Shown here: positions 1-64,000 of the stretch, one piece after another
Layout: each line of letters starts with the position of its first letter
How positions within the stretch are numbered: position 1 is the stretch's first letter
Assembly (NCBI GenBank): GCA_003388505.1
Contig: QQVO01000076.1
Location: forward strand, 1 to 64,000
Direction of reading: 5' to 3'
Source of the DNA: Planctomycetota bacterium
Lineage (GTDB): Bacteria > Planctomycetota > Planctomycetia > Planctomycetales > Planctomycetaceae
DNA length: 64,000 nt
Translations under genes and position numbers: made by a program
The notes under the pieces: model-generated
What the model was told of the DNA's origin: nothing
Database searches by the model: none
What the model saw: only the letters and a program-made list of their open reading frames with translations

Positions 1-588
1 GGGGGACACAGAAGGGAACGAAGGTCGCGAAGTGGTTTGATTCTGGGGGGTGTCTCGCGGAGGCGCAGAGCCGCAGAGTTGAATCCCGTTGCCGGAGTGG
101 CGGGAATCGGGCAGAATTGGATGCTGACGTCGCGCCCACTAACACTGGGGAAGTCCACTGCGATGGGTCGATCTTCCACCGGCGCGGAGATTCACCCGCT
201 TATCACGAATGGGTCGAGCGTTATTCACAAGGCATTGGTGAACCCTTTCCACCGGGAATGCGGGCACAGATGCGCGAAGGGCACATGAGCAGCGCCGATT
301 GAATCGCGCTCGGACATTCGCATCAAGTGGCGGCGCTCACGGTTTGCACTCTCGGTCTCCCGGATCGAGTCCCAACGTTCCCAGCCCGTCCGCCCCCTCC
401 CCTCCGCGACTCCGCGAGCAACCCACGTAAGTCCACGCATCCCATTGAACCGCGACCCGCAGCGGAGCGCTGTCCCTTCCTTTGTGCCCATCGTGCCTTC
501 GTGGTCCACAACAACGTCTCATCCGTCTCCGCGCGGGGTCGCTGGTGGTCGGCTGCAAGCGCAACCGCGCACTCACGTCCCAACCGCG
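1..588. other. Gene-free stretch with repeat fragments
   Basis: No open frame here looks like a real protein; the candidates overlap on all strands and are arginine/proline-rich. The stretch holds fragments of low-complexity dispersed motifs: a 'ctcgcggaggcgcagagccg' run at about 54-75, its inverse-like 'ctccgcgactccgcga' near 402-418, and 'cgtgccttcgtggt' near 488-503, which recurs at about 18603-18619. It lies downstream of the minus-strand CAP gene. I see no terminator or promoter that I can defend. Confidence 0.5.
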
Positions 589-1452
589 TCACCGCTCTCC
601 CGCCGTCTCTTTCCGCGACACCTCCAGTTCCCCGTCCGCATTCCGACCAACCACCAGCCGCTCGCCCCCTTCCACGCTGAAGGTCCCCACCTCCCGGCTC
701 TCGTCGCTCTCTTCCGTTTGTGCAGGTCCCGCGTTCTCCAACAGCGTGAACTCGCCCGGTTTGCAGCGGCGATGCGTCCGTGAAAACCGGGGCGGCAGTT
801 CAAACTCACGGTCACCCACGCGGTAACGGATCGCTTCCTCCGCCTCGTTGCGAATCGAAAATTCGATCGCCGCCGATCGCGGTCGGCCGAACATCTGCAC
901 CGCGTAGTACACGCCCGTTTTCTCACTCTGGGCGATCGCGACGCCGGTCTCCGTCACGGCTGGATTCAGCATGTTCTCGCGATGTCCGGACGAGTTCTTC
1001 CAGCCGGTCACAAACCCCTCGACGAGTTCCTCGGTCGTGAAGCCAAGCGTCTGAAACTGATACGCGATGTTCTCGGCCACAATGCAGAATTCATAACCGG
1101 CGTCCGCCGCTCGCCCGCTGGGGCGGTTGCCGTCGGCCGTGTGGCCGAAGCGATCGGTGCGGGCCATGTACTCGGCGAACTCCTGCGCCGCCGTCTGCAA
1201 CGTCTCGTCCGGCTCCACCGCACTGCGGTCGTGTTCTTGCCGAAACTCGTTGGTGCGTTCGACGATCGACCGCTCAACCTCCGCCGCGTCCGGCGTCTGC
1301 TCAGGCCGATACTCGCCGACCTCCGCCGCCTCCAATGTTTCAACGTCGTGCTCCTCCACGCTCTGAGCGCGGGCAGAAACAGGAATCAGGAACACCCCCA
1401 AGAGAAGCAGCACCCGGCTGACACATGTGGCAAAAGTTTTTGCAATCTGCAT
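589..1452 (-). CDS. Exported CAP-domain (SCP/PR-1-like) protein
   Basis: The protein has 287 residues. Residues 1-30 form a signal peptide with an Ala-Arg-Ala cleavage site, so it is exported. The CAP domain spans about 60-190: NEFRQEH at 68-74, the conserved His104 (RFGH), Glu127 in AENIAY, HREN at 157-160 and the closing YYAVQMFG at 182-189. These are the residues that form the CAP cavity. A C-terminal extension of about 95 residues (195-287), rich in charged residues and strands, is not part of the CAP fold and I do not recognise it. An AGGAG-like site (ggagagg) lies just upstream of the ATG. Bacterial CAP proteins have been linked to cell-surface and lipid-binding roles, but the substrate cannot be told from sequence. 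It stands alone on this strand. Confidence 0.88.
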   Translation of the reverse strand: MQIAKTFATCVSRVLLLLGVFLIPVSARAQSVEEHDVETLEAAEVGEYRPEQTPDAAEVERSIVERTNEFRQEHDRSAVEPDETLQTAAQEFAEYMARTDRFGHTADGNRPSGRAADAGYEFCIVAENIAYQFQTLGFTTEELVEGFVTGWKNSSGHRENMLNPAVTETGVAIAQSEKTGVYYAVQMFGRPRSAAIEFSIRNEAEEAIRYRVGDREFELPPRFSRTHRRCKPGEFTLLENAGPAQTEESDESREVGTFSVEGGERLVVGRNADGELEVSRKETAGER

Positions 1453-1803
1453 GAAGACCTCTCCAGCGAATCAATCGTTCGCCCGCGTTCAGGGCAACCT
1501 GGGTGTATAAACTGGACACGCCTCGGTAGGGCACGCGTCGCGAGGGCACGCCTCGGGAGGGCGTCCCTCTGAGCCGCGCAGTAAGTTCAACACTGTGCTC
1601 CCCAGCGTGAAATAGCCGATCACCCTGGGGACGCATTATGCACTCCCGCGCAAGTGCAAGTTCATCGGGAATATTCGCCACGCCGCCTGGGTGCCTTCCC
1701 CATGCCTCACGCTCTTCAGCAGTCGACGCAAGACTCTCGCAAGCCGGCGGCGCAACCGGCGCGTCAATCCGGAGGCTCATTGCGTCGGTCGAATTTGCTT
1801 CAG

Positions 1804-2128
1804 AGCCTGTCGTTTACACACATCTCTCGATCCCCGTTCGAGTGACTCTCTAGGAAATTCGAATGGAACGCAGATAACCCCAGCGCGGGCGTCGCCCGCA
1901 ACCCCACCACGGAGCGCACGCAGCCTTGCGTGCGTCCCGCTGATCACAGAGGCGGTTGACGCACGCTGGCAGCGTGCGCTACGGACGAACGCGACAATTT
2001 GTGCAGGACGACAAACTTTCGCTGGTGAGTAGCACGGATGGGACCGATTTTCACTGTTTGCTTTCTGGCGTATCGACGCCATTCGCGCCTGAATCGATGC
2101 GGCCTCGGTGCTGCCGCCGTTTGAGGAA
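1804..2128 (-). repeat. Dispersed repeat copy A, interrupted
   Basis: Read on the minus strand, 2034-2128 followed by 1804-1878 matches 18425-18585 at roughly 80-85% by eye, including the shared words 'gcctgaatcgatgcggc' (complement near 18438) and 'cgcgttccattcgaat'-like. In this copy the two halves are separated by about 155 bases (1879-2033) that are absent from the other copy. This suggests an insertion into the repeat here or a deletion there. Confidence 0.7.
1879..2033. repeat. Hairpin-rich insert inside repeat copy A
   Basis: Three palindromes sit in series: gcgggcg/cgcccgc (1885-1899), gcacgca/tgcgtgc (1916-1933) and gcacgctg/cagcgtgc (1961-1977). The last, with flanks 'gacgcacgctggcagcgtgc', recurs at 22752-22771. 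The segment is missing from the otherwise similar repeat at 18425-18585, so it may be a small mobile or palindromic element. Confidence 0.55.
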
Positions 2129-2339
2129 CGCCATGCGAACCGCGCTGCAAGCGATGAACACAATCCACAGGTCCGCCGTCCAGGACTGTCAGAATTCGAG
2201 CCCCGGATTTCGCAGGTCGCACCGACTGCCGCCAATGCCACAGATTCCGCTTCACCATTTTTCGGTTTACAATGATGGTCGCCGCCGCTGTAAGCGAGAG
2301 CCGCGGTCGCAATTCGCTGACGCCAGCAGGAACAGAGCG

Positions 2340-3683
2340 ATGAACGCAATGCATCCCACCCGACGCCGCTTTCTCCAGACCTCGTTGTCCGCCGCCGGTG
2401 CGAGCGTTGCCGCTGTTGCCTGGGCCGGCGAGCCGCCGCAGGTGACCAGGCCGCGGGCCACCGACGGCGACGAACGGTACGAACCCGACTGGGACAAGCG
2501 GCTCACCCTGACGATCGGCCACGAAAAAGGAGACCTCAACGGCAAGGACGACAAGGTGATCCAGGCGGGCGTCGACTACGTTGCCCGGCTCGGCGGCGGG
2601 ACGGTCAAGATTCTGCCCGGCGAATACAGGCTGCGGAATTCGATCTACCTGCCGTCCGGCATCCGCGTCGTCGGCAGCGGGCCCGAGTCGGTCATCACCA
2701 AAATCGCGTCCGAACCGCTGCCTATCTCGGGGGACTCCGACTGGTACGACCAGGAGATCACGGTCAAAGACCCGGCCGGTCTGCAGGTCGGCGACGGGAT
2801 CGTCATCATCACCAAGAGCCCGAGTAGCGGTGCGCGACAGGTCATCAAGCGCACGCTCGTCGCCCGGTCCGGCAACCGTTTCAAGCTCAGCGACGGCCTC
2901 CGGGAGAACGTCTGGCTCTCGGCCGAACCGATCTGTGCGCCGCAGTTCCCGCTCTTCACCAGCGAGTATACCAGCGACGTCACGATCGAGAACATCGCTC
3001 TCGACGGCAACCGCGAGAACAACATGCACCTCGACGGCAACTACGCCGGCTGCATCTTCATTCAGGACTGCAATCGCTACACGTTCCGGGGCGTCGAAGC
3101 CCGCAATTACAACGGCGACGGCATTTCCTTCCAGATCTGCCACGACGTCCGGGTCGAGAATTGCCACTCGCACGACAACGCCGATCTGGGCGTACATCCC
3201 GGCTCCGGATCACAGCGGCCCGTCATCCGCGGCTGCACACTGGAGCGGAACACGATCGGCCTCTTCTGGTGCTGGGGCGTGAAATACGGCCTCGCCGAGG
3301 AGAACCGCATCGCCGAAAACGGCAACTACGGCGTCTCGATCGGCCACAACGACACCGACAACGTGATGCGGCACAACGAGATCACCGGCAGCGGCAAGGT
3401 GGGCATCCTGTTCCGCGACGACGCCCGCGGCGAAGACTTCTGGGCCAACCGCAACGTCGTGGAGCACAACCGCATTCTTGACAGCGGGGACGAGGAGGGC
3501 ATTGCGATCGACGTTCAGGGCCAGACCAAAGACGTCACCCTGGCCCACAACGAGATCCGCGAAACCCGCATGCCGGCTCACCGAACCGGAATCCGCATCG
3601 GCCCCGAAGCCGCCCGGATTGAACTCATGGAGAATACGATCGAAGGGTTCGCGCAGAGCGTTGTGGATGAGCGCAGCGCGTGA
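2340..3683 (+). CDS. Tat-exported right-handed beta-helix protein
   Basis: The frame is open from 1956, but the plausible start is the ATG at 2340 (or 2349), where a twin-arginine signal begins: TRRRFLQ at about residues 7-13 followed by an Ala-rich hydrophobic segment ending near residue 30. The mature part (about 415 residues) opens with a pectate-lyase-3-like N-terminus (a 'GVDYVARLGGGTVKILPGEYRL' type strand) and continues as repeated N-x-I/V-x-x-N rungs typical of parallel beta-helices (IENIALDGN, VENCHSHDN, LERNTIGLF, AENRIAENG and so on). This fold is used by polysaccharide lyases, epimerases and glycosidases. No catalytic set can be assigned, so the enzymatic role is open. It stands alone, and a repeat element begins 16 bases after its stop. 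Confidence 0.85.
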   Translation: MNAMHPTRRRFLQTSLSAAGASVAAVAWAGEPPQVTRPRATDGDERYEPDWDKRLTLTIGHEKGDLNGKDDKVIQAGVDYVARLGGGTVKILPGEYRLRNSIYLPSGIRVVGSGPESVITKIASEPLPISGDSDWYDQEITVKDPAGLQVGDGIVIITKSPSSGARQVIKRTLVARSGNRFKLSDGLRENVWLSAEPICAPQFPLFTSEYTSDVTIENIALDGNRENNMHLDGNYAGCIFIQDCNRYTFRGVEARNYNGDGISFQICHDVRVENCHSHDNADLGVHPGSGSQRPVIRGCTLERNTIGLFWCWGVKYGLAEENRIAENGNYGVSIGHNDTDNVMRHNEITGSGKVGILFRDDARGEDFWANRNVVEHNRILDSGDEEGIAIDVQGQTKDVTLAHNEIRETRMPAHRTGIRIGPEAARIELMENTIEGFAQSVVDERSA

Positions 3684-3698
3684 GGGTGTTTCACGCGA

Positions 3699-3806
3699 GT
3701 AGGCTGGAACAAGGAGCGCGGCGACGCCGCTCCGGCACGGGGGATGTTGCCGTGGGTGGGTGAAACTGAATCCTGCCGGAACTGCGCTGCGCTTGGTCCG
3801 TTGTAC
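3699..3806. repeat. Inverted-repeat element, copy 1
   Basis: This element of about 108 bases starts 'gtaggctggaacaaggagcg' and ends in the near-inverse '...cttggtccgttgtac'. It is the same element as 28996-29091, sharing 'gcgacgccgctccggca' and 'ctgccggaactgcgctgcgc'. It sits between two convergent genes and could fold into a cruciform or long hairpin. Confidence 0.75.
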
Positions 3807-3833
3807 TCGTTTGCGCTCAATCGCGGTCACTGT

Positions 3834-4196
3834 TCAGGTGACCGATACGCTGCCGTTGGCGTAGTCCACGACTAATCTCCGGCTTGCCAGAAGCTCAGTC
3901 CCCAGCAGTGGCAACTTGCCTTCGTTCGCGATGACTTGCGCCGCGACTACCTCACCAAACCAATCGACGTAGCAAACGTGCGACTCCAAAGTGACACGAC
4001 TCCCATCGGCCAAGACTGCTTCCGCGGCCGCTTCTTGATCCAACTCAAGACTCTCGATCAAAGACTTTGAAAAAACGAGGAAGCCGTCGAATGCCGTATC
4101 GATCCAAGCCGTAACGGGGGTGGATTGTTCTGATGGCGTGCTTCCGACTCGGAACTCCAACAATGCTCGACGTGAGTCGTCAACGTGCCCGTTCAT
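3834..4196 (-). CDS. Clan AA (retropepsin-like) aspartyl protease
   Basis: A small soluble protein of 120 residues. The motif AWIDTAFDGFLVF at about 30-42 fits the catalytic loop of single-domain clan AA proteases, with Asp33 and Thr34 (DTA where DTG/DSG is more common). It is followed by a hydrophobic strand and a second conserved stretch, LPLLGTELLAS (about 94-104), which matches the Gly-x-x-Leu/hydrophobic-hydrophobic-Gly region of the fold. Such proteases work as homodimers. Its start overlaps the stop of the upstream 83-residue gene by four bases, so the two are very likely co-translated. The natural substrate is unknown. Confidence 0.8.
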   Translation of the reverse strand: MNGHVDDSRRALLEFRVGSTPSEQSTPVTAWIDTAFDGFLVFSKSLIESLELDQEAAAEAVLADGSRVTLESHVCYVDWFGEVVAAQVIANEGKLPLLGTELLASRRLVVDYANGSVSVT

Positions 4197-4444
4197 TTCG
4201 CGGCGCCCCCGATGTGAAGTGCTGCTTCGTGCCCGATTCGAATCACAAACGAGATGCGTTCGGGATGTGCCATGCGGGCCGCCGCGACGGCCTTGCTGAA
4301 CGATTCGGCGAGGAAATACTCTTCCGATTCCGGTTCGATCGCGACAAACTGATTCAGAAACTCACGTTCCAATTGTGACTGCAACTTCTCGGCGTAGATC
4401 GCCTTTGCTCGCCTCGCAACGCTCTGAGTATGTTCAGAAATCAT
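4193..4444 (-). CDS. Small partner of the clan AA protease
   Basis: An 83-residue protein that I cannot place in a named family. It is mostly helical and charged, with a clear central helix (LEREFLNQFVAIEPES) and an Ala-rich region (SFSKAVAAARMAHPE) before a short C-terminal strand. The stop overlaps the protease start by four bases. Small genes of this size are often seen next to clan AA proteases, so a regulatory, substrate or toxin/antitoxin-like partnership is plausible but inferred. The start is the ATG at 4444; a ribosome-binding site is not obvious. Confidence 0.62.
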   Translation of the reverse strand: MISEHTQSVARRAKAIYAEKLQSQLEREFLNQFVAIEPESEEYFLAESFSKAVAAARMAHPERISFVIRIGHEAALHIGGAAK

Positions 4445-4707
4445 CGTCGTATCTCATATCGTGGTTCGCACCTGCCTGGGTGGAATGTACGCAACAACCA
4501 CCTGCCACGGCTACGTGAAACCCCGATCCGTCGACGAACAAATCGCTGAACGCGAGCGGGCAGGTTTCCAACTTCTCAGCGCCGATTTCTTCGGTTACAG
4601 GGGATGATTGTTTCGGGGCGTGTCCTGCGGCCCGCCGCGAAACCGTGGTTATTACCGCCCGACTGTTCTGCCTTCGCTTCCACGCGAAGAGAATCCGTTC
4701 CAGACGG

Positions 4708-5574
4708 CTACCCATCCTGTCCGCGTGTCAGGCGTTGAAAGCGCGCCCGCAGGTCTTGCGTCACCGGTCCCGGTTTGCCGTCGCCGATCTGGCGGCCGTC
4801 GAGCTTGACGACGGGGATCACTTCGGCGGCCGTGCCGGTGAGGAAGCATTCATCGGCGGCGTAGATGTCGTGGCGGAGCAGGGGGACTTCCCGGACGGTC
4901 AGTTCGGCGTCTCGGGCGAGACCGATCACGGCGTTGCGGGTGATGCCTTCGAGAATGCCGGCTTCGGTGGGGGGCGTCTTGAGGACGCCGCGGCGGACAA
5001 TGAAGATGTTGTCGCCCGTGCATTCGGCCACTTCGCCCTTGTGGTTGAGCATCAACGCTTCCTGGCAGCCGGCGTCGGTGGCCTCGATCTTCGCGAGGAT
5101 GTTGTTGAGGTAGTTGAGCGACTTGATCCGCGGACTGAGAGCGCCGGGATGGTTCCGAATCGTGCTGGCGGTGATGATCGACAGACCGTCCCGGTAGTGC
5201 TCTTCGGGGTAGAGCGTGATCGTGTCGGCGATGATGACGATCTGCGGGTCGCTGGTCTTGCGAATGTCGAGCCCCAGGTAACCGGCGCCCCGCGTCACGA
5301 CGAGACGCACATAGCCGTCCTCAAGCTTGTTCGCCGCGACGGTGCTTTCGACCGCCTCGGTCAGGTCCGGCTTCGCCATCGGGATTTCGAGGCGGATCGC
5401 CCGCGCACATTCGTAAAGGCGGTCGATGTGTTCGTCCAGGAGAAACACGCGTCCCCCGTAAACGCGAATCCCCTCAAAGACTCCGTCGCCGTAGAGCAGG
5501 CCGTGGTCATAGACGCTGAGTTTCGCGTCCTGTTTGTCGATCAGTTCGCCGTTGACGAAGACCTGGGGTGGCAT
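4708..5574 (-). CDS. ilvE: Branched-chain amino acid aminotransferase
   Basis: A class IV pyridoxal-phosphate aminotransferase of 288 residues, the normal length. Features seen: the VYDHGLLYGDGVFEGIRVY opening at 21-39, the probable PLP lysine Lys151 in RIKSLNYLNN, the EVAECTGDNIF block at 181-191 and the SGTAAE-like TGTAAEVIPV near the end. It should transfer the amino group between Glu and the 2-oxo acids of Leu, Ile and Val in the cytoplasm. D-amino-acid transaminase is the main alternative within the fold, but the TGTAAE(V)xPV ending favours IlvE. A terminator lies between it and the upstream lolD-like gene, so it is probably transcribed separately. Confidence 0.92.
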   Translation of the reverse strand: MPPQVFVNGELIDKQDAKLSVYDHGLLYGDGVFEGIRVYGGRVFLLDEHIDRLYECARAIRLEIPMAKPDLTEAVESTVAANKLEDGYVRLVVTRGAGYLGLDIRKTSDPQIVIIADTITLYPEEHYRDGLSIITASTIRNHPGALSPRIKSLNYLNNILAKIEATDAGCQEALMLNHKGEVAECTGDNIFIVRRGVLKTPPTEAGILEGITRNAVIGLARDAELTVREVPLLRHDIYAADECFLTGTAAEVIPVVKLDGRQIGDGKPGPVTQDLRARFQRLTRGQDG

Positions 5575-5654
5575 GGCGGGCGGATCTTGACTGGGTGGTC
5601 GGTGCAGGGCATTCGGCTTCCCGACAGGACGCGGGCCGAAACCGAAAGGTTCAC

Positions 5655-5679
5655 AAAAACGCCCGGCTTGAGCCGGGCG
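5655..5679 (-). terminator. Intrinsic terminator of the lolD-like gene
   Basis: On the minus strand an 8-bp GC stem (cgcccggc/gccgggcg, arms at 5672-5679 and 5660-5667) with a 4-base loop is followed by five T residues (5655-5659). It lies between the stop of the ABC ATPase gene and the start of ilvE. Confidence 0.85.
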
Positions 5680-5713
5680 CTGAGGTCAATCGAAAGTCAG
5701 TGTTCCACTGAAT

Positions 5714-6511
5714 TCAGGCCGCGTCTTCGAGGCGCTGGATCCGGCCTTCGGAGAGGCGGACAATCCGCGACGCTTCGTGGGCGAGGCGGTCATCGTGTGT
5801 GACCATGATAATAGTGAGCCCCTCATCGGCGTTCAACCGGGCCAGAACGTCCATGATCTCGCCGCCGGTGGACGCATCGAGGTTTCCGGTCGGTTCGTCC
5901 GCGAGGAGGATCTGCGGCTTCCCAACGAGCGATCGGGCGATGGCGGCCCGCTGCATCTCGCCGCCCGAAAGTTCCGACGGCTTGTGCCTGCGACGGTGTT
6001 CCAGACCGACTTTGCGAACGATCTCCTCGGCCTGTTCCTTGAACTCCGTCCGCCGCTTCCAGAACTCCCAGGCGGAGTGCCGGATCATCATCGGCGTCAT
6101 GACGTTTTCCAGCAGCGTGAGTTCGGGCAGCAGGTGATAGAACTGAAAGACGAACCCGAACACGCGGTTCCGCAACTCGTCGCGGGTCGACGTCGGCAGG
6201 TCGTCGATGCGTTTGCCTTTCAGCCGGACTTCGCCGACGTCGGGGCCGTCCAGCAGGCCCAGCAGATGGAGCAACGTGCTCTTGCCGCAACCTGACTGGC
6301 CCACGATCGCCAGGAATTCACCGTGGCTGACGCACAGGTCGACTCCCCGCAGGACGGGGACCTTCATGTCGCCCTTGCGATAGGCCTTGTCGATCGCCAC
6401 GGCGGCCACGTGGGTGGGCGCCGGCTGTTTGGCAATCGGTACGGTTCTTGAAGTGACTTGTGAGTCGTCGGCCGTCATGGTCGCCGCTGCCATCTGCGAG
6501 TCCTTTCGCAT
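5714..6511 (-). CDS. lolD: ABC transporter ATP-binding protein, LolD/MacB type
   Basis: The protein has 265 residues, with an N-terminal extension of about 35 residues before the ABC domain. Walker A is GQSGCGKST at 71-79, the Q-loop glutamine is Gln123, the signature is LSGGE at 181-185, Walker B is ILLADE at 201-206, and the switch His is His239. The LPELTLLENVMTPMM stretch after the Q-loop is typical of the LolD/FtsE/MacB class. The gene downstream of a LolC/E-type permease on the same strand (233 bases away, across a palindromic repeat) supports a lipoprotein-release or related export role at the inner membrane. The in-frame Met codons at 7 and 12 could also be starts. Confidence 0.9.
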   Translation of the reverse strand: MRKDSQMAAATMTADDSQVTSRTVPIAKQPAPTHVAAVAIDKAYRKGDMKVPVLRGVDLCVSHGEFLAIVGQSGCGKSTLLHLLGLLDGPDVGEVRLKGKRIDDLPTSTRDELRNRVFGFVFQFYHLLPELTLLENVMTPMMIRHSAWEFWKRRTEFKEQAEEIVRKVGLEHRRRHKPSELSGGEMQRAAIARSLVGKPQILLADEPTGNLDASTGGEIMDVLARLNADEGLTIIMVTHDDRLAHEASRIVRLSEGRIQRLEDAA

Positions 6512-6692
6512 TGGACGTCAGTATCTTGCCGCTGTCCCAGTAACCCGTAGCCGGGATCACTGAGCCCGGTGTTCAATAGTAGTTCATCAATTCAAATTGT
6601 TCGGATCGAGCGGTTCGTTCGGAAGCACGAATCCCGCACGGTTTCGTGCGGATTTGCGGTTCAGCCAACCTGATTACAAAGTCCTGACAGGG

Positions 6693-6711
6693 CACTGGCG
6701 GGACGCCAGTG
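6693..6711. repeat. Palindrome of the cactggc/gccagtg family
   Basis: Perfect 8-base arms (cactggcg/cgccagtg) around 'gga' sit in the gap between the permease and ATPase genes. Related palindromes occur at 8562-8580, 21631-21653 and 32286-32302. Confidence 0.7.
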
Positions 6712-6744
6712 GCACCCCTTGCTTCACGTACCGCTTATTCCGCT

Positions 6745-8331
6745 CTACTCATACCTCAACGCCTGCACCGGATCGAGTTGCGAAGCGCGTCGCGCCGGCA
6801 GCACACTGGCGAGCACGGCGATCGCCATCGCACCGATCGCGACCCAGACGACCATCGCCGGATGGACCGACGTGGGGATTTCGTGGAAGTAGTAGATCGT
6901 CTCGTCAAAGACTTTGCGCCCGGTCAACCAGGAGACGCCGTCTTCGATCTCGTTGATGTACTTGACGAAGAGCAGTCCCAGCCCCACGCCGACCCCGCTG
7001 CCGACGACGCCCAGGCCGAGTCCGTACGCCAGGAAGATCGACATCACGCCGCCGGAACTGGCGCCCAGCGCCTTGAGGATGCCGATGTCCCGCGTTTTCT
7101 CGACCACGATCATGTAGAAGATCGCCAGGATGCCGAACCCGGCGACGGCGATGATGAGAAACAGCAAGACGTTGAGAATCGCGGCTTCGACTTCAACCGC
7201 CTGCAACAGCGGTCCCTGCTTCTGCTCCCAGGTCCGCACCTGGAATTCTCCGGCCGGCAGGCTGGCGAGCAGCTTCTGCGCGACGATTCCCGCGTCGTCG
7301 TAGTCCTTCAGTTTGATCTGCAGCGAGGTGACCGAACCGTTCCGCCAGTCCTTCTCGTCGAGCGGCGAGAGCATCTTGCGGGCGAGTTGCAACTCTTCGA
7401 GATTGCAGAACACGAGCGTCGAGTCGTACTCGCTCATGCCGCTCTTGAAGACGTCGGCGACGGTCGCCGCAAAACGGGCGGCGTCGGGAGTTCCGGTGGT
7501 GACCGTCGTAAACCGCACGTCTTCGCCCGGTTCGAGCATCATCATCGTGCGCGTCTTGCCGGTCTCGGATTCGACGTACGGATAGCTGATCAGTCCCACG
7601 CCGATGAAGACGCGGGCCGACAAGGGGGCGTCGGGATCTCTCGTGTCCGCGATCTGCTCATCGGGCTGCTCGTCGTCGACAGCGAGGGGGTCGTCGTCGA
7701 ACGGGTTCGTGGCATTGGCGAACGGATCACCACCGCCGAGCGACTCGCCCTCGACAGACGGTTCCGGATACATCACGGCTCCCTGATGCTGCTCCGCCCG
7801 GGCGCGGATTCGCTCCCATTGCAGCCATTCCCGGCGATGCTGCATCGCCTCGTCGGTCAGTTCCCAATCGAAGGGGGCGTCCAACTGCCGCAGCGGCGCG
7901 CGGACCAGCCGGCCGTCTTCCCGAATCTCCTGACGAGACATCATGTACTGGCGGATGGCGCTAACCATGTCTTTGCCCTGGGGGTCGATTCCAACCAGCG
8001 TCACCGGTTGGGTGATCGTTCCGCCGGGCCAGTCGAAGCTCATCATGCCGTAGACTTCGATGACCGGAGTGATCGCCTCGATGTGATCCCCGGCCACCTG
8101 GTTGATCGCCTGGATGACCGACTCGGAGTCGTCGAATCCGTCACTGCTGACCGACTCGACCATCATGTCGGCCAGAATGCCGTGCAGCCGGACCTTCATC
8201 TCGCCGCTGAAGCCCGCCATCACGCTGTTGACGACGATCATCGTGGCGACCCCCAACATCACGCTGACGATGCTGGCCAGGGCGATGAAACGGGTCCGCA
8301 GGTAGCGTCCCGAGAGAAGGAGCTTGTACAT
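6745..8331 (-). CDS. ABC transporter permease, LolC/LolE type
   Basis: An inner-membrane permease of 528 residues with the FtsX/MacB architecture: one N-terminal membrane segment (about 17-40), a large periplasmic domain (about 41-380), then three membrane segments near 383-410, 428-456 and 491-512, ending in the family's hallmark RRASQLDPVQALRYE. The periplasmic domain is longer than in E. coli LolC/E (about 400 residues total) and contains an acidic, Pro-rich insertion around 200-250 (GGDPFANATNPFDDDP and on). With the downstream ATPase it should form a LolCDE-like lipoprotein or MacB-like exporter; one permease gene suggests a homodimer. The start is the ATG at 8331. Confidence 0.88.
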   Translation of the reverse strand: MYKLLLSGRYLRTRFIALASIVSVMLGVATMIVVNSVMAGFSGEMKVRLHGILADMMVESVSSDGFDDSESVIQAINQVAGDHIEAITPVIEVYGMMSFDWPGGTITQPVTLVGIDPQGKDMVSAIRQYMMSRQEIREDGRLVRAPLRQLDAPFDWELTDEAMQHRREWLQWERIRARAEQHQGAVMYPEPSVEGESLGGGDPFANATNPFDDDPLAVDDEQPDEQIADTRDPDAPLSARVFIGVGLISYPYVESETGKTRTMMMLEPGEDVRFTTVTTGTPDAARFAATVADVFKSGMSEYDSTLVFCNLEELQLARKMLSPLDEKDWRNGSVTSLQIKLKDYDDAGIVAQKLLASLPAGEFQVRTWEQKQGPLLQAVEVEAAILNVLLFLIIAVAGFGILAIFYMIVVEKTRDIGILKALGASSGGVMSIFLAYGLGLGVVGSGVGVGLGLLFVKYINEIEDGVSWLTGRKVFDETIYYFHEIPTSVHPAMVVWVAIGAMAIAVLASVLPARRASQLDPVQALRYE

Positions 8332-8714
8332 CGACGGCTTCCGTGCTCGATGATGCGATGAGATGGACGTGCCGGCCGATCGAACAGGAGGACCGCCGGC
8401 CGGGGGACATGGGGCGGCGGAGTCTAGGGAAGCGTGTGGCTTGAGTCGAGACGAATGTCGGGTGTCAGCTCACCTTTGAAAATCGCCGTGGGACCGGTCA
8501 GAATGCCGAGTTGTCACGAATTTCGGCGAGTTGCAAATCAGGGTTGACCGGACAGCGGGCCCCACCGGCTTCGCCAGTGGCGCACTCTGTTCGCCACCGA
8601 GCGCCGACAAAGCCAGTGATACCCGATTGCGGGCGATTTCCCCCGACGCGGCACAGCCCGAATTTCGGCGCAGACTCCCTTCAAATAAGCGCTTAGAACG
8701 AATCGACACAACAC
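8332..8714. other. Divergent intergenic region
   Basis: This 383-base stretch separates the minus-strand permease from the plus-strand cupin gene. It holds a degenerate member of the cactggc palindrome family (8562-8580, ccaccggct/tcgccagtgg) and a partial 'gccagtg' match at 8612-8620. No gene is credible. Promoters for both flanking genes should be here, but none is clear enough to mark. Confidence 0.45.
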
Positions 8715-9932
<1,218 letters not shown>

Positions 9933-10012
9933 AGCAGGCGATCACCTGACGAGTTCAGACTGAGGATTACATCTATTGCCTTTTTGATGAAATCGTATCA
10001 GGAGAATGAACG

Positions 10013-10339
10013 ATGACATCAGTCGGTGGTGGACATATCGAATTGGACGAGCGAGGCGTCGCACGCGTTGCAGGGACGCGTCATAAGGTGAAGATGATCG
10101 TCCTCGATCAGCTTGCGCACGGCTGGAGTCCGGAGGAGATCCACTTTCAGTATCCTCAACTCTCGCTCGCTCAGATTCACGCGGCCCTGGCATACTACTA
10201 CGACCACAAGGCAGAGATCGACTCGCAGATGGCCCAAGACCACGAGGAGTTTCGCCAATTGTGGGAGCAGGACCAGGATTCGGCCATTCGCCGCCGGCTT
10301 AGTGAAATGGGCCTCACGCGACGGAATCGCTCTTTCTGA
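10013..10339 (+). CDS. DUF433-family protein (antitoxin-like)
   Basis: The protein has 108 residues and matches the DUF433 pattern: ARVAGTRHKVKMIVLDQLAHGWSPEEI at 18-44 and a helix-turn-helix-like LSLAQIHAALAYYYDHKAEID region at about 51-71. DUF433 proteins often pair with a DUF5615 PIN-like nuclease as toxin-antitoxin modules. Here the next gene encodes a SRPBCC protein, so no toxin partner is present. An aggag site lies nine bases before the ATG. The C-terminal 35 residues (Gln/Glu/Arg-rich) extend beyond the DUF433 core and could replace the usual partner contact. Confidence 0.8.
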   Translation: MTSVGGGHIELDERGVARVAGTRHKVKMIVLDQLAHGWSPEEIHFQYPQLSLAQIHAALAYYYDHKAEIDSQMAQDHEEFRQLWEQDQDSAIRRRLSEMGLTRRNRSF

Positions 10340-10367
10340 CTAATTGGCTGCGCCAGCGGATTGTTTA

Positions 10368-10811
10368 ATGTCACCCATCACCGCCACCAGACGAATCAAC
10401 GCGCCGGTTGACATCGTGTTCCACACGGTGGCCGATATCAGCCGGTTCTCTGAGGCGGTTCCGCACATCGTGAATGTGGAATTCCTCACCGAGCAGCAGT
10501 CTGGTGTTGGAACCCGGTTTCGCGAGACGCGGGTGATGCACGGCAAGGAGATCGCCACTGAACTCGAAGTGACTGAGTACGTGGAGAACGACCGCGTGCG
10601 GATCGTGGCCGACAGTCACGGGACGGTGTGGGATACAGTGTTCTCGGTGAGCGAGGAAGGCGCAGCGACCGTGCTGGCCATGACGATGACGGCCAACGCC
10701 CGGACTCTTGCAGCAAAGCTGACGACCCGCATGATCAGCGGCATGGTCGCGAAAGCAGTCGAAGCCGACATGGACTTCGTGAAGGAATATTGCGAGAACC
10801 GCCAGACGTAG
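10368..10811 (+). CDS. SRPBCC / polyketide cyclase-like protein
   Basis: The protein has 147 residues. It starts SPITATRRINAPVDIVFHTVADISRFSEAVP, the first strand and helix of a START-like (SRPBCC) hydrophobic-pocket fold, and ends with the long C-terminal helix around AKLTTRMISGMVAKAVEADMDFVKEY. I chose the ATG at 10368. A TTG at 10344, just five bases after the previous stop, would add eight residues. The ligand is unknown. It follows the DUF433 gene on the same strand and could be co-transcribed with it. Confidence 0.82.
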   Translation: MSPITATRRINAPVDIVFHTVADISRFSEAVPHIVNVEFLTEQQSGVGTRFRETRVMHGKEIATELEVTEYVENDRVRIVADSHGTVWDTVFSVSEEGAATVLAMTMTANARTLAAKLTTRMISGMVAKAVEADMDFVKEYCENRQT

Positions 10812-10819
10812 TGTGATGA

Positions 10820-11032
10820 GAATGGACCGCGGATTTCGCGGATCAGGCGGGTTGCTGCGGATGGCTTGAGTGAGAGCGGCTGAGTCGCGAAGTAGCGAAC
10901 AATTGGAACGATCGCTTGTCGTTCCACCGCGAGCGCCGGCCGATCATGGTATTCTCATTTTCGACCGAGGCCTCCTCACCTCTTGTCGTATCCGCGAAAA
11001 TCCGCCGCATCCGCGAAATCCGCGGTCCATTC
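10820..11032. repeat. Inverted-repeat-bounded element before trmB
   Basis: The 31-base ends at 10820-10850 and 11002-11032 are inverted copies differing at two positions (core 'gaatggaccgcggatttcgc'). The interior of about 150 bases includes a small hairpin, ggaacga/tcgttcc, at about 10902-10924. It fills the whole gap between the SRPBCC gene and trmB and explains why an open frame runs upstream of the real trmB start. Similar ends occur near 18356-18534. Confidence 0.8.
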
Positions 11033-11050
11033 GAACCGTCCCCGATATCA

Positions 11051-11689
11051 ATGCCGAAACCCCCGCCGCCGGTCGATCTCAAGCCGTACTTTCTGACGCT
11101 CGAAGACGTCGATCGCGAGTACGGCGGCGCTCTCCGGTGGCGGGAGTTCTTCGGGAACGATAATCGGGTCGAGATCGACGTCGGGTCCGGACGCGGCCTG
11201 TTCCTGGTGACGGCGGGCCTGGCGCATCCCGAGACGAATTATCTCGGCATTGAACTCGACTACCGGGAAGGCCGCCGGGCGGCGCGACGGCTTCAGAAAC
11301 GCGAGATGGCCAACGTCCGCGTGCTCGGCGCGAACGTCCACGAAGTCTTTGAGAATTACATTCAGCCGCACTCGGTCGACGCGATTCACGTCTACTTTCC
11401 CGATCCGTGGTGGAAGCGGAAGCACCGCCGGCGCCGCGTCTTTACGGATCACTTTGCCGATCTCTGCGCAACGCTGCTCAAACCCGCTGCCCTCTTACAT
11501 TCGTGGACCGACGTCGAAGAATACTTTGGTGTGATTTCTTCCTTGATGGATCATCACCGGGATTTCGAGAAACAGCCGAAGCCGAAAGAGAGACCGGCTG
11601 AGCACGATCTGGATTACCGCACGAGTTTCGAACGAAAGAAGCGCCAGGCCGGGTTCCCCATCTACCGCGGCTGCTGGCAAAGAAAGTGA
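11051..11689 (+). CDS. trmB: tRNA (guanine-N7)-methyltransferase
   Basis: A protein of 212 residues. The SAM-binding motif EIDVGSGRG is at 41-49, the acidic residue of motif II is in GIELD (66-70), and the TrmB signature YFPDPWWKRKHRRRR is at 115-129. It methylates G46 of tRNA variable loops. The frame is open from 10916, but the first 45 residues come from the repeat element ending at 11032, so the ATG at 11051 is preferred; it also matches the usual length. The neighbours show no functional link. Confidence 0.92.
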   Translation: MPKPPPPVDLKPYFLTLEDVDREYGGALRWREFFGNDNRVEIDVGSGRGLFLVTAGLAHPETNYLGIELDYREGRRAARRLQKREMANVRVLGANVHEVFENYIQPHSVDAIHVYFPDPWWKRKHRRRRVFTDHFADLCATLLKPAALLHSWTDVEEYFGVISSLMDHHRDFEKQPKPKERPAEHDLDYRTSFERKKRQAGFPIYRGCWQRK

Positions 11690-11726
11690 CCGCCTACAGA
11701 CGGTGAACAGGAAGCATCCGTATTGC

Positions 11727-12701
11727 TCAGGCAGTTGTTCCCGTCATCCGCCGCATCGCTTCCAGGCCGCGTCGCGCCACTTCAGCCGGGTTCTGCTCCC
11801 AGTAACTGCGGTTGAAGAGTTCCAGCGAGAGCGCGCCGCGAAACCCGGCGGTATTGAGCGCCTGCATGACTGCGCCGAGCGGCGCATCGCCGTCGCCCGG
11901 GTAGACGCGATCCGCGTCTGTCGCCTCCTCCCGCGGCTTGCTCGTGGGATAGTCGTTCACGTGAAACACATGCACGGCGGCGGGCGAAAGCAGCTTGAGG
12001 CCATCGAAGTCGGAACCGCCCCGATAGATGTGATACACGTCCGGCAGGATACAGGCGTCCGGATGTCCGCTTTCGACGGCTGCGAAGACCGCTTCGCCCA
12101 GACGGGAGAGGTTCCGGGAGGGCCCCCAGATTTCGATCTGCGGCGTGACGCCGATCTCCCGACCGATCTCAAGAATGGTCCGGTACCGCTCCGCCACGAC
12201 GAACAGGTCAATCTTCCCGGCATCGGCGGCATTCGCGCCCGCCGGCGGGGCCGCGATCCGATTTCCGCCGATCTGCCGCACCAGATCCATGTCCCGTTTC
12301 AACTTCTCCAGCGCCGCCGCGCGCTGTTCGTCGTCGTCAACAATCCAGTTGGCGAACCCGATCGCGCTCTCGACGGCAAGCCCGGCGTCGGCGATCCGCT
12401 TTCGAAGGTCCGGCAGCGACCCACCCTCCTGCACGAATCGTTCGATCTCGTCGATCCAGGGCTCGAGTCCGTCGTAACCCGCTGCAGCGATGAGATCGAC
12501 TTCTTCCGCCAGCGGCCGCCGCTGTCCCCGGATGCAACTGGTGTTGAAGCAATACCGGAACGGTCTGGATTCCGCGGCCCGATCGGAATCAGCCGCGACC
12601 GGCATGTGGGAGAGCGACGCCCCGGCCGCCGATATGCTCGCCGCAGTCAACCACCGCCGACGCGAAATGAATTGGCTCTTGCTGTCACCTGATGACGTCA
12701 T
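11727..12701 (-). CDS. Tat-exported sugar isomerase/epimerase-like TIM barrel
   Basis: The protein has 324 residues from the ATG at 12701. The N-terminus carries a twin-arginine motif (SRRRWL) and an Ala-rich hydrophobic segment to about residue 40. The rest follows the AP-endonuclease-2/xylose-isomerase-like TIM barrel: an early EEVDLIAAAGYDGLEPW, EIWGPSRN mid-domain, DVYHIYRGGSD with the metal-ligand Asp/His, VFHVNDYP and a final SLELFN with the Glu ligand. Planctomycetes have many such exported paralogues and their substrates are mostly unknown. An upstream Met (12740) would add 13 residues before the signal, which is less likely. It ends 37 bases after the trmB stop, convergent with it. 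Confidence 0.85.
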   Translation of the reverse strand: MTSSGDSKSQFISRRRWLTAASISAAGASLSHMPVAADSDRAAESRPFRYCFNTSCIRGQRRPLAEEVDLIAAAGYDGLEPWIDEIERFVQEGGSLPDLRKRIADAGLAVESAIGFANWIVDDDEQRAAALEKLKRDMDLVRQIGGNRIAAPPAGANAADAGKIDLFVVAERYRTILEIGREIGVTPQIEIWGPSRNLSRLGEAVFAAVESGHPDACILPDVYHIYRGGSDFDGLKLLSPAAVHVFHVNDYPTSKPREEATDADRVYPGDGDAPLGAVMQALNTAGFRGALSLELFNRSYWEQNPAEVARRGLEAMRRMTGTTA

Positions 12702-13077
12702 GGCTGTTTCCAAAGCTTGAGAGAACTTCGCATTACCCACAATTTCAGATCAGTGAACAACCACGGAATGCACGGAAGCCACGGAAAATGGCCACGAAAA
12801 ACACAAAGAGACACGAAAAAGAGACGATCTCGCGGCTTTACTTTTTGTGGCTTTTTGTGTTTCTCGTGGCAATCCTGTCGCATGGTTCCAAGACCACGGG
12901 TGACACGTTCACTTCATTGCGGCGATAAGCCGCCGCGATTTCCGAATGATCCGGTGGTTCGCTGCTCTCAAGTGCCAGGCAAATTGCGGGTCACGACAAG
13001 GCTTGAGAGACCGGGCCACGCAGCGATCGCTGGATCGCATTGCATCCTGCCCGGTGATTGCGGTCCCATTCGGCCGT
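12702..13077. other. Gene-free stretch with a long A/T-rich hairpin
   Basis: The main structure is an inverted repeat with arms at 12792-12821 and 12841-12869 (about 25 of 29 positions pair, with one gap), made of 'cacgaaaaac/acacaaag'-type words. It is unusually AT-rich for this genome. The left flank 'ccacggaatgcacggaagcc' is part of the same low-complexity style. The rest of the stretch shows nothing I can support. Confidence 0.6.
12792..12869. repeat. Long inverted repeat (hairpin)
   Basis: The left arm starts 'ccacgaaaaacacaaagaga' and the right arm is its inverse, ending 'gtgtttctcgtgg'. The loop is about 19 bases (12822-12840). It could act as a bidirectional structural terminator for the TIM-barrel and cupin genes, but it lies upstream of one and downstream of the other on the same strand. 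Confidence 0.75.
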
Positions 13078-13554
13078 TCACGAGTCAGCTTGAGCGGCCT
13101 GGAGTTTCTCCAACCCGGCTCCCGTCGGCACGTTCACAAACAGCACGCCCAGCAGGTCGTCGCCGGTGTTTCTGACCTCATGCTCCACTCCCGGAGGGAT
13201 GTAGAGCACGTCCTCCGTCTGCACGTCCCGCCGTTCGTCGCCGATCAACGCGGTCCCACGGCCGCGGGTGATGACGACGATTTCCTCCGCATCCGGATGG
13301 ATGTGGAGTTCGTTGACGTGTCGTCCCCCGGGAGGGATCAACGCGTGGTGGACGAACTGAATCGTCTGCAGGCAGGTCCGCTCTTCAGGGGCGTCCTGTT
13401 CGTACAGTCGCACCACCGGAGCCGGTTCGTCGCCTCGATTCCGCCACTCCCCGTCCGCTCCGCGAACGCTGTACTCGATCACGCGGTGGGGGTTGTTGTA
13501 GAGCAGGCTGACGATGTTATTGAACGACTGCTGTTTCCAATTGGTGACGGGCAT
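13078..13554 (-). CDS. Single-domain cupin protein
   Basis: The protein has 158 residues. Cupin motif 1 is LIPPGGRHVNELHIHPDAEEIVVITRGRGTALIGDE (about 72-107), with His79, His84 and His86 and Glu90 as likely metal ligands. Motif 2 is DVLYIPPGVEHEVRNTGDDLLGVLFV (about 114-139), with His124. All four classical ligands are present, so it probably binds a divalent metal. The substrate is unknown; sugar-, oxalate- or dioxygenase-type activities all use this fold. It stands alone. Confidence 0.85.
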   Translation of the reverse strand: MPVTNWKQQSFNNIVSLLYNNPHRVIEYSVRGADGEWRNRGDEPAPVVRLYEQDAPEERTCLQTIQFVHHALIPPGGRHVNELHIHPDAEEIVVITRGRGTALIGDERRDVQTEDVLYIPPGVEHEVRNTGDDLLGVLFVNVPTGAGLEKLQAAQADS

Positions 13555-13651
13555 GACGGTCTCGAAGGTCAGAAGTTCCGCGCGATAACGCGCCGATCAT
13601 CCAGACCTCATTCCGCGAAATCAAGCTCTCGACGCCCGTTGCGCGACACAC

Positions 13652-13801
13652 TTTCGAGCGGCAGCTCGCATCGTTCGAGGCGCTGCCTCGTTCGGTTGCT
13701 TTCTTCGCGAAAGTCGCTGCACTTGAGTCAGGCTCCAGCGACCAACGGGAGCGGGTTCTCGCTTTCGAGCGGTAGCTCGCACGGTTCGAGGCGCTGCCTC
13801 G
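13652..13801. repeat. Pair of 39-base direct repeats with hairpins
   Basis: Units at 13652-13690 and 13763-13801 differ at only three positions. Each reads 'tttcgagcggyagctcgca' and then 'gttcgaggcgctgcctcg', which contains an internal palindrome (gaggcgctgcctc) and a second one (cgagcggyagctcg). The second unit abuts the stop codon of the lipoprotein gene. Confidence 0.8.
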
Positions 13802-15688
13802 CTAGAACGATTCGGCGGATGCCGGAACAACCTCGCCGCGCGGCGCTTCGATGGCGCCTCCCGCGTGCGTGTTTCTCGCCGCCAACACGTCGCGCATGGT
13901 CTTGAGCAATTGCGCCTGGTCCTGCGGGCCGTCGCCGTAGACGAACGACACGTCCTGGACCACGTAATGCGGCCCTTCCCGCATCAATGTCACTCGCGTG
14001 ACCCTTCGCCCATCGCTCAATTCGACGACCGACTGATCGCCGAGGGTGCGGATCGTGCGCAGGGGCATCGTCAGGTGTTCGACCAGCGGGAAACCGATGT
14101 CGGGCACGCTGTCGGTGTGAGCCCAGACGATGCGATCGAGTCCGGTTCCCGAGTTCTTCCGCAGCAATTCCATGTCGTGGCTGTGGGCGCCCAGCGCGAA
14201 ACTGTACAGCGGGAGCATCACTTCAAGATTCGATTTCAACGAGTTCGATCGATCCGCCACAGGCAACAAGACGTCGTCGACAAGCATGCGACCGCCCGAC
14301 GAGCGAAGGATGTAGGTCAGGGCCCGCGTGCCCTGCGTCACGGTGATCTCGGCCACCGGTCCCTGAAAGACGCTGGCAACGACCCGCGGGGCGACCGGTT
14401 CCATCTCCTGGATGGGAACGGTGCTCAAGACCACGTCATTGACGCGCGACCAGGCGCGCTGGTTGAGATCGGACGTCGACAACGCCGTGAGCATTCCACG
14501 ATCGCGCTCCGAGACCGCCTGAGCGAAGAGTTCCACCACGGCATGCGCCGTGAACAGCGATGAGACGCGCTTCGCCTGACCCGTCTCGCTTTCGTAAAGA
14601 GTCACTTCGTCGACGAGGTAGTCACCCGTCGAGGCGTCCAGTCCTGTGGTTTGCCCGCGCACCAGGCTGACCATGTACGACAGGTTGCCCTGCGGGATGA
14701 CGACGTCGGCCCGGTCGGTCTTCTGGTCGGTCGTGTCTCGGTGGTAGAGCAGTTCGTATCGGGACGCGAGGAGGCCGATGGACGGGATGGGAACCGTCGA
14801 CAGATCGGCGGAAGCCAGCGAGTTTTTGAAGAACCGCTCCGAACAGAGACGGGCGAGTTGGTCCCGGTCGACGGCGGCGTAGGAGTTGAGAAAACCGGCG
14901 GTCGCCTGCAGCGCCAGGGCCGACTCCCGGGCGGAGGGAAGTGCTTCGCCTTCTGCCGATTCCATGGCGACGTCGCTCACGCGCCATCGTTCGTCTTCAA
15001 AGTCCATCTGCAGGATGACTTTGCCGCGGCCGCGCGAGAGCATGACGAGGGCGTGCTCGTCGGTGATTCGCGCTTCCGGTCGCGTCGATCGTCCGCGGGC
15101 GTCTTTGACGATGCGGGACGTCAGTTGCTGGAGATAGGCGGGCGGAAGTTCCTCGAGGATCTCCCGGAACTCGCCGGTCGCTGCCTGCAGGACGTCTTCG
15201 CGCTGGCCTTCACCCCAGGCAGCGACGAATTCTCGAACACTCAGCAGCAGGTTCATCTGCTCGGTGACGGACTTGGTGACCGGTCCGTTGCGTCCCCGCC
15301 CCTCCTGCGTGATGAAAACGTCGTCGACCACCCAGTCGCCCGAGTCGGTTCGTTTGAGGTGGTACTCCAGCGTCTCGACCGTTTTTTCATTGTCACCGAC
15401 TTCGACGGTCGCATGTTTCGTGTCCTCCGAGACGTCGTCGATCCGCACGATCTTCACCGGTCCATCCGGCAGGTTCAGAACGCGAAGATCATCCTGCGCC
15501 TCGGGCAGTCGCAGCACCTGATGCCGAAACCGCTCTGTGGAGCGTTCCTTCAGGCCTTCCGTATCCGCTTCGGCCAGACTTTGCGCAAAGTCGTCGATCG
15601 CTCGCGAGGTCTCGAAGTTGGCACAGCCGGCCGTCGCGAGAATCAGGGCGATCAGCGTGAGTGGACTTGTCCTGAGAGCGGACATCAT
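13802..15688 (-). CDS. Lipoprotein with five tandem NTF2-like repeats
   Basis: The start is the double ATG at 15688; the frame is open upstream, but only here is there a lipoprotein signal peptide (SPLTLIALILATAGC, lipobox Cys about residue 22). The mature protein of about 605 residues appears to be built from five divergent repeats of about 110-140 residues. Each begins with a helix of the type 'FAxxLxxxDxEGLKERSTERF' and ends with a strand 'SGDWVVDDVFI' / 'RWRVSDVAM' / 'DYLVDEVTL' / 'GRMLVDDVLL' / 'HYVVQDVSF'. This helix-plus-sheet layout with a buried end strand is NTF2/SnoaL-like. It should be lipid-anchored at the outer or inner membrane. No catalytic residues or partners are apparent. 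Confidence 0.72.
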   Translation of the reverse strand: MMSALRTSPLTLIALILATAGCANFETSRAIDDFAQSLAEADTEGLKERSTERFRHQVLRLPEAQDDLRVLNLPDGPVKIVRIDDVSEDTKHATVEVGDNEKTVETLEYHLKRTDSGDWVVDDVFITQEGRGRNGPVTKSVTEQMNLLLSVREFVAAWGEGQREDVLQAATGEFREILEELPPAYLQQLTSRIVKDARGRSTRPEARITDEHALVMLSRGRGKVILQMDFEDERWRVSDVAMESAEGEALPSARESALALQATAGFLNSYAAVDRDQLARLCSERFFKNSLASADLSTVPIPSIGLLASRYELLYHRDTTDQKTDRADVVIPQGNLSYMVSLVRGQTTGLDASTGDYLVDEVTLYESETGQAKRVSSLFTAHAVVELFAQAVSERDRGMLTALSTSDLNQRAWSRVNDVVLSTVPIQEMEPVAPRVVASVFQGPVAEITVTQGTRALTYILRSSGGRMLVDDVLLPVADRSNSLKSNLEVMLPLYSFALGAHSHDMELLRKNSGTGLDRIVWAHTDSVPDIGFPLVEHLTMPLRTIRTLGDQSVVELSDGRRVTRVTLMREGPHYVVQDVSFVYGDGPQDQAQLLKTMRDVLAARNTHAGGAIEAPRGEVVPASAESF

Positions 15689-16160
15689 GCCGTTTCCTGA
15701 AAACCTGCACCCCGCGCCACCGCATCGTCGATCGCTGCCTGCAAGCGGCCGGAATTGCCGGTCGCCGCGCAAACAGGTTCGACCTGGAATCGACGGAAGG
15801 CGCGCGCCGGCGACCGAACGATGCATCACACCGCTGCGGTCGCAGGCCGGTGACGCCGAAAAACGCCGAAACGGCCGCGAAGTTGTGGAGTTGAAGGGGA
15901 ACGTGTGAGATGAGGGGCGGGCGTTGTTGCAGATCGCCAGTCGGTGCGTCAAGACAGATTCCCGAAGCGCGATGCGGCGGACGTCCATCGCAGGCTGGCA
16001 CGCCAGAAAGACAATTCACTCTTTATCCGCCCCGGCCCCTCTGCTATCTTCCCCCTTTCCAACACCCACGCGCTGCATCGAAGACGGATGCAATGTCTGC
16101 GTGTGTTTGACAATTCCGAGGGACCGGAAACCACGACAATCCACAGGCACGGAGGCCGCC
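15689..16160. other. Divergent intergenic region
   Basis: This 472-base stretch lies between the start of the lipoprotein gene (minus) and rimI (plus). Frames here continue both neighbours upstream but have arginine/proline-rich, non-conserved-looking content. I see no repeat, RNA gene or clear promoter. Confidence 0.4.
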
Positions 16161-16697
16161 GTGAGAATCAAAGAACGGGAATCACAACAACTCGACGTTC
16201 AGATCCGCTGGTTGATTCGGCGAGATATGCCGGATGTCCTCAAGATCGAACGCGAGAGCTTCGACGTCCCCTGGACCGACGAAGACTTCCTTTGCTGCCT
16301 GCGGCAACGCAACTGCATCGGCATGGTGGCCGAATACGATCATCAGATCGTCGGCTTCATGGTCTACGAGCTGCACAAGTCGCGACTGCACATTCTGAAC
16401 TTCGCCGTCGCCTCGGAATACCGGCGGATGGCCGTCGGAACCCAGATGGTGCTCCGCCTCGTCGACAAACTGTCGCAGCAGCGGCGGACTGAAATCCTGC
16501 TGGAGGTGCGCGAGCGAAATCTGGACGCCCAGTTGTTCTTCAAATCACAGGATTTCCGGGCCGTCAGCGTGTTGCGCAGCCACTACGACGACACGGACGA
16601 AGACGCCTACATCATGCGTTATCGAGTCGACGCGACTCACGACGTGATGTCGCCCTACTCGCCGCGGAACCGGATTTCCGAATACGACGCCGCGTGA
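16161..16697 (+). CDS. rimI: Ribosomal-protein-alanine N-acetyltransferase-like
   Basis: A GNAT-fold acetyltransferase of 178 residues. The start is the GTG at 16161 because a strong ggagg lies five bases upstream. Features seen: IRRDMPDVLKIERESFDVPW (the RimI N-terminus), IVGFMVYELHKSRLHILNFAVASEYRRMAVGTQMV, which contains the acetyl-CoA loop (R-x-x-A-V-G in place of R-x-x-G-x-G) and EVRERNLDAQLFFKSQDF near 123-140. RimI acetylates the N-terminal Ala of ribosomal protein S18. The A-V-G variant loop and a C-terminal extension (about 20 residues ending in SEYDAA) are slightly unusual. A terminator follows directly. Confidence 0.85.
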   Translation: MRIKERESQQLDVQIRWLIRRDMPDVLKIERESFDVPWTDEDFLCCLRQRNCIGMVAEYDHQIVGFMVYELHKSRLHILNFAVASEYRRMAVGTQMVLRLVDKLSQQRRTEILLEVRERNLDAQLFFKSQDFRAVSVLRSHYDDTDEDAYIMRYRVDATHDVMSPYSPRNRISEYDAA

Positions 16698-16719
16698 GTC
16701 ATCGAAGATCAAATCGAAC

Positions 16720-16751
16720 AGCCCACGGACTGCAATCCGTGGGCTTTTTTT
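16720..16751 (+). terminator. Strong intrinsic terminator after rimI
   Basis: A perfect 10-bp stem (agcccacgga/tccgtgggct) with a 6-base loop is followed by seven T residues. The last two bases overlap the stop codon of the converging 124-residue gene. Confidence 0.95.
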
Positions 16752-17124
16752 ACGCCGACTCGGCTGTGCGCTCGACGGAAACAATCTCATCGAGATCGAT
16801 CGGCGAAGCGTCACCGTGCAGAACGAGTCGCCCCTGCCGGCTCTCCCGCGCGTCGGGATAGCCCGCCAGCGAACCGCCCCCCTGCCTGGCAACGACGACC
16901 TGGTGCGTTTCGTCGATTCCGTGCAGACCGTCGGCCACGAGCGCCGGAAACCGGCCCCAGGCCCAAAGCCAGAGCGTCCGCTCCGGATCGACCCGGCCGG
17001 CGAGGTTGGGCCACTCCTGCTCCGCCTTGAGCAGTTCCTTTCGCGGCGCGATCCGACACCACGGTTTCAGAACGGTCTCGATCCATTCGCGGCGCGAGCC
17101 GACCAGTTCGTCAAACGTCGTCAT
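16750..17124 (-). CDS. Conserved-looking short protein of unknown function
   Basis: From the ATG at 17124 the protein has 124 residues (the open frame adds 22 less likely residues upstream). It is soluble and rich in Trp: WIETVLKPWC, EQEWPNLAG, TLWLWAWGRFPALV. The N-terminal half is helical with RKELLKAEQEW. The C-terminal half has a strand-rich stretch, VVVARQGGGSLAGYPDARESRQGRLVL, that may form a small barrel. I do not recognise a family; I think similar proteins occur in planctomycetes, but that cannot be verified here. It converges on rimI and its stop lies inside the rimI terminator. Confidence 0.65.
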   Translation of the reverse strand: MTTFDELVGSRREWIETVLKPWCRIAPRKELLKAEQEWPNLAGRVDPERTLWLWAWGRFPALVADGLHGIDETHQVVVARQGGGSLAGYPDARESRQGRLVLHGDASPIDLDEIVSVERTAESA

Positions 17125-17457
17125 CGATTGAAACCGTTGGATAATCACGATTCGTGCGAGCAAACGAAGAGGGCTCTTCATTGCCGGCACAAGATTCTCA
17201 AAGTCTCACAAGCCGCGTTCCCCGCCCACGCATACGATAAGGGTGAAAGAATTCCCGTCAACAAGCTCTCCCCGACTCGCTCCTCTGCGCATGCGAATTG
17301 CTCTACCATGAGTCTGCGTTGAGCGGCTTTCAAGCTGCCGGGGTGGAGATCCCGCGAGACAGATCGGCTGCACTGATTCGCGATGCGTATCAAGTCGCGG
17401 CGAGGTTACGATACACCCTGAACGTCCCATTCCCGCCTCAGCCGTCAGGCGCGTCGC
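17125..17457. other. Leader region of cysE with a dispersed repeat
   Basis: Between two divergent genes lies one copy of a dispersed repeat of about 100 bases (17293-17392), also seen at 22527-22628 and 48170-48273. The rest has no recognisable feature. The repeat ends about 65 bases before the cysE start, so the cysE promoter is either inside or just after it. Confidence 0.5.
17293..17392 (+). repeat. 100-base dispersed repeat, copy 1
   Basis: It shares 'gaattgctctaccatg' at one end and 'cgcgagacagatcgg' plus 'cactgattcgc' towards the other with 22527-22628. It is more diverged than the other two copies. Confidence 0.7.
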
Positions 17458-18279
17458 ATGAGCGAAACTTCAGCTTCATCCAATGATCCGATCTGGCAAG
17501 GCATCCGTGAGGAGGTCCAGGCGGAAATCAGTCGCGAACCGATCCTGGCCAGCTTTCTGCACGCCACGATCCTCAATCATCAGAGATTGGAAGACGCGCT
17601 GAGCTTCATTCTCGCCGGCAAACTCCAGACCCTCAGCCTGCCCGACATGCTGGTCCGCGAACTGATCGACCGGGCCTTTGCCGCCAGCCCGCAGATCGGG
17701 GCGTCGATTCGACAGGATCTGGAGGCAGTCCGCCAGCGCGACCCCGCCTCGCACGGGTACTCGGAGCCGTTTCTGTACTTCAAGGGCTTTCACGCCTTGC
17801 AGTCGTATCGCATCGGCCATTGGCTGTGGCAGCAGTCGCGGCGGTCGCTCGCCGTGCATCTGCAAAGCCGCATCTCGGAGGTGTTCAACGTTGACATCCA
17901 CCCGGCCGCCCGGATCGGATGCGGCATCATGATCGATCACGGCACCAGCGTGGTCATCGGCGAGACGGCCGTCGTCGAGGACAATGTCTCGATGTTGCAC
18001 GAGGTCACCCTGGGAGGAACGGGCAAGGAACTCGGGCAGCGTCACCCGAAAGTCCGCCACGGTGTGTTGATCGGCGCCGGTGCGAAAGTGCTGGGCAACA
18101 TTGAAATCGGGGCTGGCGCCAAGATCGGCGCCGGCAGCGTCGTGCTGGATGACGTCCCGCCCCACTTCACCGTCGCCGGGGTTCCAGCCGAAGTGGTCGG
18201 CCGCTCCAACGTCGGCGAACCGGCCCTGGAGATGGATCAGTCGTTCCCCCATCACCACGGGGAAGGGAGCGGGATTTGA
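17458..18279 (+). CDS. cysE: Serine O-acetyltransferase
   Basis: The protein has 273 residues, the same length as E. coli CysE. The N-terminal helical domain (about 1-145) includes RQRDPASHGYSEPFLYFKGFHALQSYRIGHWLW at 92-124, with the catalytic-domain Asp95. The C-terminal left-handed beta-helix has hexapeptide repeats with DIHPAARIGCGIMIDHGT (146-163, His161), NVSMLHEVTLGGTG (176-189, His181) and VLIGAGAKVLGN / IGAGAKIGAGSVVL. It makes O-acetylserine for cysteine synthesis. The extreme C-terminus ends with a His-rich QSFPHHHGEGSGI tail; in CysE the tail takes part in cysteine feedback and in binding O-acetylserine sulfhydrylase (which needs a C-terminal Ile), and this one does end in Ile. 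Confidence 0.95.
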   Translation: MSETSASSNDPIWQGIREEVQAEISREPILASFLHATILNHQRLEDALSFILAGKLQTLSLPDMLVRELIDRAFAASPQIGASIRQDLEAVRQRDPASHGYSEPFLYFKGFHALQSYRIGHWLWQQSRRSLAVHLQSRISEVFNVDIHPAARIGCGIMIDHGTSVVIGETAVVEDNVSMLHEVTLGGTGKELGQRHPKVRHGVLIGAGAKVLGNIEIGAGAKIGAGSVVLDDVPPHFTVAGVPAEVVGRSNVGEPALEMDQSFPHHHGEGSGI

Positions 18280-18424
18280 GCCGCACACGGTTCAAGCTCT
18301 GTCAGTGACACACGACTCGGCTGGGGCCGGCGCCGAGAAACCGGGCCCAGGGGATTTTCGAATCGGACACAGATTTCCGCGGATTTGGCGGGTCAGCACG
18401 GATTTCGCGGGGAACCTCCCGAAG

Positions 18425-18585
18425 AGTGGCAGCGCCGAAGCCGCATCGATTCAGGCGCGCAGCGCGTCGACACGCAAGAAGGCAATCAGTGAACATCGGT
18501 CCAATCCGTGGTCATCCGCGTTCCATTCGAATCTCTCGGACAGTCACTCGACGGGGATTGAGAGACGTGTGTCACTGACAGGGTT
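18425..18585 (+). repeat. Dispersed repeat copy B, uninterrupted
   Basis: This is the continuous version of the element that is split at 1804-2128. Shared words include 'cgcatcgattcaggcgcg' and 'gcgttccattcgaat'. One open frame is conserved between the copies at protein level (EAASIQAR...KA.SE..S.P), but it is not part of any recognisable gene. Confidence 0.7.
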
Positions 18586-18888
18586 CAAGCTTCACCTCTA
18601 CCTTCGTGCCTTCGTGGTGCATTCTCTCCGGCTGGAAGCGAGACCATGCCGACCTGTGTTTCAGCCGGGCGTCTGACCGCTGTGTCCGATGCAACCGTTG
18701 CAACCGGGACTCTTTCAGCAGCTTTTCCGGGTTGGCCGGCCCCCGTATTTTGCCTTGACGGGAAATTCGCAGCATAGTTAGGGCGATGGAGTGCCAGGTG
18801 GGCGAACCCCGCAGCGGACCCTGGATTCTGTTTCCGCAGCGGGTGGACTATTGCCCTGTCAGGGCTCGTTTGGGGGGTTGGCTGGACC

Positions 18889-18966
18889 GCAGATTCGCAG
18901 GAAACCCTGCGGGACTCGCGCTCCCGTGAGAACCCCTCAACCCCAGGAATCTGAATCGACGGACCG
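18889..18966 (+). repeat. Leader-type dispersed repeat, copy 1
   Basis: It contains 'ctcccgtgagaacccctcaa' followed by 'ccccaggaatctgaat', matching 30131-30186 and 48440-48528. It ends about 37 bases before the start codon at 19004. Confidence 0.75.
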
Positions 18967-19003
18967 CTATTCCCTCAACTCTCTCCCCGAAAGGCAGTTG
19001 CGC

Positions 19004-19333
19004 ATGGCTGAGAAATCCGCCGTCGCCGAACTGAAGGCCGACCGTCGATCCCGCGATCGCAGGATTCGCGTCGAACGCCGTCAGAAGAGCGACGAGGCTT
19101 ACACTGGTGACGAACGCCGTCAATCGGACCGACGCAAAGTCGAGCGACGCCGGCAAATTGATCCGACGACCTGCGAACGGGACTACCAGCCCGAAGAAGT
19201 CGAATTCATGCGGGCGATGGACGACTACAAGCGTCGCAGCGGACGGCAATTCCCGACCTGGAGCGAAGTGCTGGAGGTGATTCGCGACCTCGGTTACCGC
19301 AAGGTGGCCGAGCCGACTTGTACTTACGAGTGA
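19004..19333 (+). CDS. Small basic protein with a conserved C-terminal motif
   Basis: The protein has 109 residues. The first about 50 residues are highly charged (many Arg, Asp, Glu, Lys: [18 protein letters not shown]) and probably disordered or coiled. The C-terminal part, [20 protein letters not shown] followed by [19 protein letters not shown] (about 68-102), looks like a compact helical, possibly winged-helix-like domain. Such a C-terminal signature recurs in small planctomycete proteins as far as I recall; its role is unknown. The ATG at 19004 is chosen because upstream sequence is repeat DNA. Two strong hairpins follow the stop, so it is an independent unit. Confidence 0.72.
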
Positions 19334-19339
19334 CGACCG

Positions 19340-19367
19340 AAGGACGGCGCCGCACGGCGCCGTCCTT
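19340..19367 (+). terminator. GC hairpin after the small basic protein gene
   Basis: A perfect 12-bp stem (aaggacggcgcc/ggcgccgtcctt) with a 4-base loop begins six bases after the stop. It lacks a strong T-run (ends ttcct), so it is probably the first of a tandem with the next hairpin. Confidence 0.7.
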
Positions 19368-19376
19368 CCTCCTCGT

Positions 19377-19419
19377 GCGGACGCCTGCCGATTTCCGGCG
19401 GGCGTCCGCCTTGTTTTTT
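19377..19419 (+). terminator. Intrinsic terminator
   Basis: A 14-bp stem (gcggacgcctgccg/cggcgggcgtccgc, with one G-T pair) around a 5-base loop is followed by 'cttgtttttt'. It is a strong plus-strand terminator directly after the first hairpin. Confidence 0.9.
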
Positions 19420-19506
19420 GGTGGAAGCGTTCCACGGTCTGTCGCACGGAAAACGGTTGTTGAGTCGCTCATCTCTACGCCGACTCTCTGTTGTGCGGCA
19501 ATGCCG

Positions 19507-19818
19507 CTACAGGTGCACCGGGATCCAGCGCTGTGACTCCCCCCGCTCCGGCTTCGCCGGTGACTCGTTCCAGGGAATCGGCTCACCGGCTTCGCGGTAG
19601 CGGATGAGCGCCGCTTTGAAGTCCTCGACGATCTTTCGCAGCACGTCCCGCTCCGAGCGCCCGCTGGCCGTAATCTCCGGCAGCGTCGAGACACGCGCAG
19701 TGATCGTTCCCTCACCGTTCGGCGCGGACAGAATGACATGACAGTCATACACCGGCACCGGCATCCCGCCGTCACCGGCGACGGGCAGGTTGCCATCGGC
19801 TTGGAATGAGCCTGTCAT
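19507..19818 (-). CDS. HicB-like protein without a HicA partner
   Basis: The protein has 103 residues with the partial RNase H-like fold of HicB/UPF0150 proteins: PVYDCHVILSAPNGEGTITARVSTLPEITASGRSERDVLRKIVEDFKAALIRYREAGEPIPW (about 22-83), where xSTLPEIxAxGxxExDVLxxIxxxF is the family pattern. HicB normally neutralises the small HicA mRNase, encoded next to it. Here neither neighbour is HicA-like, so this is an orphan or a housekeeping relative. There is no DNA-binding C-terminal domain; it ends RWIPVHL. Confidence 0.75.
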   Translation of the reverse strand: MTGSFQADGNLPVAGDGGMPVPVYDCHVILSAPNGEGTITARVSTLPEITASGRSERDVLRKIVEDFKAALIRYREAGEPIPWNESPAKPERGESQRWIPVHL

Positions 19819-19895
19819 GTTGCGTCGTCTTCACTTTTTCGGGCGAAGTTCATCCGGCTCTGCGAAAATCCGGTACTTGCGTTCTGCTGTGAAAA

Positions 19896-20489
19896 TCAAC
19901 CGTCCGGATCATCGACGAGTTGCCGCAGGCGTTCGGCGAGTTCCACCGGAAGCCTATCACACCAATTTGCGTCGATGAGGCCGACATCCAGCAGATCTCG
20001 TAAGTGAGTCCTTTCGCGATCGCGAAAGGACGTGAGCTTCATTCGCACCAGCGCATCAAGCGATAGAATGCGGAACCCTCCTGATGCCTCCGCATCGTCG
20101 ACATCCGGCGCTACTGTGAGATCGTCGTTCCGCACGCGCTCGCCGGCAAAGACGATATGGACCGCGTCGCGAGCGCCGGCGTCAGGGCCGTCGAGGAACA
20201 TGGTGACGCCGGCTGCGTGGCGCGGGACGAAACCGGATTGAGCCAACGCAGCGGTGGCCCGGTCCAGGTCGGCGCGGCGGAGAAGCAGATCGACGTTGCG
20301 GGTGTTTCTGACGGCGGCTTCGTCGATTCGCGAAACCCATGCGGCGACCGCGTTGCCGCCGGCTACGGCATAGGGAACACCGGCTGACTCCAGTGCGCCC
20401 GTGGCGCGCAGCAGTCTCTCGCGGACTTTCTCCACGGCGCGAATCATCCTTTCCCAGGAAACGGGACCGTAGGCAGTTGTTGACGGCAT
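19896..20489 (-). CDS. Nucleotidyltransferase-fold protein (AbiEii-like)
   Basis: From the ATG at 20489 the protein has 197 residues. The sequence GVPYAVAGGNAVAAWVSRIDEAAVRNTRNVDLLLRRADLDRA (about 37-78) fits the Pol-beta-like nucleotidyltransferase core: a Gly-Gly loop, then an acidic pair where the classical D-x-D is replaced by N-V-D. A third acidic position may lie in AVHIVFAG. ILSLDALVRMKLTSFRDRERTHLRDLL is the typical C-terminal helix of AbiEii/DUF1814-like proteins. A missing first Asp could mean that it is catalytically weak. No obvious partner (AbiEi) is nearby, so toxin-antitoxin or phage defence is only possible. Confidence 0.72.
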   Translation of the reverse strand: MPSTTAYGPVSWERMIRAVEKVRERLLRATGALESAGVPYAVAGGNAVAAWVSRIDEAAVRNTRNVDLLLRRADLDRATAALAQSGFVPRHAAGVTMFLDGPDAGARDAVHIVFAGERVRNDDLTVAPDVDDAEASGGFRILSLDALVRMKLTSFRDRERTHLRDLLDVGLIDANWCDRLPVELAERLRQLVDDPDG

Positions 20490-20590
20490 CCGGATATTCT
20501 CGCGCCGTTGGCGTCGGACGACAAGCCGATTACAGCGCGCAATCGTGAGCGGTCCGCTGGACAGGTTGGAAACCTGTCCCCACTTGGTTC

Positions 20591-21493
20591 TCACACGTCG
20601 CACAACGCGACGGCCTCCTGCAGGCCGGCGAGTGCGTCGCGGGTGGGGATGAACTCCTGGCCGACGTAGCCTTCGTAGCCGACGTCGAGCAGGGCCTGCA
20701 TCACGGCTGGATAGTTGATTTCCTGGGACTGGTCGAGTTCGCCGCGGCCGGGATTCCCGGCGGTATGGATGTGGCCGAGGTAGTCCTTGTGCTGGTGAAT
20801 GCGGCGGATGACGTCGCCGTTCATGATCTGGACGTGGTAGATGTCGAAGAGCAGTTTGAGACGGGGCGAACCGACCCGCTCGATGATGTCGATGCAGTAT
20901 TCGGTGTCGTCCCCCTGATAGCCGGGATGGCCCTTCATGGGATGCGTGTCGTCACGGGTGTTCAGCATTTCCAGGCAGATCGTGACGTTTTTCTCTTCCG
21001 CGTATTCGACAATCGACTTCAGTCCTTTGACGCAATTGTCGGCGCCCTCCTGCTTGGGAACGCCGTTGGCCATACCGGTGAAGGTGATGACGCTCTTGAC
21101 GCCGAATTCGGCGCACTGGTCGATGCGTTCGGTGAGCTTCTCGGTGCAGGCGTCCCATTCATCGGGGTTGTTGAACCCGGTGGGAAACCCGTGGCTGCCC
21201 GCGATGGCGCAGGTCAGGCCGTGTTTCTTGAGCGTCGGCCAGTGTTCGGGATCGATCAGTTCAATGCTTTCGCAGCCAAGGTCTTTGGCAACACGGCAGA
21301 AGTCATCCACATCCTCCCAGAACGGCTTGTAGCACCAGTTGACCAGCGATTGATGAATACGGCCTTTGCGTTCCTTCGGTTCATCGGCGGAGCCGGAACT
21401 CGCGGCGAGCGACGCGGCTCCCAGCGCGGCGGTAGACTGCAGCCAGCGGCGGCGGGTGAGTTCGTTGGTCGGACGCTGTTTGGAGGATTGCAT
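20591..21493 (-). CDS. Tat-exported hydroxypyruvate isomerase-like TIM barrel
   Basis: The protein has 300 residues. It starts with a twin-arginine motif (TRRRWLQSTAALGAASLAASSG), then follows the Hyi/sugar-isomerase barrel: SLVNWCYKPFWEDVDDFCRVAKDLGCESIELID, ICLEMLNTR (metal-ligand Glu), LKLLFDIYHVQIMNGDVIRRI (Asp/His ligands), YLGHIHTAGNPGRGELDQSQEINYPAVMQALLDVGYEGYVGQEFIP (His and final Glu). This order of residues is that of hydroxypyruvate isomerase; the family is common and exported in planctomycetes. The substrate is unknown and may be a sugar derivative. It is divergent from the next plus-strand gene. Confidence 0.85.
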   Translation of the reverse strand: MQSSKQRPTNELTRRRWLQSTAALGAASLAASSGSADEPKERKGRIHQSLVNWCYKPFWEDVDDFCRVAKDLGCESIELIDPEHWPTLKKHGLTCAIAGSHGFPTGFNNPDEWDACTEKLTERIDQCAEFGVKSVITFTGMANGVPKQEGADNCVKGLKSIVEYAEEKNVTICLEMLNTRDDTHPMKGHPGYQGDDTEYCIDIIERVGSPRLKLLFDIYHVQIMNGDVIRRIHQHKDYLGHIHTAGNPGRGELDQSQEINYPAVMQALLDVGYEGYVGQEFIPTRDALAGLQEAVALCDV

Positions 21494-21630
21494 GAGACGA
21501 ACTCCGGAAGTGCGGGTGGATGCGGTGGTCTCGATTCCGTGATTGGAACAAATGTCGTGGTGTAGCGACTACAATAGGTGACCTTGGTGTGTGGGACAAA
21601 TCATGCCGTGAGTGCTGTTCCGCGCCGAGT

Positions 21631-21661
<31 letters not shown>

Positions 21662-21706
21662 TGTTCGGATAGCGAGTGTGTCAAAGGGGAAAGGTGAGGA
21701 TTCTGG

Positions 21707-22528
21707 ATGGCAGATTCTGCTGAGCCGGTCGCGTACCTGGTGTTTGACGTCGAAGCCATTGCCGACGGCGACCTGATTTCGCGGGTCAGATATCCCAACG
21801 ATTCGCTCGACGCCGCCGAGGCGATCTCGCGCTACCGGGCCGAACTGATCGAAGCCACAGGACGCGACGTCGTTCCACCGACGTTCATGCTTCCGATTTC
21901 CGTCGCCGTTGCGAAGGTCGACAGCCGCTATCGTCTGATCGATCTCTCCGTGCTGGACGACGGCGAATTCCGCCCGCCTGTCATCGCCCGGGGTTTCTGG
22001 CAGGGCTGGCGACACTACGGCCGCCCGACGTTGGTGACCTACAACGGGCGCGGCTACGACCTGCCCGTGCTGGAACTCGCCGCGTACCGGTACGGCTATG
22101 CGCTGCCCGAATGGTTCAACGTCGATGCCCGCAGCTTCGAGCAGGCCCGCAACCGGTACAACACCGGGGCGCATCTCGATCTGATGGACCTGTTCTCGAA
22201 CTTCGGCGCCACGCGGTCAACCGGCGGCCTCAATCTGCTGGCGAATCTCATCGGCAAGCCGGGCAAAACCCAGGTCGACGGGTCGCAGGTGCAGGACATG
22301 TACGACGCCGGACGAGTCGCAGAGATCAACGACTACTGCCGCTGCGACGTTCTCGACACGTACTTCGTCTTTCTGAGAAGCCGCGTGCTGCTCGGCCGCG
22401 TCTCGCTCGACGAAGAACATACGATCGTCACTGAGACAAAAGCCTGGCTGGAGGAGCGAGCCGAGACCTGCGCCGCCTACGCGCACTATCTCTCGCACTG
22501 GGGAGACTGGCGCCCGCCCACCGTTTAG
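21707..22528 (+). CDS. Predicted 3'-5' exonuclease, PolB-exo2 family
   Basis: The protein has 273 residues and the DEDD layout of PolB-type proofreading exonucleases: LVFDVEAI with Asp14 and Glu16 (Exo I), [12 protein letters not shown] with Asp118 (Exo II) and [10 protein letters not shown] with Tyr210 and Asp214 (Exo III, Y-x(3)-D). This matches the stand-alone family of predicted polymerase-B-like exonuclease 2. It should degrade nucleic acids 3'-5' in the cytoplasm; the specific pathway is not known. The stop codon overlaps the start of a dispersed repeat. Confidence 0.88.
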
Positions 22529-22628
22529 AGCAAATTGCTCTACCATGTGTCCGCGTCGAGCGGTGTTTGGACTGTCGAAGACGAGGATCCGCGAGACAGA
22601 TCGCCAACACTGATTCGCAAAGCGCTAT
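22527..22628 (+). repeat. 100-base dispersed repeat, copy 2
   Basis: It starts inside the stop codon of the exonuclease gene with the palindrome agagcaa/ttgctct and runs to 'aaagcgctat'. By eye about 94% identical to the inverse of 48170-48273, and related to 17293-17392. Confidence 0.8.
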
Positions 22629-22751
22629 CCCGGATTATTCATGACGAGGGCCCGGTTCACTATAAGCGTTTGCCAAACAGCAGGTTATCGAGAAGTTGCC
22701 CAAAGCGCCGCGCTTTTCGAACGCATTACACGCCGACGCCAAGTCAACGGT

Positions 22752-22776
22752 GACGCACGCTGGCAGCGTGCGCTAC
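22752..22776. repeat. Palindromic motif gcacgctg/cagcgtgc
   Basis: Matches 1958-1982 ('gacgcacgctggcagcgtgc' plus 'gctacg'). Confidence 0.7.
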
Positions 22777-22820
22777 GAATAATCCGGGCTATAGCCGCGA
22801 CCCAAAGGGGAGCGCGCCGC

Positions 22821-23201
22821 TTACAGATCACGGGCAATGGCCCGGCGACGGCGTCGTCGGCGAAGTTGATGGGCCCAGCCGTCGTGACGTTCCGACTCAA
22901 CGAAGAACGATCCCGAAAGCAGCCGGTAGAAGAACAGCAACACGAACGCTCCGGCCGTTCCGGCCAGGAACCCGGGAATGCTGATCGGCGTGACCTGGGC
23001 CCCCTCGATGAAAAACATGATCACGCCGCACCCGATGATGCAGCCCGCGATCCCCATCATCAGGGTCGCGACCGCCCCGCCGGGGTCGCGTCCGGGCATG
23101 ATGGCTTTCGCCGCCAGTCCCACCAGCGTGCCGAATCCGACCCACAGCAGGATCTCGTGGGCGCTCTGTTCGAGAATCTGCATGAATTCGGGGCTGACCA
23201 T
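22821..23201 (-). CDS. GlsB/YeaQ-type small membrane protein
   Basis: The protein has 126 residues. Three hydrophobic segments: about 15-35 (ILLWVGFGTLVGLAAKAIM), 47-70 (TLMMGIAGCIIGCGVIMFFI) and 79-100 (GFLAGTAGAFVLLFFYRLL). The LVGLAAKAIMPGRDPGGAVATLMMGIAGCIIG stretch is the glycine-rich transglycosylase-associated (GlsB/YeaQ/YmgE) signature. A very basic C-terminal tail (RRRRRRR) follows. I use the ATG at 23201, preceded by a good GAGGAA site; the frame is open further upstream. It stands alone. Confidence 0.82.
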   Translation of the reverse strand: MVSPEFMQILEQSAHEILLWVGFGTLVGLAAKAIMPGRDPGGAVATLMMGIAGCIIGCGVIMFFIEGAQVTPISIPGFLAGTAGAFVLLFFYRLLSGSFFVESERHDGWAHQLRRRRRRRAIARDL

Positions 23202-23435
23202 CCGTGGTTCCTCGAAAGTCGCTGTGCGGACTGGACGAATTAACAGCGGACCGTCGCCGCCAAGGGGGATCACGGCAAGGCGCGCACAAGCGCCCACTCA
23301 CCCCACCCGTCATCGGCCGGCAACCTGGGTTTCTGAGGAAAAGCTGTTGCAGCCGGCAGCGTCGACCTACATTGCCCGGTTTGACGCCTTACGCGATCCG
23401 GCCGTCAGAAGTTGAGCGCCCGTCCGTACATCAAC

Positions 23436-25016
23436 TCATCGCGATTCCCGCAAATCATAAACCAGCAGCAGTTCCTGATCTCGCAGAAAGAGCTTGCCGT
23501 CGGCGACGACCGGATGCGCCCATGCAGGAAGGTCCGACCGATCGGGCTGGTCGAACCGTCCTTTCTCGACGTATCCATCCGGCGTGGCTTCGAACAAGGC
23601 CAGCGGGCCCCCTTCGCTTCGCAGAATGATATGACCGTCTGCGAACACAACCGATCCTTTGCCGACCGAGCGGTCCTGCCACGCGACCTCGCCCGACATT
23701 ACCTCGAGACACTTCAGCGGTCCGCTGTCGGTCCCGTACAGATGGTCGCCGACGATCACCATTCCGCCGTGGTGATTCTTCATCTCACGCGTGTGGTAGA
23801 TCTGTTTCGCGCCGTTCCGACCGCGCTCGCCTGTGACGAGGACCAAAGAGCCGCCGGTGCCATACCCCGAAGCGGAGAAAATATAGTCGCCGTACTGCAG
23901 AGGCGTCGAACAGTTCGCCGTGCCGTTGGCGGAACTGTCATTGGACCACAGGAACTGACCGTTGTCCGCCCGCACGCCGATCACCGCGGAATGGGTGAAA
24001 TTGACATACTGCCGGACGCCGCCGATGTCGACGGCAATGGGTGACGCATAAGCGGCCGGCGGATTACCGGGTGCTTTGGCCCGCCAGATGACGTCTCCGG
24101 TTTCCTTGTCGAGCGCGGCCATCGTCGCCTGTTTTCCGCCCGGCGTGCAGATCACCTTGTTGCCGTCGATCAGGACCGATTCGCTGATGCCCCAGGGAAT
24201 GTTGTTGCCGTCGAAGTGCTGCAGGATATTCCCGCCCCAGACGGGACTGCCGCTGCCGAGTTCGAGGCAGGCCAGATCACCGTTCGCCCCCAGCGCGTAA
24301 ACGCGATCCCCGTCGATCGTGGGAGTGCCGCGCGGACCCGCGCCGCGGCCGTCCGGGCGGGTGGCCCCGATCCGCGTCGCCCACACTTCGCTGCCGTCGG
24401 CAGCATCAACCGCGATGACGAACTCGTCCTCCCCTCGGCTGCCCATCGTCAGGATTTTGCCGTCGGCCAGCGAGACACTGGAATACCCGACTCCGAGTCC
24501 TTCCGTCCGCCAGGCAAGGGGAGGGCCTCCCTGCGGCCATTCCGTAAGCAGGCCGGTGCTGGAGGAACGATTGGCTCGGTCCGGACCGCGAAACTGCGTC
24601 CAGCCGGCGTCGGTCGCGGCTGGTCCGGCGTCCACGCGGCCGCGACCCGCGACTTCTTCGCCGTCGTCCGACGACGCGGCGGGTTCGTCTTCGGACGGCT
24701 CCGAACGCGGCTTGGAAGCATCAGCCGGCGCCGTGCGGATTCGGAGTCGCGAGACGCCTCCGGTGTTCGTCGAGAACACCGACACCCGGTGTCCCTCTTT
24801 GATGTCGTCGAATGAACCACGTTCGCCGTCGACCTCGATCCGGGTCGACTTCGGGATTCTGAAAGTCTGCGTTTTGCCGCCGCTGGTTTCGACGACAATC
24901 CGCTTGCCGGCCGAATCGACGGAACTGACCGTTCCGCTCACCAGCCCGGCGACGGCCGCGGTTGCGAAAATCAGGACCGCGAATCCCGTAAGCCCTGCCA
25001 TCCATCGACGCTGCAT
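23436..25016 (-). CDS. PQQ-like beta-propeller protein with N-terminal SH3-like domain
   Basis: The protein has 526 residues from the ATG at 25016, with a gaggaga site upstream. Residues 1-23 are a signal peptide. Residues about 25-80 form a small beta-barrel (GTVSSVDSAGKRIVVETSGGKTQTFRIPKSTRIEVDG). After a low-complexity acidic linker (about 95-125), the rest is an eight-bladed-type propeller of PQQ/BamB repeats: WTQFRGPDRANRSS, DGSEVWATRIG, GSPVWGGNIL, KETGDVIWRAKAPG, NGQFLWSNDSS, SGEVAWQDRSVG. It is probably periplasmic. Planctomycetes have many such 'PQQ-binding-like' proteins; a cofactor or partner is not evident. Confidence 0.88.
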   Translation of the reverse strand: MQRRWMAGLTGFAVLIFATAAVAGLVSGTVSSVDSAGKRIVVETSGGKTQTFRIPKSTRIEVDGERGSFDDIKEGHRVSVFSTNTGGVSRLRIRTAPADASKPRSEPSEDEPAASSDDGEEVAGRGRVDAGPAATDAGWTQFRGPDRANRSSSTGLLTEWPQGGPPLAWRTEGLGVGYSSVSLADGKILTMGSRGEDEFVIAVDAADGSEVWATRIGATRPDGRGAGPRGTPTIDGDRVYALGANGDLACLELGSGSPVWGGNILQHFDGNNIPWGISESVLIDGNKVICTPGGKQATMAALDKETGDVIWRAKAPGNPPAAYASPIAVDIGGVRQYVNFTHSAVIGVRADNGQFLWSNDSSANGTANCSTPLQYGDYIFSASGYGTGGSLVLVTGERGRNGAKQIYHTREMKNHHGGMVIVGDHLYGTDSGPLKCLEVMSGEVAWQDRSVGKGSVVFADGHIILRSEGGPLALFEATPDGYVEKGRFDQPDRSDLPAWAHPVVADGKLFLRDQELLLVYDLRESR

Positions 25017-25291
25017 CAGTTCTCTCCTCGTGGTCCGTCCATGACGAGCCTTCAGGTTGGGCGGTGACTGCTCAACATCCAGCCGAAGCCCTGAGCCTTC
25101 GGACATGGCACTCGTCGGGAAAGGGGGTGATTGCAGCAGCAACTATCCCAGTTCGCAGGCGAGGCGACAAGGGTGTTCGGTCGCAGCCCCGCGTTGACAA
25201 TTGGCCGATGTGACTCGCTTTTTGCGGGCGTACCCTACACTGTCGAACGAACAACATCTCGTTCCTTCACCCGGACACGCGCAATCTCGCT

Positions 25292-26773
25292 ATGAAAATG
25301 TTGAAAGTCAAACGCCACGCATTGGCCACGCAGTCTTGCTTGCTCCTGCTCACCCTGGGGTTCTTTCCCGCGCCGCTTGCGGGAGAGACGGTCTATCGCG
25401 CCCAGGGTGAGATGACCGGCGAGGTGACGTCGACGTCGGCGATTGTTCAGACGCGGTTGACGTCTGTGGAAGAGAACGTTGACGGCGACGTTCCGGGGGC
25501 GGAGGGTGTGGCGCGTTTTGAGTACGCGATTGATAAGGACTTCACCGAATCGCGTCTGACGGAATGGCAGTCCGCAAATGCAGAAGATGATTTCATTGTC
25601 AAGGCCGTGCTGACCGACCTGCAGCCGGGCACGCGTTACTTCTATCGTGTGCATTACGGGCCGACTGAGGACGAAGCGACGACCGGGCCGGCATGCAGTT
25701 TCCGTACGCTGCAGGGAGCGGGCGGCGACGAGCCCGTGAGCTTCGTCGTCGTGACCGGGATGAATTACGGCTCCTTCCACGGCATCGACCGGGGATTCAA
25801 AGGGCCGCGTCCCGATCGGGCGGACGGTTACCCGGCGCTCAAGACGATGCTCGACATGGAACTCGACTTCTTTGTGGGAACGGGGGACAACGTCTACTAC
25901 GACACGCGGCCGAAGGACACGTTTGCGAAAACGCTCCCGGAGTTGCGGCAGAAGTGGCATGAGCAGTTCGTGCAGTCGCGCTATGTGGAACTGTTTCGCA
26001 ATGTGCCGACCTACTGGGAGAAGGACGACCACGATCACCGCTACAACGACTGCGACTGCAGCGGCGACCGGGCGCCGTCCAGTGATCTCGGGATCGCGAC
26101 GTTTCGCGAGCAGGTGCCGGTGGTCGATCCATCTGATCCGGAAGCGAAAACCTATCGCACGCACCGCGTGAATCGCGATCTGCAGATCTGGCTGGTGGAA
26201 GGGCGCGACTACCGCAGCCCGAACCGCATGCCCGACGGTCCGGAGAAGACGCTGTGGGGGGCTGAACAACTTGCCTGGCTGAAGCGAACGCTGCTCGAGA
26301 GCGACGCGACGTTCAAGCTGCTGATTTCTCCGACGCCGCTGGTTGGTCCCGACGATGCGTACAAGATCGACAACCACACCAACCACAAGGGCTTCCGCCA
26401 CGAAGGGCGGGAGTTCTTCCGATGGATCGTCGAGCATGATCTCCACCGGCAGGGGTTCTACACCGTCTGCGGCGACCGTCACTGGCAGTACCACTCTCGG
26501 GATCCGCTGGGGATCGAGGAGTTCTCGTGCGGGGCGCTGGTCGACGAGAACTCGCGCCTCGGGCGGCTGCCCGGCGATCCCAAGTCGACCGACCCGGACG
26601 CCGAAGTGCATCAGTTCTACACACAGTCCGAACCCTCGGGCGGCTTCCTCCGCATCACGGTCGGCCCCGGGACCGAACCGGAGACGGGCCGTGCGTGGTT
26701 CGTGTTTTTTGATGATCTCGGCGAAGTGCTGTATGAGACGGAGAAGGTGCGGCCCGTCCTCGAAAAACGGTGA
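25292..26773 (+). CDS. PhoD-like alkaline phosphatase / phosphodiesterase
   Basis: The protein has 493 residues, with a signal peptide at about 1-30 (LLLLTLGFFPAPLAGE). The N-terminal Ig/fibronectin-like domain is typical (TSAIVQTRL...LQPGTRYFYRVHYG). The PhoD-like phosphoesterase domain carries FFVGTGDNVYYDT (Asp199), YWEKDDHDHRYND (DDHDH 245-249) and CGDRHWQYHS (about 397-406), the metal ligands for the Fe/Ca centre of PhoD. The protein differs from PhoD proper in the first ligand block (VVVTGMNYG where GSC-type motifs are usual). It probably releases phosphate from organic phosphate esters outside the cytoplasm. Confidence 0.85.
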   Translation: MKMLKVKRHALATQSCLLLLTLGFFPAPLAGETVYRAQGEMTGEVTSTSAIVQTRLTSVEENVDGDVPGAEGVARFEYAIDKDFTESRLTEWQSANAEDDFIVKAVLTDLQPGTRYFYRVHYGPTEDEATTGPACSFRTLQGAGGDEPVSFVVVTGMNYGSFHGIDRGFKGPRPDRADGYPALKTMLDMELDFFVGTGDNVYYDTRPKDTFAKTLPELRQKWHEQFVQSRYVELFRNVPTYWEKDDHDHRYNDCDCSGDRAPSSDLGIATFREQVPVVDPSDPEAKTYRTHRVNRDLQIWLVEGRDYRSPNRMPDGPEKTLWGAEQLAWLKRTLLESDATFKLLISPTPLVGPDDAYKIDNHTNHKGFRHEGREFFRWIVEHDLHRQGFYTVCGDRHWQYHSRDPLGIEEFSCGALVDENSRLGRLPGDPKSTDPDAEVHQFYTQSEPSGGFLRITVGPGTEPETGRAWFVFFDDLGEVLYETEKVRPVLEKR

Positions 26774-26909
26774 CACGGAAAGTCGATGCAACCCGCCGCG
26801 GCGTCGGCGAAGAGAACATTGATTGGCGCAAGAGAAGGCTCATGCCGGCGAGTGATGCGCGGGCGGCCGGCAACTGGGCCGATTGACGTTGGGCCCGAAA
26901 GGTCAGATC

Positions 26910-27290
26910 ATGAATCTCAATCAGGTCACGTTGCCGGCGGTCGACATTGAAGTCTCGGCGGCGTTCTACCGGGAACTGGGCTTGTTGCAGATCGTCCGTG
27001 CACCGCACTATGCACGATTCGAATGTCCGGAGGGAGACGCCACGTTCTCCATTCACAAGGTGGATCATGTTCCTGCGGGTGCGCAGGCTGTTGTTTATTT
27101 CGAGTGCGCGGATCTCGATGCACACGTTGCGGTGCTTCAGGAGAAAGGGGTGGAGTTTTCTCAGATGCCAACTGATCAGAGCTGGCTCTGGCGTGAAGCG
27201 CGCCTGTCGGATCCATCTGGAAACGCGATATGCCTCTACCGTGCCGGAGAGAACCGCAAGCATCCTCCCTGGCGGATCAACGTCCCCTAG
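26910..27290 (+). CDS. VOC/glyoxalase-fold protein
   Basis: From the ATG at 26910 the protein has 126 residues (a TTG at 26883 would add nine). It starts NLNQVTLPAVDIEVSAAFYRELGLLQIVRAPHYARFECPEGDATFSIHKVD and repeats the beta-alpha-beta-beta-beta pattern with VYFECADLDAHVAVLQEKGVEF...LSDPSGNAICLYRAGE. The last Glu or Asp positions match the usual metal site. VOC proteins cover dioxygenases, glyoxalase I and antibiotic-binding proteins; no substrate can be assigned. Confidence 0.82.
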   Translation: MNLNQVTLPAVDIEVSAAFYRELGLLQIVRAPHYARFECPEGDATFSIHKVDHVPAGAQAVVYFECADLDAHVAVLQEKGVEFSQMPTDQSWLWREARLSDPSGNAICLYRAGENRKHPPWRINVP

Positions 27291-27440
27291 GCTGCGACAG
27301 GCGACCCGCGCAACTCGCTTGCGGGAGCAGCGACGTTTGCGACCTTCAAGCACGCAGGCGAGGCAGCGCCACCTGTGACTGACCGTTTGACGGACCTTGG
27401 ACTCATTCATCACGACGACTAACCGACAGAGGAACCTCGC

Positions 27441-28880
27441 GTGCTCAGCAACCTGCATCTGTTTCATGTCGCCTGGACCACCGCGCTTGTCTTCGCCGCT
27501 TTGCTCGTGCGGCCGGGATCGAGTGTTCAGGCTGAGGATTCCGGCGCTGCGCGGCCCAACATCGTCTTCATCATGGCCGACGACCTCGGGCACGGAGCGC
27601 TCGGGTGTTACGGGCAGGGAAAGATTGCCACGCCGCATATCGACCGCATCGCGGCTGAGGGAATGCTCTTCACTCAGGCCTACGCTGGTTCGCACGTCTG
27701 CCAGCCGTCGCGCAGCGTGCTGATGACCGGCCTGCACACCGGTCATACGCCCGTCCGGGCCAACGACACGCAGCAGTTTCTCCTCGACGAAGACGTGACG
27801 ATCTCCGAACTGCTGAAGTCGGCCGGTTACGCCACCGGAGGATTCGGCAAGTGGGGACTCGGCTATGAGGGGACGAGCGGCCACCCGAACCGGCAGGGGT
27901 TCGACGAGTTCTACGGACAGTATCTGCAGGTGCACGCGCATTTTTATTACCCGTTCTGGGTCTGGCATAACGAGGAAAAGGTGATGCTCCCCGAGAATGA
28001 GGGACGCAAACAGGCCCGCTACATCGCCGATGAAACGCACGAGCACGCAATCGACTTCATCCGCCGAAATCACGACACGCCGTTCTTCGCCTATTTGCCG
28101 TACATCATTCCGCACGTTGAACTCGTTGTTCCCGAAGAATCTGAAGAGCCGTATCGGGGCGAGTTTCCGAAAGTCCGCATCGACGATCCCCGCGAAGGCT
28201 ACCTCGGCTCGGAAGACGGGCTGACGACGTTCGCGGGGATGGTCTCCCGCCTCGATGATCAGGTCGGCGAAGTGCTCGACCTGCTGGAGGAACTGGGTGT
28301 GGCCGACAATACGGTCGTGATTTTCACGTCCGACAACGGTGCGCAGGGGGGCGCCTGGCAGGAGATGAACGCCTATTTCGACTCGACCGGTGGGCTTCGG
28401 GGCAACAAGGGATCATTTTATGAAGGAGGCCTGCGCGTTCCCTTCCTCGTCCGCTGGCCGGGCCGGGTTGAGGCGGGTTCTACCAGCGACCACGTCTGCT
28501 GCTTTCAGGACATGCTTCCCACCTGCTGCGAGATCGCCGGCATCGAGTCGCCGGCCGAGACCGACGGCATCTCAATCGTGCCGACCCTCACCGGCGAGGG
28601 TTCTCAGACAGCGCACCTGGCGCTCTACTGGGAATATCCCCGCGGCGAGACGATCGGCCGCGCAGCGCGCATGGGGAAGTGGAAAGCGGTGCAGGTGCGC
28701 ACCGACCAGCCTGCCGAACTGTATGACCTCATGACCGATCCCGCCGAGTCAACCAACGTTGCCGCCGAGCACCCGGCGATCCTGCGTGAAGTCGTCTCCT
28801 ACATGGACGGGGCCCACGTGGCCCCGCGCGAACCCGCCGGGCCGGTGATCCGGACGGGTGTGAGTGATTACGTGCGGTGA
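27441..28880 (+). CDS. Exported sulfatase (formylglycine type)
   Basis: The protein has 479 residues with a signal peptide at 1-31. The sulfatase core starts RPNIVFIMADDLGHGALGCYG (Asp47, Asp48 metal ligands). The active-site motif CQPSRSVLMTG has Cys87, matured to formylglycine by FGE in the C-x-P/A-x-R type. EMNAYFDSTGGLRGNKGSFYEGGLRVPFLVRWPG and FTSDNGAQGGA follow, both standard. It removes sulfate from polysaccharides or small esters in the periplasm or outside. It belongs to the arylsulfatase family that is strongly amplified in planctomycetes. Confidence 0.93.
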   Translation: MLSNLHLFHVAWTTALVFAALLVRPGSSVQAEDSGAARPNIVFIMADDLGHGALGCYGQGKIATPHIDRIAAEGMLFTQAYAGSHVCQPSRSVLMTGLHTGHTPVRANDTQQFLLDEDVTISELLKSAGYATGGFGKWGLGYEGTSGHPNRQGFDEFYGQYLQVHAHFYYPFWVWHNEEKVMLPENEGRKQARYIADETHEHAIDFIRRNHDTPFFAYLPYIIPHVELVVPEESEEPYRGEFPKVRIDDPREGYLGSEDGLTTFAGMVSRLDDQVGEVLDLLEELGVADNTVVIFTSDNGAQGGAWQEMNAYFDSTGGLRGNKGSFYEGGLRVPFLVRWPGRVEAGSTSDHVCCFQDMLPTCCEIAGIESPAETDGISIVPTLTGEGSQTAHLALYWEYPRGETIGRAARMGKWKAVQVRTDQPAELYDLMTDPAESTNVAAEHPAILREVVSYMDGAHVAPREPAGPVIRTGVSDYVR

Positions 28881-28946
28881 ATGAGCTTGCCGGTTCGCAG
28901 CAGCAAAGTCCGCTTCGTGGTCCGTACCGGCAACGATCGGTACAAT

Positions 28947-28985
28947 ACGCGCTCACGAAACGCGCTCACGAAACGCGCTCACGAA
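28947..28985. repeat. Three tandem copies of a 13-base unit
   Basis: The unit 'acgcgctcacgaa' occurs three times without mismatch at 28947-28959, 28960-28972 and 28973-28985. Confidence 0.95.
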
Positions 28986-28995
28986 AAACTGGCAG

Positions 28996-29091
28996 GTAGG
29001 CCGGATCAAGGAGCGCAGCGACGCCGCTCCGGCAAGGGAATGGATTCTGAAACCGATCTGCCGGAACTGCGCTGCGCTTGGTCCGGCCTAC
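28996..29091. repeat. Inverted-repeat element, copy 2
   Basis: A 96-base element whose ends are inverse of each other (gtaggccggatcaag/cttggtccggcctac, one mismatch), with an interior 'gcgcagcgacgccgctccgg' and 'ccggaactgcgctgcgc'. Same family as 3699-3806. Confidence 0.85.
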
Positions 29092-29277
29092 ACAACTGGC
29101 ACCGCCGGCGCGACCGGCTCGACGCGGTCTGGGGTGTCGACTGAACAGGAGAGGAGTCGACCAACGTCCGCAAGATGGCGAATGCCGTGGCGCCTGCAGG
29201 TTATCTTCGCGAACCTTCCGTACCGCTCTTGCGTCTGGTGTTGCAGAACCTGAGCGAATTCGTCAGGAATCGTCCGT

Positions 29278-29871
29278 ATGGCCTCAGACGAACTGCCGTT
29301 CTCCTTGGAAACCGACCTCGAACGGCGGATCGCCGCCGACCCGGACTGGCGCACGGGCGCAGACTGGGGACGACCGCGTTCCGGTCATCCGGAAGGAGCG
29401 GTGAAAGCGCATATCGCAGACGTCCTGCGGAACATCGACGCATTCTTCAGCGAGAGTGCCAACCGGGAGCGGCTGCGACTGATTGCGCTCATTCACGACA
29501 CATTCAAATTCCAGGTCGATCCCGCCCGGCCCCGCAGCGGAGAAAACCATCATGCCATGAAGGCACGGCGATTTGCCGAGCGATACATCACCGATGCAGA
29601 CGTGCTCGACGTGATCGAACTGCACGACGAAGCCTACAATGCCTGGCAAAAGGGAGCCCGCGACGGAAAGTGGGAGAAAGCCGAGCAACGGACCGAGTCT
29701 TTGCTCGCGGGGCTGGGCGATCGACTCGGCCTCTACCTCGCGTTCTATCGCTGCGACAACATGACGGGCGACAAACAGCAGGATTGTTTCGACTGGTTCC
29801 TCAGCCTTTGCGAACAATTGAAGAGTCGAATATCGCCGCCGGCTTCGGAGAAACAGACACTCCAGGAGTAG
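29278..29871 (+). CDS. HD-domain protein
   Basis: The protein has 197 residues. It carries HD-phosphohydrolase motifs: His37 in GHPEGAVKAHI, the HD pair LIHDTFK (His73, Asp74), ENHHAMKARRFAERY (His91 and His92) and DNMTGDKQQDCFDWF towards the end, with Asp near position 161. This fits a metal-dependent HD phosphohydrolase of unknown substrate. The start at the ATG 29278 follows no strong Shine-Dalgarno. The tRNA-Gln gene lies downstream on the same strand. Confidence 0.85.
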   Translation: MASDELPFSLETDLERRIAADPDWRTGADWGRPRSGHPEGAVKAHIADVLRNIDAFFSESANRERLRLIALIHDTFKFQVDPARPRSGENHHAMKARRFAERYITDADVLDVIELHDEAYNAWQKGARDGKWEKAEQRTESLLAGLGDRLGLYLAFYRCDNMTGDKQQDCFDWFLSLCEQLKSRISPPASEKQTLQE

Positions 29872-30001
29872 TTGGACTCGTCATTGCGTTTGGGGTTGCC
29901 CGCGCGCGGGGAATGGATAGACTTCAGCACTGCACTGCGGGCTTGTGCGGAACGGAGGGGCGCTTTCTGAAGGCGCCGCCGTCTCGCAGGCCGTGGTCGA
30001 T

Positions 30002-30072
30002 TACCCGGTAGTGTAACGGTAGCACAACAGGTTTTGGTCCTGTTAGTCGAGGTTCAAATCCTCGCCGGGTAA
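30002..30072 (+). tRNA. tRNA-Gln (anticodon TTG)
   Basis: A cloverleaf of 71 bases: acceptor tacccgg/ccgggta, D-arm gtgtaacggtagcac, anticodon stem acagg/cctgt with loop ttttggt (anticodon TTG), variable loop tagt, T-arm cgagg-ttcaaat-cctcg, discriminator A at 30072. CCA is not encoded. Confidence 0.95.
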
Positions 30073-30130
30073 CTGAATGGATTGATTGCTGTGACGCGGC
30101 TTGCGTCAACCTGGTGGTCGCGGCAGTGCG

Positions 30131-30186
30131 GCACACGTCTCGTGCTCCCGTGAGAGTCCCTCCACCCCAGGAATCTGAATGGACGA
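30131..30186 (+). repeat. Leader-type dispersed repeat, copy 2
   Basis: It contains 'tcgtgctcccgtgagag' and 'ccccaggaatctgaat' and ends 33 bases before the start codon at 30220. Compare 18889-18966 and 48440-48528. Confidence 0.7.
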
Positions 30187-30219
30187 GGCGGTCGGTTGTT
30201 CAAGAGGGGAGTTACGGCC

Positions 30220-31023
30220 ATGTCACATTCACGGCGCGAGTTTCTGGGGGCGGGGGCCTTGGGACTGATCGGCGCAACGGCCGTCGGGCAGGACGCGCAG
30301 GATCGAATCGATTGCCTCGATTACGGCCGGTCGTTCATCTGCGGAACGGCGCGGTTTAACGCCGTGCGGTTCTGGGTCGAGAGCCGGACGACCCTCTTCG
30401 ACGACGCGAATAGCACGTCGACGGTGTATTACCAGTGCGCCTCGTGCAAGAGCGAGAACACGTTCGCCGAGGAGAATCTGTTCGCCGAAGACAATTACGA
30501 CTTTCTGCCGATTCTCGGAGACGGCGAATGGCTGATTTTCCGGCGTCCGGCGACGATCAGCGAAAGCTACCGCAGCGTCCGGAAGGTGGAGGACGTCTGG
30601 GGGCCGCCCGATTTGAAACTGCATCCGGCCCAGTCGCCCGTTGTTCTGGAGACTTTTGAAGAAATCCGCGACGCCACCGCCTCGGCTGTGCCGCTCGTCA
30701 CGCAAACCGAGATCGCCAACGAGGAAACCGGGCTGCGGGCCGTCATCGAATGTCCGACCAAGACGATGAACATCGGGCTCGACATCAACAAGTACCAGGT
30801 CGACACCGGCCCGGTGGCGTACCCCGATCTGTCCAGGATCTACGAGCAGCCGATCGATTGCCTCTCACTGGCGTTTGTCGCGTTCAACGCCCCCCATTTC
30901 GCAGATTTCGTGGTGGAACAACCGACCGCCGTGATGGAGGACGGGCAGGAGAAGTATCAGTTGTACCATTACTCGTCCCCCTTCAGCCTGCCGGCGAAGA
31001 ACAAGGTTCTGGCATTGATGTAA
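30220..31023 (+). CDS. Tat-exported protein of unknown function
   Basis: The protein has 267 residues from the ATG at 30220. A short twin-arginine signal (MSHSRREFLGAGALGLIGATAVG) is followed by a soluble domain. Cys residues at CASCKS (about 76-81) form a C-x-x-C pair that might bind metal or form a disulfide. The chain is strand-rich with many aromatic residues. I do not recognise a family. A dispersed repeat lies in its 5' leader, and tRNA-Gln lies further upstream, so transcription from the tRNA promoter is conceivable. Confidence 0.7.
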   Translation: MSHSRREFLGAGALGLIGATAVGQDAQDRIDCLDYGRSFICGTARFNAVRFWVESRTTLFDDANSTSTVYYQCASCKSENTFAEENLFAEDNYDFLPILGDGEWLIFRRPATISESYRSVRKVEDVWGPPDLKLHPAQSPVVLETFEEIRDATASAVPLVTQTEIANEETGLRAVIECPTKTMNIGLDINKYQVDTGPVAYPDLSRIYEQPIDCLSLAFVAFNAPHFADFVVEQPTAVMEDGQEKYQLYHYSSPFSLPAKNKVLALM

Positions 31024-31157
31024 CTTCTTGTGCGGTCGTTCATTGTGCTGGAGCCGATGCCCACTCGACGCGACTCCGGCGGCCGGCAACCCGGTCTCGC
31101 CCTGCCGTGCTCTGATGTGTAGCATTGGGCGTCCCGTAAACAAATCGAGAGTTTCCC

Positions 31158-32174
31158 ATGCGTCACGTTTCGGCTGCTTTCCTGACTGCGCTGTTGCTCC
31201 TGCTCGCCAATCGACTGGCGCTCTCGGAAGAGGCCTCCCGCGGGCATCCGGGGGCGGGACGGACCGTCAGTCACGAGTTGGTGCACGCCGATCGCGAACG
31301 GGATTACCTGCTGCATCTTCCGGAAAAAATGGAGGCCGGCCGCCCCGTCCCGCTGGTGATTGCGCTGCACGGCCTGAGCATGAGCGGCAAGAGCATGGAA
31401 TGGCTGACCGGCTTCAGCAAGGTCTCCGACCGTCACGGCTTCGCAGTCGCGTACCCCAACGGGCTGAACCGTATGTGGCGGTTCTGGGAACGTCATGAAC
31501 TCGGCGAACGAGTCCTCAACGAACCGGGTTTCGTCGACGACGTCGGTTTCCTGGAAGCGATGATTGACGAACTGATTGCGGACGGTCTGGTCGACGGCGA
31601 TCGCGTGTACGTCACCGGTCATTCCAACGGGGCGTACATGTCGAATCGGGTCGCCTGTTCTTTGTCCGATCGAATCGCCGCGATTGCCCCGGTCGCGGGG
31701 ACGATGGTCCCTGCACTCTCGGGCGCCACCCCGCCCCGCGCGATGCCGGTGCTGTACATTCACGGAACGAACGACCACATCGTCGGCTTCGACGGCATTG
31801 ACGGGTTCACGAAGAAGAAATCGTCCCTCACAGCGGAAGAACTCGTCGATTGGTGGGCCGAGCACAACGACTGCCTTGCCGCCCGTGACCCCGAACCGCT
31901 TGAAGACAAGGCGGACGACCAGACCCGCGTCATCCGGTGTCTGCATCCTGCCTGTGAGGACGGCGCCCCGGTCGTCTTCTACAGGATTGAGGGCGCGGGC
32001 CACACCTGGCCCGGCGGGGCGTTGCAACCGCAGCGGCTCCTCGGCCGCACCTGCGACGATATCAACGCCTCCGAAGTGATCTGGGAGTTCTTTTCCCAGC
32101 ACAGATTGCCCGAGTCGGCCGTGGTGGCACAAGAGCCGAATGACGACCGGGCCGGCGAAGCCGCCGGCCAGTGA
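31158..32174 (+). CDS. Exported PHB-depolymerase/feruloyl-esterase-like hydrolase
   Basis: The protein has 338 residues and a signal peptide at about 1-23. It is an alpha/beta-hydrolase with the oxyanion strand VPLVIALHGLSMSG (64-77), the nucleophile elbow VYVTGHSNGAYMSN (Ser156), PVLYIHGTNDHIVGFDG with the catalytic Asp, and IEGAGHTWPGG with the catalytic His. This order is that of the LpqC/poly(3-hydroxybutyrate) depolymerase-like esterase family. Natural substrates may be feruloyl or acetyl esters in plant or algal polysaccharides, or polyhydroxyalkanoates. It is close to the sulfatase and could act on the same polymers (inference). Confidence 0.88.
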   Translation: MRHVSAAFLTALLLLLANRLALSEEASRGHPGAGRTVSHELVHADRERDYLLHLPEKMEAGRPVPLVIALHGLSMSGKSMEWLTGFSKVSDRHGFAVAYPNGLNRMWRFWERHELGERVLNEPGFVDDVGFLEAMIDELIADGLVDGDRVYVTGHSNGAYMSNRVACSLSDRIAAIAPVAGTMVPALSGATPPRAMPVLYIHGTNDHIVGFDGIDGFTKKKSSLTAEELVDWWAEHNDCLAARDPEPLEDKADDQTRVIRCLHPACEDGAPVVFYRIEGAGHTWPGGALQPQRLLGRTCDDINASEVIWEFFSQHRLPESAVVAQEPNDDRAGEAAGQ

Positions 32175-32224
32175 GCGGGTTTGAGGGTTTCGACGGGGAG
32201 CGTTCCTCCTGGCTTATCCAAGCT

Positions 32225-32322
32225 GAATTAACGGGTGCCATTGGTTCCGCCAGTGCGAACCGGAAAGCACGTCTACTGCGCAATGCACTGGCAAAGCCAG
32301 TGGCACCCTACGCCGTTAATTC
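32225..32322. repeat. Small element with 10-base inverted ends and an inner palindrome
   Basis: Perfect inverted ends gaattaacgg (32225-32234) and ccgttaattc (32313-32322). Inside, the palindrome cactggc/gccagtg (32286-32302) and a degenerate copy of it at 32237-32255. It looks like a miniature inverted-repeat element of about 98 bases. Confidence 0.8.
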
Positions 32323-32375
32323 AAGATTGAACAACCAGTCTGCAAGTCGCGGCGAAACGGGACGTTGCGAACCGG

Positions 32376-34445
32376 CTACTGCCCCAGGAGACGCTGCAGC
32401 AGTCCTTCGGCGGTGCCTGTGGCGATCCGGTGGTTCAGTTCGGTCAGCGGCTTCAGGTCAACCCGCGGCTGTTGGAACGTGCCATGGACCGGCAGGCGCA
32501 GCACTTCGCCCTTCAGCGACGCCAGCGGACCGTTTCGTCCCAGCCATTTTTCCTGCAGCGGAATCTCCAGAATCAGGTCGAGCGATTCATCGAATCCGAC
32601 CGATCCTGAGGTGGCGACGACGGTCTGACCGGAGCGGTATTCGATGCGGTCGTGATGGACGCGGCCATCGACGACGTGGACCTGCACGTCCTGCCGGTCG
32701 AGCAGCAACCATTGACGATTCTCTTTTCGTCGGCCACCGGGCAGGGGCAGGCGGCCTTTCAGCAGGTTTTCGACCTGCTCAATGACGCCGATCGTCTGTT
32801 TCGCCAACGGGCCGGGACCGACCTGCGCCGTATTGACCGACAGGACGCCCTGAAAACGGCCGTTTGGCATGTCGGCCAGCGGGAAACTCGCGCCCTGCGA
32901 GGCCAGCGAGAATTGGCCGGAAACGGAGGAGGCGTCGGCCATCAGGGGCGAGACGTATTTCATCCAGCCGCGGCAGATTTCCGGATTGAATTGTACGTTC
33001 TCCGCCAGCGGTCCCGGATCGAGGACCAGGGTCCGCGGATCGGCGTTCAGGTCGATGCGCGGGAGCGCCCGCACCGAGCCGCCGTTGAGCGGAACGGACA
33101 TCGGCACGAAAACGATCTCCCCGTTGTGCCAATGCGCGGTGAGGTAGCCCTGCGGAGACTGCATGCCGGCGACGTTGATCAGACTCCATCCAATGTCGGC
33201 GTGCACGTGCAGCGATTCCGCAGTCGCGTCGCGCTTCGCGGAGCGCGAAGCAAGACTGAGCGGACCCTGCATGCGGAGGGAGCGTGCCGAGAGTCCGTCG
33301 ATCGCGACATAACGTTGCGCCGGCTCGCCGAGAAACTCCAGCAGCAGGTCCGGATCGGAGGCGAGTTCCCCCTGCAGATCAACACTGAGGGCGCCATCGG
33401 CGCGGGAGATCGTTCCCACGACGTCCGCCTGCAATGGCTGGGAATCGAGAGTGAGTTCTTTGACCCGAATGTCGCCATCCGGGTGCAGCGCGACTCTGGT
33501 GGAGGCGGACGAGTCGGTCAGCGACCAGTGTGACGCGCCCTCATCTCCTTCCTCCGGGATGATGTGCAGTTCGATCAGCGCCGCCTCGAGGTCGAGATTC
33601 CCGAGCACCCGGCTTTCTTCTCCCGGCGCCCAGTCGAGATCGAGATTGCAGGTCAAGTCGCCGCTCAACCGCCGTCCGGGAAGCTGCTTCCGGAGTCGCG
33701 GGTTCAGCGCGTCGACCGGAACCCGCACAAGTTCGGCATGCACTTCCCCTTTGCGATCGGCCGCGTTCTTGCCTGACCATTCGGCTTCGATCTTGAGGGT
33801 TCCGTTCGTTTCCGGTCGGCGTACGCGTCCCGTCAATTCGAGCGTTCCGACGCCGCCGTCCGCCGGAGGTCGCTGGAAGGAGACCGTCACATCGGTGATT
33901 TCGGTGAGCAGTTCTCCCGCCTCATTCACCAGAGCCACTTCACCATTGGAAAGATCCAGGGAGAATCCCGAACCTTTCCGGCCTGCCGAGCCGGCGGGAT
34001 GGTTCTTGAGGGCCTTCAAGACCGCCGGATCGATCGCCTTGCTTCGCTCGCGGATTGTGAGCGTGAGTCGCGGGCGGAGGACGTGAAACAGTCCGCGGCT
34101 GAGACGCTCCGTCGCGAGTTGCCACAGCGTCTCTTCGGATTCGATGCGATCGACGTGCAGCACCTCCCGGCCGGTGGAGTCTTCCACGCTGACATCGTTG
34201 AACTGCACCGGTTCCGTCCAGGAAAGCCGGGCGGAGCCGACGGAAACACCCTTTGGCAGTTCCGGCGCGGCCACATCGATCAAGAAGTTTCTGAGTGGTG
34301 TCGTCGAAAGGAGCGCCGGCAGCAGCCACAGGCCGACCGAGAGCAACCCCAGCAGCAAGGGGACTCTGCGGAACCAGCGGCCGATAAATGACTTGCGCCG
34401 GGCGTGCGGGCGCTCCGTGTCATTCGGGGCATGCTCGTGGGACAT
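32376..34445 (-). CDS. AsmA/TamB-like membrane-anchored protein
   Basis: The protein has 689 residues from the ATG at 34445. A single N-terminal membrane segment lies at about 26-48 (RVPLLLGLLSVGLWLLPALLST). The rest is periplasmic and strand-rich with repeated short hydrophobic strands (LEVELTGRVRRPETNGTLKI-type, VDLQGELASDP, SVGFDESLDLILEIPLQEKWLGRNG, VHGTFQQPRVDLKPL). The C-terminal DLKPL/'P-x-x-D' ending and the overall layout match the AsmA-like family, which includes lipid-bridge proteins. A role in outer-membrane assembly or lipid transport is an inference. Frame extension upstream to 34505 lacks support. Confidence 0.75.
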   Translation of the reverse strand: MSHEHAPNDTERPHARRKSFIGRWFRRVPLLLGLLSVGLWLLPALLSTTPLRNFLIDVAAPELPKGVSVGSARLSWTEPVQFNDVSVEDSTGREVLHVDRIESEETLWQLATERLSRGLFHVLRPRLTLTIRERSKAIDPAVLKALKNHPAGSAGRKGSGFSLDLSNGEVALVNEAGELLTEITDVTVSFQRPPADGGVGTLELTGRVRRPETNGTLKIEAEWSGKNAADRKGEVHAELVRVPVDALNPRLRKQLPGRRLSGDLTCNLDLDWAPGEESRVLGNLDLEAALIELHIIPEEGDEGASHWSLTDSSASTRVALHPDGDIRVKELTLDSQPLQADVVGTISRADGALSVDLQGELASDPDLLLEFLGEPAQRYVAIDGLSARSLRMQGPLSLASRSAKRDATAESLHVHADIGWSLINVAGMQSPQGYLTAHWHNGEIVFVPMSVPLNGGSVRALPRIDLNADPRTLVLDPGPLAENVQFNPEICRGWMKYVSPLMADASSVSGQFSLASQGASFPLADMPNGRFQGVLSVNTAQVGPGPLAKQTIGVIEQVENLLKGRLPLPGGRRKENRQWLLLDRQDVQVHVVDGRVHHDRIEYRSGQTVVATSGSVGFDESLDLILEIPLQEKWLGRNGPLASLKGEVLRLPVHGTFQQPRVDLKPLTELNHRIATGTAEGLLQRLLGQ

Positions 34446-34635
34446 TATGGCGGTCCTTCGCGAAGCGGCTGCGCGTCCGCCCGCATGGCGGCGCGCACGC
34501 GTCAATTCTAGGTCCGGACCACGATGCGTGCCAAGACGTTTACGGAACTGGGACTGGCGATCCCTCTAGGCACGGTTGAGCCGATCGGCGTATCATCCCC
34601 GTGCAGCGAAACTTCGGTCGTTCCGGCAGGGATGC

Positions 34636-35481
34636 ATGACGACGCCTTCTCCCTACGATGATCCCGTCCCCCGCGGGTGGAAACTGGTGCAGGGGACGCT
34701 CCGCGTGACCGTGGCGCTCCAGTGCGCGGGGATGGCGGCCGCTCATTTGCACGGGCAGGTCGATTCACCGGTTTTCGATCTGCTCCAGACGTACTACGAG
34801 ATTCCCGAGTCGGCGTTGCCGCAGGCGCAGGACATCGCCGCCTATGCGTTTGCCGCCGCTGCTGTTCTGACGCTGCTGCGGCCCTGCTGGGCGGTGCTGT
34901 TGCCGGTGATCCTCTGGATCGCGGCCTCGGCGGCCGCGCTCGCGGTGGACGAAGACAATGTGATCGCTGCGATCGAGCACACCGTGCGAGTCGCAGCTCC
35001 GGTGGTGCTGCTGCTGGTCGATTTCTGGCCGCCGAGACTCGATTTCTCGATCGGTCGCGCCAAGATCGCGATGGGACTGTTGCAGATTGCGATTATTGTG
35101 TCGCTGGGCGCTCACTCGCTGATGCTGCTTAGGGAATGCGGGAGCCTGGGCGAATACGCATCAGCAATCGAACGGGCCTCGTCCGTCCTGCCGGGCGGAC
35201 CGGCCACAAGCGCGCAATTGGCGCAGGGGCTCGCCGTCGCGTTTGCGATGGACGTCCTGCTGGCAGCCGGACTGTTGCTTTCCCGGTCGCGGCCGATCCT
35301 GTTGATCGCCGTCTGCTGGGGAGTCGTGCTGGCGGCCCTCCCGCTCGCCGCCTCCGGACCGGCCGTCTATTACGAGAGCCTGATACGCGCCGCGGGCACC
35401 GGCGCGCCGCTGGCCCTGCTGTGTTACTGGCTGTTCGCCGTCAAGGACCAGCCGTCGATCATCGTGCCCGGTCGTTCGTAA
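34636..35481 (+). CDS. Polytopic membrane protein of unknown function
   Basis: The protein has 281 residues from the ATG at 34636. I count about seven hydrophobic segments, near residues 26-42, 68-84 (AYAFAAAAVLTLL), 88-108 (VLLPVILWIAASAAALAV), 117-131, 145-165 (GLLQIAIIVSLGAHSLMLL), 193-213 and 219-239, and one near 250-268. No catalytic motif is visible. It is transcribed divergently from the AsmA-like gene, and converges with pcm with only seven bases between the stops. Confidence 0.7.
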   Translation: MTTPSPYDDPVPRGWKLVQGTLRVTVALQCAGMAAAHLHGQVDSPVFDLLQTYYEIPESALPQAQDIAAYAFAAAAVLTLLRPCWAVLLPVILWIAASAAALAVDEDNVIAAIEHTVRVAAPVVLLLVDFWPPRLDFSIGRAKIAMGLLQIAIIVSLGAHSLMLLRECGSLGEYASAIERASSVLPGGPATSAQLAQGLAVAFAMDVLLAAGLLLSRSRPILLIAVCWGVVLAALPLAASGPAVYYESLIRAAGTGAPLALLCYWLFAVKDQPSIIVPGRS

Positions 35482-35488
35482 CAGATTC

Positions 35489-36148
35489 TCACTCCGGCCG
35501 GGTCCATCCCGCGTCTCCGATCAGCGGCACGAACCGGCAACCGCCGGCCTCCTCGATGACCGGGCCCTGCGGTTCCCTGGTGACGGTTTTCAGAATCTGC
35601 AGCCCCTGGTCGCCGACTGGAATGACAAGCCGTCCTCCTTCTCTCAACTGACGGTAGAGCGGCGCCGGCACGTCGGGCGCGCCGGCCGTCACGATGATCC
35701 CGTCGAACGGCGCGGCCTCTGCGCAGCCGAGTGTTCCGTCGCCGATCCGGAATTCGATATTCTTGTAACCGAGTTCGCGCAGCGTCTTCTCGGCACGCTC
35801 CGCGAGACCGGGCAGGCGTTCGATGGTGACGACCTGCGCTGCGAGTTCCGCGAGAATCGCCGCCTGATATCCGCTGCCTGTTCCGACTTCCAGGACGGTT
35901 TCGGCGCCGGTCAGTTTCAGTTGCTGGGTCATCAGGGCGACCATCAGCGGCTGGCTGATCGTCTGGTCTTCGCCGATGGCCAGCGCGTTGTTGTCGTACG
36001 CCGCCGGTTGCAGTTCGGGCGGGAGAAAACGCTCGCGCGGGACACTGCGGATGGCGGCGAGCACGCGGCGGTCTGAAACTCCGCGGGCCGCCAGCAATTC
36101 GCAGAGTTCTTCGCGTTCGCGTCGTCGGTCAGCGTTCGACATATTCAT
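35489..36148 (-). CDS. pcm: Protein-L-isoaspartate O-methyltransferase
   Basis: The protein has 219 residues from the ATG at 36148 (Met3 also possible), the usual PCMT length. Motifs: VPRERFLPPEL (36-46), GEDQTISQPLMVALMTQQL (59-77, the substrate-binding region), LEVGTGSGYQAAILA (86-100, SAM motif I), FDGIIVTAGAPDVPAPL (motif II) and GGRLVIPVG (motif III). It repairs isoaspartyl residues in aged proteins. It stands alone on this strand with 225 bases to recJ. Confidence 0.94.
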   Translation of the reverse strand: MNMSNADRRREREELCELLAARGVSDRRVLAAIRSVPRERFLPPELQPAAYDNNALAIGEDQTISQPLMVALMTQQLKLTGAETVLEVGTGSGYQAAILAELAAQVVTIERLPGLAERAEKTLRELGYKNIEFRIGDGTLGCAEAAPFDGIIVTAGAPDVPAPLYRQLREGGRLVIPVGDQGLQILKTVTREPQGPVIEEAGGCRFVPLIGDAGWTRPE

Positions 36149-36372
36149 TGCGCCTCTGCGGTGTCCGGATTGGCCCTGTGTATTCCGGAATCGGCCGTCT
36201 CCGGCGGTACTCGATCGTGCCGGCGTCTGGTCGTGTTCGTGCCGTTGTTCGCAATCTTTGACGGCGCCAGAGTCACTCCAGAAATTTGAAATCTGCATGC
36301 GCATTGTAGCAACGGCGCGCCGTCACAAGCGCTCGCAGATCAGTCTGAGGAGACGTCTGCTTGTGGGCGGCG

Positions 36373-38133
36373 TCAGCGAGAGGATGCGGGCTGCTCCGCC
36401 GGTGACCAGGCGTGGAGACGCAGTTCCACCGAAGCGTACCCATTGAAGTGATTGAGGCCCGGCGAAAAGCAGATCGACAGTCCGTCGCCAGCCCGATCGA
36501 GTTCTTCCGCCCAGTCGCCTTTTCCGAAGGCGACGCACCGCAGCACCTTGTCGCCTTGCCTCACGCGGATCGAGAGGTGCCGATCGCCGCCACCCATCCG
36601 GCGGGCCGGTTCGGCCAGTTGCACGCCGCTAGTGACAAACGTCGGCCGTTCGTGCTCACATCCAAACGGCCCCAACTGTTCAAGTTCCTTCACGGCCCGA
36701 TGTGTGAGGTCGGCAAGCTGGACCTCTGCATCGACGTGCAGGCTCGGCTCGTGGCTGGGCCCGCATTCCGGTTCGCCCGCGACCTCCGCGAGCGACCGGC
36801 GGAAGGCCTCCACCGCCTCGGAGCGAATCCTCAGTCCCACGGCGGCCTGGTGTCCACCGAAGCCCTCCAAGTGTTCTTGACATGCGGAAACGGCCCGATG
36901 CAGGTCAAAGCCGTTGTAGCTTCGCCCCGATCCCTGACCGATCTCCTGCTGCTTGTTGAAGGCGATCATCACCGCCGGGCGCCCGAAGTGTTCGGCGATG
37001 CGCCCGGCCACGATCCCGATTACGCCGGGATGCCATTCGTCGTGGGCGAGAACCAGCGCGGCGTCTTCCCCCCACGATTCGTGTTCCTCGACCAGATCTT
37101 TCGCCTGGCGAAAGATTTTTCGTTCAACCGTCTGGCGGTTCTTGTTGAGTTGGTCGACATAGTCTGCCAGTTGGGAGGCGCGCTCGCGGTTGTCCGTGGT
37201 GAGCAATTCCACCGCCAGCCGTGCCTGCCCCAAACGGCCGGCGGCGTTGATCCGGGGGGCGAGCCCGAAGCCGATGTCCTCGGCCGTCAGTTCCGGTTTT
37301 TCGCGAAGTCCGGCTGCGTCCAAGAGCATCGGCATCCCGGCGATCGGCATTTCGCGGAGCGCCCCGAGCCCGTAGCGCACGATGATGCGATTCTCGCCTT
37401 TGAGCGGCACGACATCGGCGACGGTTCCCAGCGCCGCCAGCCCGACGGCCGATTTCAGGAACTCCCGCATCGCGGGCGACGCGCGCTCGCCGTCCCCCAG
37501 TCGCTGGCACACCGCCCACGCCAGCTTGAATGCGACTCCCGCCCCACACAGATCCCCGAAGGGATATCTGCTTTCCGGCAGCCGGGGATGGACCAGGCAC
37601 GCCGCTTCGGGCAACGACTCGGCGAACGTGTGGTGGTCGGTCACGATCATTTCCAGGCCGAGTTGCGCGGCGAGTCGCGCCTCTTCCAGGCTGGCGACTC
37701 CGCAATCGACCGTGATCAGCAACCGGTCTGGATCTTCTGCATGCAATTGCCGCACCGCGTCGGCATTCAGCCCGTATCCCTCTTCCATGCGGCACGGGAT
37801 GTAGTAATCGACGCGTCCGCCGCTCAGTTTCAGACAATGCCACAGAATGCTGGTGGCGGTGACGCCGTCGACGTCGTAGTCCCCATAGATTGTGATCCTC
37901 CGCTTCGCTTTGATTGCGGCGGCGATGCGATCGGCGGCGTCGCCTGCGCCCGGCAGGAGGTTCGGGTCGACCAGGTCATTGATGTCGACCGAGAGAAACC
38001 GCCGGGCGTCTTCGCCCGACGTGCAGCCGCGGGCGGCAAGAACCTGGGCCAGCAAGGGAGAACACCGCATCTCCCGGGTGATTCGAGCGACGATGCTGCG
38101 GTCGTGTGGCGCAATGCTCCAGCGCATTGACAT
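36373..38133 (-). CDS. recJ: Single-stranded-DNA-specific exonuclease RecJ
   Basis: The protein has 586 residues from the ATG at 38133, the normal length. DHH-family motifs: YGDYDVDGVTATSIL (83-97, motif I), LLITVDCGVAS (138-148), IVTDHHTF with DHH at 166-168 (motif III), then GDLCGAGVAFKLAW and LAPRINAAGRLG. The C-terminal DHHA1 region contains GSGRSYNGFDLHRAVSACQEHLEGFGGHQAAVGL, with the GGH motif. An OB-fold domain follows (residues 470-586). RecJ acts in recombination and repair. The frame is open upstream to 38427, but the added residues are not RecJ-like. Confidence 0.95.
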   Translation of the reverse strand: MSMRWSIAPHDRSIVARITREMRCSPLLAQVLAARGCTSGEDARRFLSVDINDLVDPNLLPGAGDAADRIAAAIKAKRRITIYGDYDVDGVTATSILWHCLKLSGGRVDYYIPCRMEEGYGLNADAVRQLHAEDPDRLLITVDCGVASLEEARLAAQLGLEMIVTDHHTFAESLPEAACLVHPRLPESRYPFGDLCGAGVAFKLAWAVCQRLGDGERASPAMREFLKSAVGLAALGTVADVVPLKGENRIIVRYGLGALREMPIAGMPMLLDAAGLREKPELTAEDIGFGLAPRINAAGRLGQARLAVELLTTDNRERASQLADYVDQLNKNRQTVERKIFRQAKDLVEEHESWGEDAALVLAHDEWHPGVIGIVAGRIAEHFGRPAVMIAFNKQQEIGQGSGRSYNGFDLHRAVSACQEHLEGFGGHQAAVGLRIRSEAVEAFRRSLAEVAGEPECGPSHEPSLHVDAEVQLADLTHRAVKELEQLGPFGCEHERPTFVTSGVQLAEPARRMGGGDRHLSIRVRQGDKVLRCVAFGKGDWAEELDRAGDGLSICFSPGLNHFNGYASVELRLHAWSPAEQPASSR

Positions 38134-38429
38134 GGGTGTTCGACTCCGTTCTATCGCGTCGAGCCGGGCTCGCGCGTTGAATCTGAAAACGGCCGACTCC
38201 GCCGGCCTGCGACGATCGGGTGTACGCAATTCCCAGCCCGGCATGCCGCGGACGTGGGGCGTTGATTGGCGCGCGTGATTACAGCAAACTGACGCGGCAG
38301 GGTCAAAGCCGTCGCTTGGAAGCGGCGTGTTGAGGGGCGACCTGGCGGGCCGCTTGCCGCGCGACGCCCCGTCTCCGTAGCATGCAGAGCAACAGACCTG
38401 CCGTTCGTTGTATCGAGAGACCGACACTC

Positions 38430-41390
38430 ATGCCGACTTTTCTCCGCGTTTCCTGCTTGCTTACGTCGATGATTCTCTGCTCTGCGGGCTTTGGCGCTGA
38501 CGAGCCTGTGAAGCGAGAAATCCCTCAAAGTCCTGTCCCTGCCGAAGAAACGCTGGAACTTTTCGAACTTCACCCCGATTGCCGTATTGAACTCGTCGCG
38601 GCGGAGCCGGACGTGATCGACCCGGTGCACATCGCCTTCGACGTGCGCGGGCGAATGTGGGTTGTCGAGTACACCGACTATCCCAACGGCCCGGCCGAGG
38701 GCGAGCCGGGGCTTTCACGGATTCGGGTGTTGACCGATGACGATGGCGACGGCCGCTTTGAGAATGCGCAAATCTTCGCTGACAAGCTGCTCTTCGCCAA
38801 CGGGCTGATGCTCTTCCGCGATGGAGTGATCGTGACCACCGACGGCTCGGTCGTCTTTATGCGCGACGCAGACGGAGACGGTCGCGTCGACGAGAAGCTG
38901 TTGCTCTTTACCGGCTTCAAGAAAGAGAACCCTCAGCTTCGGGCGAATCATCCGACGTTTGCACTCGACAACCACATCTACGTCGCGAACGGTCTGCGGG
39001 GCGGTGAAGTGATTGCCGGCGACGGCTGGGCTGAGTTCTTTGACCAGCCCGCCGAGACGAAACACGAACCGGTCTCGCTCAGCGGGCGGGACTTCCGTTT
39101 CGATCCGCGCAGCGGGGAATACGAGGCGATTTCGGGCGTGGGGCAGTTCGGGGTGACATTCGATGACTGGGGCAATCGCTTCGTGTGCAGCAACCGCAAC
39201 CCGTGCGATCACGTTGTGCTCGAGGAGCGGTATCTGCGGCGGAATCCTGATGTTGCAGTGTCACGGGTGGTGGAAGTCGTCTCTCCCGCGGGAGTCGACT
39301 CGGCGATCTTTCCGATCAGCCGGTTCTGGACGACATCGAACCTGCACGCCGGCCAGTTTACGGCGGCCTGCGGCGTCTGCATTAATCGCGGGACCGCCTT
39401 GCCTCCGGCGATGCACGGCAACAGCTTCACCTGCGACCCGACCGGGAACCTGGTGCACCGGGACGTCCTCAAACCGCACGGCGCGACCTTCTCGGCGGAG
39501 TACGGTCGCGAGGGAATCGAATTTCTGGCGACAACCGACGAGTGGTGCCGGCCTGTCAATCTCACGATCGGTCCCGACGGCGCACTCTATGTGGTCGACA
39601 TGCACCGGGCCGTCATCGAGCATCCGCAGTTTATGCCCGAAGAGTTGAAGAACCGCCCTGACCTGACCTTCGGTACCGACCGGGGACGGATCTACCGCAT
39701 CGTGGCGAAGGACCACGAATCGAATTTCACGGCGACTGCGCCGGCCGATGCCGAACCGCCGGACCTGTTCGCAATGCTCGACCATGAGAACTCGTGGCAG
39801 CGGGACGCGGCGCACCGGTTGCTGTTTGAGCGCGGCGACAGTTCGGACGAGACGAAACAACAGCTGAACGCAGTATTCGTGACCGGTTCGCCGCACGGCA
39901 GGTTGCACGCCCTGTGGCTGCTGGATGGCCTCGGGATTCTCGACCGCGACGTCGTCGTGAAGGCGCTGGACGATCCTCACCCGCGCGTTGTCGAGAACGC
40001 CGTGCGTCTGGCCGAACTGAGCTTTCCGGAAGACGCGGAATTCGGTGAGCGAGTGCTGGCGGTGGCCGAGTCGACCGACGACTTACGACTGAAGTTTCAG
40101 TGCATTCTGAGCCTGACGGGGTTCTTTCCGTCGTCCGACTCCTACGACATGCTCGCGCAGGCCACACTCAATCCGGAGTCCGGGTTCTGGATGCGGACCG
40201 CTGTTGCGCTGGCGACGGACAGTCCGGGCGACGTGCTCACACGGATTCTCCGGGAGGTGCCCCTGCATCCCGCGACCGTCGAAACTCGGGTCTCCGACAT
40301 CGTGCGCGAGTTTGCAGTGCTTGCGGGCGTACAAAGTGATGAAGCAGTCGAAGCTGTCCTCGTGGCCCGATCTCATCTTCCGGCATCGGTCCAGGTCGCC
40401 TGTCTCACGGGACTCGGGCAAGGTATGCGGCGGCGCGGTCAACAGTTGTCCGATCTCGCGGCCCCCGCGCTCTTCGATCTTCCGGCTGTTCAATTGCGGC
40501 ATCATCACAGGTACAAGGACCCGGCGGACCGCATTCTGGCGGCGCGGGCGCTCGAATTCGCTCCGGCGAGGTTTGCTGCCTCGTTGTATGAGGCCGGCCT
40601 CGACGACCCGGATCAATCGGTGCAAATTGCGGTGATCGACGTTCTCTCGCGCAGGGGGGATGAAGCGATCGGTCCCGTTCTCGTCGAACGCCTCGGCACG
40701 GCGACTCCCACAATCCGCCAGGCGATGATTTCGGCCATGCTCGCCAATTCGAGCCGCACCCGCCTGCTGTTGAACGAGATCGAAGCGGGCAACATCTCGC
40801 CGCGCGAGATCGATCCACCGCAGGCCAATCGCTTGCGTAATCACGGCGACGAAGAGATTCGCGGCCTGGCGCAGAAGCTGCTCGTTGTGCAGACCGCCGC
40901 CGACCGGGAAGAGGTGATCGCCAGATATCGCGACGCGCTGACGATCGAATCCGATCCGAATCGCGGTCGGACCGTCTTCATCAAGAACTGTCAGCAGTGC
41001 CACAAGGTCGGCGACGTGGGCGTTGACGTCGCCCCGGACATTTCCGACTCGCGAACCAAGACGGCCGAGCAGCTTCTGGTTTCGATTCTCGACCCCAACC
41101 GCGCCATCGACAATAACTATTTCAGCTTCAGCATCGTCGACCTTGACGGCGTTGTCCATACAGGCGTGATTTCCGCAGAGACGGCGACCACGGTGACGCT
41201 TAAGCAGCCCGAGGGCAAGCAGGTCACGATCCTCCGCAGCGACATCGACGAACTGAAGTCCAACGGCGTTTCCCTGATGCCGGTCGGCCTCGAACAGAAA
41301 CTGACCGTTGAAGAGATGGCCGACCTGATTTCATTCATCAAGAACTGGCGCTACCTCGACGGCGTCGTCCCGAAGGAAGTCATTCGTTGA
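38430..41390 (+). CDS. PVC-type haem-binding CxxCH protein with dehydrogenase-like N-terminus
   Basis: The protein has 986 residues with a signal peptide at 1-23. Residues about 40-410 form the membrane-bound-dehydrogenase-like propeller domain seen in the PVC superphylum (HIAFDVRGRMWVVEYTDYP, GLSRIRVLTDDDGDGRF, DGSVVFMRDADGDGRVD; the DDDGDGR repeats resemble Ca sites). A HEAT-like helical repeat region follows (about 440-830), and a cytochrome-c-like domain carries C854QQC857H858 in the sequence NCQQCHKVGDVG. The C-terminal tail DLISFIKNWRYLDG is typical. It likely transfers electrons in the periplasm from an unknown substrate. An oxidoreductase gene follows 14 bases downstream. Confidence 0.92.
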   Translation: MPTFLRVSCLLTSMILCSAGFGADEPVKREIPQSPVPAEETLELFELHPDCRIELVAAEPDVIDPVHIAFDVRGRMWVVEYTDYPNGPAEGEPGLSRIRVLTDDDGDGRFENAQIFADKLLFANGLMLFRDGVIVTTDGSVVFMRDADGDGRVDEKLLLFTGFKKENPQLRANHPTFALDNHIYVANGLRGGEVIAGDGWAEFFDQPAETKHEPVSLSGRDFRFDPRSGEYEAISGVGQFGVTFDDWGNRFVCSNRNPCDHVVLEERYLRRNPDVAVSRVVEVVSPAGVDSAIFPISRFWTTSNLHAGQFTAACGVCINRGTALPPAMHGNSFTCDPTGNLVHRDVLKPHGATFSAEYGREGIEFLATTDEWCRPVNLTIGPDGALYVVDMHRAVIEHPQFMPEELKNRPDLTFGTDRGRIYRIVAKDHESNFTATAPADAEPPDLFAMLDHENSWQRDAAHRLLFERGDSSDETKQQLNAVFVTGSPHGRLHALWLLDGLGILDRDVVVKALDDPHPRVVENAVRLAELSFPEDAEFGERVLAVAESTDDLRLKFQCILSLTGFFPSSDSYDMLAQATLNPESGFWMRTAVALATDSPGDVLTRILREVPLHPATVETRVSDIVREFAVLAGVQSDEAVEAVLVARSHLPASVQVACLTGLGQGMRRRGQQLSDLAAPALFDLPAVQLRHHHRYKDPADRILAARALEFAPARFAASLYEAGLDDPDQSVQIAVIDVLSRRGDEAIGPVLVERLGTATPTIRQAMISAMLANSSRTRLLLNEIEAGNISPREIDPPQANRLRNHGDEEIRGLAQKLLVVQTAADREEVIARYRDALTIESDPNRGRTVFIKNCQQCHKVGDVGVDVAPDISDSRTKTAEQLLVSILDPNRAIDNNYFSFSIVDLDGVVHTGVISAETATTVTLKQPEGKQVTILRSDIDELKSNGVSLMPVGLEQKLTVEEMADLISFIKNWRYLDGVVPKEVIR

Positions 41391-41403
41391 AGGAGAGATC
41401 GCG

Positions 41404-42462
41404 ATGCCGGAGCAGATCAAGGTCGGCATCCTGACACACGCCGGGGGAGCGCATGTCGAGGCGTATCTGCAGGCGCTGGCCGAAACGGAGGCGTGTTCCT
41501 CCGTTGCTCTCTGCGATCCTGACGGCCGATGGGATGAAGACGCCGCCGCAGCGCTGGGCGAAAAGCTGACGGCGACCTACGACGCGCCCGAAGAACTCCT
41601 GGATCGGGAACGGCCCGGCATGGCGCTCGTGACAATGGAGGCGGCGCTCGCCCCGCCCGTGATAGACGCCGCCCTGGAGGCGGGCTGCCACGTCTTTGCA
41701 GAGAAGCCGGCCTGCACGCGCGTGGAGGACTTTGAGCCGCTTGTTCGGAAGGCCGACAGCAAGCACCGGCACCTGATGCTGGCTCTGGCGAACCGGACGA
41801 ATCCGGAGATTGTCGAAGCCGGGCGACTGATCCGTGCCGGAGCGATCGGACGGATGTTCGGGGTCGAAATCCATCTCATCGCCGATCAGACGCGGCTGAC
41901 CCGGGAGGCCTATCATCAGCAATGGTTTGCGAGTAAAGAGCGCGCGGGCGGCGGACACCTCATCTGGCTGGGGATCCACTGGCTCGATCTGGCGATGCAG
42001 TTGACCGGATCGGACGTCTCGCAGGCAGCCGGTTTTGTCAGCAACGTCGGTGGCCAGCCGATCAATGTTGAAGACTCGGCTGTCGCGGCGCTTCAGTTTG
42101 AGGCGGGGTTTCTCGGCACAGTCACCTCGGGGTACTACCTGGATCGCGGCTACCACTCGCACATCAAGCTGTGGGGATCGGCCGGCTGGATGCACATCGA
42201 CTCCATGGACGAGGAGCCGCTGCAGTGGTATTCCACCCAAGGCGATCACGCAGGGGAGGTCCAGAGCTGGTCAGGTTCGAAGGAGCCACGCGGCTACACA
42301 CCGTTCGTGCGAGCCGCTGTCAAAGCGTGCGCCGAGATGTCGGACCCGCCGATCAGCACGGCCCACAGCCTGCGGGCGCTCCGCACTGTGTTCGCGATCT
42401 ACGATGCCGCGCACAGCGGACGGACCGCAAACGTGACGTCAACCGAAACGATCGCCCAGTGA
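41404..42462 (+). CDS. Gfo/Idh/MocA-type oxidoreductase
   Basis: The protein has 352 residues. A Rossmann NAD(P) domain at 1-120 starts VGILTHAGGAHVEAYLQAL, and the family signature GCHVFAEKPACT (97-108) holds the Glu-Lys-Pro. The C-terminal domain has GGGHLIWLGIHWLDLAMQLTG, where the two His residues fit the catalytic region. The first Gly motif (GILTHAGGAH) departs from the usual G-x-G-x-x-G. It starts 14 bases after the PVC cytochrome-like gene and should be co-transcribed; together they suggest oxidation of a sugar or sugar alcohol (inference). Confidence 0.88.
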   Translation: MPEQIKVGILTHAGGAHVEAYLQALAETEACSSVALCDPDGRWDEDAAAALGEKLTATYDAPEELLDRERPGMALVTMEAALAPPVIDAALEAGCHVFAEKPACTRVEDFEPLVRKADSKHRHLMLALANRTNPEIVEAGRLIRAGAIGRMFGVEIHLIADQTRLTREAYHQQWFASKERAGGGHLIWLGIHWLDLAMQLTGSDVSQAAGFVSNVGGQPINVEDSAVAALQFEAGFLGTVTSGYYLDRGYHSHIKLWGSAGWMHIDSMDEEPLQWYSTQGDHAGEVQSWSGSKEPRGYTPFVRAAVKACAEMSDPPISTAHSLRALRTVFAIYDAAHSGRTANVTSTETIAQ

Positions 42463-42482
42463 GCGGAATCCTTGTTCTCTGA

Positions 42483-45400
42483 TCAAGTCGGCGCCCAGTC
42501 TGCGCTGGGCAAAGCTGGTGACGGCTCTTCCTGCCGGTCCTGCTCGTACGTTTCCTCGGAGGCCCGGCCGTTGCCGCCGGGAGAGCCGGGCGAACCGGTC
42601 TCGTCCGTGAACACGACCGGTTGCCCCAGGATGACGCGGCCGTAGAGGGAGTACATCACGGGCACGAGAATCAATACCAGCGCCGTGGAAAGCAACAGCC
42701 CGAAGCAGATGCTGTTGGCCATCGGAATCAGAATCTGGGCCTGAAACGATCGTTCCGTGAGGATCGGCAAGAGCCCCGCGATCGTGGTCATCGACGTCAA
42801 CAGCACCGGACGGAAACGGCGACGGCCCGCCTCCAGAATCGCCGTCCCGAGTGGAACGCCGCCCCGGACGCGCGAGTTGATAAAGTCGACCAGCACAATC
42901 GAATCGTTGACGACGACCCCGGTCAGCGCCACCAGACCGAGCAGACTGAAAATCGTCAGCGTCAACCCCATCGCGGCGTGTCCCCACAAGGCGCCGATCA
43001 CGCCGAACGGAATCACGGCCATGATAATCAACGGCTGCATGTACGACCGGAATTCAAGAGTGAGGAGGACGAACGTCGCGAGCAGCGCCACTCCGAGACC
43101 GACCATCAGGCTCCGGACCGACTCCTGGGATTGCTCCTGCTGCCCCTCCCACCGGACGCTCACCGCCGGATACTCCTCGAGCAATTCCGGCATGAAATCG
43201 GCCTGCATCGCACCCACAACATCGCTGGCCACCGCGACGCTGTCGTCCACGTCCGCAGAGATGGTGATCGAGCGCTTCTGCTCGATGCGATTGATTTCCG
43301 AATACCCTCGCTCCAGCTTGACCTCGGCCAACTCCGTCACGGGGCGCTTCACTCCGTCCCCCGTATCGACTCGCAGTTCGGAAAAGTTCGCCAACTGCCG
43401 GCGCTCTTCCTCAGGGTAACGCACCATCAGTTTCACTTCGTGACGCCCACGTTGCAGACGCATTACCTCCTCGCCGTAGTAGGCGGCGCGAACCGCGCCG
43501 GCCACGTCCTGCAGCGGGACGCCCATCGCCCGGGCGCTGTCCCGAACCTGGATCTGCATCTCCCATTTACCGGGACGTGAGTCGTCCGAGATGTCGTTGA
43601 CTCCCGCGAACGACGCCAGCTTCGCCTTGCAGGCCTCGACGGCGGATTCCAGTTCGTCCATGTGCTCGGCATTTGCCAGCAGCTTGAATTCGATCGATTT
43701 CCCGCCCGGTCCCATGGCGACCGCGCTGAAGGACAGGTCTTCCACGCCGGCGACCTGGCCGACCGCCGACCGCCAGTCGTCGATCACCTGTTGGCTGGTC
43801 ATCGTCCGCGCTTCGCTCGGCAGGAGTTCTGCCACGATCGACCCGACGTGCCCTCCGGACGTGAGGTCCTCGTTGCCGCCGGGCGACCCCCCGGTGACCT
43901 GACCGACTTGCCGGTAGGTCAATTCCACCGGGCGAATCCCGTCCGATTCCTGGTAGCGGTCGTTGAGGGACTGGAGCGCCTGCTCAATCCGACGAGTCGC
44001 TTTGTCGGTGATGTGTGCCGGCGTGCCGTCCGGAAACACAATCTGCGCCTGGATCAGGCGCGAATCGAGCTTGGGGAAAAAGTCCCAGGGCGTCGTGCCG
44101 TTGGTGACCAGGCTTGCGGACGCGACGAGCAGCGCCACGCCGCCGCTCATCGTGATGCCCGGCCAACGGAGGCAAAGCCGCAGCGCCGGCTGGTACGTGT
44201 GTTCGATGAGCCATTCCAACAGTTTTCCGAAGCCGTCGCTGACCCAGTGAAAGACAGTCCCCGCACGGCGAAACGGATAGAAGAGGTGATCCGCGAGAAA
44301 CGCACACAAGACGAATGGCGGCGCAACGATCCACCGCAACAGCGGCGAGCGGAGTCCTCTCCGCCAATGCCGGGCGCGCTGCGTCAGAGTGCGTGACTTC
44401 TCTCCCGCCCGGCCGTGCGCCAGGTGACACGGAAGCACGAGCGAACTCTCCAGCAGCGAGATCACCAGCATGGCGATCATCGCGATCGGCAGGACTGCGA
44501 AGAACTTCCCCATCACCCCCGTGACGAAGAACATCGGCATGAAGGCGAACACCGTCGACGTGATCGACGTGACGACCGACGGCAACACTTCCACCGTGCC
44601 GTCGACCGCGGCCTGCAGATACTTCTTGCCCTGCTCGCGATGGGCGTAGATGTTCTCGCCGATCACGATGGCGTCATCGACCACGATGCCGAGCGCGATC
44701 AGGAACGAGAACATCGACAGCATGTTGAGCGTCTGGTCGAGTTGCCACAGCACCGCGCAGGCTCCGAGCACGGAAATCGGAATGCCCAGCGCCACCCAGA
44801 AGGCGAGTCGGATCTCCAGAAACAGCGCAAGTACGAGGAACACCAGGAGCAATCCCTGCAAGCCGTTCTTGATCAGCAGTTGCAGGCGGTCGTTGACGTT
44901 GATCGAACTGTCGCCCCAGAGTTGGAACGAATAGCCCGCCGGCAGAGATTTCGCGTCCACGTACTCGCGGACCGCCTCTGTCATGGCGAGCAGGTCCTCT
45001 CGATCGGCGGCTTTGATGGCGATCGCCAGACCCGGCCGGCCGTTAATCCGGCTGATCGACGTCGTGTCGATGAATTCGTCGCGGACCGTCCCCAGGTCGC
45101 CGACTGTCAGAACGACTCCCTCGGGCGTCGTGATCAGAGGAATCTCGGCGATTTCTTCACCGCGGACTCTCTTGTTCTTGCCGCGCAACAGGAATTCCTG
45201 TGATTCTGCGCGGATGTTCCCGCCGGGAAGTTCAAGATTCTGCCAGCGGATCCTGCGGGCCACGTCTTGCAGCGTCAGGCCGTACTCTCGCAGGGTCGAT
45301 TCGGAAATCTCGACGTCGATTTGAAACTCCCGCGCCCCCTGGATATCTGCCACCGAGATCTGCGGGATAATCAGCAATTCGTCACGGACCGTTTCCGTCA

Positions 45401-45878
45401 CGTTTCTAAGCCGGAGTTCCCCTTCCCGTGACGTGTCTTCCGGCCCGACGATGCCCACGAAGATGGCGGAATTCCGCATTGTGACCTGGCGGATTTCCGG
45501 CTCCTCGGCCAGCTCCGGCAGACTGGGAATGCGGTCGATCTCGGACTCGACCTCTGCGAGCACCTTCTGCACGCTTGGGGCCTCGGTCTTCACTTCGATG
45601 ACGATGCTCGCCAGGCCTTCTCTGGCGACGGACGTGACCTTCTTGATGCCGTCGATCGAGCGGACCGCCTCCTCCATTTTGAGGCAGATGCCGTTCTCGA
45701 CCTCTTCGGGACTCGCTCCCGGGTAGGGAACGTTGACCAGAATCAGTTCAAGTTCGAAGCGCGGGAACTCCTCGCGCCGCAATTGAGTCAGGCTCAGCGC
45801 ACCAACCAGCAGCGCGCTGACCATCAGCGTATTCATCGCGGGTGTGTTCGAGATCGCCCAGCGAATGGCGGCCTTCAT
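42483..45878 (-). CDS. RND-family efflux transporter permease
   Basis: The protein has 1131 residues, slightly longer than AcrB-type pumps (about 1040). It has the two-fold RND layout: a first membrane helix near 13-32 (NTLMVSALLVGALSLTQL), a large periplasmic loop, then clusters of helices around 335-480 and 880-1060 (FVLLTLEFRSYMQPLIIMAVIPFGVIGALWGHAAMG, GVVVNDSIVLVDFIN, VLILVPVMYSLYG). The GIVVDDAIVIGENIYAH block carries the proton-relay aspartates of helix 4. The C-terminal tail (about 70 residues, Gly/Ser/Glu-rich) is an extension. It is the last gene of the TetR-MFP-RND operon, overlapping the adaptor gene by four bases. Confidence 0.93.
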   Translation of the reverse strand: MKAAIRWAISNTPAMNTLMVSALLVGALSLTQLRREEFPRFELELILVNVPYPGASPEEVENGICLKMEEAVRSIDGIKKVTSVAREGLASIVIEVKTEAPSVQKVLAEVESEIDRIPSLPELAEEPEIRQVTMRNSAIFVGIVGPEDTSREGELRLRNVTETVRDELLIIPQISVADIQGAREFQIDVEISESTLREYGLTLQDVARRIRWQNLELPGGNIRAESQEFLLRGKNKRVRGEEIAEIPLITTPEGVVLTVGDLGTVRDEFIDTTSISRINGRPGLAIAIKAADREDLLAMTEAVREYVDAKSLPAGYSFQLWGDSSINVNDRLQLLIKNGLQGLLLVFLVLALFLEIRLAFWVALGIPISVLGACAVLWQLDQTLNMLSMFSFLIALGIVVDDAIVIGENIYAHREQGKKYLQAAVDGTVEVLPSVVTSITSTVFAFMPMFFVTGVMGKFFAVLPIAMIAMLVISLLESSLVLPCHLAHGRAGEKSRTLTQRARHWRRGLRSPLLRWIVAPPFVLCAFLADHLFYPFRRAGTVFHWVSDGFGKLLEWLIEHTYQPALRLCLRWPGITMSGGVALLVASASLVTNGTTPWDFFPKLDSRLIQAQIVFPDGTPAHITDKATRRIEQALQSLNDRYQESDGIRPVELTYRQVGQVTGGSPGGNEDLTSGGHVGSIVAELLPSEARTMTSQQVIDDWRSAVGQVAGVEDLSFSAVAMGPGGKSIEFKLLANAEHMDELESAVEACKAKLASFAGVNDISDDSRPGKWEMQIQVRDSARAMGVPLQDVAGAVRAAYYGEEVMRLQRGRHEVKLMVRYPEEERRQLANFSELRVDTGDGVKRPVTELAEVKLERGYSEINRIEQKRSITISADVDDSVAVASDVVGAMQADFMPELLEEYPAVSVRWEGQQEQSQESVRSLMVGLGVALLATFVLLTLEFRSYMQPLIIMAVIPFGVIGALWGHAAMGLTLTIFSLLGLVALTGVVVNDSIVLVDFINSRVRGGVPLGTAILEAGRRRFRPVLLTSMTTIAGLLPILTERSFQAQILIPMANSICFGLLLSTALVLILVPVMYSLYGRVILGQPVVFTDETGSPGSPGGNGRASEETYEQDRQEEPSPALPSADWAPT

Positions 45879-47242
45879 TCCGCGGCCTCCACTTCAACCG
45901 GCATGCCGTCCACCGGGGCCGCCAGCGGAGAGACGACCACTTGATCGCCGCTCTGCGGGGCGTCCGGAGACTTGCGGATCAAGGCCGCATCTCCCGTCAA
46001 CCAGGCGACGTCGATCGGCAGGACTTTCAGCGCTCCGTCCCGCACTACCCAGACGGTGTTCTGCGGCTGCACCGCCGCATGCGGGATCTGCAGCAGGTCG
46101 AATGGAGGCGTGATGGGAATCCGGACCGTCACGTACATGCCGGAGAACAGGGTCGGCGGCTGCACGCCGACGCGGCCCGCCTCGTCACCCTCCACGCGCA
46201 CCTGGGTCGGCTCCTCCACGAGAACGCGGCAGGGGACGGTCCGCGTCTGCGGGTCCAGTCCCGTGCCGTCGTAGCGTGAGAGCGTCCCCTGCCAGACGAA
46301 CCTGGCCCCGCTGAATTCGTACACGATCTCGACGGGCGCGGGAGGGATCTCGAACAGAGCGTCCTGGGGAACCTCTTCCGGGTCGCCGAATCCACCCGAT
46401 TGCAACCAGATCCAATACAACTCCTCGACCCGCAGGTTGCAGCGCACTTCCATCCGCGTCGTGTCGTTAATCCGCACCAGCGGATCACCGACGCGCACGA
46501 AGTCGTCCTGCTCAACATGGTCCTCGACGATCGTTCCAGAGACCGGGGCCGTAACGCGGGCGCGCTTCAGATCGAGTTGCGCCTGCCGGAGTTGCACGCG
46601 GGCCAGGTCGCGGGCCGCCTCCAGGCCGCCCCGCTGTTTCTCGAGGGACCGCTCCTGATTCTGCAGCGTCACGAGCGCGTTGCGGGATGCGAGTTCCTGA
46701 CGTTGTGCAGAGATCAACTGAGTTTCGGTTGTCGCACCTCGGTCGATCAGCTCTTCGAATCGAGCCAGATCCTTTTGCTGCAACGCCAGGTCTTCCTGCC
46801 CCAGTTCGACAAGCTCCGCGGTGTTTTGAAGGTCCACCGCGAGCTCTTCCAATCGGTTCTCTGCTTCACGCACCTGCGCTTCCAGACGCTCCACCTCCAG
46901 TTGATAATCCTCCTCGTCAATCAGCATCAGGAAATCGCCTTGGGAGACGTAATGCCCGGCGTCGGCGTCGGGCGACTTCTCGACAATGCGTCCTTCGACC
47001 TGTGCTGAGTACGTGATCTGCCGGAACGGGACCGCGCCTCCCTCGACCGTGATGTTGAACGATCCGTCAAATCCAGAGACTTCCTCCACCTTCACCAGTG
47101 GCGCCGTCTGTGCGTCGTCCCCGCGCGACGCCGCTTCCGGCTTTCTGCCAAAGACGAAGAACACGCCGACACCCGCACCGATGATCACGATCGGAGCGAT
47201 CACCCGCAGAGATTCAACAAAGATCCGGGGCATCGACATCAT
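45875..47242 (-). CDS. RND efflux periplasmic adaptor (membrane fusion protein)
   Basis: The protein has 455 residues. A membrane anchor lies at about 13-31 (VIAPIVIIGAGVGVFFVFG). A first lipoyl-like half (VEGRIVEKSPDADAGHYVSQGDFLMLI, about 85-111), a long coiled-coil hairpin (LEVERLEAQVREAENRLEELAVDLQNTAELVELGQEDLALQQKDLARFEELIDRG, about 115-170) and the second half (LKRARVTAPVSGTIVEDHVEQDDFVRVGDPLVRI) are present. It bridges the RND pump to an outer-membrane channel, which is not encoded here. It overlaps the TetR gene upstream and the RND gene downstream by four bases each. Confidence 0.93.
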   Translation of the reverse strand: MMSMPRIFVESLRVIAPIVIIGAGVGVFFVFGRKPEAASRGDDAQTAPLVKVEEVSGFDGSFNITVEGGAVPFRQITYSAQVEGRIVEKSPDADAGHYVSQGDFLMLIDEEDYQLEVERLEAQVREAENRLEELAVDLQNTAELVELGQEDLALQQKDLARFEELIDRGATTETQLISAQRQELASRNALVTLQNQERSLEKQRGGLEAARDLARVQLRQAQLDLKRARVTAPVSGTIVEDHVEQDDFVRVGDPLVRINDTTRMEVRCNLRVEELYWIWLQSGGFGDPEEVPQDALFEIPPAPVEIVYEFSGARFVWQGTLSRYDGTGLDPQTRTVPCRVLVEEPTQVRVEGDEAGRVGVQPPTLFSGMYVTVRIPITPPFDLLQIPHAAVQPQNTVWVVRDGALKVLPIDVAWLTGDAALIRKSPDAPQSGDQVVVSPLAAPVDGMPVEVEAAE

Positions 47243-47886
47243 GCCAGTTCCTTTTCAACTGCTTGCTCGGTGCGACTCATCGTGGCGATCGCGGCCGTGG
47301 AGAATTCGGTGATATGGTCCGCGATCTGGTCGATCCGGAATTCCGCGTCGCGCCGTTCCTGCGGGATCAGGATGCCCACAAACTCGCGGGCCACGCGGTA
47401 CAGCATGCACTGCCCGATGATGCTCAGAGCGATTTTTTCCAGGCGATGCGCGGGAGTCTCCGGCGGCACAAGATCGGTCAGAATCGAGAGCAGCATCTCA
47501 TGGTTGGGACGAATAAACTCCTCGACGACGGTGCGACATGCATTCGTCGGTTCCAGCATCTCCCTTAACAGCAGGCCGGTCTGCCAGTCGTGCTCCGGGG
47601 TCGTCAGCATGCGGCGGAGCGACATCCGGATGAACGACGCGAGTCGTTCTTCTGCCGTCGCGGCTGCAATCAGCGACTCGGGGGGAGCGTGTCGGGTCCG
47701 CGAGCGGTGCGCCAGCCGGACAGCCTCAAGGTAGAGACTCTCCTTGTCTCCAAAGTGATAGTTCACGGCGGCCACGTTGACAGCGGCCGCGTGACAGATT
47801 TCACGAATCGTCGCCCCCTCGATCCCCTTTCTGGCGAAGATCGGCCCCGCCGCTTCGAGAATTCGCGTTCTGGTATCGTCCGACAT
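47239..47886 (-). CDS. TetR/AcrR-family regulator, CerR-like C-terminus
   Basis: The protein has 215 residues. The N-terminal HTH has TRTRILEAAGPIFARKGIEGATIREICHAAAVNVAAVNYHFGDKESLYLEAVRLAHR (6-61), the textbook TetR pattern. The C-terminal region (RIREMLEPTNACRTVVEEFIRPNHEMLLSILTDLVPPETP and on) resembles the CerR-type ligand domain often found with efflux genes. It is the first gene of the operon and a perfect palindrome sits 14 bases before its start, so autoregulation of the whole operon is likely. Confidence 0.93.
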   Translation of the reverse strand: MSDDTRTRILEAAGPIFARKGIEGATIREICHAAAVNVAAVNYHFGDKESLYLEAVRLAHRSRTRHAPPESLIAAATAEERLASFIRMSLRRMLTTPEHDWQTGLLLREMLEPTNACRTVVEEFIRPNHEMLLSILTDLVPPETPAHRLEKIALSIIGQCMLYRVAREFVGILIPQERRDAEFRIDQIADHITEFSTAAIATMSRTEQAVEKELA

Positions 47887-47899
47887 TCCGGCACCTTCA

Positions 47900-47924
47900 A
47901 AACAACTGTATGAAACAGTTGTTT
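47900..47924. promoter_or_regulatory. TetR-type operator palindrome
   Basis: Perfect 10-base arms AAACAACTGT (47900-47909) and ACAGTTGTTT (47915-47924) around a 5-base spacer, located 14 bases upstream of the tetR start codon. Size and symmetry fit a TetR-family dimer site; the surrounding AT-rich sequence is unlike the local GC content. Confidence 0.88.
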
Positions 47925-48169
47925 GAATGCAAGTTCAGGATTCGCAGTTGACTGACGTTCTTGTCGCAAGTCAATTCAATGACAAGAGTTGTGGATTTAC
48001 GTTCTCTTAGAACGCCGATCCCGGAATTGATGGGCCAAGTGCGCCGCGGCGACCGCTCAGATGTTGCGGTCGGCATTCCCTGGGTTTGATGATCCGAACG
48101 TCTCGTGGTCCGTCGAAACGTCCGATGCGATTGGCGGTCATGTGGGGCCGATCGCATCGCGGCCATGTT

Positions 48170-48273
48170 TATCGCGCTTTGCAAATCAGTGTTGGCGATC
48201 TGTCTCGCGGATTCTCGTCCACGACAGTCCAAACACCGCTCGACGCGGACAGATGGTAGAGCAATTTGCTCTA
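48170..48273 (-). repeat. 100-base dispersed repeat, copy 3
   Basis: The inverse complement matches 22527-22628 with about six differences by eye, including the same end palindrome agagcaa/ttgctct. On the plus strand its end reads 'atggtagagcaatttgctct'. Confidence 0.8.
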
Positions 48274-48439
48274 TTCGCCGGTGCTTCAAGACGAAGAACG
48301 GCGAGCGGCGCGCCTGCCGGGCGCTAGTCGGATCGTGTCGCACTGAAGCGGGTCCGCGACGATGAGACGTCGCCTGGACCGCGCTCTCGACCAGTTGGCG
48401 CCGCAGAGGGCTGAACTCGGGATGCAACTGAAGGACCGG

Positions 48440-48528
48440 CTGGGCTACAGATGCGCACGCGACCCCGCAAGATTCGTGCTCCCGTGGGAACACCTCAACC
48501 CCAAGGATCTGAATTGACGGACCACGAG
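48440..48528 (+). repeat. Leader-type dispersed repeat, copy 3
   Basis: It contains 'tcgtgctcccgtgggaac', 'cctcaaccccaaggatctg' and 'aattgacggaccacgag', matching 18889-18966 in an extended stretch. Unlike the other two copies it does not precede a start codon. Confidence 0.72.
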
Positions 48529-48584
48529 ACTCACCGCACCACATCCGATGCGGGAGAATTGCCGTAAGCCGTTGCTGTGAATGA

Positions 48585-48670
<86 letters not shown>

Positions 48671-48920
48671 TGCGGATGCTCCGGATCGACAGTCAATCCG
48701 TTGCGGACTGTAACACGTGAGCGATGATTTTCAAGCAGCCCGAACCGCCGCGTCACGTCGTGATCGCCGGCCGAAACTGCGATTTCACAGCGCTCAAACA
48801 GGAGCACGGCCTATTCTGTGATGATCGAAAAGGACGTCGAGCATCGATCGCGAACCACTGGCAGAAGCGGCATCAACCCGCCACAATCGACATCTCCGCA
48901 TTTCCTCATCCGGCCGGACC

Positions 48921-50288
48921 ATGTCTGTCAAAGTCAGGCGTTCAGAATCACACCAGTGGAGGCCCCAGCCGGAAGCGGCCGCGATCATCGATGCTCTCGC
49001 GGCTGAGTTCCGGGATGCGCTTCCGTGGCTGGACCGCCTCGGCGAACGAATGCGATCCGAAACCGGGACGCGGCTCGTTGACTGGATCGATTCGATCAGA
49101 CTGCGGGACGATCGTTCGCTCGCGCGCCGCCTCGCAGACGCAGGATTCACATCGCTCGACGTCATCGGCGGGAGCATCTGGCGTCACCCCGGCGGGGATT
49201 TCCCGCGCATCGAGTTGAAGTCGGACGGCCGTCGCGCAGTGTTCCTGCAAGTGGAATCGGTCGCTGATTTTCTCCTGATCCATGGCTTGGCCGGCGATGT
49301 TCCGGTGAGCGGAGACCCCCTGGCCGATGTCAGGCTGGCGCGGACGGCCGTCAGCGAAACGTCCGAATGCTGGATCGTTGAACGACACGGATCACGCTCG
49401 CCGGCGCCGGAAGACGTCACGCCGCAGCAGGCTCAGGCAGTTCTCTATCACGGGGAAGCGTTTCTTCTTCGCAAACGGCATTTCCCCGATATTGCCTCCG
49501 GATTCGACCATGCGAGCAATCTCATTGCGGCGGCCGGCGCCGAATTGGGCGTGTCCCGCGCGTGCGATCTGTTCTTCGCTGCAGAGCGGGCTTATTGGGA
49601 GTCCCGAAACAGGGCGGCGCGAGTGCAGAGATCCCGACAGGACTTCCTCGGGCTCGGCTGGGCCAATCATGACCATCACACTTATCGTTCAAGCCGCGCG
49701 CACTTTCGGCGGTTGATCCAGGTTCTCGAACAAATGGGCTTCGAGTGCCGCGAGCGGTTCTATGCGGGCGACACGGCCGGATGGGGCGCTCAGATCCTGG
49801 AACAGTCCGACTGCGGGATCATCGTGTTTGCGGACGTCGACCTTTCTCCCGAAGAAGTCTCCGGGGATTTTGCGCATCTCCCGTTGCCTTCCCGCGACAC
49901 ACTTGGAACAGTCGGACTGTGGTGTCGTCTGCACGGCGAGGCTTTCCTCGAAGCCGGGATGCATCATCTGGAGTGCCGGTTCGATTTCAATGCAGCGCGC
50001 GACCAGTTGGAAGCCGCCGGCGTCTCCTCAATGCCGCCGTTTACCGACCTGCCGTACCTCCGGCAGGCATTCACGCACGGAGAGATCTGGCCGGTGGCCG
50101 GCTGGCGGATCGAGTTGCTCGTACGTGGCGGGCTCATCACAGAGGAAGACGCCGACCGCTTCCGGGAGGAAGGCGCCATCGGTTCGCACCTGGAGATCCT
50201 GCAGCGCGATCAAGGATACAAAGGATTCAATCAGTCCGGGATCGACGAGATCATCCGAGGCACCGATCCGAGAACAGCCGGGACGTAA
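48921..50288 (+). CDS. Protein of unknown function with VOC-like C-terminal half
   Basis: The protein has 455 residues and is not recognised as a named family. The N-terminal part (1-230) has alternating helices and strands (LPWLDRLGERMRSET, VIGGSIWRHPGGDFPRIELKSDG, RAVFLQVESVADFLLIHGLAG, AQAVLYHGEAFLLRKRHF). The C-terminal part starts GLGWANHDHHTYRSSRAHFRRLIQVLEQMGFECRERFYAGDTAGWGAQILEQSDCGIIVFADVDL, a beta-alpha-beta-beta-beta run that resembles a VOC domain with His ligands, and ends GYKGFNQSGIDEIIRGTDPR. A metal-dependent enzyme is an inference. It stands alone after tRNA-Leu (opposite strand). Confidence 0.7.
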   Translation: MSVKVRRSESHQWRPQPEAAAIIDALAAEFRDALPWLDRLGERMRSETGTRLVDWIDSIRLRDDRSLARRLADAGFTSLDVIGGSIWRHPGGDFPRIELKSDGRRAVFLQVESVADFLLIHGLAGDVPVSGDPLADVRLARTAVSETSECWIVERHGSRSPAPEDVTPQQAQAVLYHGEAFLLRKRHFPDIASGFDHASNLIAAAGAELGVSRACDLFFAAERAYWESRNRAARVQRSRQDFLGLGWANHDHHTYRSSRAHFRRLIQVLEQMGFECRERFYAGDTAGWGAQILEQSDCGIIVFADVDLSPEEVSGDFAHLPLPSRDTLGTVGLWCRLHGEAFLEAGMHHLECRFDFNAARDQLEAAGVSSMPPFTDLPYLRQAFTHGEIWPVAGWRIELLVRGGLITEEDADRFREEGAIGSHLEILQRDQGYKGFNQSGIDEIIRGTDPRTAGT

Positions 50289-50319
50289 CCGGGAATGCTT
50301 TTCTGCGGGAAACGGCGGT

Positions 50320-50351
50320 CTCAGTGAGCTTGGTGCTCAGTGAGCTTGGTT
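50320..50351. repeat. Two tandem copies of a 16-base unit
   Basis: 'ctcagtgagcttggt' occurs at 50320 and again at 50336, in the leader region between the unknown gene and the toxin-antitoxin pair. Confidence 0.85.
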
Positions 50352-50577
50352 GGGCCCAGCCGCACCCGATTCTTGAATCTCCTGACGGTGATCGAGTGCG
50401 GTTGGTTGCACGTTGTTTTCGACCTGGCAGTGGTCTTGCAGTGTTCGTAACATGCCGTTACTGAATAGCTTGCAAGAATCGTTGACAACTCTGGAGGAAA
50501 GCAAATCAGGGACGTCCATTGACACTGCCTGAGGGCGATAATACGTTGTTGGAACATTGTGGCAACTCAGGTGCGAC

Positions 50578-50805
50578 ATGATAAAGACGTTGACGAAGCA
50601 CGGCAACAGCCTTGCGTTGGTGATTGAGAAACCGATTCTGGAACTCTTGGGCATCGACGCCGATACGCCGCTGGAAGTTACTACAGACGGCACAAACCTC
50701 AAGGTGTCACCGGTGACCGATGTGAATCGACGCGAGAAGTTCCAGGCAGCCTTGGCCAAGACCAATCGGAAGTATGGCAAGGTGCTGAAGAAACTCGCGG
50801 AATGA
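50578..50805 (+). CDS. AbrB/MazE-type antitoxin
   Basis: The protein has 75 residues from the ATG at 50578 (aggtg upstream). The swapped-hairpin AbrB motif is seen: MIKTLTKHGNSLALVIEKPILELLGIDADTPLEVTTDGTNLKVSPV (1-46). The C-terminal helix (REKFQAALAKTNRKYGKVLKKLAE) would contact and block the toxin. Its stop is four bases before the Doc-type toxin gene. A TTGACA-like box at 50519-50524 and TAATAC at 50539-50544 are spaced only 14 bases, so the promoter is uncertain. Confidence 0.92.
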   Translation: MIKTLTKHGNSLALVIEKPILELLGIDADTPLEVTTDGTNLKVSPVTDVNRREKFQAALAKTNRKYGKVLKKLAE

Positions 50806-50809
50806 CGGA

Positions 50810-51223
50810 ATGAGCGATGGGCCGGTCAATCCAATATTCCTCACGATGGAGGAGGTTCTGGAGATCCACCAGGATCAGATCACGCGATATGGTGGAAGCG
50901 ACGGAATTCTGAATCGAGGATCGCTGGAATCCGCGCTCGCTCAGCCCCAGGCAACCGACGGCAGTCAATTCCTGCACGGCGACGTGTACGAAATGGCCGC
51001 CGTATATCTTCATCATCTCGCTCGGAACCACGCATTCGCCGACGGGAACAAGCGCGTCGCGACCGTGTCCGCGATTGTGTTCCTCGCACTCAACGGCTAC
51101 GACCTTGAAGCCGACGACGACGAGCTTGAACAGATAGTGCTCTCCGTCGCGCGCGGCGAATCGGACCGAGCGGCCGTTGCCGAATTCTTTCGAAGGAACT
51201 GCGTGGCGAGCACAGATCAATAG
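50810..51223 (+). CDS. doc: Doc/Fic-type toxin (death on curing)
   Basis: The protein has 137 residues. It carries the Fic/Doc core HAFADGNKR (74-82), i.e. H-x-F-x-D/E-G-N-K, in which the His and the NKR are those of Doc kinases and Fic AMPylases. The preamble FLTMEEVLEIHQDQITRYGGSDGILNRGSLESALAQP (10-46) is typical of stand-alone Doc-like toxins that pair with AbrB or Phd antitoxins. Doc-type toxins phosphorylate EF-Tu in P1; here the target is not known. Confidence 0.92.
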   Translation: MSDGPVNPIFLTMEEVLEIHQDQITRYGGSDGILNRGSLESALAQPQATDGSQFLHGDVYEMAAVYLHHLARNHAFADGNKRVATVSAIVFLALNGYDLEADDDELEQIVLSVARGESDRAAVAEFFRRNCVASTDQ

Positions 51224-51378
51224 ATCTCGCTCACCGTCGCCAAACGGCGCGTCTCACAACCGGTTTTGAATTCCCATCTCTCCGGCGATACGATCGCCGT
51301 CAACTTCGACTCTGGTTCGCCGGCGCGAAGCAGGCCTTTCCGTTTGTCACCTCCTGTTCCGGCAAGAAAAAACAACCA

Positions 51379-52677
51379 ATGCCGAAAAATATGATTGTCG
51401 CCCAGTCGGGCGGTCCCTCTCCTGTCATCAACAACACGCTGCGCGGGATCGTCGAGACCGCGCGGGAGATGGACGAAATTGGCACGGTCTACGGCGGCTG
51501 GCACGGGATCGAGGGGGTGTTGAAGGAGGAACTTCTCAACCTCTCCGAGCAATGTCCCGACGAAATCTCCCTGCTCCGCACCACTCCGGCCGCGGGATCG
51601 ATCGGAACCTGCCGCTACAAACTCAAGGACGGCCAGACGGAAGACTTCGACCGCGTGCTGGACGTGTTCCGTGCTCATGATGTGGGCTATTTCATCTACA
51701 TCGGCGGCAACGACTCCATGGACACCGCCAACAAAGTCGCCAACCTGGCCCGGGAGCGCGGCCTCGACGTCGTCGGCATCGGTGGTCCAAAGACGATCGA
51801 CAACGACGTCGGCGACTCGGAGTACAAGCTGATCGATCACACGCCCGGTTACGGTTCCACCGCCCGCTACTGGAGCAACTACGTCCAGATGGCGAACGAG
51901 GAGAACGCCGGGTCATCACCGGCCGATCCGGTGCTGGTGTTGCAGGCGATGGGCCGCAAGATCGGCTACATCCCCGCCGCCGCCCGGCTCGCCGACCCGA
52001 ACCGCGAGATGCCGCTGCAGATCTATCTGGCGGAAAGGCCGGTCAACATCGAGCAGATCCGGGAGAACGTCAACGCGATGCTCAAGGAGCGTGGGCGGTG
52101 CATCGTGGTTGTCAGCGAGGGGCTGCAGATTGAAGGACTGGAGATCCCCGAGGAGTTCATCGTCCGCGACTCGTTCGGCCACGCGATGCTCTCATCGAGC
52201 AAGATCACTGTCGGCCAGATGCTGACGAATGCGCTCAACGACGGGAAACTGGCCGTCAAAGGAGCAACTCGCTGTAACGTGCCGGGAACCGACCAGCGGA
52301 ACAACATCATTCATGCATCCAACGTCGATCTCAGCGAAGCGTATTACGTCGGTCAGAAAGCCGCGCTGCTGGCGGCCGCCGGCGAGCACGGCTACATGGC
52401 CAGCATTCTTCGCACGGATCGTGACAACTACACCGTCGAGTACGGCAAAGCACCCTTGTCCGAAGTCGCCAACAGCGAACGGCATTTCCCGGCGGACTGG
52501 ATCACAGAGGACGGCATGGACGTCACCGATGAGTTCGTCAAGTACGCCCGCCCCCTCATCGGCGACAACTGGGTCAGCGTTCCGATCATCAACGGCCGCC
52601 TGCGCATGGCCCGGATGAAGCCGATCTTTGCGGACCAGAAACTCACCAAGTACGTGCCGCAGGCGGATCGGGAGTAA
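51379..52677 (+). CDS. pfp: 6-phosphofructokinase, pyrophosphate-dependent type
   Basis: The protein has 432 residues. The N-terminus IVAQSGGPSPVINNTL (6-21) is the usual PFK opening. Positions that separate PPi- from ATP-using enzymes: GGNDSMDT at 109-116 (Gly-Gly-Asn-Asp; the PPi type has GGDD and the ATP type GGDG), and PKTIDND at 137-143 with Lys where ATP enzymes have Gly. Both favour the PPi type. The enzyme would be reversible, feeding glycolysis or gluconeogenesis. The ATG at 51379 lies in a spacer of 155 bases after doc. Confidence 0.88.
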   Translation: MPKNMIVAQSGGPSPVINNTLRGIVETAREMDEIGTVYGGWHGIEGVLKEELLNLSEQCPDEISLLRTTPAAGSIGTCRYKLKDGQTEDFDRVLDVFRAHDVGYFIYIGGNDSMDTANKVANLARERGLDVVGIGGPKTIDNDVGDSEYKLIDHTPGYGSTARYWSNYVQMANEENAGSSPADPVLVLQAMGRKIGYIPAAARLADPNREMPLQIYLAERPVNIEQIRENVNAMLKERGRCIVVVSEGLQIEGLEIPEEFIVRDSFGHAMLSSSKITVGQMLTNALNDGKLAVKGATRCNVPGTDQRNNIIHASNVDLSEAYYVGQKAALLAAAGEHGYMASILRTDRDNYTVEYGKAPLSEVANSERHFPADWITEDGMDVTDEFVKYARPLIGDNWVSVPIINGRLRMARMKPIFADQKLTKYVPQADRE

Positions 52678-52723
52678 CAGAGTCCCTTGTACCGGGTTCG
52701 CCGTACTCACGACTCAGCACCGC

Positions 52724-52766
52724 GTACTCCGTACTCAGTACGGGGTACTCTGTACTCAGTACCGGG
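52724..52766. repeat. Tandem GTACT-rich repeat, upstream flank
   Basis: Two nearly identical 21-22-base units, 'gtactcygtactcagtac' plus 'sggg', at 52724-52744 and 52745-52766, with a degenerate third one at about 52701-52720. They follow the pfp stop and precede the end of the S23-like gene. Confidence 0.75.
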
Positions 52767-52782
52767 TGCAGAGTCCGCCCGC

Positions 52783-53262
52783 TCACTCCGACTTTTTCCG
52801 ATACAACTCCGGCCTCTCCTGGCCGGTGATACGCTCGTACATCTCCCAGACTTCATCGCTCCAGTTTCTCGCCTTGCGCAGATGTTTCACCCCCGACCCC
52901 GGTTTCACCATCGACGTGATCAACGCCACAATCTGCTTGCGAATCTCCGTCCCCTCCTGAAACAGCCTGCCGTAGTCTTCTTGCGTGAGATACTCCCGAT
53001 CATACGCGGCCACCAGGTGCGACTGCGTTTCGTTCAGACTGCCGATCGAGTAACCCAGAAATGTGATGAACTCACCCTGCGTCCCTCGGCCGAATCCCTC
53101 TGCAATGTTGGCCATCACCGATTCCGAAGAGTCATTGATCTGCACCACGAGCCGGCGGTCGGAATTGAACGGGGCATCCCGCGTGAACCGAAAGATCGCC
53201 TTCGACCACTCGCGCGCCCGCTGCCAGCAACGCAGATCGGTAAACACGCGCACGCCCGCCAT
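52783..53262 (-). CDS. Four-helix-bundle protein (23S rRNA intervening-sequence type)
   Basis: The protein has 159 residues from the ATG at 53262 (AAGAGGTG site upstream). The typical pattern is present: RVFTDLRCWQRAREWSKAIFRFTRDAPFNSDRRLVVQINDSSESVMANIAEGFGRGTQGEFITFLGYSIGSLNETQSHLVAAYDREYLTQEDYGRLFQEGTEIRKQIVALITSM (about 4-118). The S23-like four-helix bundle family occurs in 23S rRNA insertions, as accessory (Avd-like) proteins of diversity-generating retroelements, and very often alone as here. No reverse transcriptase is near. It is flanked on both sides by GTACT-rich repeats. Confidence 0.92.
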   Translation of the reverse strand: MAGVRVFTDLRCWQRAREWSKAIFRFTRDAPFNSDRRLVVQINDSSESVMANIAEGFGRGTQGEFITFLGYSIGSLNETQSHLVAAYDREYLTQEDYGRLFQEGTEIRKQIVALITSMVKPGSGVKHLRKARNWSDEVWEMYERITGQERPELYRKKSE

Positions 53263-53328
53263 GATGCACCTCTTGTGGTTGGATGGGATTTGAAAACGAC
53301 GCGAGTTCGTGCGTCGCATTTCGAGAGT

Positions 53329-53369
53329 CGTACAGTACCGAGCACACTGTACCGGGTACTTGGTACTTA
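53329..53369. repeat. GTACT-rich repeat, downstream flank
   Basis: 'gtacagtaccgagcac', 'actgtaccgggtact' and 'tggtactt' match in style the repeats at 52724-52766, so the S23-like gene is bracketed by this motif. Confidence 0.6.
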
Positions 53370-53463
53370 ATCGGTTCAGCAACAGAAGAAATCCTCCCTC
53401 CTGAGATCATTCAATGAGGTTCGACGGATGACGCAATGCTATGATCACCTGACAGGAAGTTCA

Positions 53464-53483
53464 TGCGAAGCCATCGCTTCGCA
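53464..53483. repeat. Short hairpin before the Uma2 gene
   Basis: Perfect 8-base arms tgcgaagc/gcttcgca around a 4-base loop, 26 bases before the ATG at 53510. Confidence 0.7.
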
Positions 53484-53509
53484 AGCCCGGTGAAACCTGA
53501 GAGTTGACC

Positions 53510-54244
53510 ATGACGCACGCCATCGAACGACCGGCGGCCGAATCGCAGCCGCGTAAGGAAGACTTTTGCGGCGTCCCCCCTCTGCGCAACGGCGACCGCC
53601 TTTCCCGTGAGGAGTTCTACCGCCGCTGGGACGCGATGCCGGAGTTGGTGAACGCGGAGCGAATTGAGGGGATCGTCTCGATGTCGGCATCGGTCAGAAG
53701 AAAAGCGCATGGTCGACCGCATTCCCACATGATTGGCTGGCTGGTCGGTTATGAATCCGAGACGCCGGGCGTCGAAGCGGGCGACAACAGTACGCTGCAG
53801 GTCGGACCTGACAGTGACCCCCAACCGGACGCGTATCTCCTGATACTCCCCGAACACGGAGGTCAGTGCCGCTTCACCGAAGACGACTACATCGAAGGGG
53901 GCCCGGAGTTCATCGCGGAGGTCTCCTCCAGCAGCATTTCACGGGATTTGAACAAGAAGCTGCCGCTGTATCGCGACAACGGTGTGCAGGAGTATGTTGT
54001 CTGGAAGACGGAAGAGCGCGAGATGCTGTGGTTCCGACTGGAAGAGGGGGACTACGTGCGGGCGTCTCCGGACGATGACGGAATCTTTCGCAGCAGCGTG
54101 TTCCCCGGCCTCTGGTTGGATGCAACGGCAATGCTCGACGGCAACCTCAAGCAAGTGTTGTCGGTGCTGCGGCAGGGGCTGGGATCGGCGGAGCACCGGG
54201 CGTTTGTACAGCAGTTGGCGGCACGCCGGTCGGGCGGTGCGTGA
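53510..54244 (+). CDS. Uma2-family endonuclease-fold protein (DUF820)
   Basis: The protein has 244 residues from the ATG at 53510. The PD-(D/E)xK-like core is visible: GPDSDPQPDAYLLILPE (about 104-120), then EFIAEVSSSSISRDLNKKLPLYRDNGVQEYVVW (about 134-166), where Glu-x-x-x-Ser/Arg-x-x-Lys matches the Uma2 active-site strand and the following helix. The N-terminus is rich in basic residues. Uma2 proteins are abundant in planctomycetes and cyanobacteria, usually as single genes with unknown function. Confidence 0.88.
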   Translation: MTHAIERPAAESQPRKEDFCGVPPLRNGDRLSREEFYRRWDAMPELVNAERIEGIVSMSASVRRKAHGRPHSHMIGWLVGYESETPGVEAGDNSTLQVGPDSDPQPDAYLLILPEHGGQCRFTEDDYIEGGPEFIAEVSSSSISRDLNKKLPLYRDNGVQEYVVWKTEEREMLWFRLEEGDYVRASPDDDGIFRSSVFPGLWLDATAMLDGNLKQVLSVLRQGLGSAEHRAFVQQLAARRSGGA

Positions 54245-54381
54245 TGGTGGGCCGTGATCCCGGCAGCAGACTGCCACGCTGGCTGAACGACACAACGGTC
54301 CATCTCAGAGTCCGCGCATGGACAACGCTCGCGGCCCTCGACAATGACTTGAAGTTGAGCGCTCCCCTGCGGGTCGCAGCT

Positions 54382-54421
54382 AGACTGAACACTGAACACC
54401 GATAACCGACAACTGAGCACC
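54382..54421. repeat. Degenerate tandem of 'actgaacac'-type words
   Basis: 'actgaacactgaacaccga' and then 'taaccgacaactgagcacc' form a degenerate tandem array ending seven bases before the HAD gene start. It leaves little room for a normal ribosome-binding site. Confidence 0.6.
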
Positions 54422-54427
54422 AACGCC

Positions 54428-55309
54428 ATGTCCCAACTCGGCCTCGACTCGTTCAAGAAACAGCACGACTTTCTGATCGGCATTGATTCGGACGGATGCG
54501 CGTTCGACTCGATGGAGATCAAGCACAAGGAGTGCTTCATTCCGAATTTCATCAAGCACCTGCAGCTGCAGCCGATTTCGAAGTATGCGCGGGAGGCTTG
54601 CGAGTTCACGAATCTCTATTCTAAATCGCGCGGGGCGAACCGGTTCCACGCCTATCTCGGCGCGCTTGACCTGCTGGAGCAGCGAGCAGAAGTAAAGGCG
54701 AGAGACTTCACTGTGCCGCGCTGGCAGGGCGTGCGCGACTGGGTGGACCGCGAAACCAAACTCGGGACGAAGACGATCGGTCCGGAGGCGGAGAAGACTG
54801 GTGATCCCGATCTGAAGCTGGGATTCGCCTGGTCGAGCGCCGTCGATGATGCGATCGCCGAGATGGTCCAGGGCGTGCCGCCCTTTCCCGGCGTCCGGGA
54901 GAGCCTGGAAAAAATGCAGGGGCGGGCCGACATGATCGTCTGCTCGGCGACGCCGAACCGGGCCCTGCAGCAGGAGTGGGAAGAGCATAAAATCGATCGT
55001 TACGTGCAGTGCATCTGCGGTCAGGAGGCGGGCAGCAAACAGCAGTCGCTCGGGTCCGCGAAGGAGCAAGGCTATTCGGAAGACAGGGTGCTGATGATCG
55101 GCGACGCGCCGGGCGACATGAAAGCCGCGAAGGCGGTTGGCGCGCTGTTCTTCCCGATCAACCCGGGCCACGAAGAAGCGAGCTGGGAAAGTTTCCTGGG
55201 CGAGGCGATGGAGCGATTCTTCGAGGGGCGCTACGCCGGAGAGTACGAGGCGGCGCTGATCGCCGAGTTCGACGGCTATCTGCCGGAGCAGCCTCCGTGG
55301 AAAAGGTGA
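54428..55309 (+). CDS. HAD-family hydrolase
   Basis: The protein has 293 residues. The HAD nucleophile motif is IGIDSDGCAFDSMEIKH with Asp20 and Asp22. Motif II may be MIVCSATPN (Ser/Thr in SAT) and motif III/IV the DRVLMIGDAPGDMKAAKAVGALFFPINPG stretch with the acidic GDAPGD. The middle section (about 60-145) is a helical cap. It should hydrolyse a phosphate ester; the substrate is unknown. It is convergent with the aldo/keto reductase gene (8 bases between stops) and could belong to the same carbohydrate pathway. Confidence 0.85.
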   Translation: MSQLGLDSFKKQHDFLIGIDSDGCAFDSMEIKHKECFIPNFIKHLQLQPISKYAREACEFTNLYSKSRGANRFHAYLGALDLLEQRAEVKARDFTVPRWQGVRDWVDRETKLGTKTIGPEAEKTGDPDLKLGFAWSSAVDDAIAEMVQGVPPFPGVRESLEKMQGRADMIVCSATPNRALQQEWEEHKIDRYVQCICGQEAGSKQQSLGSAKEQGYSEDRVLMIGDAPGDMKAAKAVGALFFPINPGHEEASWESFLGEAMERFFEGRYAGEYEAALIAEFDGYLPEQPPWKR

Positions 55310-55317
55310 CTGACGTT

Positions 55318-56262
55318 TCAATCCGGCTGCGGATCGTTGTTCTCCGGCCGGCCTTCGATATAGAACCAGTTGTGAATCGGTGCGAGAATCTCGCGGACTT
55401 CGCGGAGCAGTTGTTCGTCAATCGGCTCCTTGATCCACTCGGCCCATTGCCGGACGCGACCGGCGTTGGCGCTGCCGGCGACGCAGGTTGTCATGTCGGG
55501 ATTGGCAATCGAGAACTGCAGCGCGAGCTTGGCGATGTCGCTGCCGTTCTTCGTGCAGTGTTCCGACGCGCGGCGGCAGACTTCGCGGACTTCGGGCGTC
55601 GCTTTGTGCCAGGACGGCAGCGGAGAATTGCTGAGCAGACGCGCTGAGAAGGGAGCGGCATTGATGATGCCGACGTCTTTCGATTTCAGGTACGGCACGA
55701 GGTCGGCAAACATAGTGTTCTGCAGCGTGTAGTGGTTGTAGGAGAGCACGACGTCGAGGTCGGTCTGATCCAGGATGAACCTGAAGATGTTCATCGGATA
55801 GCCGCTGATCCCGACGAAGCGCACCTTGCCCTGCTCCTGCTGCCTGCGGAGTGCGGGGAGGGTTTCATCGACGATCTGCTGCATGTCGACGAACTCGATG
55901 TCGTGGCAGAAGAGAATGTCGATGTGGTCAGTGTGCAACCGTTCGAGGCTGACGTCGACGCTTTCTTCGACGCGTTTAGCGGAGAAGTCGAAGTGCCGGG
56001 CGGCGTACCGGCCGAGTTTTGTACTGAGGAGGTACGAGTCGCGTGGAACGTCCTGCAGCGCGATGCCGAGCAACACTTCCGACATGCCGCGACCGTAGTA
56101 CGGCGAGGTGTCGATGTAATTGAGCCCGCAATCCAGCGCCGCGTGTACGGCCTCGAGCGCCTCGGGCAGTTCCACATGCCGAAACTCACGCCCGAGAGAC
56201 GACGCCCCGTAGGAGAGAATCGGAAGTTCGAGTCCGGTTGAGCCGAGAGGACGTGTTTGCAT
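55318..56262 (-). CDS. Aldo/keto reductase (sugar dehydrogenase-like)
   Basis: The protein has 314 residues from the ATG at 56262. It carries the AKR tetrad Asp51 and Tyr56 (NYIDTSPYYGRGMSE), Lys82 (LLSTKLG) and His120 (DILFCHDIE). Further on, GISGYPM and VVLSYNHYTLQN are consistent with the L-galactose/L-fucose/D-threo-aldose dehydrogenase branch rather than the glucose-type AKRs (similarity judged by eye). It would oxidise an aldose to a lactone with NAD(P). It is the last gene of the sugar cluster, 28 bases after the FucU-like stop. Confidence 0.87.
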   Translation of the reverse strand: MQTRPLGSTGLELPILSYGASSLGREFRHVELPEALEAVHAALDCGLNYIDTSPYYGRGMSEVLLGIALQDVPRDSYLLSTKLGRYAARHFDFSAKRVEESVDVSLERLHTDHIDILFCHDIEFVDMQQIVDETLPALRRQQEQGKVRFVGISGYPMNIFRFILDQTDLDVVLSYNHYTLQNTMFADLVPYLKSKDVGIINAAPFSARLLSNSPLPSWHKATPEVREVCRRASEHCTKNGSDIAKLALQFSIANPDMTTCVAGSANAGRVRQWAEWIKEPIDEQLLREVREILAPIHNWFYIEGRPENNDPQPD

Positions 56263-56290
56263 GGTCAGTCCAGGTCGAATTCCATGACGG

Positions 56291-56743
56291 TTACTCACCA
56301 GGATTTCGCACGCCTATGGTAAGCAGAAGGTTGGCCCACAGGGCGCCTTCGGCGGTCTGGATCGTCAGCACGTGGTCGCGCGAGGCGACGGCGTCGTAGA
56401 AGTCCCACTTCTGAATCGGCTCGAGTTCGACATCGAGTCCGGCATCCTTGAGGATGCTGCGGTACTCCGTCCAGATCGGAGGATCACCCCCGAGCGCATG
56501 GGGATCGTCCTCGGGGATCCCCATCGTGTTTGCGGCTTCGATCGGGATCGCTGTCACCAGAGCCCTCAGTACGTCGGTGCACGAGACGACGCAGGGAGAC
56601 AGGTTCAAACAGACAAGGTCGGCATTCGGTCCCAGCGTGTTGTAAGCGGGGTAGTTGCCGTCGGCGATGAGGACTTTCGAATGGTGTCCGGCGCGGCCGA
56701 GCACCTCGTTGATCTGGGGATGGATGAGGGTGTGTTTGAGCAT
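56291..56743 (-). CDS. RbsD/FucU-family sugar mutarotase
   Basis: The protein has 150 residues. The pattern LIHPQINEVLGRAGHHSKVLIADGNYPAYN (6-35) is the FucU/RbsD signature, with the His pair after AG and Asp28. DPPIWTEYRSILKDAG and the WDFYD motif around 113 fit the active-site loop. It interconverts anomers, supplying the form used by the dehydrogenase that follows. The RbsD alternative is less likely because its neighbours are not ribose genes. Confidence 0.9.
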   Translation of the reverse strand: MLKHTLIHPQINEVLGRAGHHSKVLIADGNYPAYNTLGPNADLVCLNLSPCVVSCTDVLRALVTAIPIEAANTMGIPEDDPHALGGDPPIWTEYRSILKDAGLDVELEPIQKWDFYDAVASRDHVLTIQTAEGALWANLLLTIGVRNPGE

Positions 56744-56767
56744 GGCGGTTGTTTCGGTGCTGAAGTC

Positions 56768-58027
56768 TTACATTCCCTCGCGGAGCGCCTCGAGATGGCG
56801 GGCGAAGTGGTCCTCCAGGACTTCTGCATAGGTCGCCGGATGCGTTTCCAGCACGCCGCGGACGGCCGGCCCGAGATCAGGATCGGTGAGGACGCTGCCG
56901 AAAGTGCAGTGCAGGATTTGACGTCCGGGTGCGGTGAAGCCGCGTCCGGCGGGGACTTCGTCCCACAGTTCGAGGTAGTGTCGTTCGAGTTCGCGGACGT
57001 CGCCAACATCAGCCTGCGGCGGCGCGGAATCGAGCGTCGCGGAGACGTGATAAGTGGCCTTGTCGGTGTCGTACCGGTCGCGTGCGAAATCGATGATTCG
57101 GCGGAAGAGCGGTTCCTCATGCCGGGCGACGACTCGCAGCGCCTCCAGATAGCTCGTGCCGGCGGTCTTGACGTGAAAGCGGCCGCCGGTCGCTCGCGCG
57201 AAGGCGGGGTACATGGAGAGCTTGTCGGAGCCGGAGTGCAGACTGAGCTTGTAGGGGCCGAGCAGTTCTGCGATGGCCGCGTGGTCTGCGAGCGACTTCT
57301 CCAGCGCCGGGATGTCGCCTTTGTAATCGACTCCCTTCTCGAACTCGCCGATGTATCGAGGGGCCAGACTGATCAGTTCCACTCCGGCTTCGCGTATTTC
57401 GCGGGCAACGATGTAATGTTCGGCCAGGGTTGTCGGCTGTTCGGTCTCGTCGACGGAGAGTTCAATTTCGAACGGCCGGCCGGCCGCCCGGCAGGTCCGC
57501 CCGATGTGCCGACCGAGTTCAATCGCCGCTTCGATCGCACGACCGTACTTGACGGCCGCACGCAGGCACGCGAGTTCATCGAACTCGATGACGGTTCCCG
57601 TGGAGAGCGTGATCGACTCGCCGCGGTACTGATCGATCCATTCGGCGGGATGATTATCGAATTCTTGGCGTACGGCCGGTTCGTCGTAGTCGTCGGCCTG
57701 CTGATCGACATGATCTGACGGATCAATCGTGAAGAAGGTGAAACCAGCCGCGACGGTCGCTTCGACGTCAGCGGGGGTCTTCAGATGGTCGGCGTCCGCA
57801 CCGGTGCCCGAGGTCCAGTCGGCCGCCTGCATGGCGGAGAGTGCATCCTCCATCACCTGTTGCGGCGATCTGTTCGTGCGGCGCATCTCGCGAATCGACT
57901 GCTGGGGAAAGATCGGGCGGATCTCGCCTCCGGCACGGCGCATGGCGGCAATGTGGCCGGGCGTGGCGAGACCGATCCGGTCGCCGAAGCCAAAAGAAGG
58001 AGATAATCCGAGCGTCACAGCCGGCAT
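56768..58027 (-). CDS. UxaE-like (tagaturonate epimerase family) protein
   Basis: The protein has 419 residues. It shows the pattern of the tagaturonate/fructuronate epimerase family: PSFGFGDRIGLATPGHIAAMRRAG near the N-terminus, TFFTIDPSDHVDQQADDYDE (about 93-112), FEIELSVDETEQPTTLAEHYIVAREIREAGVELISLAPRYIGEFEKGVDYKGDIPALEKSLADHAAIAELLGPYKLSLHSGSDKLSMYP (the conserved HSGSDK loop) and FHVKTAGTSYLEALR. It is shorter than the about 480-residue thermophilic enzymes. Substrates are ketouronates in the characterised case; here the neighbours suggest a deoxy- or aldo-sugar. Confidence 0.85.
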   Translation of the reverse strand: MPAVTLGLSPSFGFGDRIGLATPGHIAAMRRAGGEIRPIFPQQSIREMRRTNRSPQQVMEDALSAMQAADWTSGTGADADHLKTPADVEATVAAGFTFFTIDPSDHVDQQADDYDEPAVRQEFDNHPAEWIDQYRGESITLSTGTVIEFDELACLRAAVKYGRAIEAAIELGRHIGRTCRAAGRPFEIELSVDETEQPTTLAEHYIVAREIREAGVELISLAPRYIGEFEKGVDYKGDIPALEKSLADHAAIAELLGPYKLSLHSGSDKLSMYPAFARATGGRFHVKTAGTSYLEALRVVARHEEPLFRRIIDFARDRYDTDKATYHVSATLDSAPPQADVGDVRELERHYLELWDEVPAGRGFTAPGRQILHCTFGSVLTDPDLGPAVRGVLETHPATYAEVLEDHFARHLEALREGM

Positions 58028-58066
58028 CGCAGTCTCTCAGAGTACGTTGAAATTCGCTTCGAGTCC

Positions 58067-58879
58067 CTAAGACTTCAATTGCCGAAATGCATTGATCGTC
58101 TGCTTCGCGGCGGCGTCCGAATCGGGCCAGGGGAGCGCTTCGGCCGAGAGATAGCCGTCGTAACGGATCTCGTGCAGGGCCGCCATCACCGGTTCGAAGT
58201 CGAGGTGACCGCATCCGGCCGGTCGGCGGTTCGAGTCGACGAAGTGTACGTGGCCGATGTGGTCCCCGGCGGCGAGGATTGCGGCGGCGAGGTCGATTTC
58301 TTCGATCTGCATGTGGAACAGGTCGGCGAGGATCCGCACGTTCTGAATCCCGCGCGATTCGATCAACGCCGCCCCGTCGCCCAGCGTACAGCAGAGGTCG
58401 GTTTCGTACCGGTTCAGCGGTTCGTAGATCAAGGGCACGTCGTACTGGTCGGCGTGTTCGGCCAGGTCGATCAGCGCACTGCCGAGAAACCCGATCGCGG
58501 TCGGTTTGTCGATCTCGCTCCCCGACCGGCCCTGCATCGAGCCGATGATGGCCGGCGCTCCGAGCGGTCCGCCGAAGTCGATCATCCACCGGATGAAATC
58601 TTTCGCCCTTTCGCGGATGCTGGTGTGCGGGTCGGTGAGGTTGAGCTTGTGAATCACCCAGCCGGCCCCGGTCCCGACCGCGGCGAGAGACAGGCCGGCG
58701 TCGTCCAGGCGGGTCTTCAGTTCCTCCGCATCGACGGCCTCCGGCCCCGGCGCAAAAAGCTCTACGGCGTCAAAACCGAGTTCACGAGCTTGCTCGATCG
58801 ATCCGGGGAGGTCGTCCCAGTAGACGAACGGCCCGCCGCGGGCCTCCTCAACAAGAGAGATCGTAACCGCCGATTTCAT
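58067..58879 (-). CDS. Sugar phosphate isomerase/epimerase-like TIM barrel
   Basis: From the ATG at 58879 the protein has 270 residues and no signal peptide, unlike the two exported relatives in this window. Metal-site strands: LIYEPLNRYETDLC (Glu), NVRILADLFHMQIEEIDLAAAI (Asp/His), HIGHVHFVDSNRRPAGCGHLDF (His) and YDGYLSAEALPWP (Glu). It should isomerise or epimerise a soluble sugar in the cytoplasm. It lies 39 bases before the UxaE-like gene and 160 bases after the dehydrogenase gene. Confidence 0.87.
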   Translation of the reverse strand: MKSAVTISLVEEARGGPFVYWDDLPGSIEQARELGFDAVELFAPGPEAVDAEELKTRLDDAGLSLAAVGTGAGWVIHKLNLTDPHTSIRERAKDFIRWMIDFGGPLGAPAIIGSMQGRSGSEIDKPTAIGFLGSALIDLAEHADQYDVPLIYEPLNRYETDLCCTLGDGAALIESRGIQNVRILADLFHMQIEEIDLAAAILAAGDHIGHVHFVDSNRRPAGCGHLDFEPVMAALHEIRYDGYLSAEALPWPDSDAAAKQTINAFRQLKS

Positions 58880-59039
58880 GGATCGAAGTGCCGCCATGAG
58901 GAAAAGAGAAACCGCTCGGAGCGCGTCGATGTCGCCTCCGATCCGGCAGAGAATAGCAGAATCGGGCCCGGTTGCGACGGTCGGTGACTGCTGCGGCCGC
59001 CGGGCCGTGCGAGCCGGAGGGAGTTCTCGACTCCCGCAA

Positions 59040-60065
<1,026 letters not shown>

Positions 60066-60167
60066 CGGTCGCAGAAATACACGGGGGAGATTCGCGGAGC
60101 CGGATATCCGATGCGGCAGGACCGAGTCCAAGCGCTGCGATCCCCTTCGCGTCGCTCCAGGCCGGCT

Positions 60168-61295
60168 TCAGTCGAGTTCGCCCAGAAGCTGTTCCGCCTC
60201 GGCCGCTGCCTCCGACTCGGGCGCGGCGTCGATCGCCCGCTGGAGATACTTTCTTGCCTTGTCTGCATCCCGCTCAAGGTACACTTTCGCAAACTTGAGG
60301 TAGCTGGCCGCCTTCTGCGGATCCCCCTCGGATGCCTGCGAGGCGGGCTTCCTGTCGCCATCCGGGGACTCCGCGGTTTCCATTCTTTTCTCGACCTCCG
60401 CCAGATCGGCTTGGGCGCGAGTCGCAGTTTCTGAGTCAGGCGCGTCATCGATCAATTCTCGATAGATCGCGGCGGCCGCTTCCCACTCCCGGCTCTCGAC
60501 GTGCAGAGCCGCCTGATCAAGTCGTTCCGCGTGCCCCAGCAATGCCGAGTAATCGTCGTCCGCCGCCAGTCTGCTCCAGACCGTGTCAATCGCGTCGGCC
60601 GCCTCCTGGAGGTTGCTGTAGGTCCTCTTCAACTCGGCCAGGGAGCGCGCCGCTTCAAGTTGTTTGTCTCTCCGGCTGATCAACTCCTCGGCGTCAGCCG
60701 CTTGCGTAGCAGCGGTCTCGACCAGCTCTGTCTGCAGCGCCTGCAAAGCCAACGCGGCTTCGGCATAGCTGCCTTCAACCTGGTGCTCCTTCACCAACTT
60801 GATCGCGTCTTCAATGTCGCCGCGCTTGAGTGCGCGCTGAGCGTTTCGGGCCGACCGTTGGATCTGTTGCAACTGTTCGGATTCGAGAATCGTTCCGGCC
60901 TCTTTGAGCTGGTTCTCCAGAAACGCTCCCACATCGTTCGGTTTTCCCGAGTTCGAATAGAGCAGTTCGCCGTCTGCACGAATCACAAAGACGGCGGGGA
61001 TGCCGCTCCCGTCGAACTGCAGCGCGTTACGCACGGCAGGCCAGTCCGCCGTATCGGTGTCGACCTTGAGAACCAGAAATTGACGGACAAGCGGCTGGAT
61101 TTCCTTGACGGTCGCCAATTCCTGAGCCATGACCCGGCAATAGACGCAGCTTTCATTGCCGGCAATGATCAGAGCCGGCTTACCGGTGCGTTTCATTTCA
61201 CGGATGAGTTCAGCACCGCGTCCCGCCGCGACACAGCATTGGGCGTCGATCGACACGAGCATGATGCTCAGCAGAAACGAGTTCAACAACCGCAT
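60168..61295 (-). CDS. Exported thioredoxin-fold protein with TPR-like tail
   Basis: The protein has 375 residues from the ATG at 61295, with a signal peptide at about 1-24. The thioredoxin-like domain has the redox pair C50-V-Y-C53 and a cis-Pro loop GIPAVFV (Pro100); the extra Cys20-Cys21 pair lies within or next to the cleaved signal. From about 140 the protein is helical, with TPR-like repeats near the end (YLKFAKVYLERDADKARKYLQRAIDAAPESEAAAEAEQLL, 334-373) and a long coiled region in the middle. A periplasmic thiol-disulfide role coupled to a scaffold is plausible. It is 102 bases from the dehydrogenase start, so operon membership is uncertain. Confidence 0.83.
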   Translation of the reverse strand: MRLLNSFLLSIMLVSIDAQCCVAAGRGAELIREMKRTGKPALIIAGNESCVYCRVMAQELATVKEIQPLVRQFLVLKVDTDTADWPAVRNALQFDGSGIPAVFVIRADGELLYSNSGKPNDVGAFLENQLKEAGTILESEQLQQIQRSARNAQRALKRGDIEDAIKLVKEHQVEGSYAEAALALQALQTELVETAATQAADAEELISRRDKQLEAARSLAELKRTYSNLQEAADAIDTVWSRLAADDDYSALLGHAERLDQAALHVESREWEAAAAIYRELIDDAPDSETATRAQADLAEVEKRMETAESPDGDRKPASQASEGDPQKAASYLKFAKVYLERDADKARKYLQRAIDAAPESEAAAEAEQLLGELD

Positions 61296-61600
61296 GGCGT
61301 CCTCCCCTCGAAGCGCGTAATCCACTATCTTCCAGCGCTTCGTCAATGCTGCGCTGAACCTGTCGAATCAGAATTGAAAAGCCACCAATCTCGATCGCTC
61401 AGTCGAGGATATCCCCCGCCCGACCAGACCGCAACGTCGAACCTGGAGACCGCGTCACGGCGTGGTTGGCGGCCGTAGCGACAGCGAAGTTGGCACTTGG
61501 CCGAAGCGGGTACGGCCGGTCGGTCTGCAGGGTCCGTTGATCTCAACTGGTCGGTCTTTACGGATGGCCTTACACTCCGGCTTCGCTTGGGATACTTCGG
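61296..61600. other. Divergent region between the thioredoxin and ruvC genes
   Basis: This 305-base stretch should hold the promoters of both gene sets. I find no convincing pair of promoter boxes, no hairpin and no dispersed repeat. Confidence 0.4.
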
Positions 61601-62155
61601 GTGTGCCTGTGGGTGAACTCCGTGCCGGAAGCTGATGAACCACTGTCCGCCGATGTCCGGGGCGAAGTGTGCCTCGGGATCGATCCCGGTCTGAACCGCA
61701 CTGGATATGCGATCCTCAGCCGGTTCGGGGGGAGTGTCTCGCTCACCGAAGGGGGAGTCGTCAGTTCCACGTCGTCGCGTTCGCTGGCCGAGCGTGTGCA
61801 CGAAATCGGAACCGGATTGCGCGAGGTGCTCGAAGAGTTCCAGCCGCGGTGTGTGGCGATCGAACAGGTCTTTTCCCTCGGCAAGAACCCCAAGACCGCG
61901 CTGCTGATGGCGCACGCCAGGGGCGCAATACTGTACGCCGTCGCGGACCACGGAATCGATCTGAAGCATTACACGCCGCGGCAGATCAAGAAGTTGCTGA
62001 CCGGAAGCGGCACCGCCTCCAAAGAGCAGGTGCAACGCGCCGTCACACGGGAATTGGCGCTGGACGCCGTCCCGGAACCGAACGACGTGGCCGACGCCTG
62101 CGCGGTCGCGCTGTGCCACCTGCACAGCAGTCGGGTAATTACGGCGACGGAATGA
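61601..62155 (+). CDS. ruvC: Crossover junction endodeoxyribonuclease RuvC
   Basis: The protein has 184 residues from the first GTG, or 180 from the GTG at 61613, or 177 from the GTG at 61622; there is no ATG in the region and all three are in frame. The acidic residues are Asp28 (GIDPGLNRTGYA), Glu88 (AIEQVF), Asp162 and Asp165 (EPNDVADACAVALCH). RuvC resolves Holliday junctions. The ruvA gene follows on the same strand, as in many bacteria. Confidence 0.93.
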   Translation: MCLWVNSVPEADEPLSADVRGEVCLGIDPGLNRTGYAILSRFGGSVSLTEGGVVSSTSSRSLAERVHEIGTGLREVLEEFQPRCVAIEQVFSLGKNPKTALLMAHARGAILYAVADHGIDLKHYTPRQIKKLLTGSGTASKEQVQRAVTRELALDAVPEPNDVADACAVALCHLHSSRVITATE

Positions 62156-62298
62156 GTCTGTTCGGCGTCCGTCTCTGCATGCCGCTGTTCCGCAGCGGGT
62201 CTGTTGCTTAAACTCCAGCAGCAGTTTCAGACGGCTTGCGCATCGTGATCGACCTCGAGCCGTAGCCCCTCCCACCGACTCCATCCGCCGCGCAACCT

Positions 62299-62931
62299 TT
62301 GATTACCAAAGTCACCGGGAAACTTGTTTCGCTTCGCGAGAACGACGCCGCCGTTGAGATCGGCGCCTTCGAGTATCAGATATCCGTCCCCGATTTTGTG
62401 CGTCGGCAATTGCAGTCGCGGGTCGGGGAGACAGTGAGCCTGCGGACGATCGAGTATCTTGAAGGGAATCCTCAGAAGGGGGGCCGCATGATCCCCCGCA
62501 TGGTTGGTTTTCTCCACGATGCCGAGCGGGACTTCTTCGACATGATCTGTCAGGTCGACGGAGTGGGCGTCCGCAAGGCGTTGCAGGCGATGGTGCGGCC
62601 GGTCCGCGACGTGGCCGTCGCGATCGAGGAGCAGGATGTCAAACTGCTGGCGACGTTGCCGGGGATCGGACCGGCGGTCGCCGAGCGGATTGTGGCCAAA
62701 CTCCGCCGGAAGATGGCAAAGTTCGCACTGATGATCGAAGAGGAGCGACCCGAGGCCGATTCGACACGGCGCGACGTCATCAACGAATCGTATGAGGCGC
62801 TGATGGCCCTGGGACATACCGAACGCGACGCGCGGGCGAAGATTGAGCTTGCAGTAGAGTCCAAAGGAAAGTTCAAATCGGTGGAAGATCTGTTGCAGGT
62901 GATTTACCGGCAGGACCGCGAGTCCGGTTGA
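62299..62931 (+). CDS. ruvA: Holliday junction branch migration protein RuvA
   Basis: The protein has 210 residues and starts at a TTG (62299); no ATG suits the family's N-terminus ([15 protein letters not shown]). Domain I is the OB fold (1-65). Two HhH motifs are [19 protein letters not shown] and [20 protein letters not shown] (about 75-134). A flexible acidic linker is followed by domain III ([28 protein letters not shown]). RuvA guides RuvB in branch migration. The ruvB gene is not in the window. Confidence 0.93.
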
Positions 62932-63008
62932 ACTCCTGCCGGAGCCGGTGGATGATCGACGCAGAGGTCGAATTAAGTTGTCGCCGGCCTGCATGCCCGG
63001 GAGCTTTG

Positions 63009-64000
63009 ATGTCAGTTATCCGCCCCATCGCGTCATTACTGTTTGTTGCCGTTCTCGTGGGGTTGCGCGCCGGGGACGCAGCGGATTCCCGGCCGAACGT
63101 GCTGTTTCTGTTCACCGACGATCAGCGGGCCGACACCATCGCAGCGCTCGGCAACAAACACATCAAGACGCCACATCTGGATCGACTGACAAATGAAGGG
63201 TTCGCCTTCCGAAATGCCTACTGCATGGGCAGCACCCGGGGAGCGGTCTGTCTTCCGAGCCGCACGATGCTGCACAGCGGGCGCTCATTGTTCCGGCTGG
63301 ACGACGTTGAAGAGCGGCCCCATCTGGGGCAAACGATGCGAGCGGCCGGGTATGAAACGTGGCATCTGAGCAAACGCGGCAACACGCCGCACGCCCTGCA
63401 TGCGGCGTTTGAGCATTCCGGCTACCTGAATGATCGGGAGGAGCGGGAGGGAGGCTACGCAGGCCGGACTGGAGCCGGTCAGGCGATTGAGTTCCTGCGG
63501 TCCCGCGATGCATCCCGGCCGTTCTTCATGTTTCTCGGCTTCGCCGGCCCGCATGATCCGCGGGGGACGAATGCGGAGTTCCGCGGCCTGTACGACGTTG
63601 ACAAGATCCCGCTGCCGGTCAACTACCGGCCGTATCACCCGTTCGACAACGGGGAGATGCTCATCCGCGACGAGCAACTCGAAGCGTGGCCTCGCACGGA
63701 AGAGGCGGTTCGGCGTCATCTGTTCGACTATTACGCCATGATCAGCCACATGGACGCACAGATCGGGCGGATCTTCGAGGAACTGGATCGGAGCGGACTG
63801 TGGGACGACACGCTGATCGTGTTTTCTTCCGATCACGGACTGGCGATTGGCAGCCACGGCCTGTTCGGCAAGCAGAACCTCTATGAAGACGGGATGAAAT
63901 CGCCGCTGGTCTTCTTGGGCCCGGGGATTCCTCACGGAAAATCTGAGGCGCTCGCCTATCTGTTCGACATCTATCCCACGATCTGTGATTTGACGGGGAC
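63009..64000 (+). CDS. Exported sulfatase, cut by the window end
   Basis: The frame is open from the ATG at 63009 to the window end without a stop (330 residues seen). A signal peptide lies at about 1-25, then RPNVLFLFTDDQRADTIAALGN (Asp37, Asp38), CLPSRTMLHSG with Cys81 in the C-x-P/A-x-R formylglycine motif, DHGLAIGSHGLFGKQNLYEDGMKSPLVFLGPG near the C-terminal part and DIYPTICDLTG at the edge. The choline-sulfatase-like order is typical of planctomycete sulfatases. It is 77 bases after ruvA but functionally separate. Confidence 0.93.
   Translation, partial: MSVIRPIASLLFVAVLVGLRAGDAADSRPNVLFLFTDDQRADTIAALGNKHIKTPHLDRLTNEGFAFRNAYCMGSTRGAVCLPSRTMLHSGRSLFRLDDVEERPHLGQTMRAAGYETWHLSKRGNTPHALHAAFEHSGYLNDREEREGGYAGRTGAGQAIEFLRSRDASRPFFMFLGFAGPHDPRGTNAEFRGLYDVDKIPLPVNYRPYHPFDNGEMLIRDEQLEAWPRTEEAVRRHLFDYYAMISHMDAQIGRIFEELDRSGLWDDTLIVFSSDHGLAIGSHGLFGKQNLYEDGMKSPLVFLGPGIPHGKSEALAYLFDIYPTICDLTG

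Follow-up and report, generated by a model that had tools for sequence, protein, structure and literature searches.

An S23-like gene in planctomycete DNA and the two inverted arrays of short tandem repeats that bracket it are well supported, from sequence comparisons, as a unit that would move as a whole. The gene lies in a 64,000-nucleotide stretch of DNA of a Planctomycetota bacterium (hereafter, the window). In the interpretation that we favour, and that we consider reasonably probable, it belongs to a compact mobile unit lacking a transposase, in which one gene for an S23-like protein, or 23S rRNA-intervening-sequence protein (IVP), is bracketed by two arrays of 7-nt (sometimes 8-nt) units, one array being the reverse complement of the other, and the protein would recognise these units. 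S23-like ("four helix bundle") genes often occur alone and have no known role; the link to heptamers makes both the genes and the arrays testable.

The S23-like unit of the window

The features of the unit and of its surroundings are collected in Table 1. The unit is sited between the PFK and Uma2 genes, not inside a 23S rRNA gene, and its S23-like gene is antisense to both of these neighbours. PF05635 is the sole family match inside the unit, at 102 bits (cut-off 33.8), and the gene matches TIGR02436 too; family searches of the unit found no encoded transposase, the Y1 (RAYT) type included. Moreover, PADLOC gave no defence-system match for the feature, and a phage collection gave no match to it at the sensitivity used, although viral contigs do hold S23-like relatives with the same array pattern.

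Table 1. Positions of the S23-like unit, its parts and neighbouring features in the window.
Feature	Position	Strand	Remarks
Entire unit (S23-like gene between two mutually inverted heptamer arrays)	52702..53368	-	~670 bp
3'-side array, GTACTCM-type heptamers, ~9 units, partly degenerate	52702..52767		TRF period 7/21
5'-side array, GTACNNN heptamers, ~5 units, reverse complement of the 3'-side array	53330..53368		
S23-like/IVP gene, 159 aa, ATG at 53262	52783..53262	-	PF05635, TIGR02436
6-phosphofructokinase-like (PFK) gene, host gene outside the unit	51379..52677	+	PF00365
Uma2-family gene, host gene outside the unit	53504..54244	+	PF05685
Heptamer array without a gene (CTGAACA/CTGACAA type), lying between the Uma2 and HAD genes	54384..54425		TRF

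From the sequence alone, palindromic units rich in GTACT had been described on both sides of the gene. Repeats of a GTAC type are indeed present on both sides, but they are mainly tandem arrays of period 7 (the TRF period of 21 being 3 x 7) and not palindromes, the repeated unit merely happening to include the palindrome GTAC. Throughout the 6.78-Mb genome, GTACNNNGTACNNNGTAC is confined to the two flanking arrays, with 0 occurrences of the reversed control pattern. In addition, GTACTCNGTAC with up to 1 mismatch has 12 matches in the window versus 0.74 expected, a number reached by 0 of 100 shuffles. When the unit was folded as RNA, its ends paired, the overall fold being no better than those of shuffles (one fold). 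The gene-less array listed last in Table 1 agrees in type with another of the genome's S23 genes (at C20:35.2 kb), and an array resembling it is found at the same place in locus L234 of the relative G015.

Regarding the protein, its AlphaFold2 model (pLDDT 88.8) is a confident four-helix bundle with a C-terminal helix, and no known catalytic domain is present. Among solved structures, it comes closest in fold to XCC0516 (2gsc) and BT_0352 (2rld), and next to Avd (4dwl). The crystals of 2gsc and 2rld contain five chains each and, by analogy with these relatives and with the Avd fold, the S23-like protein is probably a pentamer.

Two further observations concern the window itself. Just upstream of PFK, at positions 50557-51223, a MazE-like antitoxin gene, recognised by a weak match, precedes a gene of the Fic/Doc family, the two being a likely toxin-antitoxin pair. 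Positions 28947-28986 hold a perfect 13-nt tandem repeat of 3.1 copies (ACGCGCTCACGAA).

Gene-specific heptamers across S23-like genes

We compared 88 S23-like genes (76 distinct planctomycete genes and 12 plasmid genes) with 410 controls of matched size drawn from those genomes. An array of lag 7 or 8 that flanks the gene on at least one side and is accompanied by an inverted match was detected at 58 of the 88 S23-like genes and at 2 of the 410 controls (p about 1e-50). Two-sided arrays accompanied 46.6% of the S23-like genes and none of the 410 controls, and by eye the pattern is visible in nearly all 88. Other lags (e.g., 5, 10, 11 and 13) stood at background around S23-like genes, and chance or ordinary intergenic repeats are rejected by the gene-matched control and by the non-7 lags. 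Array-bearing loci span Planctomycetes, Cyanobacteria and Bacteroidota, plus the 23S-rRNA intervening sequence (IVS) of Azospirillum.

The sequence-only reading had made its proposal depend on repeats accompanying other S23-like genes, and had suggested checking those genes for flanking GTACT repeats. Repeats do accompany these genes, but GTACT is rejected as a general signature, because each gene has its own heptamer: an array of 7-nt (sometimes 8-nt) units lies upstream and its reverse complement downstream, the unit differing from gene to gene. The other two PF05635 genes of the window genome, both on contig C20, carry inverted GTCTAGG-type and inverted CAGTTNT-type heptamers. Wherever both arrays could be measured, the period was equal on the two sides (32 genes with 7/7, 5 with 8/8, none mixed), with a median of 4.3-4.4 units per array and a median end-to-end length of 478 bp. 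The two arrays of one gene resemble each other, in inverted orientation, more than arrays taken across genes (22.5 versus 12.0). The unit of TBK1r (locus L079) is one without a clear right array. A subclass with 8-nt units on both sides (e.g., GGAGATAA and GGAACTAA) was seen at loci L082, L092 and L146 and at the planctomycete loci L027, L029, L044 and L061.

Heptamer similarity also tracks protein similarity, with a Mantel r of 0.354 among 61 genes (reached by 0 of 5000 permutations) and of 0.359 when only pairs from different genomes were used (0 of 2000). Scrambling the base order within the unit lowered r to 0.18, so that base composition accounts for roughly half of it. As far as sequence shows, arrays have thus remained associated with their genes, while covariation alone is no proof of binding, as it may reflect joint ancestry rather than recognition.

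Filled sites, empty sites and arrays without a gene

It had been suggested that a gene bracketed in this way may be a mobile unit of its own, and that empty sites should be looked for in close relatives. As judged from sequence, the array association described above and the empty sites described here both support this suggestion. The closest relatives of the window protein are those of TBK1r (73% identical) and of locus L080 (69%); the three loci share the gene and the GTAC arrays alone, their neighbours being different. Comparison of 14 genomes of the TBK1r genus showed that the site is conserved and that the unit is missing in the closest genomes, the interval measuring 724 nt in TBK1r but 34 nt in G049 and 31 nt in G048.

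Plasmids offer further pairs of filled and empty sites. In Picosynechococcus, PCC 7003 is filled between cmr2 and cmr3 and PCC 7002 is empty; at a Nostoc plasmid site, CCNP1411 and C052 are filled, C057 and UHCC 0926 empty; and Anabaena 90 is filled between cas6 and cas4, where UHCC 0302 is empty. As to the window's own site, Uma2 directly follows PFK in G015, with no S23 gene between them, and none of 16 well-matched homologous loci of relatives has an S23-like gene after PFK (0.9-1.5 kb downstream examined). Three of these loci (L235, L240 and L245) have gene-less arrays 3' of PFK instead, which in two of the three form inverted pairs. Neither a target-site duplication nor an exact junction could be identified, the filled and empty plasmid sites differing imprecisely.

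Arrays without a gene are also dispersed through genomes that carry S23-like genes. G013 has 19 strong heptamer arrays in 0.8 Mb, where seven other lags gave 0-2 arrays apiece. Four genomes that carry S23 genes had array densities of 23.7, 35, 10.8 and 5 per Mb, and three that lack them had 0, 0 and 5 per Mb (the last being a single purine-rich tract), which we take as a trend and not a law, because the samples cover 0.2-0.8 Mb each. Moreover, 38 such orphan arrays are closer to the S23 heptamers of their own genome than to those of other genomes (0.645 versus 0.596, sd 0.015, 0 of 5000), and for 14 of them an inverted partner lies no more than 350 nt away, versus 2.8% expected. TBK1r has four orphan GTAC arrays beyond that at its S23 gene, and different heptamer arrays abut one another in its loci L282, L281, L283 and L284 (GGTTTCA, GTACTCA, GTACTCC and AACTGCT), as if inserting or converting into one another.

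Recombination between arrays is a serious rival to a mobile unit recognised by its own protein. According to this alternative, arrays would be independent, pre-existing landing pads between which the gene is exchanged as a cassette, the S23-like protein being cargo or a recombination helper. Such an exchange could leave the array that G046 keeps at the TBK1r site, where the gene is missing, and the gene-less array pair that Nostoc ATCC 53789 has at the Nostoc site; the abutting arrays of TBK1r point in the same direction. However, heptamer type tracks protein phylogeny across genomes, and congeners and plasmids are found from which gene and array are both absent (C057, UHCC 0926 and PCC 7002). 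Weighing these observations, we regard exchange between arrays as possible but unlikely to be the main explanation.

A lower probability still is given to the idea that the units have no mobility of their own, the arrays being regulatory or terminator repeats acquired by S23-like genes (e.g., for autoregulation) that spread by ordinary gene transfer. The arrays do lie close to the start and stop codons of the S23 genes, and on the coding strand upstream arrays are purine-rich in 79% of cases and downstream arrays pyrimidine-rich in 80%, the proximity and the upstream bias counting in favour of such a role. Nevertheless, the arrays are exactly inverted and of equal period, matching gene-less arrays occur elsewhere in the same genomes, and units have inserted into tightly packed operons and into rRNA.

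A possible mechanism and its relation to known systems

In the mobile unit that we favour, the S23-like protein would recognise its own heptamers at both ends and would provide recognition and not catalysis. The TRAP ring binds GAG repeats with one unit per subunit and, by analogy, the S23-like protein could perhaps read about one heptamer per subunit on single-stranded nucleic acid; array length, at about four units, does not match the five subunits of the proposed pentamer. Once bound, the protein might hold the two inverted ends together or fold the transcript. New copies would arise through borrowed host machinery, by template switching during replication or by recombination, often at pre-existing arrays, and gene-less inverted pairs would be non-autonomous derivatives. 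In transcripts, 23S rRNA included, paired arrays could form a processable stem, so that insertion would be tolerated.

The likeness to Avd of diversity-generating retroelements raises a different route. Avd (bAvd, PF22296; 4dwl) has the same fold as the window protein (TM 0.85 by target length) and some S23-like relatives match the Avd family, although the window protein has no PF22296 match and, unlike in those retroelements, no reverse transcriptase lies near the unit, the single PF00078 match of the genome being on another contig. If an S23-like protein served, like Avd, as chaperone to a reverse transcriptase provided in trans, the unit could spread through cDNA of its transcript. Besides the similar fold and the known insertions in rRNA, a strong sense bias fits with this: where both neighbours are co-oriented, the S23 gene is sense in 41 of 49 planctomycete cases (41:8; adjacent genes generally agree in 60%, by simple ORF calling) and in 9 of 10 on plasmids. 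But selection could also yield such a bias, reverse transcriptases do not adjoin the units, and of the 5 relatives that have no PF00078 match at all, 4 carry S23-like genes. In-trans reverse transcription is therefore unneeded for persistence, dependence on a resident PF00078 enzyme is not supported, and RNA-mediated copying seems to us improbable. Least probable of all is a system in which host Y1 (IS200/IS605-type) transposases act in trans on array hairpins: dispersed gene-less inverted pairs do look like REPINs and 5 of 7 relatives lacking Y1_Tnp are also without S23 genes, but the units encode no such enzyme, G010 and G031 have S23 genes without a Y1_Tnp match, and the association, itself weak, is confounded by the general load of mobile DNA.

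Several known systems resemble the S23 unit in part. IVSs with an S23p/IVP ORF are known from Coxiella and Leptospira, and mobility has been proposed for them (Ralph and McClelland 1993); in that of Coxiella, the S23p ORF is reported to be preceded by 3-4 heptamers (GACAGAT) in tandem and the ends to form a 28-bp stem, and excision by RNase III was shown (PMC4990558). The window unit shares with IVSs its protein family and inverted ends able to close a stem, but, like most S23 units, it is sited outside rRNA, between protein genes. On a plasmid of Azospirillum lipoferum 4B (L083), a classical IVS with Rfam 23S rRNA on both sides ends in inverted heptamer arrays that close a stem. The rRNA intervening sequence appears to be one special case of the heptamer-bracketed S23 element, and insertions that have been puzzling since 1990 would become one landing site of a wider element.

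Heptamer arrays, on the other hand, have been reported as simple sequence repeats, among them GGGAATC in Xanthomonas and GGGGATT in Nostoc (PMC4692102; see also PMC4679880), and were described as the most abundant periodic intergenic repeat in many prokaryotes, with "no clear clue" on function (PMC6344855). They have the same period as the S23 arrays, a similar number of units (mostly four) and frequent close inverted pairs, of which X. campestris pv. campestris has 70 (PMC4692102/PMC6344855); the same organism encodes the S23-like XCC0516. Unlike the arrays described here, those of PMC4692102 and PMC6344855 were linked to no mobile element or protein. REPIN/RAYT systems likewise combine short repeats flanking a protein gene with many dispersed gene-less inverted pairs in the same genome, but RAYTs are Y1 transposases and REPs single palindromes, whereas S23 units combine a non-catalytic bundle of helices with heptamers arrayed in tandem. 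Gene-less S23-type pairs are also reminiscent of MITEs, being short, with inverted ends and presumably moved in trans; they differ in that their ends are tandem heptamer arrays and their presumed autonomous partner has no transposase.

In the open-access literature, which excludes preprints and most subscription journals, we came across no paper that connects heptamer arrays to S23-like genes located outside rRNA. Heptamer arrays themselves and the mobile-element idea for rRNA IVSs are known; within that scope, heptamer ends as a general, gene-specific feature of S23 genes and their gene-less genomic derivatives appear to be new. There is a fair chance that the heptamer-bracketed S23 unit deserves a class of its own. 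The broader picture, which we judge about evenly balanced, is of a separate class of mobile element in which a ring-forming, non-catalytic protein reads a private 7- or 8-nt code, spreads its own gene and gene-less array pairs, explains much of the heptamer content of bacterial genomes and is unified with rRNA intervening sequences. More modestly, gene-less leftovers may explain part of the 7-letter repeats scattered in these genomes. With the two linked, every S23 protein would predict the repeat that accompanies it, and every family of repeats its protein.

Finally, some S23 units lie inside operons or gene clusters. On cyanobacterial plasmids (L086, L090 and L092) they sit inside CRISPR-Cas operons, at cas6-cas4 (type I-D) and cmr2-cmr3 (type III-B), the unit in the Cmr operon being nearly flush with the stop and start codons of its neighbours. 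In Synechocystis PCC 7339 (L099, 958-1512), the cmr2-cmr3 slot used by the S23 unit in PCC 7003 holds a Uma2 gene, a family that also neighbours the window unit. Moreover, locus L004 (G000 C20:26000-38500) has two S23 units, in the direction of the operon, in an apparent bacterial-microcompartment cluster whose ORFs are putatively shell-protein-like, aldehyde-dehydrogenase-like and aldolase-like.
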